From a virus: a DNA stretch of 27,460 nt. The stretch covers positions 1 to 27,460 of IMG/VR virus record IMGVR_UViG_3300042902_000025; one strand, written 5' to 3'. The position numbers and the translations under genes are program-made. Within the stretch, counting starts at the first letter, position 1, and every line of letters starts with the position of its first letter. Below the pieces are notes generated by a model. That model was not told the origin of the DNA and did not search any database. It saw only the letters and a program-made list of their open reading frames with translations. Below, piece by piece: positions 1 through 27,460 of the stretch.

Positions 1-1339
1 CAGTTTCTGTAAGTTTATAACCCGTCAACATACCGTCTGGCGCAACAACTTGGTTAGGTGTAAACGTTGAATTAGTAGCCACATACACCGCATTACTAAA
101 ATCTTCGCTGTAAGTTTGTAAATTCGTCCGTTGTTCCTCAATCAGCAATCCCAAAGACTCTGTAGTAGTCGGGTTGTGGTCAAAGCGAGCAACGCCACTA
201 GGGGCTGTTAAGAGTGTTGGTTGATAAAGTGTAATTGGCTGGGTAGTAGTCGGGGTGTATGAGGAGACGGCAGAGCGTTGTTCTAATTGAGCGCCCCAGA
301 TGTAGATAGAGTTTCCGCTTGTCCACGTACCGTTACCCCAAGGCAGACCAAATGCGTAAGAATCTTTGCCTCCAATAATAAAGTTTGACATACTTATATT
401 ATTTGTAAGCGTTAATCTACACCAGCCAGTAGATACGTCTTTTGTTATAGAGGGACTACTATTAGCAGAGGTAACGACAGACCCAGCTGATAGGTCAAAA
501 ACAGCGTATGTTGCTGTGCCATTTGAAATAAACGCAAGGGAACTTGTCCCTGCTTTTGCAAATACCGATAATGTTGAGTTAGCGTCTATAGATAAAGCTC
601 TATAAACTGCAACGTATCCTGAAGCACTATCATTTGATGTTATTGTGTCCGCTGTTGTAGTGCCATCAGGGGCTGTTGTTGCGTTTGCTGTTGTTGTAGC
701 GAGATTTTTAGTCCAATAAGCATTATCAAACTCCTGACTATACGACAACAAATTCTCCTCAGCCTTAGAGTTCGTAACACCATCATAATAAACACCCGTA
801 CTTGCACGAGCATACGTAATACGTGGGTCTAGCTTCTTAACAGCAGCAAAGTTCAGCATCAAAGACGGTTCGACATTACTAATCGCTGTGTCGTTCTGAA
901 TAGATGTAATAGTTGCTGTATCAAGGGTAGCCACACCGCCATTAATCGTCACGCTCTCTAAGTCTTGATAAGCAAGTGAGCCAAGGTACTGATTGAGCGG
1001 AATCTCGTTCGCGGCTGTGCCGATGTCTGCTTGAGATACTGAGCGGTCTGCGGGGTAGGTTACAAATACTTCTTTGTTACCCGCACTAAATGAAACCTTT
1101 GCACCCGCATTAGACGATGACAGCACCGTGTCTCGAGTGAGGGTAGATGATGAATAAGTACCTACACCTACCTCCCACTCGGTCGCCACAGCAATATTAA
1201 CTATTGTGTAATAACATTGATTTCCGTTACCGATGGCTGTAAATGCTTGATAGCCACTAACCGCGCCACCAAGCGTAATTGTGCCCGTGCCACTAGTCGT
1301 GCTAGATTCTTTTACGCGGTCAGCTATCACTAAAGCCAT
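1..1339 (-). CDS. Tail spike/fibre protein with repeated carbohydrate-binding-like modules (C-terminus beyond window)
   Basis: The frame is open from ATG at 1339 to the left edge (446 codons, no stop). AAGGAA five bases upstream supports this start. The N-terminus (MALVIADRVKES, then a Thr/Gly-rich stretch, NEVFVTYP-like text about residue 80) is a particle-attachment domain I recognise from many phage tail proteins. A jelly-roll-like module follows, beginning NLLSYSQEFDNAYWTK about residue 200, with APDGTTTADTI, and closing IWGAQLEQRSAVSSYTPT about residue 365. A second copy begins near residue 420 (NLQTYSEDFSNA, APDGM). Such modules occur in phage spikes and probably bind host surface sugars. 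It is the last visible gene of the leftward structural operon. The tip is not visible, so enzymatic activity cannot be judged. Confidence 0.85.
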   Translation of the reverse strand, partial: MALVIADRVKESSTTSGTGTITLGGAVSGYQAFTAIGNGNQCYYTIVNIAVATEWEVGVGTYSSSTLTRDTVLSSSNAGAKVSFSAGNKEVFVTYPADRSVSQADIGTAANEIPLNQYLGSLAYQDLESVTINGGVATLDTATITSIQNDTAISNVEPSLMLNFAAVKKLDPRITYARASTGVYYDGVTNSKAEENLLSYSQEFDNAYWTKNLATTTANATTAPDGTTTADTITSNDSASGYVAVYRALSIDANSTLSVFAKAGTSSLAFISNGTATYAVFDLSAGSVVTSANSSPSITKDVSTGWCRLTLTNNISMSNFIIGGKDSYAFGLPWGNGTWTSGNSIYIWGAQLEQRSAVSSYTPTTTQPITLYQPTLLTAPSGVARFDHNPTTTESLGLLIEEQRTNLQTYSEDFSNAVYVATNSTFTPNQVVAPDGMLTGYKLTET

Positions 1340-1349
1340 GTCAGTTCCT

Positions 1350-1736
1350 TTAAGCCAATGTTACTGTCAGATTGCCAGCTTCAATCTTTAAGATGTCGCC
1401 AGTCTGAATGGTTTTGCTATTGTTTAATGCACCGTGATACAAAAGGTTGCCCGATGTAGAGGCGTCATAAATACCAAAGAACGCAACCGTACCCCATGTG
1501 CCAGTAGCTGTTGGGAATGTAATGTCTGCGCTTGTTGTTGAAGCACCGTCACTAGGAGCTGCGAACGTAGCTGTTTGACGTGCATACGAGCCACCTGAAA
1601 CTTGTGTGCCTGTACCCGCATCCGTTGGGTCTGTTAAGAATAGTGCCACATATACGGTAGCAGGACTTGTGTAAGTCGTGTTACGTAAGGTGGCGTTAAT
1701 TAGTGCGTTTTCTAAATAATTCGACATTGCAGCCAT
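1350..1736 (-). CDS. Tail-fibre-associated structural protein, 128 aa
   Basis: A conserved phage protein opening with MAAMSNYLENALINATLRN, continuing TVYVALFLTDPTDAG, SGGSYARQTATF and ITFPTATGTWGTV, and ending GNLTVTLA. I recognise this pattern from small tail-fibre-related proteins next to spike genes in tailed phages. It is Thr/Gly/Ala-rich, as beta-structured tail components often are, with no signal peptide or membrane segment. It lies 10 bases upstream of the spike gene and 6 bases after the adaptor gene, so it is co-transcribed with head-tail joining genes. A second Met three residues in (MSNYLEN) is an equally possible start. The exact position in the virion is inferred. Confidence 0.75.
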   Translation of the reverse strand: MAAMSNYLENALINATLRNTTYTSPATVYVALFLTDPTDAGTGTQVSGGSYARQTATFAAPSDGASTTSADITFPTATGTWGTVAFFGIYDASTSGNLLYHGALNNSKTIQTGDILKIEAGNLTVTLA

Positions 1737-1742
1737 GATTTA

Positions 1743-2360
1743 TTACCTCGCTGATACTTTCATTTGTAAAGGGACACCGCTATGCTCGGAAGAGTCATCC
1801 GCGGCAGTTAATGCTGCTAAACCTCGGTCAAACATACTTGCCCATACTTGCGTTCTAGCATCATTCATTAAGTACGGCTCGGCTTCAATCAAAGAACCGT
1901 ACAAAACTAGGTCAGGGCAAGTTGCTAGAAATTCATTACTCGGCACAGTATCGCCAAGGTATTCAGGCGCACCGTAGTAAAGAATTTGTAATGAGTAATC
2001 TGAGTCGGGAATCGGTGCAAACTTAAACTCGTTCGCTAGTATCGTATAGAAAATAGGGATGCCAGACTCTTGAACCCGTGCATTACGGTTAAACAATGAT
2101 GGTGACATATATTGCAAATCTAATACAGGATTTGTGTTTAGGAATAGAGTACGTAACTCTAAGAAGTCCGTAGGCAATGAAACGGTAGAATCACCACCCG
2201 TTGTGAGTGTTTCGGCTGACTTAAGCATCTGTCTGATACGCAGGTTTCTACGCAAGCGAACCTCTGCTAGACGAATGAAATCAGGTATGACCGCAGTTAA
2301 GTCGCTACGTGCTAAATAATTAGCAATGGTAGTTTTTAGGTCGCTGTAATTGGTTATCAT
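1743..2360 (-). CDS. Head-tail adaptor protein, SU10 type, 205 aa
   Basis: Starts MITNYSDLKTTIANYLAR and continues with the helical segment VIPDFIRLAEVRLRRNLRIR, then STVSLPTDFLELRTLFLN, a beta-rich stretch and a C-terminal helical half with LYGSLIEAEPYLMND. This matches the adaptor family of phage SU10 and relatives: a ring protein under the portal that links head to tail. Length is normal for the family. Its position shortly after the capsid gene and before the tail genes fits. The ATG overlaps the TGA of the glycosyltransferase-like gene by four bases, indicating translational coupling. Confidence 0.85.
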   Translation of the reverse strand: MITNYSDLKTTIANYLARSDLTAVIPDFIRLAEVRLRRNLRIRQMLKSAETLTTGGDSTVSLPTDFLELRTLFLNTNPVLDLQYMSPSLFNRNARVQESGIPIFYTILANEFKFAPIPDSDYSLQILYYGAPEYLGDTVPSNEFLATCPDLVLYGSLIEAEPYLMNDARTQVWASMFDRGLAALTAADDSSEHSGVPLQMKVSAR

Positions 2361-2974
2361 TTAACATCACCCCAGCAGTATTCTTTTGTGCCAATATGCT
2401 TAATGTACTTTGAAAGTACGTGGTCAACATGAGTTTTAATATTAAAATCCTGTGCCTTGATACAAAAATGCACATCCTCACCAATTATACTACCTGCATC
2501 AGTCCAAAGAATGTCAAACCAAGGCTCGGCAATCTTCTCAAACACAGAGATTCTAGTTAACGTCACACCGAATCCAACAGCAGAAACCTCTTCTACATAA
2601 TCCTTACCTACGCTGTCTACTTTCTTAAACACAGCCGAACCATCCACTACTTTTAAATTTAACGCAGTAGGCAAAATAGGCTCAACACGGGTCGTAGCGT
2701 TGACCCCGCATATATCCACACCGTGCGCCAATAAAACCTCGTACGTGTCGGCAGGAAAGCGCATATCGCTATCAATCCATAAGATTGCTTCTGCACCCGC
2801 ATCTATCGCTGTCTTGGCAAGTTTCTCTCGTTGGTGAAAGATAAGTGTGCCTGACATTTGAAACAGTAAGACCTCATCGCCTTGCTTTGTTTGATACGCC
2901 ACCAATCTTGCTAAGTCAAAACAAAACCCCGACATAACTTGGTCGCGGCATGGTACGCAGATGGCTAACTTCAT
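2357..2974 (-). CDS. GT-A-fold glycosyltransferase-like protein, 205 aa
   Basis: The N-terminus MKLAICVPCRDQVMSGFCFD is the opening beta-strand of a nucleotide-sugar-binding Rossmann-like fold. AILWIDSDMRF about residue 65 gives a D-x-D motif (D-S-D) expected to bind metal and sugar nucleotide. GEDVHFCIKAQD about residue 165 matches the G-E-D-x-x-F-C pattern near the catalytic end of family-2-type transferases. At about 205 residues it holds only the catalytic core. It overlaps neighbouring genes by four bases on each side, deep inside the head operon. By inference it could glycosylate capsid or tail protein, or host surface sugar. Donor and acceptor cannot be read from sequence. Confidence 0.72.
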   Translation of the reverse strand: MKLAICVPCRDQVMSGFCFDLARLVAYQTKQGDEVLLFQMSGTLIFHQREKLAKTAIDAGAEAILWIDSDMRFPADTYEVLLAHGVDICGVNATTRVEPILPTALNLKVVDGSAVFKKVDSVGKDYVEEVSAVGFGVTLTRISVFEKIAEPWFDILWTDAGSIIGEDVHFCIKAQDFNIKTHVDHVLSKYIKHIGTKEYCWGDVK

Positions 2975-3291
2975 ACCGTGCCTGGTCTTGTTCTAAAGAA
3001 ACGGTTATCAGAGTCATTTAAGAACATCCTGAACGCCTTTTCATTTACGACTGCAAACCCACGCATAACATTCTTTTTGTTCAAGTCATCTATCACAGTC
3101 AAAGGCAATCGAGCAACGTGCGTCAAATCGCCCCACTTGTCTTGTGATGACACTTCGTTAAACATTCTCTTGTTTGACTCTATGATGTGGTTAACGTCTT
3201 GCTTAGTTTCTAAGATTAACCCACCGTCACCATCGTCATGCGCGATAGTGTGTCTACCTGATAATGCGTCAACGCTTAGTATTTTTTTCAT
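2971..3291 (-). CDS. Conserved phage head-operon protein of unknown function, 106 aa
   Basis: The protein begins MKKILSVDALSGRHTIAHDD and ends in the motif DNRFFRTRPGTV. I have the impression that similar small proteins with a final FFRT-x-x-G segment follow capsid genes in other podoviruses, but I cannot assign a function. It is soluble and slightly charged, with no Cys pairs or membrane segment. The ATG lies eight bases downstream of a strong hairpin after the capsid gene and lacks a clear Shine-Dalgarno, so its translation may be low. Its stop overlaps the next gene by four bases. Confidence 0.7.
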   Translation of the reverse strand: MKKILSVDALSGRHTIAHDDGDGGLILETKQDVNHIIESNKRMFNEVSSQDKWGDLTHVARLPLTVIDDLNKKNVMRGFAVVNEKAFRMFLNDSDNRFFRTRPGTV

Positions 3292-3298
3292 ATGTATA

Positions 3299-3321
3299 GG
3301 GAGGCGAGTTTCCCCGCCCCC
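3299..3321 (-). promoter_or_regulatory. GC-rich hairpin between capsid gene and next gene
   Basis: On the coding strand GGGGGCG pairs with CGCC-T-CCC (one bulged T) around an eight-base loop, directly after the capsid stop codon region and eight bases before the next ATG. There is no following U-tract, so it is not a standard terminator. It more likely protects the capsid mRNA 3' end or lowers expression of the downstream genes relative to capsid. Confidence 0.45.
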
Positions 3322-3335
3322 TTTGTTAGACTATC

Positions 3336-4280
3336 TTATAAAGCCATGTTAAGGTCGTAAACGCCACCATGTGCGGCTTCGTTACGAACCTCAAGGGTCA
3401 ACTCTGCAAGAATCTGAGTCTTGTCGCTATCGCCTGTTTTAGCCAATTCATTTGTTTGGAATGGGCGTAAGTAAGCTACTGCGGCAAATTCAGGGTCAAG
3501 CACCAAAGCGTCACGGTCACGCATGAAACGGTCAGGTACAACAGAGACTGAACCAAAGTCGCTCAAATAAACATCGGCCGCGCCAATGATGGTTGTAGGA
3601 GCATCGGCAGGAGCCATGTAGCGTTGAGCGGCAATACCTGCAAAGGTTGACACTTTCTGCTTACCCGCTGCGCCGACCAACAAGACTTTAGGTGAGCCAC
3701 CTGATACAAACACCTCGCTGATAACTGTCTTTAAAAATGCCTCAGTAAATGCACGTTGAGTACCGTCTGTACGTGTAGATTCACCGATTGTCAATGGGTC
3801 AACACCACCTGTACCGACTGAAGTGTTTGACTTAATCCATGACAACATTGATGCCATCTTGCGAGCAGTTGAGCTGTTGCCAGCAGAACGAGCTTGGTTA
3901 GATGCCAAAATTGTTTCGATGTCACGCTTGAGTTCGCTTGATGCACGAGCCAATTGATAGGCTTTCTCTGACTTACGACCAGCTTTGTTAACTGTGTCTA
4001 AAGTGCCAGATACCTGAATAGTCTTTTGAACGATTTGGGTATAGTTACCAAGACGTACTGTTGGTGAAATGGTGGCTGAAGTAGCGTCAGCACCCTCAAC
4101 TGCGGCGTTAGCGGTAGTTGCGGCGGCTAGGCTATCTGTCTGCCATTCGTGGTACACGGCTGTAGCTTTGCTACGTGCCAATGTGTTAAGCAAAGGTGTT
4201 TCGGTGGGGCTGATGCTATAGATAACATCAGATAAGTCTTCGCGCTGACCGATAGCGGTATGTGCGGTAAATGTTGCCAT
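3336..4280 (-). CDS. Major capsid protein, SU10/DUF5309 type, 314 aa
   Basis: The protein opens MATFTAHTAIGQREDLSDVI, then SISPTETPLLNTLAR and VYHEWQTDSLA, followed by TQIVQKTIQVSGTLDTV and a long helix with ELKRDIETILASNQ. The C-terminal half has KVLLVGAAGKQKVSTFAGI, VYLSDFGSVSVVPDRFM and AYLRPFQTN. This is the signature order of the HK97-fold capsid family typified by phage SU10 (DUF5309). Length about 310-340 is usual. The gene sits ten bases after the scaffold gene, as expected for the head shell subunit. It forms the icosahedral or elongated shell around the DNA. Confidence 0.93.
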   Translation of the reverse strand: MATFTAHTAIGQREDLSDVIYSISPTETPLLNTLARSKATAVYHEWQTDSLAAATTANAAVEGADATSATISPTVRLGNYTQIVQKTIQVSGTLDTVNKAGRKSEKAYQLARASSELKRDIETILASNQARSAGNSSTARKMASMLSWIKSNTSVGTGGVDPLTIGESTRTDGTQRAFTEAFLKTVISEVFVSGGSPKVLLVGAAGKQKVSTFAGIAAQRYMAPADAPTTIIGAADVYLSDFGSVSVVPDRFMRDRDALVLDPEFAAVAYLRPFQTNELAKTGDSDKTQILAELTLEVRNEAAHGGVYDLNMAL

Positions 4281-4289
4281 GATAGTTTC

Positions 4290-5252
4290 CTAAATAAATT
4301 TTTCAAAAAGGTTTGCGGCGTCTGCTACACGACCTGAGTTACGTAGCTTTTGCCTAAGTTTGTTAGTCTGTTCCTGCTCTGGACTTCGTTGTACCGATGC
4401 ACCTGAACGAATCATTTTAGGAGCTTGTGAAACTTTCTTAGAGATTTCAGGTCGCTTGCTAACAAGTCGGTCATACTGCATTGCTTTGTACAAAGTCATA
4501 ACTGCGCGAGAGTCGTACACACTTGCTAACTCTTGGTCTGTCCAACCTATAGATTTTGCAAATTGGCGAATTTCCTTTCGGACTGTTTCACCCTTCTCTG
4601 GGCTTGCCAACTCAGGTATTGCTTGAGTTAGTTTCTCAGCTTCGACTGCAACGTGTTGCTGTAATAATTCACGCTGTTCAGATTGTTGCATTTGTGCAAT
4701 TCTGTTGCGTTCCATTTGTATAGCGGCAAGTTGTTTGTCATTCTGCTGTTGTTCAGCCACTCGAACTGCATAACCGATTGGGTCAGTTTCCTTTAAAAGT
4801 TGCAAGTCCTCTTGTGGTTGCTGAGAGAGCATCTGCTCCACTAATTGCAACCTCTGAGAGTACTGGTCTCTTAATTGTTTAGCTTGCTCTACGCTTGCTT
4901 TATCTTGCTCAAGGTTCTTACGAGCCTCTGCAAGTGTTTGGGTCTTTTTAGTATAGTCTGCTTCCCGTTGATAGCCGTTAACAAGTTCATCAAGCGTGAC
5001 CTCAAGCTCTTCGCCACTTACTTTGACTCGATACTTAGGTTGCTCTTGCTCTTGTTCCTCTTCACCAACTTCGTCTTCCGACTCATCTACCTCATACGAG
5101 TCTTCAGTAGCCTCCGCCTCTACCTGTTCTTCTTGTTCGGCAACGGGTTGCTCTTCCGAGTCCTCGCCGCCCATAAGCCCAAGCATTGCATGTGCCGCAC
5201 CGTCTACTGACAGCGTTCCATTACCCTCAACGGGTGTCATGTTTTCGCTCAT
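4290..5252 (-). CDS. Capsid scaffolding protein, 320 aa
   Basis: A strongly acidic N-terminal third (runs of E and D about residues 32-72) leads into KYRVKVSGEELEVTLDELVNGYQREADYTKKTQ, then a long Q/E/L-rich coiled coil about residues 105-205 (for example QYSQRLQLVEQMLSQQPQ). A basic C-terminal region with KKVSQAPKMIRSGA probably contacts the capsid subunit. Acidic N-terminus, coiled-coil centre and basic C-terminus just upstream of the capsid gene match scaffolds of SU10-like and many podoviruses. It shapes the procapsid and is removed before packaging. I see no protease domain. Confidence 0.85.
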   Translation of the reverse strand: MSENMTPVEGNGTLSVDGAAHAMLGLMGGEDSEEQPVAEQEEQVEAEATEDSYEVDESEDEVGEEEQEQEQPKYRVKVSGEELEVTLDELVNGYQREADYTKKTQTLAEARKNLEQDKASVEQAKQLRDQYSQRLQLVEQMLSQQPQEDLQLLKETDPIGYAVRVAEQQQNDKQLAAIQMERNRIAQMQQSEQRELLQQHVAVEAEKLTQAIPELASPEKGETVRKEIRQFAKSIGWTDQELASVYDSRAVMTLYKAMQYDRLVSKRPEISKKVSQAPKMIRSGASVQRSPEQEQTNKLRQKLRNSGRVADAANLFEKFI

Positions 5253-5309
5253 CTTTACCCCTTACCAAGTAATCCTGCTTGGCTCAGTTTACAGCGAAAT
5301 GCTGTTAAA

Positions 5310-5561
5310 TCAAAATATTTTGCGTCTCTTCTCGTCTATCTTTTTTTGAGAAGCAAGTGACTCAAAATGTGCCACAAACTTGTTGACCGCTAGTAAGCCA
5401 CGATACGCGTTCTCACGCTCCTCAAAATGCTCTGGCTGACTGTTTACAATCTCATCCATATAGCTTTTCTTTATAGCCTCTACTTCACCCATAAAAAACT
5501 CATCGTTAATTAAGTTTAAGGCAAATTGTGCTTTAATCAATTTTGGCTTCCACCGTTCCAA
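5310..5561 (-). CDS. Small helical protein in the head operon, 83 aa, unknown function
   Basis: A charged, mostly helical protein (MERWKPKLIKAQFALNLIND, then EEVEAIKK-like and FEERENAYRGLLAVNKFVAHFESLA). No motif I can name. It overlaps the end of the MPQQ-repeat protein by about 25 bases in another frame and lies between portal and scaffold. Similar small proteins at this position in podoviruses are usually minor or assembly proteins. That role is inferred from location only. Confidence 0.6.
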   Translation of the reverse strand: MERWKPKLIKAQFALNLINDEFFMGEVEAIKKSYMDEIVNSQPEHFEERENAYRGLLAVNKFVAHFESLASQKKIDEKRRKIF

Positions 5562-5974
5562 CTATCGCCTGTTAAATAATTTATATTACCTTGGTTACCT
5601 TGATTGCTAAACATTGATTGTTTAACAGCAGGGGCAGGGTTTGTCATACTAGGCTTAAATTGTCGAGCAACATAGTCAGCAGGTATTTGATTTACACTCG
5701 GCAAACCAAAGTTCATGGGTATAGCGCCACCAAAGATAGGATTATTAACCTCTGGTCGCTGATAAGAAAAATCTTGCCTTGGCATCTGAGGCATTTGAGT
5801 CGGCAATCGAAACGGCTGTTGTGGCATCTGCGCCATCTGTTGAGGCATTTGCTGTGGCATTTGCTGTGGCATTTGCTGTGGCATTTGCTGTGGCATTTGC
5901 TGTGGCATTTGCTGTTGTTGAAACGATTGCACAGAGTCAGCTATTTGTCTGTCTAAGATAGGGTTTCCGCTCAT
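5537..5974 (-). CDS. Low-complexity MPQQ-repeat protein, 145 aa
   Basis: After MSGNPILDRQIADSVQSFQ comes an array of Met-Pro-Gln-Gln units (residues about 20-50), then Pro/Met/Gln-rich text and an ordered-looking C-terminus with FGGAIPMNFGLPSVNQIPADYVARQF. The repeats are encoded by identical 12-base units. The ATG overlaps the portal stop by four bases, so translation is coupled to portal. The family is not recognised. Such flexible Pro/Gln-rich proteins could be portal-associated or scaffold-like, which is inference. The coding assignment rests on the tight overlap and the non-repetitive C-terminus. Confidence 0.65.
   Translation of the reverse strand: MSGNPILDRQIADSVQSFQQQQMPQQMPQQMPQQMPQQMPQQMPQQMAQMPQQPFRLPTQMPQMPRQDFSYQRPEVNNPIFGGAIPMNFGLPSVNQIPADYVARQFKPSMTNPAPAVKQSMFSNQGNQGNINYLTGDSWNGGSQN
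5844..5915. repeat. Six perfect 12-bp tandem repeats (MPQQ codons)
   Basis: The unit GGCATTTGCTGT on the + strand occurs six times in a row without a single difference. It is in frame with the gene on the other strand, each unit encoding Met-Pro-Gln-Gln (one register of the codons). Absence of synonymous changes points to recent expansion by slippage; copy number is likely to vary between relatives. Confidence 0.95.
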
Positions 5975-8088
5975 AATGGGCTAATCCTTGGGTCATTAGT
6001 AATATCGGCTTGCATCGCGGCTTGTTTAAGTGCAATCTCAGCCGACAATTCCTCACGCTTTAATTGTAATTCAAGCGCCATTTTTTCACGCTCTAATTGC
6101 ATATCTAGCGCCGCAGCTTCTCTCTGTTGTTGCAACTCCGCGGCAGTCTTCTCACGCATAAGCTGAATGTCTGCCTGTGCCTTTGCTTGCTTTGCCTCTA
6201 TGTCAGCCATTGCCTTTTGCTTAGTTATCTCAACTTGGGCTTGGGCTTGCTGGAGTAGAGCTTGCATATTTGGGTCAGGCTTTGGCTGTTGGGGTTGGGC
6301 AATCTGCTGTTCAATCTCTGGCGTGATTTCTTTAAAGAACTCTGCTGAATCTGAAAAACCTGCGGCTTCAATAAACCTCCCCAAAGTTTGGCGATATTGA
6401 CTGACTGTTACTAACGGGTTAGCTGGCCCGTACTGCTGAATGATAGCTTCTTGCTTGGCAAGCACCATCTGCAACATTGTCATCTGCTCTTGCTTGTTAC
6501 CCGTACCCAAGCCTACGTTAATCTGCATATCGTATTGATTTGACCATTCGCGTGGGTCTATGGGTACGTACTTGCCACGCAATCTAATGATGGCAGGTTT
6601 GTCTTGATACTTGCAAACTAGGTGCAATATTCCCATAAAAAGGCTTTTAATGCCAGTTTCAGCAAATATACGAGCGATTAACTCTAGCTTGCCACCACTT
6701 GCCTGACTACTCGCAGCGATTGCGGCGGCGGTTACGTTTTGCAAAATGTCAGGGTTTAGACCTTGTTGCATATCAGATATACCTGTGCGTTTACCTTGCA
6801 CATCATCCAAGTATTGCAACATCGGGAACGCTTGAGAGATAACACTCGGCACTAACATCGGCACGACTGCGTTAGGGTTCTTCATACGCACGATACCGCC
6901 AGGCGTACTCGTCAATAAATCATCAAGGTTTACCTGCCCTTCTACCGCGCCAACCCGTGAGTTGTTACTTAGGTATAGGTTGTCAAGCATTTGACGCACT
7001 ACGGTTGATTTGATGAGCTGTAAGTCCATTGTGCGGTCAGCCATTGATTCGCCAAAGAACTTGTGTGGAATAGGTATCGGACAAAGTGAATGAAACGGCA
7101 CATAATCCGTTTCGGTGTTGTCAAGAATCTCTGAACCCGCGTAATAAATTTGTCTAAACTCAGCTATGCCATCGCCATCGTAGTCAGTCTTAAGATAGCA
7201 CTCGTACAACTCAATCTCTTGCATTGAGTCATCTAAACTTTCATCTTGGTAAGGTTGCTCACCATTAGAGAACCGTGCAAGTCGTTCGCTTGTGTATGAC
7301 AACTCATCGTATGCGGGTAATGAGGCTACTGTCTCTGCGTCAAAGCCCATTGAGATAAGGTCTGAACGTGTCATAAGTTTGCGGTGCGCTACAAAGGGAG
7401 CATCAGCAATGCTCGTTGCTTTCTTTGACATCAAGAACTCTTCAGGTGGCACGTTCTCTATCTTTACGCCACCCTGCTTAGTCTTCTTGCCAACCGTGAT
7501 AGAGTTATAACGTAACTTTAATGGTTGACCCATCTCGTCTAGTTGCTCGACATCTATCTCTTCGGCTTCCTGCTCAATCACATCTAATGTGCCATCAGCA
7601 AGTAGCATGACTACTTCATCGTCTGTCAGATTCTCGTATGTTTCTTTCTTTTGTGTTGTTTTTGTGTCCCAATATGCCTTGACAATACCTGTCTTTTGCA
7701 TAAGCGCATCTTTTAGCCAATCGTGCAAGATGGCAAAGCCTGAGTTCTGCGTATAGAAGACCCAATTGCAATACTCTGTAGCTTGTTTAGCGCCCTCTTC
7801 ATCGTTTGGCCCACGCGGTTCAAAGCGCACAATGTCATCTGACTGAGTAAACACTCGCAAAAGCTGTGGCAATGCGCCATCAATAGCCTCGGCAACCTCA
7901 CCCGTTACAATTTGTGAACGACCCTCAACCTCATTGCCGTATGGGTTACGCAAGTAATACTCAAGCGCCTTGGCTCTTGATTCTGTTGTTTCTGAGTCTA
8001 AATAGCCAATGGCATTATCAATCTCTGCCTCTAAGATTGACTTTAATTTACCCTCATCCATTTTTATCCTCGCTATGTGGGCGACCAC
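5971..8088 (-). CDS. Portal protein, P22/SU10 type, 705 aa
   Basis: This is the long ring protein through which DNA enters the head. N-terminal features include NAIGYLDSETTESRAKALEYY and NEVEGRSQIVTGEVAEAIDGA, followed by VRFEPRGPNDEEGAKQATEY and the core segment IPHKFFGESMADRTMDLQ. The region PGGIVRMKNPNAVVPML and the DMQQGLNPDILQNVTAAAI helix are typical of podovirus portals of the P22 gp1-like superfamily. The last 100 residues form a very regular coiled coil rich in Gln, Ala, Lys and Glu, equivalent to the barrel helices of P22 portal. Length 700-725 is usual. It follows the large terminase with one tiny gene in between. Confidence 0.92.
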   Translation of the reverse strand: MVAHIARIKMDEGKLKSILEAEIDNAIGYLDSETTESRAKALEYYLRNPYGNEVEGRSQIVTGEVAEAIDGALPQLLRVFTQSDDIVRFEPRGPNDEEGAKQATEYCNWVFYTQNSGFAILHDWLKDALMQKTGIVKAYWDTKTTQKKETYENLTDDEVVMLLADGTLDVIEQEAEEIDVEQLDEMGQPLKLRYNSITVGKKTKQGGVKIENVPPEEFLMSKKATSIADAPFVAHRKLMTRSDLISMGFDAETVASLPAYDELSYTSERLARFSNGEQPYQDESLDDSMQEIELYECYLKTDYDGDGIAEFRQIYYAGSEILDNTETDYVPFHSLCPIPIPHKFFGESMADRTMDLQLIKSTVVRQMLDNLYLSNNSRVGAVEGQVNLDDLLTSTPGGIVRMKNPNAVVPMLVPSVISQAFPMLQYLDDVQGKRTGISDMQQGLNPDILQNVTAAAIAASSQASGGKLELIARIFAETGIKSLFMGILHLVCKYQDKPAIIRLRGKYVPIDPREWSNQYDMQINVGLGTGNKQEQMTMLQMVLAKQEAIIQQYGPANPLVTVSQYRQTLGRFIEAAGFSDSAEFFKEITPEIEQQIAQPQQPKPDPNMQALLQQAQAQVEITKQKAMADIEAKQAKAQADIQLMREKTAAELQQQREAAALDMQLEREKMALELQLKREELSAEIALKQAAMQADITNDPRISPL

Positions 8089-8194
8089 GTTTAGGCTGTA
8101 ATTGCGCTATTTTACGCTCAAGCTCTTCAATTCGCGCCAATAAAGCATCATAATCTGCTTTTGTAGGCATACTTCCCTTTGGTAACACCCACAT
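8054..8194 (-). CDS. Tiny coiled-coil protein between terminase and portal, 46 aa
   Basis: The ATG at 8194 shares a base with the terminase stop (TAATG), and the gene runs 35 bases into the portal gene, so it is translationally coupled on both sides. The protein (MWVLPKGSMPTKADYDALLA, then RIEELERKIAQL) has a short leucine-type coiled coil and a basic tail with KRGRPHS, resembling an AT-hook core. An upstream extension to 60 residues is possible but has no better start. A comparable small gene is often found here in related phages. Function unknown. Confidence 0.6.
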   Translation of the reverse strand: MWVLPKGSMPTKADYDALLARIEELERKIAQLQPKRGRPHSEDKNG

Positions 8195-9450
8195 TACACG
8201 ACCCACCCTGTATTGACTTTCAAAGGTTTTGACCAACTAACTGTGTCATTCATGCCAACCGCTAAGTAGCGCAAGCTATCGCTACCGTGTGATGCCCAGT
8301 CGTGCAAAGGCTTGTCATAAAAGACGTTACGCTTTTCATCAAATTCTCTACGATAGTTTCTAATACATTCTAACCCATCTTTTGTGTTAGGCAAATTGAA
8401 CCAACAATTAGGCAACATAGAGCGCACGGCTTGTATGCCATCATCTATGCTTAACCGTGGCACAACCGTGCAAGATAGTCCCGCCTCCTGCAATACCTCT
8501 AGCCGACTCTTACCTGTCCCCAACTCTCTGACTTGTACATCGTGTGGCAATAGCATCTCTGCTTGCTTCCACCCTCGATTAGTAAGTTCTCTTACATACC
8601 AATCTAAACCTTGGCCGTGGTTTTCAAAGTAATCCATTAAGCGTATTTCTTTGCCTAGCACTTGAGCCACCCAAATAGAGGTGCTGTCACCCATGCCTAA
8701 GTCCCAACTTACATATGTCTTTAGTAAATCACTACGAGCAATGGCGCAAAAACGGTTTTCAGATTCAAGGTCGTTCATAATCTTGCCGTAATAACTACCC
8801 TCGATTGCAGCGTGAAAACTACACTCAAACTCTTGGTTGTATTTATCCTCGCCCATCTCGCGCTTGGCGGCTTCTAATTCATCGGCATCTACAATGTTTG
8901 TTTGTGAGGCTTTGAACTCTAAAAGTTGCCAACCAATCTCTGTCTCTGCTCGGTCTCGCAACTCTTTAAAGTGATTCTGTCCCTTTGGTGTGCCGATAAA
9001 TATAGCCTTACCCTTGCGGTCAGCCAAAGCAGGACGAATAATTTCGTTCCATATTTTTGGGTTTTGGTCAGCAATCTCATCTAGCACTACTAAGTCAAAG
9101 TACTGACCTCGCAATGAGTCAGGATTATCTGAACCGTACAACTGTATGCGCCTATCCCAAAAGTCAACACGTAACTCAGCAATGTTAGCCACAGCATTTA
9201 ATGGTCGTGTGTAGTGCGTAAGGTAATCCCACGCTACTCGTTTCGCTTGAGAGTATGTAGGTGCTATGTAGCCGATACGTGGGCGTTCTAGCTTGCAATC
9301 AATTGCAGCCTTGATAGCAGCGTTTATAGCATTTACCGTTTTACCAAACCTTCGGTGAGCCACTACAACAACAAATCTGTTGCTTTCAATTGCATCATGT
9401 ATTTGAAGCTGTTGCTCGCGTGGTCTATATGGTATGACTATTTCTGCCAT
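8194..9450 (-). CDS. terL: Terminase large subunit, 418 aa
   Basis: This is the DNA-packaging motor ATPase and headful or site nuclease. Walker A lies at residues 31-38 (AHRRFGKT) after the Q-type entry REQQLQIH. Walker B is at 121-125 (VVLDE), with the coupling motif near FIGTPKG (151-157). The RNase H-like nuclease half begins TYVSWDLGMGDS, with D250 as first acidic residue, D304 in LLPHDVQV as a likely second, and HGSDSLRY near the C-terminus as the third site. Length is short-normal for podovirus terminases. It overlaps the small subunit gene by 13 bases. Confidence 0.95.
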   Translation of the reverse strand: MAEIVIPYRPREQQLQIHDAIESNRFVVVVAHRRFGKTVNAINAAIKAAIDCKLERPRIGYIAPTYSQAKRVAWDYLTHYTRPLNAVANIAELRVDFWDRRIQLYGSDNPDSLRGQYFDLVVLDEIADQNPKIWNEIIRPALADRKGKAIFIGTPKGQNHFKELRDRAETEIGWQLLEFKASQTNIVDADELEAAKREMGEDKYNQEFECSFHAAIEGSYYGKIMNDLESENRFCAIARSDLLKTYVSWDLGMGDSTSIWVAQVLGKEIRLMDYFENHGQGLDWYVRELTNRGWKQAEMLLPHDVQVRELGTGKSRLEVLQEAGLSCTVVPRLSIDDGIQAVRSMLPNCWFNLPNTKDGLECIRNYRREFDEKRNVFYDKPLHDWASHGSDSLRYLAVGMNDTVSWSKPLKVNTGWVV

Positions 9451-9761
9451 GAAACAGACACCTTGATGTCCTCACCGTCTTGACCCGTCATCTCGGTTCG
9501 CCCGAGTTTAGGTATGTGGTACTCAGCCATCTTGTGAATGATGTCGAGTGCCTTATCGGGTGCAGGTTTTAGTCCTAACGACTCGTCACCATAAGCAACC
9601 ATCTGTAGCCATTCATCCATCTTAGAGCTGTTACGCTCTAGTAACAATGCAATAGCGTCTCTAACGATAGCTGTTGACTTGTTTGGAATGCCTTTAGGTC
9701 TACCCAAACCTGCGTTCGGAGGCTTTCGTTTTTCAGTACTGCTGCCTACTTTACTGCTCAT
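9438..9761 (-). CDS. terS: Terminase small subunit candidate, 107 aa
   Basis: The N-terminus has a basic GLGRPKGIPNKSTAIVRDAI segment, a pattern common in small terminase subunits and related DNA-binding phage proteins. It is followed by helices LLLERNSSKMDEWLQMVAYG and DKALDIIHKMAEYHIPKLGR. It would recognise viral DNA and load the large subunit, with which it overlaps by 13 bases. Assignment rests on the GRPKG-x-x-NK motif, size and position. The C-terminal tail (DGEDIKVSVSWQK) could bind the large subunit. Confidence 0.8.
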   Translation of the reverse strand: MSSKVGSSTEKRKPPNAGLGRPKGIPNKSTAIVRDAIALLLERNSSKMDEWLQMVAYGDESLGLKPAPDKALDIIHKMAEYHIPKLGRTEMTGQDGEDIKVSVSWQK

Positions 9762-9805
9762 TTTCCACTCCTATCGGGTCATGGATACTAAGGTTAATTT
9801 AAAAC

Positions 9806-10855
9806 TTACTTGCCAAGTAAACCTTGAAAAATTAAATCTTCTATATCTACACCTGTTTGCTCTTTAAAATACTTAGGGTCAAACGGTAGTTGCGATGCTA
9901 ATTCTTCTTTACTCATATCGCGTCTTGCTTGAACAAGTCTTGCTTCAGCCTCACCACCTAGTTTTTTGTATTTATCCATTGCAATAGCTTCAATTTGACT
10001 TGGATACAAAACGCCACGTAATCTAGCGTCAACTATTAACTCATCACGTTCATTCATTAACTCAGAATATTTAGGAGTCCCTACAGCTTCTTTCATTTTC
10101 TGATTGATACGACCAATTGCATCATTGTAATGCTTATATTCTTGCATTGGTTTTTTAGTAAGTTCTCTTACACTACCACCACGAGCAAAACCCTCGTTTT
10201 CTTGAATGTGGTGTTGAGCTTCATGCAATAAAGATGACCTAGCATCTTCGGGAGTAGCGTTCGCTCTGACGTGCATTGTCATGTCGCTACCCTTTCTTGC
10301 AAAAGCCCTGCTTTCAGGGTCAAGAACACGCATCTTGTAATTTTCTAAATCAGGGTAAGCCTTAAACAATTCAGGATGGTCAAACACATCTTTAAACAAT
10401 ACCTCTGTATCTGCTGGCTTACCTGAGTCAATATTTTTCTTATATGCTTGCATCACAGAGGTTTCATAATCACCAGAGCCAATCAAGGATGCTAACTTAT
10501 CACTTATCTCTTGGCGATACATGCCATCGGGGCCGAGAATTTTTGCTGCGCTTTCATCCCATAAAGGAGACTTTTTGCCAATAAGCGTACCTAACCCCAA
10601 CAATCCTGACTTTACCGCACCACTTGGACTCATAGAACTAGATATTAGTTCGGTTGTTTCGTTTAGCAAACCTTCTTGTTTAGGTGGCAATAACCCTCGA
10701 TTGGTTAGGTACTCTGTTCCACCTACTACGTCTTTTTCATCGAGCAAACCTGTAAGCGTAAATGGTAACGCGGCTAAATCAACCATACCAGTTGCCATTT
10801 GAGGTACGCCCCTAGCAATTGATATGCCTAGCTTTTTTAGGTATTCCTCATCCAT
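9806..10855 (-). CDS. Polyvalent-protein-type virion protein with HExxH zincin motif, 349 aa
   Basis: Residues 10-95 are hydrophobic and Gly/Leu-rich, resembling ejected virion proteins (TGMVDLAALPFTLTGLLDE, GLLGLGTLIGKKSP). Around 205-230 the text SSLLHEAQHHIQENEGFARG contains H211-E212-x-x-H215, the zinc metallopeptidase core, followed by the FARGGS segment. A later GGEAEARLVQARRDMS (about 300-315) supplies a conserved Glu after the core. This combination resembles the LPD23-like domains found in large polyvalent proteins of phages and conjugative elements. It may be ejected with the DNA and cut a host target; that is inference. It sits upstream of the small terminase. Confidence 0.65.
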   Translation of the reverse strand: MDEEYLKKLGISIARGVPQMATGMVDLAALPFTLTGLLDEKDVVGGTEYLTNRGLLPPKQEGLLNETTELISSSMSPSGAVKSGLLGLGTLIGKKSPLWDESAAKILGPDGMYRQEISDKLASLIGSGDYETSVMQAYKKNIDSGKPADTEVLFKDVFDHPELFKAYPDLENYKMRVLDPESRAFARKGSDMTMHVRANATPEDARSSLLHEAQHHIQENEGFARGGSVRELTKKPMQEYKHYNDAIGRINQKMKEAVGTPKYSELMNERDELIVDARLRGVLYPSQIEAIAMDKYKKLGGEAEARLVQARRDMSKEELASQLPFDPKYFKEQTGVDIEDLIFQGLLGK

Positions 10856-10859
10856 GACA

Positions 10860-11030
10860 TTAACCCATCTTTTCTTTGCGTTCCATAGCCATGCTTTCTT
10901 TGCCTTCGTGCTTCATCTTTTGTTTCGCAAAGCTGTATTTTTCTTTGCCACCGTATTCGCTCATGCCTTTTGAGCCAGCGGCTTTGACGGCTGCTTTGAC
11001 TCGGTTGCCATTGTCTGTACAGTTTTTCAT
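10860..11030 (-). CDS. Short basic protein, 56 aa, unknown function
   Basis: The open frame starts at ATG 11030, overlapping the stop of the previous gene by four bases (ATGA), and ends at 10860, five bases before the next gene. The protein begins MKNCTDNGNRVKAAVKAAGS and continues with SEYGGKEKYSFAKQKMKHEG and a Lys/Met/Glu-rich end. It is highly basic with helix-forming C-terminal half, perhaps nucleic-acid binding. Coupled start and perfect fit between neighbours are the main evidence that it is real. Confidence 0.6.
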   Translation of the reverse strand: MKNCTDNGNRVKAAVKAAGSKGMSEYGGKEKYSFAKQKMKHEGKESMAMERKEKMG

Positions 11031-11182
11031 TTCGTTTTCCTTTTCATAACATCGTAACCTTTTTTATCTTGTTGCATATATTCTTTAGCCACTTTTTGAG
11101 ATATGCCAACTTTTTTAGCAAAATCTTTATTGTGAGCCGCAGCTTGCATAAACTTGGTTTGCGCTTTAGATACGCTTGGCAT
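11027..11182 (-). CDS. Small basic conserved phage protein, 51 aa
   Basis: I place the start at ATG 11182 because GAGG sits seven to eight bases upstream; a longer frame to 11230 runs into the promoter/terminator region. The protein MPSVSKAQTKFMQAAAHNKD then FAKKVGISQKVAKEYMQQDK resembles small basic proteins common in tailed phages, with the S-K-x-Q-x-x-F-M and F-A-K-K-V-G-I-x-Q-x-V-A-K-E pattern. Function is unknown. It is the first gene after the leftward terminator, so it probably opens the packaging/structural operon. Confidence 0.7.
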   Translation of the reverse strand: MPSVSKAQTKFMQAAAHNKDFAKKVGISQKVAKEYMQQDKKGYDVMKRKTK

Positions 11183-11212
11183 AATAAGCCTCAATAACGG
11201 TAAGATGTTACA

Positions 11213-11221
11213 AATATAGCA
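11213..11221 (-). promoter_or_regulatory. Candidate extended -10 promoter for leftward packaging/head operon
   Basis: On the - strand TGC-TATATT forms an extended -10 box. It lies between the terminator at 11232-11259 and the first gene of the operon (ATG 11182). No good -35 box is present at the expected distance, so an extended -10 or an activator would be needed. Position directly after a terminator is the best supporting evidence. Confidence 0.35.
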
Positions 11222-11231
11222 TTTAAGCAAT

Positions 11232-11259
11232 AAAAAAACCCCGTCATATTTCAGACGGG
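11232..11259 (-). terminator. Rho-independent terminator after replication cassette
   Basis: On the - strand CCCGTC pairs with GACGGG around an eight-base loop (TGAAATAT) and is followed by GG and seven T residues. An outer alternative pairing, AACCCC with GGGGTT (11263-11268 with 11237-11242), could compete. It lies 36 bases after the stop of the helicase-loader candidate and so separates the replication operon from the head operon. Confidence 0.85.
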
Positions 11260-11295
11260 TAAGGGGTTATTCACCCAAGGAGAGTCTTAATAATA

Positions 11296-11754
11296 TCACA
11301 GTCTTTGTTTCGGCAATAGTTCTAATGCAGTCTTGTAAGACCATCGTTGATGTGTACTCAAAGCCTCACCAGCCTCGTCACGCGCTTTTAATCTCCTAGC
11401 CCAAGCCTTATAGTCCTTATCTTTTTGAGGCTCTACAAGAGTCTTAACCATCTTTAATATTTCGCTATCTACAAGGTCAAGTGGTGCTTTAGGCGATTCT
11501 AAGTGTTTAAAATCAGGTTTTGGTGCTTGCTTGCATAACGTTTTAAATTGCATGAGGTTTGGGCAGTTATCAGGCAAGTTTTCCAATGCCCAGCCGATAG
11601 CTTTAAGATTGTCTTCAAACGTACTCAGCTCATGCGCCCAATGAGACTTGATGGTATTTGCATCAACGTTAGACCATTTGTTTTTAAACTCAGACCCGTA
11701 GCTTAGAGCAAGACGGTCAAATAGTCTGTCAATGACTTTAGTTGGCAATGTCAT
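11296..11754 (-). CDS. Replication protein, lambda P/helicase-loader-like candidate, 152 aa
   Basis: I choose ATG 11754 because AAGGA lies seven bases upstream; an in-frame ATG at 11787 lacks such a site. The N-terminus MTLPTKVIDRLFDRLALSYG then WSNVDANTIKSHWAHELSTF and LKAIGWALENLPDNCPNLMQ resembles proteins that follow O-type initiators in many phages, where lambda P recruits the host DnaB helicase. The C-terminus is basic and helical (DYKAWARRLKARDEAGEALS). It overlaps the initiator gene by 17 bases. The helicase-loading role is inferred from this order and general resemblance, not from a catalytic motif; there is no Walker A. Confidence 0.6.
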   Translation of the reverse strand: MTLPTKVIDRLFDRLALSYGSEFKNKWSNVDANTIKSHWAHELSTFEDNLKAIGWALENLPDNCPNLMQFKTLCKQAPKPDFKHLESPKAPLDLVDSEILKMVKTLVEPQKDKDYKAWARRLKARDEAGEALSTHQRWSYKTALELLPKQRL

Positions 11755-12607
11755 GCTGAATCCTTTGTGGTCGCTTGTAAGAGTCAAAAGCCTCGTCTAT
11801 GGTTTTCATTTCATCGTCATGCGCTCTAGTGGCAACACCAGGCGCTAACTCCTGCATACGCAATCTATCAGCTTTCTGCCAAGGTGACTCATACGTTTTC
11901 TGCACAACCTCAACGTTTAGCATTTCATCTTCCCAATGCTTGCCCTTCAACCAATTAACGCAGTCTTTAATAAACCCCTCTTTAACCTTGCGACTTTTCC
12001 TGTACTCAAGCAAACCTTCAGTTATCTTTTCTTGCAACTCTTTGTCAGGTGCTATGCGCTTCCATTCTTTAAAAGCCGCTGATTTGCCTTCACGTTTTGG
12101 GTAATCAAGCCAGAATTCCTCAAAGTCTGAGCTATATATATTTTTAGTAGTTTTATTTGAAGTTAATGGTAAAGATAAAGATGATGGTGATGGTGATGGT
12201 GAAGAGGCATTTTCAAGCATAGGGTCAAGCATAGGGTTTAGCATTGCTTGAGCATTGCTTGAAGCATCATTTTCCTTTTTCCATCTAGCTGAAGCTCCAG
12301 CCTTTGCCTTAGTTACAGCAGTCTCTTTGCGAGTCTTTGAGTCAATCAGCTCTTTCTCAATTCTTTTTTGTACCCAATGCCCATTCTCTATTTGAAAGTA
12401 TGCTAATAGTATGCGTCTAGCATTGCTCCAAGCATCAGGCGTCATCTTAGTTATTTGGGCTAACACCTCATCATCGTCAGGTGGTCTACCGTTTTTCCAG
12501 TAGTCCATCAATAGCAAAAAATATGCGCCATGCTGTTGAGTTGTCAATCTTGAAGTTGCTGAAAGGTAATCACCTATAAATATAGGCATCCAAATGTCAG
12601 TTTTCAT
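11738..12607 (-). CDS. Replication initiator-like protein with N-terminal DUF1376 domain, 289 aa
   Basis: The N-terminal 100 residues (MKTDIWMPIFIGDYLSATSR, QHGAYFLLLMDYWKNGRPPD, then DAWSNARRILLAYFQIENGHW) match DUF1376, a winged-helix-like domain in phage O-type replication proteins. A flexible linker about residues 115-150 is rich in Met-Leu, Ser and Pro. The C-terminal domain about 155-225 has FEEFWLDYPKREGKSAAFKEW, a motif also common in phage initiators. The linker DNA holds iteron-like repeats (12213-12267), the arrangement used by lambda O with its origin. ATG overlaps the upstream gene by four bases. Confidence 0.8.
   Translation of the reverse strand: MKTDIWMPIFIGDYLSATSRLTTQQHGAYFLLLMDYWKNGRPPDDDEVLAQITKMTPDAWSNARRILLAYFQIENGHWVQKRIEKELIDSKTRKETAVTKAKAGASARWKKENDASSNAQAMLNPMLDPMLENASSPSPSPSSLSLPLTSNKTTKNIYSSDFEEFWLDYPKREGKSAAFKEWKRIAPDKELQEKITEGLLEYRKSRKVKEGFIKDCVNWLKGKHWEDEMLNVEVVQKTYESPWQKADRLRMQELAPGVATRAHDDEMKTIDEAFDSYKRPQRIQHDIAN
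12120..12180. other. AT-rich segment next to iteron-like repeats (possible unwinding element)
   Basis: This stretch inside the initiator gene is strongly A/T (for example GCTATATATATTTTTAGTAG) compared with its surroundings and lies about 30 bases from the direct repeats. In lambda the origin couples iterons with an adjacent AT-rich region that melts first. Here the call is by analogy only. Confidence 0.35.
12213..12267. repeat. Iteron-like tandem repeats inside initiator gene (candidate replication origin)
   Basis: TCAAGCATAGGG occurs twice without gap (12213-12224, 12225-12236). After TTT, AGCATTGCTTG occurs twice without gap (12240-12250, 12251-12261), followed by AAGCAT. All share an AAGCAT or AGCAT core. 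The second repeat is 11 bases, so it is not simply a codon-level repeat. A diverged copy lies at 12419-12437 (17 of 19 bases equal to 12251-12269). Confidence 0.55.
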
Positions 12608-12867
12608 CTTGACACCTTTATTTTTCTACTTGTAGGGCTTGAAGATAATTTTGTTTTTTCTATCAACTTAGGCAAAGATAAAAGAAACAACTCTGCTTGT
12701 TCAATAGTTAGAAAAATTTTATTGTCACAATGATGTTCAACACCAGTATATTGATGAAGACATAAACGTTCATCTTCGTGCCTACTGCGCCATTGGTCGA
12801 TAACTATGTGCCTTTTTTTGCCAACCTCAATAGTAGTGTGAAAACTTAATTGGGGATATAAAATCAT
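12604..12867 (-). CDS. First gene of leftward replication cassette, 87 aa, unknown function
   Basis: ATG 12867 is preferred because GAGG stands six bases upstream; a longer frame to 12906 would start inside the structured RNA stem. The protein MILYPQLSFHTTIEVGKKRH then DQWRSRHEDERLCLHQYTGV and FLTIEQAELFLLSLPKLIE is not recognised. The stop overlaps the initiator ATG by four bases, so it is coupled to replication genes. It begins only 14 bases after the U-tract of the upstream hairpin, so its expression should depend on read-through or a second promoter. Three His and two Cys clustered at 45-60 could bind metal. Confidence 0.6.
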   Translation of the reverse strand: MILYPQLSFHTTIEVGKKRHIVIDQWRSRHEDERLCLHQYTGVEHHCDNKIFLTIEQAELFLLSLPKLIEKTKLSSSPTSRKIKVSR

Positions 12868-12880
12868 TGTAAACCTCAAT

Positions 12881-12993
12881 AAAAAAGGCTTCACCTGAAT
12901 TTGCAACCCTAGTTTAGGGTCTGGCGAGATAGGTACAGTAACCTACTGCAAATTCATGTGAAGCCTTACTGTTTTGAACCCTCGCCAAAGGAT
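12881..12993 (-). ncRNA. Predicted structured leader/small RNA with own promoter and U-tract end
   Basis: Read on the - strand. A 21-base outer stem (12947-12967 with 12885-12905, one mismatch) encloses a hairpin TAGGT-TACTGT-ACCTA (12930-12945) and a hairpin ACCCTA-AAC-TAGGGT (12906-12920), making a three-way junction. The strand between the hairpins, CTCGCCA (12922-12928), is the exact complement of TGGCGAG in the 5' tail (12981-12987). The loop ACTGT (12935-12939) complements ACAGT in the tail (12968-12972). Both could form as pseudoknots. The stem ends GCCTTTTTT, an intrinsic-terminator signature, 14 bases before the next start codon. No tRNA or riboswitch class fits. It is either an attenuator leader or a free RNA of about 113 nt. 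Confidence 0.6.
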
Positions 12994-12999
12994 ACCGTA

Positions 13000-13028
13000 A
13001 TTATAAAGCATAAATGTGCTTACCTCAA
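13000..13028 (-). promoter_or_regulatory. Leftward sigma70-type promoter for structured RNA and replication cassette
   Basis: The - strand carries TTGAGG (13023-13028), a 17-base spacer and a perfect TATAAT (13000-13005). Transcription would begin near A 12993, just upstream of the structured element. Perfect -10 and ideal spacing make this the clearest promoter of the window. Confidence 0.75.
13006..13021. promoter_or_regulatory. Candidate operator: dyad AAGCA-N6-TGCTT inside promoter spacer
   Basis: The inverted repeat AAGCATAAATGTGCTT fills 16 of the 17 bases between the -35 and -10 boxes of the leftward promoter. A protein bound here would block RNA polymerase. The half site AAGCA also appears in the iteron-like repeats of the initiator gene, so initiator autoregulation is as possible as binding of the Arc-like protein encoded at 13805. 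Confidence 0.45.
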
Positions 13029-13041
13029 TACTAGGGAAAGT

Positions 13042-13136
13042 ACCTATAAAAATAATTGCTATTTTTTACACAAGCGCCATTTTTCGTGAAATAATGTGTT
13101 TATGGCAATTGACACCAACAAGGAGAAACAAAATGA
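13042..13136 (+). promoter_or_regulatory. Rightward early leader, copy 1 of a duplicated control element
   Basis: Contains ACCTAT (13042-13047), TATTTTTTACACAAGCG (13060-13076) and the 19-base ribosome-binding segment ACAAGGAGAAACAAAATGA (13118-13136). All three are repeated in the same order at 16105-16178. TTTACA (13065-13070) with AATAAT 19 bases on is a weak sigma70-like pair. The first rightward gene starts at its 3' end. Confidence 0.45.
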
Positions 13137-13342
13137 CACGATTTACAGAAAAAACAATTAGAACTGAAAAAATGTGGGTAAAAATTACCAGAGACAATGA
13201 AAAACGTACTTTTACTTTTGCTCGTGGTTACACACATAATATTCAAGCACATGATATTCAAATGTTAAATTTTAAATGGATTTCTAATTGGGCTGAAGCA
13301 ATAGATAAAAGCAAAAGAATGATTCAATCATACACATATTAA
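13133..13342 (+). CDS. First rightward early gene, 69 aa, unknown function
   Basis: ATG 13133 is chosen over an upstream in-frame ATG at 13016 because AAGGAG lies seven bases before it and the upstream part overlaps the leftward promoter. The protein MTRFTEKTIRTEKMWVKITR then FTFARGYTHNIQAHDIQMLN and WISNWAEAIDKSKRMIQSYT is small, basic and mixed alpha/beta. No family recognised. It is the promoter-proximal gene of the early operon, where phages often place host-takeover proteins; that is inference. Confidence 0.65.
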   Translation: MTRFTEKTIRTEKMWVKITRDNEKRTFTFARGYTHNIQAHDIQMLNFKWISNWAEAIDKSKRMIQSYTY

Positions 13343-13350
13343 ACAAAAAC

Positions 13351-13365
13351 GGGGGCTAGTCCCCC
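13351..13365 (+). promoter_or_regulatory. GGGGG-CTAGT-CCCCC hairpin upstream of second early gene
   Basis: A perfect five-pair G/C stem with five-base loop stands between the first two early genes, five bases before the AAGGAG ribosome-binding site. No U-tract follows, so it is unlikely to terminate. An mRNA processing, stabilising or translation-control role is possible. Confidence 0.4.
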
Positions 13366-13380
13366 ATCAAGGAGAGAACC

Positions 13381-13623
13381 ATGAATGAAATAGAACGCAA
13401 ATTTTTAGAGTTATACGGTGAGTTTAACCTCACTGCCCAAGACCCTGCATATCGTATATTCCGCACAGGATGGCAAGCAGGTCACAAATTAGAAAACAAG
13501 CGCATTGTCACAAACCTTAAGGTGTTGCGCTCACGACAAGACCAAACCACAGACTATGAAGAGGGTCGGCACGATGGCTTGGGTACAGCAATAGCATTTG
13601 CAGAGAGCGAGGTTGAATTATGA
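13381..13623 (+). CDS. Early protein, 80 aa, unknown function
   Basis: ATG preceded by AAGGAG. The protein MNEIERKFLELYGEFNLTAQ then YRIFRTGWQAGHKLENKRIV and YEEGRHDGLGTAIAFAESEV is helical with a GW-x-AG motif seen in many small phage proteins. No catalytic motif visible. Its stop overlaps the next ATG by four bases, so it belongs to the same coupled operon. Confidence 0.65.
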   Translation: MNEIERKFLELYGEFNLTAQDPAYRIFRTGWQAGHKLENKRIVTNLKVLRSRQDQTTDYEEGRHDGLGTAIAFAESEVEL

Positions 13624-13808
13624 ACCGCTACATAGTACGTGCCACTAGAGTTCAAACCATTGAAATAATGGTTACAGGTTGGGATGAAGACGATGCCTTT
13701 GATAACGCTATGGCGTCTTCTGACTGGGATGTAATCGATACAGGTGAGCATGACGATGCGTGTGTCACAGAAGTAACTTACGACATTAACTATCAGGAGG
13801 AAGTATGA
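13620..13808 (+). CDS. Small acidic early protein, 62 aa, unknown function
   Basis: MNRYIVRATRVQTIEIMVTG then WDEDDAFDNAMASSDWDVID is a strongly acidic, beta-alpha type protein. N-terminal beta strands followed by the DEDDAFDNA helix resemble small phage proteins with a ferredoxin-like or DpnD-like outline, but I do not claim a family. Acidity could reflect DNA mimicry (inference). Four-base overlaps on both sides; AGGAGG stands before the next gene. Confidence 0.62.
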   Translation: MNRYIVRATRVQTIEIMVTGWDEDDAFDNAMASSDWDVIDTGEHDDACVTEVTYDINYQEEV

Positions 13809-13954
13809 AAACAGTATTTGTAAATATCCGCATGACACCCGAAATGCGAGCAATGATTAAACAATTGGCTGATAAAGAGTGTAGGAGTGTGTCGGCTCAA
13901 ATTAACTTCATGCTGACAGCAATGCTAAAGCCTGTTCAGGAGATAAGAAAATGA
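13805..13954 (+). CDS. Arc-like ribbon-helix-helix DNA-binding protein, 49 aa
   Basis: ATG at 13805 overlaps the previous stop (ATGA) and follows AGGAGG. The protein MKTVFVNIRMTPEMRAMIKQ then LADKECRSVSAQINFMLTAM has the Arc plan: a beta strand (residues 3-9, VFVNIRM) whose alternating residues contact DNA, helix A (MRAMIKQLADKE), the turn RSVS, and helix B (QINFMLTAML). The R-S-V-x-x-x-I pattern equals that of P22 Arc. It probably dimerises and represses a phage promoter, perhaps one of those at 13000-13130. Its stop overlaps the methyltransferase start by four bases. Confidence 0.75.
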   Translation: MKTVFVNIRMTPEMRAMIKQLADKECRSVSAQINFMLTAMLKPVQEIRK

Positions 13955-14583
13955 AAGATTTTACATTCTCTGGAGATATGACAGGAGAAAATTTTACCTC
14001 TCATGTAAACGAACAATTGCCATTCTACCAATTAGCAACAGATGCAACAGCTATGATAGTTCGAAATTACTTGCCTAAAAATGGATTGGTCTATGACATA
14101 GGTGCATCGACTGGGAACATTAGCAAAGCTATTGAACCATTTGCAAAAAGCAGAAACGCTACCATTATTTCTATAGAAGAAAGTGAAGCAATGGCAAAAA
14201 CGTGGAAAGGATATGGTCAACTTTATGCTACCGAAGCAAGCACATTTGACTATAAAAAATACGATGTTGCTGTTTGTTTTTTAGTTTTGATGTTTATGAG
14301 CCTTGAACAAAGAAAACAGTTAATAACCACTCTTAAAGAAAGATTAAATGCAGGAGGCGCAATTATTATCATTGATAAGTTATTGGTTGATGGTGGTTAC
14401 TTTGGTACTGTAATGAGACGCTTAACATTTGATTGGAAATTAAAAAACGGTGCCACTCCAGAACAAATTATCAACAAAGAACTTAGTTTAAGTGGAGTTC
14501 AGCGACCAATGACTATTGAAGAACTGCCAAATGCAAAAGAGTTTTTTAGGTTTGGTGAGTTTGTTGGCTGGGTAATTGAATGA
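13951..14583 (+). CDS. SAM-dependent methyltransferase, CmoA-like, 210 aa
   Basis: Rossmann-type class I methyltransferase. Motif I is LVYDIGASTGNIS (about residues 46-58), the acidic end of strand 2 is ISIEESEAM, and motif IV/post I reads DVAVCFLVLMFMSLEQRKQL. The later part IIIIDKLLVDGGYFGTVMRR and NKELSLSGVQRPMTIEELPN, with a C-terminal FFRFGEFVGWVIE, follows the outline of CmoA, the carboxy-SAM synthase of tRNA cmo5U modification. The N-terminal FTSHVNEQLPFYQLATDA also agrees. Target could be tRNA, a small molecule or DNA base; CmoA-type chemistry is inferred from layout only. It overlaps neighbours by four bases on both sides. Confidence 0.75.
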   Translation: MKDFTFSGDMTGENFTSHVNEQLPFYQLATDATAMIVRNYLPKNGLVYDIGASTGNISKAIEPFAKSRNATIISIEESEAMAKTWKGYGQLYATEASTFDYKKYDVAVCFLVLMFMSLEQRKQLITTLKERLNAGGAIIIIDKLLVDGGYFGTVMRRLTFDWKLKNGATPEQIINKELSLSGVQRPMTIEELPNAKEFFRFGEFVGWVIE

Positions 14584-15785
14584 GATATTTAAGCCTATTT
14601 AGTGGCATAGAAGCCATCTCAGTTGCATGGAAACCGCTAGGCTGGGAATGTGTTGCTGTATGCGAAATATTGCCGTACCAGTCCTCTGTGTTAGCGCACC
14701 ACTTCCCAGATGTTTGTAACTTGCATGACGTAACAAAGATTGATGAAGAAACAATTAAATCTTTAGGCAAGATTGACATAGTGGTATTTGGTTCTCCTTG
14801 TCAAGACATGAGCGTATCTGGAAAACGGCAAGGCTTACAAGCTATTAAAGAGGATGAAAATCATTCATCACGATTGTTTTTTGAGGGTGTGCGGGTGTTT
14901 AGATTGGCTCAGAAACATTGTGGCGCACGTTTTATGCTCTGGGAAAATGTCCCAGGTGCTTTATCAAGTCAAGAGGGAGCAGATTTTGGAACAGTTCTTG
15001 AAACATTGGTTGGGGTCAAGTTCGGTACAAACCGACTTGTTTGGGGAAATGAGGGTGTTGTATGCGGAACAGGTGGGTTGTGCGAATGGGCTGTGTTGGA
15101 CTCGCAATTCTTTGGAGTACCGCAACGGAGGCGTAGAGTCTTTGCTCTCCTCGATACTGGAGACTGGAGAAATAGAAAGCCGATACTTCTTGAAGCAGAG
15201 CACTTGCGAAAAATTACTAGCAAGAATGGAAGTAAAGGGAAAGAAGATACCAGAGAAACTCAAGATAGCTCTGGAATCGATAGCGTATACGAAGTGCACA
15301 TGATGGACTTCAGAATAAGAGAACAAAAAATATGCCCCACAATTACTGGCACATGGGGTACTGGTGGTGGTCATGTGCCATTAAAAATAGAAACCTTTGA
15401 TAGACAAGGCATATCACAATGGGGAGATAACCAAGTGGCATCCACCATTAGCGCACGAGACTATAAATCAGCAACAGATTTAGTATGTTATTCAATTGCT
15501 GAAAATATTATCAATCGTGAACACCACACAGGTGCAAAAGGTATTGGGTTTAACAATGAAATATCATTTACTCTAAACGCTACAGGGGTGCACGGTGTAG
15601 TTCATAAGCACAAAGTTCGTAGATTGACACCAATAGAATGTGAAAGACTCCAAGGCTTCCCAGATAACTGGACAAACGTTGGTGAGCCAGCAATCTCTAA
15701 ACGATATAACGCTTTAGGTCGCTCAATGGCTGTCCCAGTAATGAGGTGGATAGGCGAGCGCATTAACATGGTTGAGAATCTATGA
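14580..15785 (+). CDS. DNA (cytosine-5) methyltransferase, 401 aa
   Basis: Transfers methyl from SAM to cytosine C5. Motif I LFSGIEAISVAW (6-17), motif IV GSPCQDMS (71-78) with catalytic Cys74, motif VI WENVPG (121-126), motif VIII PQRRRRVF (181-188), motif IX RRLTPIECERLQGFP (347-361) and motif X NALGRSMAVPV (377-387) are all present and in order. The target recognition region about 200-345 is variable (repeated T-I-T/T-I-S-type segments). All catalytic residues are intact. It overlaps the CmoA-like gene and the following nuclease-like gene by four bases. A likely role is protecting phage DNA from host restriction. Sequence specificity is unknown. Confidence 0.93.
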   Translation: MRYLSLFSGIEAISVAWKPLGWECVAVCEILPYQSSVLAHHFPDVCNLHDVTKIDEETIKSLGKIDIVVFGSPCQDMSVSGKRQGLQAIKEDENHSSRLFFEGVRVFRLAQKHCGARFMLWENVPGALSSQEGADFGTVLETLVGVKFGTNRLVWGNEGVVCGTGGLCEWAVLDSQFFGVPQRRRRVFALLDTGDWRNRKPILLEAEHLRKITSKNGSKGKEDTRETQDSSGIDSVYEVHMMDFRIREQKICPTITGTWGTGGGHVPLKIETFDRQGISQWGDNQVASTISARDYKSATDLVCYSIAENIINREHHTGAKGIGFNNEISFTLNATGVHGVVHKHKVRRLTPIECERLQGFPDNWTNVGEPAISKRYNALGRSMAVPVMRWIGERINMVENL

Positions 15786-16090
15786 CACCAAGCCAACGCA
15801 CAGTTGCACACCTACGAAAATTAGGCTACCAAACAGCTAACGTGGAACACTATAACTATTTCACCAAGCGTAAGCATGACCTGTTTGGCTGTATTGACAT
15901 ACTTGCAATTGGAAACAATGAAACTTTAGCAGTCCAAGTCACTAGCAAATCCAATATGTCATCACGCATAAAGAAAATTGAGGAAAGTGAGGCATTGCCT
16001 GAAATGTTGCGCTCTAACTGGCGTGTCATTGTGCATGGTTGGTTTCGCAAAGAAAACGGTAGGTATGAGTTAAAGGAATTTGAATTTTAG
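15782..16090 (+). CDS. PD-(D/E)XK-like nuclease-fold protein, 102 aa
   Basis: MTPSQRTVAHLRKLGYQTAN, then KRKHDLFGCIDILAIGNN, TLAVQVTSKSN and SSRIKKIEE. The D-I-L-A-I strand (Asp39) followed by V-Q-V-T is the layout of the restriction-endonuclease-like fold, with Gln in place of the usual Glu and Thr where Lys is usual. I recall similar Q-V/T-T-S phage proteins, so the change seems family-wide, not decay. It could be a resolvase-like or structure-specific nuclease, or a non-catalytic relative. ATGA overlap with the cytosine methyltransferase couples the two. Confidence 0.6.
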   Translation: MTPSQRTVAHLRKLGYQTANVEHYNYFTKRKHDLFGCIDILAIGNNETLAVQVTSKSNMSSRIKKIEESEALPEMLRSNWRVIVHGWFRKENGRYELKEFEF

Positions 16091-16104
16091 CAATAGGGGT
16101 AAAC

Positions 16105-16178
16105 ACCTATGTATTTATTTTGTACACAGCGTTAATATTTATACATAGCAAAAAAAAACACAAGGAGAAACAAAATGA
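16105..16178 (+). promoter_or_regulatory. Second copy of the rightward leader element
   Basis: Carries ACCTAT (16105-16110), TATTTTGTACACAGCG (16116-16131) and the same 19-base ACAAGGAGAAACAAAATGA (16160-16178) as copy 1. It opens the only sizeable gap (84 bases) within the rightward operon and probably starts a second transcription unit. The -10 box is not obvious, so the shared part may be an operator or an activator site. Confidence 0.45.
16107..16148. promoter_or_regulatory. Inverted repeat CTATGTAT ... ATACATAG flanking putative promoter
   Basis: CTATGTAT (16107-16114) and ATACATAG (16141-16148) are perfect inverted 8-mers, 26 bases apart, around the TTTTGTACACAGCG element. A dimeric regulator could bind both arms, or the transcript could form a stem. 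It is upstream of the 16175 gene. Confidence 0.4.
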
Positions 16179-16465
16179 AATTTAAAATCTACCACCCAGA
16201 AAACGACACCACATTGTCTTTTCGTGCTAATGACTGGGTTTCGTTTGAATCTGAAATGCAATCTATTGATATAGGCGAATATTCTGCTGACTATTTATAT
16301 TTTGTTGATGAACAACAAGTGACGTTTACTGAAGCCATGGAAGCTGTTCAACAAGCCAGAAATGCTTTTGAAACAAAACGCAACGCCAGTAAAAAGAAAG
16401 TTTGGGTGCACAAAGGTGCAACATCTTTGCCAAACGCATTTTTCCCAGTTTGGGTAAACAAATAA
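16175..16465 (+). CDS. Early protein, 96 aa, unknown function
   Basis: Strong AAGGAG site with seven-base spacing. The protein MKFKIYHPENDTTLSFRAND then FVDEQQVTFTEAMEAVQQAR and a Lys-rich KRNASKKKVWVHKGAT is mixed alpha/beta, with a basic C-terminal part and no motif I can name. Shares its leader and ribosome-binding segment with the first early gene, suggesting joint control. Confidence 0.62.
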   Translation: MKFKIYHPENDTTLSFRANDWVSFESEMQSIDIGEYSADYLYFVDEQQVTFTEAMEAVQQARNAFETKRNASKKKVWVHKGATSLPNAFFPVWVNK

Positions 16466-16478
16466 GGAGATTATAAAA

Positions 16479-16667
16479 ATGAAATCAGACCACAACTACG
16501 GTTATTTTGCAGACCTCAACCACCCTAACTGGACTGGTCGCACATTACGTGAAAGCATCGGTGGCGAATATGCTCGTGAGCACACAGCCGCCAAGCGTAT
16601 CCCAACCGTTGCATATGTCATAGCATTTATTACTTTTACTACCCTACTTACCGCTAACTTTATCTAA
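16479..16667 (+). CDS. Small C-terminally anchored membrane protein, 62 aa
   Basis: MKSDHNYGYFADLNHPNWTG is polar, while residues about 42-62 (PTVAYVIAFITFTTLLTANF) form one membrane helix ending near the C-terminus. AAGGAG lies before the start. One membrane helix with a cytosolic N-terminal part suggests an inner-membrane protein, possibly in exclusion or lysis control; function is unknown. Confidence 0.6.
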   Translation: MKSDHNYGYFADLNHPNWTGRTLRESIGGEYAREHTAAKRIPTVAYVIAFITFTTLLTANFI

Positions 16668-16676
16668 GGACTTACC

Positions 16677-17228
16677 ATGACTGTTGCTGACTTACTAAAA
16701 TTAAATGTCAACGAACACACAGAAAAAAAAGGCAACTTAACTTACCTTTCTTGGGCTTGGGCTTGGGCTGAAACATTAAAGGCTGACCCTAAAGCCAACT
16801 TTAAAGTTGAAATGTTTGGTGACAAGTGTTACATGGATATTAATGGCACGGCTATGGTTTGGGTTACTGTTACTTTGTTTGAAAAACCTGTTACTTGCCA
16901 ACTGCCTGTAATGGATAACCGTAACAAAGCCATACCAAACCCAGATGCCTTCCAAATAAATACAGCCATTATGCGGTGCATGACTAAAGCGTTAAGTCTT
17001 CACGGTTTAGGTCTGTATATTTATGCAGGTGAAGATTTGCCTGAAGAGCCACCACAAGACGCCTCTGTTGCCATTAAATCAATACAGGGTAGTAAGACAC
17101 TAGACGAACTGAAAGCACACTACACAGCCTCATACGCCTTGTTTGGTGACAATAAAGCATTGCTTGCACAAATTAGCAAAGCTAAAGATGTACGCAAAGT
17201 TGAACTGTTGGATGTGTCAAATGATTGA
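16677..17228 (+). CDS. Single-strand annealing protein, DUF1071 family, 183 aa
   Basis: N-terminal NVNEHTEKKGNLTYLSWAWA followed by WAETLKADPKANFKVEMFG, CYMDINGTAMVWVTVTLF, the segment MDNRNKAIPNPDAFQINTAI and MRCMTKALSLHGLGLYIYAG are the hallmarks of DUF1071, placed in the Erf/Rad52-like annealing protein group. It would pair complementary ssDNA during phage recombination. The C-terminal 40 residues are a helical tail typical of partner binding. It overlaps the exonuclease gene by eight bases, as recombinase pairs usually do. Confidence 0.85.
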   Translation: MTVADLLKLNVNEHTEKKGNLTYLSWAWAWAETLKADPKANFKVEMFGDKCYMDINGTAMVWVTVTLFEKPVTCQLPVMDNRNKAIPNPDAFQINTAIMRCMTKALSLHGLGLYIYAGEDLPEEPPQDASVAIKSIQGSKTLDELKAHYTASYALFGDNKALLAQISKAKDVRKVELLDVSND

Positions 17229-17835
17229 GCAAGGGACACACGAGTGGCAAGCCCTCAGAATCGGCAAATTGACCGCTAGTCGTGTGGCAGATATGCTTGC
17301 TACCGTTAAAACGGGTGAATCAATGTCACGCAAGAACCTACGTGCTGATTTAATTGCTGAACGTTTGACTGGCAACAAAAATGATTCTTACACTAATTCT
17401 GCTATGAACTGGGGCGTAGAAACAGAGCCACAGGCTCGAGCTGCATACGAGGTTTTTAGTTATAACTTTGTTGACCAAGTGGCATTTGTTGACCACCCAA
17501 CTATTCCTAACTTCGGGTGTAGCCCTGACGGTCTTATAGGTGACGATGGGTTAATCGAGATTAAATGCCCTAACACTTCTACACACCTAGAGTACATAGA
17601 AACACGCAAGCCACCATCAAAGTACATGACACAAATGATGTCTCAGATGTCTGTAACGGGTCGCAAGTGGTGTGACTTTGTATCATTTGACCCACGATTA
17701 CCCGATGGATTAAAACTGCTTGTGGTGCGTATAGAGCGTGATGAAGATGCGATTGCAAAACTAGAGGCTGAAGCTATTAAGTTTTTAGCAGAAGTTGACG
17801 CCAAGATTGTTGAACTTTATAAAAAGGTGCAATGA
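17221..17835 (+). CDS. YqaJ-type (lambda exonuclease-like) viral recombinase nuclease, 204 aa
   Basis: The start ATG 17221 is picked because the family begins with a G-T/S-x-E/W-x-x-x-R pattern (here EQGTHEWQALRIGKLTASR); an in-frame upstream ATG at 17143 lies within the annealing protein gene. Catalytic residues are E69 in VETEPQARA, D103 in SPDGLIG, and E113 and K115 in LIEIKCP, giving the PD-(D/E)XK core. Y-M-T-Q-M-M-S-Q-M around 155 is the usual Q-rich helix. It makes 3' overhangs for the annealing partner encoded upstream. Confidence 0.92.
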   Translation: MIEQGTHEWQALRIGKLTASRVADMLATVKTGESMSRKNLRADLIAERLTGNKNDSYTNSAMNWGVETEPQARAAYEVFSYNFVDQVAFVDHPTIPNFGCSPDGLIGDDGLIEIKCPNTSTHLEYIETRKPPSKYMTQMMSQMSVTGRKWCDFVSFDPRLPDGLKLLVVRIERDEDAIAKLEAEAIKFLAEVDAKIVELYKKVQ

Positions 17836-18038
17836 TGAGCCAAGAAGAACGAACCTTAGAAGCATTAGAGCAGGGTGAATTGACGGCATTAGACGCCCTT
17901 AAAAAGTTTGGGTGTTTCAGGTTAGCCGCAAGAATATATCGATTAAGACAAGCTGGACACAAGATTGAAAAGCGGATGCAACGCTTAAACAATGGCAAAA
18001 ATATAGCAGTTTACTCACTCAAAAAGGTATCAAAATGA
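17832..18038 (+). CDS. Helix-turn-helix protein (HTH_39-like), 68 aa
   Basis: MMSQEERTLEALEQGELTAL, then DALKKFGCFRLAARIYRLRQ and AGHKIEKRM. The alternation of ALDAL-KKFGCFRLAARIYRLR with GHKI-E is the winged-helix pattern of HTH_39, a small DNA-binding domain common in phage early operons. It probably regulates phage genes. Overlaps the YqaJ stop and the SSB start by four bases each. Confidence 0.75.
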   Translation: MMSQEERTLEALEQGELTALDALKKFGCFRLAARIYRLRQAGHKIEKRMQRLNNGKNIAVYSLKKVSK

Positions 18039-18424
18039 AAGCATCAGGAATCGCACGAATAGGTCAAGACGTTGAAGTACGCTACTCACCTAACGGTAAC
18101 GCAGTTGCAAACATTAGCTTAGCATTCAGTTATGGAACAAAACAATCAGACGGTAAACGTGCGACTCAATGGATAGATGCCACATTGTTTGGTAAACGTG
18201 CTGAATCACTTGCACCGTACCTCAAAAAAGGTGGGCAGATTGTCGCTTATTTAAGTGATGTCAACGTGCAAACTTATGAAAGCAAGTCGGGTCAAGGTGT
18301 GAAACTTGTCGGCAAAGTTGATGATTTAGAGTTAATTGGTGGGAAAGTAGAACAATCACCCCAACCAGTTACACAATCAAAACCTGTTGAACTAACTGAC
18401 CTGTCAGACGATGCGCCTTTTTGA
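18035..18424 (+). CDS. ssb: Single-stranded DNA-binding protein, 129 aa
   Basis: OB-fold protein: MKASGIARIGQDVEVRYSPN, GNAVANISLAF, RATQWIDATLFGKRAESLAP and YLKKGGQIVAYLSDVNVQTY are the strands and loop typical of bacterial-type SSB. The acidic, Pro/Gln-rich linker ends in DLSDDAPF, matching the C-terminal acidic-hydrophobic tip used to recruit partner proteins. It would coat ssDNA in replication and with the neighbouring recombination pair. Confidence 0.93.
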   Translation: MKASGIARIGQDVEVRYSPNGNAVANISLAFSYGTKQSDGKRATQWIDATLFGKRAESLAPYLKKGGQIVAYLSDVNVQTYESKSGQGVKLVGKVDDLELIGGKVEQSPQPVTQSKPVELTDLSDDAPF

Positions 18425-18432
18425 GGTGATGT

Positions 18433-18648
18433 ATGAACGCCAATGCAAAACAAATTCAAGGGTCACATTACCAAACTTCAATTCAACCTTGGGATGCTAT
18501 TACAGACTGGGAGTTAGGCTTTCTTGATGGCTGCGCTGTCAAGTACCTATCTCGGTGGCGTAAAAAAGGCGGGGTAGATGATTTGCGTAAAGCCGTGCAT
18601 TTTATAGAAAAGCTAATAGAAGTGGAGATTGCAAATGAGAAAAGCTAA
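18433..18648 (+). CDS. DUF3310 protein, 71 aa
   Basis: The sequence has GSHYQTSIQPWDAITDWELG, FLDGCAVKYLSRWRKKGG and DDLRKAVHFIEKLIEVE, the full DUF3310 pattern (H-Y, G-x-x-x-K-Y, R-x-x-K, D-L-x-K-A). T7 gp1.7, a nucleotide kinase, contains a related region, so nucleotide metabolism is possible, but this protein alone lacks a P-loop. Confidence 0.85.
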   Translation: MNANAKQIQGSHYQTSIQPWDAITDWELGFLDGCAVKYLSRWRKKGGVDDLRKAVHFIEKLIEVEIANEKS

Positions 18649-18943
18649 AGACCGTCAACCGATAATTGATTATTGCAATAAGCCTAGAACCTCTAGGGAT
18701 ATTATGGCTACCTTTGTTTTAAGTAGCGGGGTGGCTCATTGCATTTTGAATCAGCTTATTCAACAAAAGCTAATTATGAAAGGGAAAAAAAGTGTAGGGA
18801 AATCTATGAAATGGATGTACATCACACCTGACAAGCAACACTTGTTACATCAATCAGAAGATATGCCAATGGGTAATCTATTGGAATTGCTACCCGCTCA
18901 CGACCCGTTCGGTTGGACAAAAGGCAAACGTCATGCAAGATGA
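18635..18943 (+). CDS. Winged-helix-like DNA-binding protein candidate, 102 aa
   Basis: Start ATG 18635 has GGAG six bases upstream; an in-frame ATG two codons earlier is weaker. RQPIIDYCNKPRTSRDIMAT then CILNQLIQQKLIMKGKKSVG and KWMYITPDKQH resembles a helix-turn-helix plus wing, with the alternation of helical and basic strand typical of phage regulators. The end DPFGWTKGKRHAR is unusual. The target is unknown. Confidence 0.6.
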   Translation: MRKAKDRQPIIDYCNKPRTSRDIMATFVLSSGVAHCILNQLIQQKLIMKGKKSVGKSMKWMYITPDKQHLLHQSEDMPMGNLLELLPAHDPFGWTKGKRHAR

Positions 18944-19283
18944 CATCAATGGGCATAAAGGGTTGTTAAGTGCAATCATAAAACAAGCAGTATTAGACGC
19001 AATGATGGTGCAAGACAGGTCAAGTAAAAAACTTAATCCAATCGTACAAAGTGCATTTGATTTTCTGTTTAGTGATGACGTTGATGTTTACTTACATTTT
19101 TTAGATATTGATAAAGACTATTTCCAAAAACACACGGTTGATAGAATGTTTGACAAAGAAACAACAGGGCACGTCATAACTGAGGTTAAAAGGCGTCAAT
19201 TCAGGATAAATTACAAGAAATGGGTTCAAGAAAAAAACAAAAAGTTAATCTTTATGGCTACCTATAAAGTGCAACGTAAATGA
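18933..19283 (+). CDS. Conserved phage early protein, 116 aa, unknown function
   Basis: The frame starts within the previous gene by eleven bases and ends with a four-base overlap with NinB. The protein MQDDINGHKGLLSAIIKQAV, then PIVQSAFDFLFSDDVDVYLH and FLDIDKDYFQKHTVDRMFD is helical. The F-D-F-L-F-x-D-D-V-D-x-Y-L-x-x-x-D-I-D pattern is reminiscent of proteins beside recombination genes in other phages, but no name is certain. Confidence 0.62.
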   Translation: MQDDINGHKGLLSAIIKQAVLDAMMVQDRSSKKLNPIVQSAFDFLFSDDVDVYLHFLDIDKDYFQKHTVDRMFDKETTGHVITEVKRRQFRINYKKWVQEKNKKLIFMATYKVQRK

Positions 19284-19633
19284 AAAAGGCAATAGTAATT
19301 CTTGCAAAAGACAGGTCTAAAGTTATCCAAATGGTAACACAAGCACCAGATGGGTATGTGGTTGAGATAAAACAAGCAAATAGAACTATTGAGCAAAACT
19401 CGCTATATTGGACTGCTGTTCACGAGATAGCTGAGTCAACATTTTTAAACGGTAAGGCATTTACCCCTGATGTATGGCATGTATATTTTAAACAAAGGTA
19501 CTTGTCTGGTCGCATGATTGAACTACCGAACGGTCAGTTAATTGAAGCTGACGCAACCACTACCGAGCTTTCCAAAGAGGAATTCTCGGACTTTGTTAAT
19601 GAAGTACTATCTTTTCAGGAACATAATAAATGA
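19280..19633 (+). CDS. ninB: NinB-like recombination mediator, 117 aa
   Basis: RTIEQNSLYWTAVHEIAEST, then GKAFTPDVWHVYFKQRYLSG and TTELSKEEFSDFVNEVLSFQ follow the NinB (lambda Orf) pattern: R-T-x-x-Q-N at the start of the core and W-x-x-x-F/K at the end. Lambda Orf binds ssDNA and can replace RecFOR. Its place behind the annealing protein, exonuclease and SSB genes gives a complete recombination set. Four-base overlaps on both sides. Confidence 0.88.
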   Translation: MKKAIVILAKDRSKVIQMVTQAPDGYVVEIKQANRTIEQNSLYWTAVHEIAESTFLNGKAFTPDVWHVYFKQRYLSGRMIELPNGQLIEADATTTELSKEEFSDFVNEVLSFQEHNK

Positions 19634-19776
19634 AAACATTAGCCGCAATTTTGCTCTGTTTATCAGCAACAGCCGTTTACGCTGCTTGCTCCACCTCTAT
19701 GGTTACAGTCAACGGTAAAACAATTGTTTGTACAACTTGTTGCGCTGGTACGTTTTGTAACACTATTTGCAATTGA
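19630..19776 (+). CDS. Secreted cysteine-rich peptide, 48 aa
   Basis: ATG 19630 overlaps the NinB stop (ATGA). Residues 1-18 (MKTLAAILLCLSATAVYA) form a textbook signal peptide with cleavage after A-V-Y-A. The mature part of about 30 residues holds six cysteines (20, 34, 37, 38, 43, 47), including CTTCC, so up to three disulfides could form in the periplasm. The Y-A-A-C sequence is not a good lipobox. The next gene probably starts at a TTG overlapping its stop. Function unknown; a small inhibitor or toxin-like role is speculation. Confidence 0.65.
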   Translation: MKTLAAILLCLSATAVYAACSTSMVTVNGKTIVCTTCCAGTFCNTICN

Positions 19777-19982
19777 ACCCTGTTAAAACTCCTCTGGGTG
19801 AGATAATCGATTCAAGCTCAGAGGAATGGCGAGCATGGTGTGAAGCTCGGCACGTTCTTAAACTACCCCGACTTAATGACCGTCAGCTTTACATAGAAGC
19901 CGTTACCAAAGTTCGTGGTCAAAAAGCCTCTCAAACATTACAGGATAATATCCGTGTCATCTGGAATCTATCGAAATCCTAA
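19773..19982 (+). CDS. Conserved small phage protein, 69 aa
   Basis: No ATG is available. TTG 19773 overlaps the previous stop as TTGA, equivalent to the ATGA couplings in this operon; TTG 19767 is an alternative. The protein LNPVKTPLGEIIDSSSEEWR then AWCEARHVLKLPRLNDRQLY and KVRGQKASQTLQDNIRVIWN is helical with the pattern of a small protein often found next to YbcO/Nin genes. Function unknown. Confidence 0.62.
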   Translation: MNPVKTPLGEIIDSSSEEWRAWCEARHVLKLPRLNDRQLYIEAVTKVRGQKASQTLQDNIRVIWNLSKS

Positions 19983-20259
19983 GTTGCTTGCAATGGCTCG
20001 TGAATGCCCTGTGTGTATGAATTGCGGTAAAAGCAATCACGATGATGTAGTAGCAGCTCATAGTAACCAACTTAGAGACGGTAAGGGTAGGGGTTTAAAA
20101 GCACATGATTTTCGTATCGCATTTTTGTGCTACGTATGCCATCTTGAACTTGACCAAGGCAAAGACATGAGCAAACAGGAACGTATCGATATGTGGGAAG
20201 AAGCGCACAGAAAAAGTATAGGATGGCTTTGTGAATCTAAGAGACTGATTGTTAAATGA
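19954..20259 (+). CDS. YbcO-like (DUF1364) HNH-type nuclease, 101 aa
   Basis: GTG 19954 is chosen since AGGA lies about eight bases upstream and the family starts shortly before R-N-x-x-L-L-x-x-A. Zinc ligands: CPVCMNCGKSNHDD, then VVAAHSNQLRDGKGRGLKAH and FLCYVCHLELDQG, which has C-x-x-C-H. This is the pattern of E. coli prophage YbcO, a small beta-beta-alpha metal nuclease. It probably trims DNA during recombination. Overlaps the gene before by 29 bases and the next by four. Confidence 0.8.
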   Translation: MSSGIYRNPKLLAMARECPVCMNCGKSNHDDVVAAHSNQLRDGKGRGLKAHDFRIAFLCYVCHLELDQGKDMSKQERIDMWEEAHRKSIGWLCESKRLIVK

Positions 20260-20420
20260 AGTGCCTATCCAAAGATTGCAAAAACACCGCCTTGCTGATG
20301 ACTGTAGAATTATGCTACCCTTGCACACAGTTGATTGAGCATAAAAATGTCGCTAAATTAATTAAACAATATATCGCTCGCATTGCAGAACTTGAAGCAG
20401 AACTAAAAAAACAGGTTTAG
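20256..20420 (+). CDS. Small zinc-ribbon-like protein, 54 aa
   Basis: ATG 20256 overlaps the YbcO-like stop (ATGA). MKCLSKDCKNTALLMTVELC then YPCTQLIEHKN gives C-x4-C (3, 8) and C-x2-C (20, 23), a short four-Cys metal site, followed by a helix with coiled-coil outline (AKLIKQYIARIAELEAELKK). It is the last gene of the rightward operon. A DNA/RNA-binding or adaptor function is inference. Confidence 0.62.
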   Translation: MKCLSKDCKNTALLMTVELCYPCTQLIEHKNVAKLIKQYIARIAELEAELKKQV

Positions 20421-20442
20421 ATTTGTTATAAAGTTTTACAAA

Positions 20443-20517
20443 TGGCGAACTGTTGGGAATTAGCGACCCAATTGTTTATTTATTCTCAGAAAATCGTGCT
20501 TTATCGAGGGTTCGCCA
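20443..20517. repeat. Inverted repeat TGGCGAAC ... GTTCGCCA at convergent gene ends
   Basis: Perfect 8-bp arms (20443-20450 and 20510-20517) span the 80-base gap between the converging rightward and leftward operons; the second arm lies over the end of the spanin gene. It may help form a bidirectional transcription stop. Confidence 0.35.
20453..20490 (+). terminator. Weak candidate terminator of rightward operon
   Basis: TTGGG (20453-20457) pairs with CCCAA (20467-20471) around a nine-base loop, followed by a T-rich stretch (TTGTTTATTTATT). The stem is short and the T-run interrupted, so efficiency is doubtful, but it lies 33 bases after the last rightward gene. Confidence 0.4.
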
Positions 20518-20743
20518 CATCACACACAGCGTTAAATATATCAATGAACCGTGCGCCTGATTCTAGGGTTGCTGGCGTGTCTTTAACAGAGTAGGTAGGC
20601 AATTCCCTCTCTAACTCTCTACAAATTGTCCTAGAGGTCTCTGAGCCGCTTGGCAACGCGCAACCGTTCAATAGCAGTACGGTTGTCACCGTCAGCCCTG
20701 CGAACCCTATCCGCCAAATCTTCAATTGTCCTTGCTTGTGCAT
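20501..20743 (-). CDS. Outer-membrane spanin (Rz1-like lipoprotein), 80 aa
   Basis: Signal-like hydrophobic segment GFAGLTVTTVLLLNGC ends in lipobox L-N-G-C (Cys28), so it should be lipid-anchored in the outer membrane. The mature part is short and contains two further Cys (C41, C74). It overlaps the Rz-like gene out of frame by 113 bases, the classic embedded Rz/Rz1 arrangement. With the inner-membrane partner it fuses membranes in the last step of Gram-negative host lysis. Confidence 0.82.
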   Translation of the reverse strand: MHKQGQLKIWRIGFAGLTVTTVLLLNGCALPSGSETSRTICRELERELPTYSVKDTPATLESGARFIDIFNAVCDVANPR

Positions 20744-20876
20744 TATCAGCCTCTCTCATAGAATTTTCTGCTGCGTCATAACCTTGCTTACGCCCCGCTA
20801 AATAAATCGCTAGAGCGCCCAATAAAGCGCCCGTAGCGGCAATTATGTAGCCTTTGAATCTCAGCCAGATTGCCAT
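20631..20876 (-). CDS. Inner-membrane spanin (Rz-like), 81 aa
   Basis: N-terminal membrane helix GYIIAATGALLGALAIYLAG (residues 9-28) is followed by a charged coiled coil (AENSMREADNAQARTIEDLA and DNRTAIERLRVAKRL). One membrane helix plus periplasmic coiled coil is the i-spanin plan; the protein is short compared with lambda Rz. It overlaps the endolysin stop by 16 bases and the Rz1-like gene by 113. Confidence 0.8.
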   Translation of the reverse strand: MAIWLRFKGYIIAATGALLGALAIYLAGRKQGYDAAENSMREADNAQARTIEDLADRVRRADGDNRTAIERLRVAKRLRDL

Positions 20877-21292
20877 ACACCTGTCCTCATTTGTTGAACC
20901 ATTTCTTGTGCCCGATTAGGTGTTTGTTGCGCCCATAATGATTCCAACATATTGTCTGCCGCACCATTATAGTTACCCGCTTCAATGAGTCTTAGGGTAT
21001 TCTTAAATTGTCGCACACCATGTACGCCCATTTGGAAAGCCATGTTAAGTAAAACCGCTTGCCGTGGTTCATCAAGAGTCTTAAAGAACGATAAGTAATG
21101 TGTAAGACTTTCATATACACCATTTACGTCATTTGCAAGCAAATACTCTGCTTCATCTTTTGTTATGCCACCGTTCTTTTCTTTGTCAATTAAGCGCCCA
21201 TATCCAATCGTTAAATAGCCTAAACTATCTTTATATGCGTGGCTTACAAACCCTTCATGTCGTCTTAATTGCTTAGTCGTTTTGGCTATCAA
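20861..21292 (-). CDS. Endolysin, T4-lysozyme-like (GH24), 143 aa
   Basis: Muramidase that cuts peptidoglycan. From the TTG start at 21292, E13 in RRHEGFVSHAYK, then Asp nine residues on (YKDSLG) and Thr six further (YLTIGYG), reproduce the Glu-Asp-Thr spacing of T4 lysozyme (E11, D20, T26). C-terminal text has AVLLNMAFQMGVHGVRQF and NRAQEMVQQMRTGVWQSG. An ATG-initiated frame reaches 21424, but its extra 44 residues are Ser-rich, lie opposite the holin frame and lack a signal anchor. I therefore prefer the TTG that leaves a 20-base overlap. The longer start cannot be excluded. Confidence 0.85.
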   Translation of the reverse strand: MIAKTTKQLRRHEGFVSHAYKDSLGYLTIGYGRLIDKEKNGGITKDEAEYLLANDVNGVYESLTHYLSFFKTLDEPRQAVLLNMAFQMGVHGVRQFKNTLRLIEAGNYNGAADNMLESLWAQQTPNRAQEMVQQMRTGVWQSG

Positions 21293-21524
21293 GTTTTGAT
21301 TGCTTGATGACGCGAGCGATTGGGGAGGCAACGATACAGACAATGGCGATGACTCGGAGGATTTCGTCACCGACTTGGTTTGTGATTTGTTCGGGGAGAA
21401 CAGAGATAACAGTTGCGACAGCATTTGGGAACGCCTCCAATAAAGTTAAGATTGCACCGCCAATTATAGACAAACGTACCGACCACCACTTAAACCAATC
21501 TTTAACATCAGGGACTAAAGTCAT
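21273..21524 (-). CDS. Holin, two membrane helices, 83 aa
   Basis: Membrane segments lie about residues 16-31 (VRLSIIGGAILTLLEAFP) and 54-70 (EILRVIAIVCIVASPIA), with a short loop containing PEQITNQVGD and a basic C-terminus KQSK. Small size, two helices and location before the endolysin identify a class II-type holin, which sets lysis time by making inner-membrane holes. It overlaps the metallophosphoesterase gene by four bases. Confidence 0.8.
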   Translation of the reverse strand: MTLVPDVKDWFKWWSVRLSIIGGAILTLLEAFPNAVATVISVLPEQITNQVGDEILRVIAIVCIVASPIARVIKQSKLDSQND

Positions 21525-22462
21525 ACAGGTTGACCTCTAAAGTAAGCAATGTCATCAAGCACCGCACAAAATTCAGGCTGAATCAATCTACCGTTGCGAA
21601 TAGACAACACGGCAAAGCCTGAACAATGGTTTTTAGGATTATCTTCACCGTAACCCATGTGGTCACCATCTGTCTCAGCTAACGTGCCTGTGTCTACTCC
21701 CCACCTCGTGCCGTTATAATCCGACAAAATGGTGGCTTGTAATCTATGTAGATGGCCTGTCACTATTGAAGTTCCTGATTTCAAGGCATTATTGTAAGTT
21801 GCATGAAGACCATTATTGTACCGATGCTTAATCATCAAGTTACGGTTGACCATAACCGACATACAGAATAGCCAGCGTGGGAAATGGTCTTTCAGCGAAA
21901 AGCCTTGCAGTCCTTCATACTCAGGTGTAAGGTTAGCAAGTTTCGACTCGAACCGCATATCGTGGTTACCGAGCGAAAAAATAAGTTTAGCGTTACCTGC
22001 GACTTTCTCTATCTCGTTCAGTCTATCTGCAACCGCTTCTAGCTCTTCCTTAACGGTTGGCATCTTAACAGTTGACCAAGATGCTTTAGGGTAGCGTGAG
22101 ATTGATGCGCCATCTACGGCATCGCCATTCATTATGATAATTTCAGGCTTGTGTTTTTTAACAAGTTTTACGAACGCTTGGTGGGCTGTAGATACTTCGT
22201 CAGGCCAGTAATGTGCGTCACTTGCTACAAAGATGGTGGCATTGTCTATGTCTACATCCATGCGACTCATGTAGTCACGAACGTAATAATCGGCAGCTTC
22301 AGAGTGGTCTGCAACTAAACGTATCTTGTATTTGTTCTCAATTCGTCTGCGTCTAAGGTAAACCCCCCTGACTTCTAGTTTAAGTTTTTTACTGACTGCT
22401 GATGCAGATTTAAGTTGATTCCATGCTTCTATAAAGTCAACATCTTTGATTCTGTCGCTCAT
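21521..22462 (-). CDS. Calcineurin-like metallophosphoesterase, 313 aa
   Basis: Metal-binding motifs in order: DAH at 82-84 (VASDAHYWPD), GDAVD at 113-117, GNHD at 165-168 (SLGNHDMRFE), and GHLH at 236-239 (VTGHLHRLQA). These are the classic two-metal phosphoesterase motifs. The N-terminal 60 residues (AWNQLKSASAVSKKLKLEVR) look like a helix-turn-helix-type DNA contact region. It may act on nucleic acid or nucleotides; related phage genes are common. It is placed between a membrane coiled-coil protein and the lysis genes. The substrate is unknown. Confidence 0.88.
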   Translation of the reverse strand: MSDRIKDVDFIEAWNQLKSASAVSKKLKLEVRGVYLRRRRIENKYKIRLVADHSEAADYYVRDYMSRMDVDIDNATIFVASDAHYWPDEVSTAHQAFVKLVKKHKPEIIIMNGDAVDGASISRYPKASWSTVKMPTVKEELEAVADRLNEIEKVAGNAKLIFSLGNHDMRFESKLANLTPEYEGLQGFSLKDHFPRWLFCMSVMVNRNLMIKHRYNNGLHATYNNALKSGTSIVTGHLHRLQATILSDYNGTRWGVDTGTLAETDGDHMGYGEDNPKNHCSGFAVLSIRNGRLIQPEFCAVLDDIAYFRGQPV

Positions 22463-22473
22463 TCGAACTCCAT

Positions 22474-22746
22474 TTAACGCTTTAAAACACCCTCAATCAC
22501 GACTGCCGTCACTAAACCGACAACAATCCAAATGAGTTTATCTACTAGTCTAAACACAGCACCACGGCTAACGGTGATTTTTTCAATATCAGCAACACGG
22601 TCTTCCATATTTAATTGACGCGCATCATATGTGTCCATGCGGTTAAAGAGCGTGATAATTCGTTCTTCCATCCTTGCTAAAGAAACGACTGCTTCACTTA
22701 GCTTGTCAAGTTTCTGCTCTATGCGTGCAAGTCGTTGCTCTTCCAT
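22474..22746 (-). CDS. Coiled-coil protein with C-terminal membrane helix (XhlA-like), 90 aa
   Basis: Start ATG 22746 preferred over a TTG five codons upstream. RLARIEQKLDKLSEAVVSLA and NMEDRVADIEKITVSRG form a coiled coil; LVDKLIWIVVGLVTAVVIEG near the end is a membrane helix. This layout resembles haemolysin XhlA-type proteins that assist holins. It lies just upstream of the lysis module. A lysis role is inference. Confidence 0.6.
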   Translation of the reverse strand: MEEQRLARIEQKLDKLSEAVVSLARMEERIITLFNRMDTYDARQLNMEDRVADIEKITVSRGAVFRLVDKLIWIVVGLVTAVVIEGVLKR

Positions 22747-22764
22747 GTATGTATCCAACAAAGA

Positions 22765-22782
22765 TGTGTTATTAATAACACA
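22765..22782. promoter_or_regulatory. Perfect 18-bp palindrome before the lysis module
   Basis: TGTGTTATTAATAACACA is a perfect palindrome in the 62-base gap between the virion-protein genes and the lysis-side genes. It could be an operator for a dimeric regulator or a hairpin. No U-tract follows on the - strand (ATCTTTG), so a terminator is unlikely. Confidence 0.45.
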
Positions 22783-22808
22783 AGTTTAATTTAATTTATG
22801 TGAAATAC

Positions 22809-23090
22809 TTAGCTTTTTAATAACTTGTTTTGACTTGCAAGTAATTGACCTGTTGTCGCATTTGCTTGCACCATTTCATTGCGGAACGACTCCACCGCAG
22901 CGCCTGTATGCCGTTGTTGCTGACTGTTTTCAATGGTAAGAATAGGCATCCACGCAATAGCGCAACCCCATTCGTCTATTTCTTTACCCGTGTTTGGGTT
23001 TGTGCCACGAATTTGAGTAAACCATGAGCATTGCATTTGTATGCAATCTTTTTTTAAAAGTGGACAAAACGTACTAGGTTTTAATTCCAT
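22809..23090 (-). CDS. Conserved phage protein with four cysteines, 93 aa
   Basis: MELKPSTFCPLLKKDCIQMQ, then CSWFTQIRGTNPNTGKEIDE and WGCAIAWMPILTIENSQQQR give a Cys set (9, 16, 21, 43) that could bind a metal. The remainder is helical (AAVESFRNEMVQANATTG). I recognise this as a widely shared phage hypothetical found near tail fibre genes. Function unknown. Its ATG shares a base with the tail fibre stop codon. Confidence 0.72.
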   Translation of the reverse strand: MELKPSTFCPLLKKDCIQMQCSWFTQIRGTNPNTGKEIDEWGCAIAWMPILTIENSQQQRHTGAAVESFRNEMVQANATTGQLLASQNKLLKS

Positions 23091-23872
23091 TAGTTCTTAC
23101 TCGCCATAATTACGTCAACATACGACACCGCAAGATTTAAACTGTGGGTGTGAGCATTGCCACCACCAAGAGAACCAGTTGTGCCTGATAAAGTGTGCGT
23201 GTGATTTGCATTTACATCACCTGTCGTGCCTGAGACGGTATGAGAGTGTGCGCCAGCACCTGCTGTAGATTGATTGACGCCACCACCAAAAAAGGTATTT
23301 GGATTGCCTCCACCGCCCGAATAAAGCAAATTTCCTTGATACGCAATACCGTGCGCGTGGTCGCCAATACCACTTGTTGTAGCAGTAAACCCGTGTGCAT
23401 GACCCACGCTATTGCTTCCTGTTGTCGCAGAAAAAGAGTGAGTGTGCGCTGGAATCTGGTCGGTTGTTAGTGTGGTATTATCTACGTTTTGTGAACCAAA
23501 AGCTGTTGTAAAGTCAATAGACCCACCCGTGCCAACTACCCCGCTTACAACACGCAACGCCTTATTGTTATGGGTCGTCAGTTTAGTCCAACCTGTTGGT
23601 GCTGTCGTTTGGTTAAAAAGCAATACTGTATTTGCAGGAAAAGCGTCAACAAGGTTGGAATTAACCGTTGCCGTGCCTGTCACCGCCAAATTGCCACCAA
23701 CGGTTAGACTATCACCCGCGACACCTGTTTGAAAGTCTTTTAACTGAGCCATCAACTCGCGAAAAGCATTGTTTACAAGACCAGGTGACATGCCTTCTGC
23801 GATATTAATGCCGTCTATATCGGTGTTGCCTGATGCCGTTGCATCAAACTCTGATATTTTTGTCTTTGCCAT
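23090..23872 (-). CDS. Tail fibre/collar-type protein with repeated HxH metal motifs, 260 aa
   Basis: N-terminal attachment half (MAKTKISEFDATASGNTDID, VNNAFRELMAQLKDFQ) is followed by a collar-like segment FPANTVLLFNQTTAPTGWTK, as in phage tail collar proteins. The C-terminal half contains six His-x-His pairs (AHTHSF, GHAHGF, DHAHGI, AHSHTV, NHTHTL, AHTHSL) set in Gly/Thr-rich text, the pattern of T4 short and long tail fibre tips where His pairs hold iron inside a needle. It likely forms a trimeric fibre. Length is short-normal for the family. Confidence 0.85.
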   Translation of the reverse strand: MAKTKISEFDATASGNTDIDGINIAEGMSPGLVNNAFRELMAQLKDFQTGVAGDSLTVGGNLAVTGTATVNSNLVDAFPANTVLLFNQTTAPTGWTKLTTHNNKALRVVSGVVGTGGSIDFTTAFGSQNVDNTTLTTDQIPAHTHSFSATTGSNSVGHAHGFTATTSGIGDHAHGIAYQGNLLYSGGGGNPNTFFGGGVNQSTAGAGAHSHTVSGTTGDVNANHTHTLSGTTGSLGGGNAHTHSLNLAVSYVDVIMASKN

Positions 23873-25767
23873 TATTGTTCCAATCCAAATACTGCACCGT
23901 AACCAAGATTAATTGCCTTGCGTTGCAACTCTTTGCTAAGTGGTTCCATAGCGGTTTCACTTGCCTTTGCCATTAAACGACTTGCTAACTTAGGGTCTAA
24001 CATTGCGCTGACTAACAACTCTCGTATCTTGTCGTCTGTGCCATTGTAAAGCCAGTTCATAGGAGCCGCTATCTTTTGCAACACGGAAGGTACGTCACCA
24101 AATATTTGTTTGCCAATAATTCCACCAATCACATTAGCGGTAGACATATTCTTAAACGTGTCAGAGCCAGGCATCTTGGTAGCTCGATTTAATACACCTT
24201 CGTCTAAATCTTTGGCAATTTTATCCAATACAGCAATTTGCGCTTTAGATAAACCCTCAAAGTTCTTGCCGTCTTTTGCCGCACGAATCGCTCTTGCAAA
24301 CGATGGTTGAGACAAAATAAAACTGCCTGGGTTCTGTGGGTCAGGTATTGTGCTAATGACTCGTGACCTAAAATCCTGCGCCGCGCTCATGCTTTCAATG
24401 CCCTTGCTCATAGATGCGTATTTGCGTAAATAGTCTTGATAGCCAGGCGCGGCAGATTCTATAACATCATCAACAGCTTTGATAATATCGTTAAGTTCTT
24501 TACGTGATACTTTGTAAGCTGACGAGGATGGGCCACCTTGACCTGATTTGTCTAATAACCCACGCTCCATAGCCCGTAGGTCTTTACGAATCTCATACAA
24601 GTCTTGTGGCGTGTTAGCTCGTTTTATATCTTGGTAAGCATCTTTCACAACGGCTTGAACAGTACTACGCTTACCTTGTGGCGATTTTAAAATGCTATTA
24701 ACTTGTCTACCAACTATTAAATCAATTGCTGATTTAAAAGTAACTGGGTCAACATTAGACTGTGCAAACGCATTTTCACGCAATGGGTCAGTAATGGCGT
24801 TACGCCGCGCTTCTGCAGCCGTAACATCTTCTACTTCTCTAGCCATGCGGTTAATGATATTCATACGAGCTTGATTGGCAGTAGATTGTTGCTCTGCAAA
24901 TCGACCCGTCATGTCAAGACTCTTAATAGGTGTCTCGGCTGATATTAAGCCTAAGTCTTTAGTAGCCTGTGCGGTAGTTGGCTGATAGCCTGGCACTCTC
25001 TGTTGATAAGATTCCCCACGCTGAATAGAAGACGATGGGTTACGTGCCAATCCTGTTAAGACTTCGCCAGCAATTTTGTCCCTGCCTAAGTCTGTAAACG
25101 GTTGTACCATTTTCTTAACAAGTTGCGGCGTCTTGCTAGCCACCACAGAGCCACCTGTAGGCGCAATCATACCTGCGGCAAGCCCTAACCCCATCTGCGC
25201 TAATGGAGGCGCACCGCCCTCTCTAGCCGCGCCTGATGCACCCGCACCGCCAATCGCGCCCGTTGTCTGTAAGCCTAAGTTTTGCATTAGAGCCGCTAAA
25301 GACTTTGGAGCAAGTGTTTGTGCTAGTTTTGCTGTACCGCCTACTCCTGCCATAGCCGATGCAACGTCTTGCGACACGCGCTCAGTTGGTGTGCGAGGCT
25401 GTGGGACACCTACTTGATTCATTAAGTTTTGTAGAGATTGACTAGCAGGTGGGATGTTTGAGCCTGAAATCATATTGATAAGCTGATTCATTGCATCACC
25501 AGCCATCATCGGGATAGCAGTTGCACCTGTGGCTAAAGCACGACCTGTTAATCCTGCTTGTCTACCAAGACTTTGAACTGCACTTGTGTCAGGTTCAGGT
25601 GCAAATTGGTCTGTAGGGTAAGAGATGCTGATTCCAGGGGCTTGCTCAGTTACCGTATTAGACTGCGGTTGTTGAGAAATTAGTCGCAAAGCGTCATTAG
25701 ACATTTTGCTAAACTCACCTGCGGCAATTGCTTTTAAATCATCGTCAGATAATTGAGAAAAGTCCAT
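23872..25767 (-). CDS. Large virion-internal/ejection-type protein candidate, 631 aa
   Basis: MDFSQLSDDDLKAIAAGEFS is followed by a Ser/Pro-rich stretch and Gly/Ala-rich hydrophobic segments about 75-95 and 165-215 (GAIGGAGASGAAREGGAPPL). The rest is long and helical (RNAITDPLRENAFAQSN, QDLYEIRKDLRAMERGLL, SRKELNDIIKAVDDVIES). Amphipathic helical text with glycine-rich segments just after other tail-internal genes fits a protein ejected with DNA, as in P22/T7-type podoviruses. I see no transglycosylase motif. It shares one base with each neighbour. Confidence 0.65.
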   Translation of the reverse strand: MDFSQLSDDDLKAIAAGEFSKMSNDALRLISQQPQSNTVTEQAPGISISYPTDQFAPEPDTSAVQSLGRQAGLTGRALATGATAIPMMAGDAMNQLINMISGSNIPPASQSLQNLMNQVGVPQPRTPTERVSQDVASAMAGVGGTAKLAQTLAPKSLAALMQNLGLQTTGAIGGAGASGAAREGGAPPLAQMGLGLAAGMIAPTGGSVVASKTPQLVKKMVQPFTDLGRDKIAGEVLTGLARNPSSSIQRGESYQQRVPGYQPTTAQATKDLGLISAETPIKSLDMTGRFAEQQSTANQARMNIINRMAREVEDVTAAEARRNAITDPLRENAFAQSNVDPVTFKSAIDLIVGRQVNSILKSPQGKRSTVQAVVKDAYQDIKRANTPQDLYEIRKDLRAMERGLLDKSGQGGPSSSAYKVSRKELNDIIKAVDDVIESAAPGYQDYLRKYASMSKGIESMSAAQDFRSRVISTIPDPQNPGSFILSQPSFARAIRAAKDGKNFEGLSKAQIAVLDKIAKDLDEGVLNRATKMPGSDTFKNMSTANVIGGIIGKQIFGDVPSVLQKIAAPMNWLYNGTDDKIRELLVSAMLDPKLASRLMAKASETAMEPLSKELQRKAINLGYGAVFGLEQ

Positions 25768-26852
25768 TATTGAATCCCTCTTCGGCGTAATTCCTCCAAC
25801 GCACCTTGTTGCAAGTTCATCACATTTGGTTGTGCTGTTGATGCGCTTTCTTCAATATTGACCGCTTTAATATTTTCAAGTGGGTTTGACAATATTGTTT
25901 TCGGGTCAATATTAAGAGATTTTAATGCGTTTGAATGAACGTTGTACGATTGACTCACCGCAGATTTTTTAGAATTAAGTTTGTTAAACGCTGAATCTAA
26001 AATTTCTTGACGCATTTTTGGCGTTAACTTTTCGCCACTTTGCACCTTTTGTACATAATTTTTAATTCGGTCAGGAATAGATGCAGATTGAAGCAATGTG
26101 TCATATTCGCCCTCACGAACCGTTGATGCTGGGTCAATCATTTTATAAAACCCAAAAACTAAACTAATGTCGTTTATAGGGTTTGGATTTTTAGCAGCAG
26201 AAACAAGAGTTTGATATGTACTTGCAATTGCGCTCGCATCTTCATTTTCTTTGATGTAATTATTTCTTACATTCATCATTTGTTTAGATACAGCGGTGGG
26301 GTCGTTCAAATTAACCGACATATTAGGTGCTGATGCTTGCCGACCTTGTAATTCTCGCTGTTGAACAACTTGTGCAACATTAGCCCTTTGCTCTTGAGTT
26401 AAGTTGCCAACATTCATATCCCCATAAAGTTCTGCGGCTACGTTTCCGTAAGAACCCGTAAACTTCTGTTGCGTGCCTTCCACCTTGTCTGCCATATCAA
26501 GATACAGTTTAGCTTTTGCTGGGTCTGTAGATGCAAACATATTAGCAACTTGTCTATACTTTGAAGCAATTGCTTTAGCATCAGGCGTTTCCCCTTGCTC
26601 ACCACCTTGCATAAAAGACTGTAGCTGTGATTGCGCTTGATTTTGTTGCGATTGCTCTAATCCCTGCTGATATGCTTGAAGACCAGCCATACCTGCTTGA
26701 CCTAAAACTTGACCTGTGCCTACTGGTTGGAACGATGGCCCACTAGCCATTAAACCAGTTAGTCCAGCTTGCAACAAAGCGGAATTAAATGCACTTTTCT
26801 GTTCAGGTTGGTATTCTTCTTCACCCAACAGACCTTGTAAATAATTAGCCAT
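25767..26852 (-). CDS. Virion structural/ejection protein candidate, 361 aa
   Basis: Gly/Gln-rich N-terminus (SALLQAGLTGLMASGPSFQP, GLQAYQQGLEQSQQNQAQSQ), then helical core. Residues about 225-285 contain LVFGFYKMIDPASTVREGEY and IPDRIKNYVQKVQSGEKLTP, a segment I recognise from internal virion proteins of many tailed phages. The C-terminus ends ALEELRRRGIQ. Context between the Gly/Ala-rich protein and the large virion protein supports a role in the ejected complex. Not an enzyme by visible motif. Confidence 0.7.
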   Translation of the reverse strand: MANYLQGLLGEEEYQPEQKSAFNSALLQAGLTGLMASGPSFQPVGTGQVLGQAGMAGLQAYQQGLEQSQQNQAQSQLQSFMQGGEQGETPDAKAIASKYRQVANMFASTDPAKAKLYLDMADKVEGTQQKFTGSYGNVAAELYGDMNVGNLTQEQRANVAQVVQQRELQGRQASAPNMSVNLNDPTAVSKQMMNVRNNYIKENEDASAIASTYQTLVSAAKNPNPINDISLVFGFYKMIDPASTVREGEYDTLLQSASIPDRIKNYVQKVQSGEKLTPKMRQEILDSAFNKLNSKKSAVSQSYNVHSNALKSLNIDPKTILSNPLENIKAVNIEESASTAQPNVMNLQQGALEELRRRGIQ

Positions 26853-26862
26853 GTCGTTGCCT

Positions 26863-27378
26863 TTATAGTAATGAAATAGGTCTATTAGCAGAGCGTCTAC
26901 GAGAGCTTTGCTGTTGATATAATTCTTCTAACGGGTCAGTCATAGCGATAGCTTGCCCTTTCCTAATTGATGGTGCAGACATATCGTCTTGTGGCTGTTT
27001 AGTCCCACCCATCTTTCCTAACATAGGCGCTAAACTTGAAAATGAATCTAATAGCCCTGCCGTTCCCGTTTCCGCGAGAACAGGCGCCACGTTACTTGCA
27101 ACTAGGTGAGGTGCTGCCCAACTAGCGGTAGACGGCAACGCGGCAGAGGCAAACTCAGGCAATAAGCTAGAAGTAATTGTTGATTCTAAGGCAACAGGAA
27201 ATGCTTGCGCCGCACCACCCGCCGCGCCACTAGCACCCCCAGCAACTCCGCCCAAACCGCCACCAATTCCACCCGTAATACCACCCATAAGCGCACCCTG
27301 CAAAGGGTCGCCTCCTGTGAGTGCAGATGTGCCACCACCGATTGCCGCGCCAATTAAGATAGGTTCTAATCCACTCAT
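26863..27378 (-). CDS. Gly/Ala-rich putative ejection protein, 171 aa
   Basis: Residues 5-60 are a run of glycine-zipper-like text (ILIGAAIGGGTSALTGGDPL, then GIGGGLGGVAGGASGAAGG), able to insert into membranes. C-terminal part is charged (EELYQQQSSRRRSANRPI). This resembles small internal virion proteins such as P22 gp7/T7 gp14 functional analogues, inferred from composition and place. GGGGT lies upstream of the ATG. The preceding partial gene is also Gly/Ala-rich. Confidence 0.6.
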   Translation of the reverse strand: MSGLEPILIGAAIGGGTSALTGGDPLQGALMGGITGGIGGGLGGVAGGASGAAGGAAQAFPVALESTITSSLLPEFASAALPSTASWAAPHLVASNVAPVLAETGTAGLLDSFSSLAPMLGKMGGTKQPQDDMSAPSIRKGQAIAMTDPLEELYQQQSSRRRSANRPISLL

Positions 27379-27381
27379 AAG

Positions 27382-27460
27382 TTACCCCAATAATCCAAGA
27401 CCCGCACCAGCCGCAGCGCCAAGAGCGCCGTAGCCTTCAGGTGCTAATGCTGAACCCGCC
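27382..27460 (-). CDS. C-terminal end of a Gly/Ala-rich protein (start beyond window)
   Basis: The - strand frame is open from the right edge to TAA at 27382, encoding AGSALAPEGYGALGAAAGAG followed by LGLLG. Only 25 residues are visible; composition resembles its neighbour. Its end lies three bases before the next ATG region, so it is likely part of the same virion operon. Confidence 0.5.
   Translation of the reverse strand, partial: AGSALAPEGYGALGAAAGAGLGLLG

Follow-up and report, generated by a model that had tools for sequence, protein, structure and literature searches.

A folded RNA of about 105–115 bases is predicted from sequence to stand at the start of promoters that precede early, mostly replication, genes in many bacterial viruses. 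Its copy in the stretch of DNA analysed here, a viral record of 27,460 bases (the window), is a 113-nt element on the - strand, 12993..12881 (AUCCUUUGGCGAGGGUUCAAAACAGUAAGGCUUCACAUGAAUUUGCAGUAGGUUACUGUACCUAUCUCGCCAGACCCUAAACUAGGGUUGCAAAUUCAGGUGAAGCCUUUUUU). The RNA family is new in that its architecture is uncatalogued, although the kind of function, a leader acting on termination, is already known. The chances are about even that the RNA acts in cis as a leader at which transcription ends by default, read-through occurring when a factor holds the fold made by its two pseudoknots, PK1 and PK2.

Fold of the RNA in the window

The minimum free energy of the 113-nt RNA was −44.2 kcal/mol, compared with −25.3 ± 3.1 for dinucleotide shuffles (z −6.0), and none of 200 shuffles equalled it. 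The loop of the 5' hairpin, P0, is the beginning of the PK1 strand, and the outer stem, P1, which has 20 bp with one A.G mismatch in the window copy, is continued by A-U pairs into the U-tract (Table 1). An initial annotation of this DNA had named stems, hairpins, complementarities and a T6 run, all of which were found on the - strand where it had placed them; P0 was missing from its list of elements. Both of the potential pseudoknots that it had pointed out covary, with PK2 extending to 6 bp.

Table 1. Features of the RNA and its surroundings in the window (A8, 17-row alignment; R1, covariance model).
Feature	Position	Strand	Basis or remark
Whole RNA, 113 nt, predicted +1 at 12993	12881..12993	-	fold z −6.0, R1 match, covariation
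P0, 5' hairpin AUCCUU-UGGC-GAGGGU	12978..12993	-	fold; 4 of 4 modelled pairs changed on both sides in relatives
PK1 5' strand UGGCGAG	12981..12987	-	pairs with 12922–12928; 7 bp
PK1 3' strand CUCGCCA, in junction	12922..12928	-	partner of UGGCGAG
PK2 5' strand ACAGUA, linker	12967..12972	-	pairs with P2 loop; 6 bp
PK2 3' strand UACUGU, the P2 loop	12935..12940	-	partner of ACAGUA
P1 5' arm, outer stem	12947..12966	-	18 of 19 modelled P1 pairs changed on both sides
P1 3' arm	12886..12905	-	basal 9 bp paired in all A8 rows except one cell
P2 hairpin, G.U closing pair kept	12929..12946	-	covariation alignment
P3 hairpin	12906..12920	-	covariation alignment
U-tract, U6	12881..12886	-	U5–U8 in every type I copy
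Sigma-70 promoter TTGAGG-17-TATAAT	13000..13028	-	ends 6 nt before the RNA
20-mer TTTTATAGGTACTTTCCCTA, operator-like dyad, upstream of −35	13032..13051	-	74 viral contigs
87-aa gene, first after the RNA	12604..12867	-	no Pfam or PHROGs match
Replication/primosomal protein, DUF1376, second gene	11738..12607	-	domain match
Intrinsic terminator after the replication genes	11240..11259	-	CCCGYCUGAAAYAUGRCGGG, compensatory changes in L004

Relatives of the RNA and searches of known families

Close relatives of the window copy were recognised by an outer-stem 20-mer, which five viral contigs contain. Among the contigs bearing the other 20-mer, that upstream of the promoter, L054, L060 and L076 carry diverged copies with compensatory changes. 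A scan for stems in front of genes related to the 163-aa gene of the window added two further copies (L114, L117). BLAST with L114 led to Pseudomonas phage AH02 and two Manatee Spring records, and BLAST with AH02 to the record of Leptolyngbya phage Lbo-JY16. A covariance model (R1), built from six distant copies with the window copy not included, recovered the window copy at 57 bits (E 4e-13) and revealed the RNA, not previously known there, in L033, L019, L047, L066, L050 and L073 (E 1e-26 to 1e-22).

Several candidates were discarded. The tail-junction pattern gave five close relatives and, besides these, L007 and L008, chance matches with a different fold; four matches to the promoter-spacing pattern (L100–L103) were without the RNA. 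An antisense match in L060 (5396–5502, -) was excluded as the mirror image of a palindromic stem, L035 (E 0.001) was not counted, having no tail-junction pairing by eye, and L016 (E 0.07) was dropped.

The initial annotation had known of no described class with this plan, and the searches agree. No Rfam 15 family scored above gathering for this RNA in the window, L117, L114, L060, L054, L014 and the cro-group loci, and the permissive search returned chance-like matches alone, far below gathering. The family model R2 found nothing in HK022 at E 10, and there was no model match in P4. No description of this RNA was found in the open-access literature; the E. coli genomes gave no match, and plasmids and Vibrio ICP1 nothing but chance matches of 20–27 nt.

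Covariation and conservation

Comparison of the copies shows the fold, both pseudoknots, the terminator-like U-tract end and the coupling of the RNA to a promoter and to genes. Seventeen copies were aligned, from IMG/VR contigs, AH02, the Manatee Spring phage and the Leptolyngbya-phage record. In this alignment (A8), which was fitted to the model structure and favours it, standard pairs occupy 97.0% of helix cells and 29 of the 33 pairs have changed on both sides; the covariation score over four helices is 0.738 against 0.231 in shuffled data (reached in 0 of 500 shuffles), and controls with a slid structure were at most 53% paired. On an independent MAFFT alignment (A4), RNAalifold found double changes in 20 of 25 pairs.

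The pseudoknots were left out of the covariance model and their strands assigned by hand, and the columns so counted were 96.5% paired (0/500). In PK1, UGGCGAG/CUCGCCA is replaced in relatives by UGGCAGG/CCUGCCA and UUGGCGG/CCGCCAA, and the variants comprise UUGGCGAG/CUCGCCAG, UUGGCAGG/CCUGCCAG, UUGGCAGG/UCUGCCAA and UUGGCGGG/UCCGCCAA. PK2 occurs as ACAGUA/UACUGU, CAGC/GCUG, GGAC/GUCC, AGAC/GUCU, CAGCA/UGCUG, UCAGU/ACUGA, CAGU/ACUG, GCAAU/AUUGC and GCAAUA/UAUUGC.

Every copy ends in a basal P1 stem of 9–10 bp followed by the U-tract, with U5–U8 in all 17 rows of A8 and a single basal cell unpaired, so that a GC-containing stem abuts a U-tract, as in an intrinsic terminator, in each of them. 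Conserved bases are mostly paired and few conserved bases are unpaired. The closing pair of P2 is G.U in 15 of the 17 copies, which fixes the coding strand as the - strand. The same pairs would be C.A mismatches on the other strand, which argues that this is an RNA and not a DNA element such as an origin or a recombination boundary. Such an element would fit the adjoining replication genes and a recombinant junction inside one hybrid copy (see below), but the promoter spacing is fixed, the U-tract stands on one side only and there are copies away from replication genes (AH02, Lbo-JY16); we consider this explanation extremely unlikely.

Among close relatives the sequence itself hardly varies. 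The 113 nt differ by 2–3 bases between the window and two distinct relatives even though the following genes differ, and shared neighbour genes have diverged at 26–45% of their third codon positions; together these indicate a strong sequence constraint on the RNA. Chance had been judged an improbable origin in the initial annotation, and this near-identity, the folding energy and the compensatory changes that keep the helices in distant relatives bear it out. Helices broken in related phages had been named there as evidence against the structure; in the relatives the helices held, with the exception of one hybrid copy. This is the first RNA of L076 (2704–2818, -), in which the 5' half is of one sequence type and the 3' half of another, one PK1 pair and one P1 pair being broken; an intact second copy lies at 2232–2348. 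The hybrid may be a product of metagenome assembly or a recombinant.

Promoter and upstream neighbours

The promoter with a perfect −10 box that had been noted at the start of the RNA is present in the window (Table 1). Of 16 distinct copies, 11 have a scored −10 box (counted at 8/12 or better together with the −35 box) with a 17-nt spacer and its end 5–6 nt ahead of the RNA, making the first base of the RNA the predicted transcription start. Promoters scoring at least 9/12 were found in 13 of the 16 copies, compared with 3.9% of shuffled sequences. The box is 8–14 nt from the RNA in AH02, Lbo-JY16 and MW202462; in L019 and L047 a low-scoring TTGCAG or TTGCGG with TAAGAT, at 17-nt spacing, is visible at 6 nt.

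The 20-mer TTTTATAGGTACTTTCCCTA, found in 74 viral contigs but at a single site in the 257 Gb of bacterial genomes searched, is a widely shared phage operator-like motif. It contains an imperfect dyad, TAGG-N-CCCTA, and occurs in varied contexts (L012–L080), frequently immediately before early promoters; a variant copy stands in tandem in L032 and L074. As a part of the RNA system it was set aside, being missing at L114, L117, AH02 and Lbo-JY16.

The RNA directly follows a Cro/YdaS-like gene in L033, L073, L047, L066, L050 and L117. In the first four the −10 region of its promoter overlaps the stop codon of that gene, and in L050 and L117 the gene ends 20–21 nt before the RNA.

This position recalls HK022 put, a phage RNA acting on polymerase in cis, whose putL site lies immediately beyond PL and whose putR site lies some 270 nt beyond PR (PMC9378689). 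As a put-like processive antitermination RNA, the folded 5' part would bind polymerase, which would then pass its own and later terminators. Like putL and putR, the RNA comes immediately after an early promoter or a cro-like gene, it is bound to no single downstream gene, a conserved intrinsic terminator follows later in the same operon, and no N or Q is annotated in AH02 or MW202462. However, the RNA has a conserved terminator at its own 3' end, a feature not described for put RNAs, its architecture differs, and the family model has no match in HK022, so that we hold this reading to be unlikely.

Look-alike types II and III

RNAs of two further sequence types, possibly homologous to the type I copies described above, share the plan of P1, U-tract and tail pseudoknot. 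Type II (L024, L061, L078) has a long P1, a U-tract and a 7-bp tail-junction pairing that covaries (AUUAGAC/GUCUAAU, CUUGAAC/GUUCAAG, AUUGAAC/GUUCAAU). It was first picked by R1 and R2 at a weak E of 0.004–0.06, and the PK1-type pairing is present though it lies outside the model. The type II RNA lies after a P22-Cro/YdaS-like gene (Pfam-tested in L024, to which L061 and L078 are very similar), and several hundred non-coding bases with a promoter of their own precede the next gene. A conserved non-coding stretch between the RNA and that promoter is seen in L078 (957–1240) and also in L024, L044 and L061. In type III (L097, L083) it is the loop of a 5' hairpin that is paired to the junction (UAGCAGA/UCUGCUA, UAACGCG/CGCGUUA). 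These RNAs are followed immediately by RF02932, the Betaproteobacteria-1 sRNA (L097, 7–127, -; L083, 1751–1871, -), a separate element with no match to the leader RNA.

Genes downstream of the RNA

All type I copies have a start codon about 10–14 nt past the U-tract, on the same strand; in the window it is the ATG at 12867, 13 nt after T6. That the RNA lies upstream of replication genes, as first annotated, is right for the DUF1376 gene, which is second; the first gene encodes the 87-aa protein, for which a neighbour-gene search gave no relatives. The order on the - strand of the window is the 87-aa gene, the DUF1376 replication protein, a 163-aa gene, the terminator, the terminase (63% identity to the Methylophilales phage Venkman terminase) and structural genes. 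The close relative L004 has a different terminase gene; the equivalent terminator (2815–2840, +) is kept there in spite of the unrelated late genes that follow.

The gene after the RNA is of the replication-initiator type in most copies, the exceptions being the 87-aa gene (window, L076, L114), gene 51 (AH02) and a 354-aa protein (Lbo-JY16). As DUF1376, another replication-type protein and these three all follow the RNA, the RNA is not a sensor specific to one gene. Nor does the RNA have the character of a ligand riboswitch, as its conserved bases are mostly paired and the downstream genes vary. In L076 two promoter-RNA-gene cassettes stand in tandem, the module having been duplicated with its gene. 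In L014 and L022 a near-identical rep gene (98%, DUF1376) stands behind a different leader, in which a 5' hairpin loop is complementary to an internal segment, there is no U-tract, and the GGAG of the ribosome site is paired in a long stem. This leader swap suggests cis control of rep.

The place of the RNA about 10–14 nt before a start codon on its own strand would be unexpected for a free, stable, trans-acting small RNA (protein-binding, decoy or regulator), whose downstream gene would live on read-through, and with almost all conserved bases paired there is no antisense seed. Such an RNA would explain the full anatomy of an sRNA gene, the very compact fold with a buried 5' end and the near-invariance among close relatives. 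The type II copies, separated from the next gene, fit it better than they fit a cis leader. We regard this explanation as doubtful.

A proposed model of conditional termination

We infer termination at the U-tract, competition between PK2 and basal P1, and regulated read-through. Transcription would start at the first base of the RNA, and the nascent transcript would fold P0, P2 and both pseudoknots (P0 loop with junction, linker with P2 loop). P1 would then zip from the junction downwards, its upper half being compatible with PK2, until closure of its basal 9–10 bp beside the U-tract displaced PK2 and ended transcription before the early gene. A factor holding the PK1/PK2 fold would allow read-through by polymerase and activate the operon; candidate holders are RNA polymerase itself, as for put, a host factor or a phage protein.

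The expected conflict is one of geometry. The 5' strand of PK2 ends 0–1 nt before P1, and P2 with PK2 amounts to 10–12 bp (28–34 Å), shorter than the 18–20 bp (48–53 Å) of P1, so that closing the base of a straight P1 would leave PK2 unpaired. This suggests that PK2 and the base of the terminator stem are sterically exclusive, hence the switch, presuming that the helices are straight and A-form; bending of P1 at its mismatch could remove the conflict. The initial annotation had all elements forming at once, which is geometrically doubtful, as PK2 and the P1 base should compete. Computed duplex energies are −9 to −15 kcal/mol for basal P1 and −2 to −5 for PK2, and as basal P1 is far the stabler the default is predicted to be OFF, that is, termination. 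No alternative helix with the P1 arms was seen, and P1 is too stable for a visible RNA-only antiterminator.

The four functions first envisaged were a transcription attenuator, a ligand- or protein-sensing leader, a processive antitermination RNA and a free regulatory RNA. The data favour a cis-acting conditional terminator, a put-like or a free RNA being less likely. More tentatively, the family may be an RNA-only switch in which a loop-linker pseudoknot opposes the base of its own terminator and polymerase or a single factor locks the pseudoknotted state, thereby switching on replication genes, in wide use among phages beside or instead of Cro-type control and in at least three sequence types.

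Comparison with known systems

To our knowledge, control of transcription elongation has been described for only a few phage RNA elements. HK022 put, which binds the zinc-binding domain of the RNA polymerase beta' subunit and suppresses termination, is by analogy the nearest functional counterpart. Both are phage cis RNAs at early promoters or after cro that fold on the nascent transcript and act on termination (for the leader, a predicted function). Whereas put consists of two stem-loops of about 70 nt, the leader has a 5' hairpin, a three-way junction, two pseudoknots and a built-in terminator.

P4 CI and P1 c4 are phage leader RNAs with self-complementary segments that control an early operon, and the leader resembles them in such segments and in its predicted control of the operon. 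If it acted as they do, processed leaders would pair with the tails of new leaders and cause early termination, as autoregulation or immunity. The 5' tail is complementary to internal segments, and intermolecular pairing is possible; but the complement lies within the same structured RNA, there is no match to Rfam C4 and no model match in P4, and the window genes examined included none recognisable as a repressor or integrase. We think this very unlikely.

In lambda, pR', 6S RNA and tR' form a series of promoter, short terminated RNA and operon (Q/AlpA-type antitermination), and the leader has the same order. Lambda-type control resides in promoter DNA and a loader protein, whereas in the leader the RNA fold itself is under selection and the 20-mer is missing from several copies. 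For AlpA, passage of a downstream terminator is described (PMC9371919). Attenuating riboswitches and leaders likewise place a structured leader and an intrinsic terminator before a gene; in the RNA described here, by contrast, the P1 terminator encloses the whole core, no alternative antiterminator helix was seen, few conserved bases are left unpaired for a ligand, and the downstream genes are not of one pathway.

Because the family is compact, with covariation-supported pseudoknots, and occurs in cultured, sequenced phages such as AH02, described as lytic (PMC8567786), its structure, termination and trigger are testable at once, and the covariance model can be used to annotate such leaders.

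One further element of the window is a strong hairpin at 13348–13368 (GGGGGCTAGTCCCCC), between two early + strand genes and with a T-run on the - strand, similar to one in L090 and L093 (GGGGGACTAGCCCCC). Its role may be to terminate transcripts of the - strand or to influence how ribosomes enter on the + strand.
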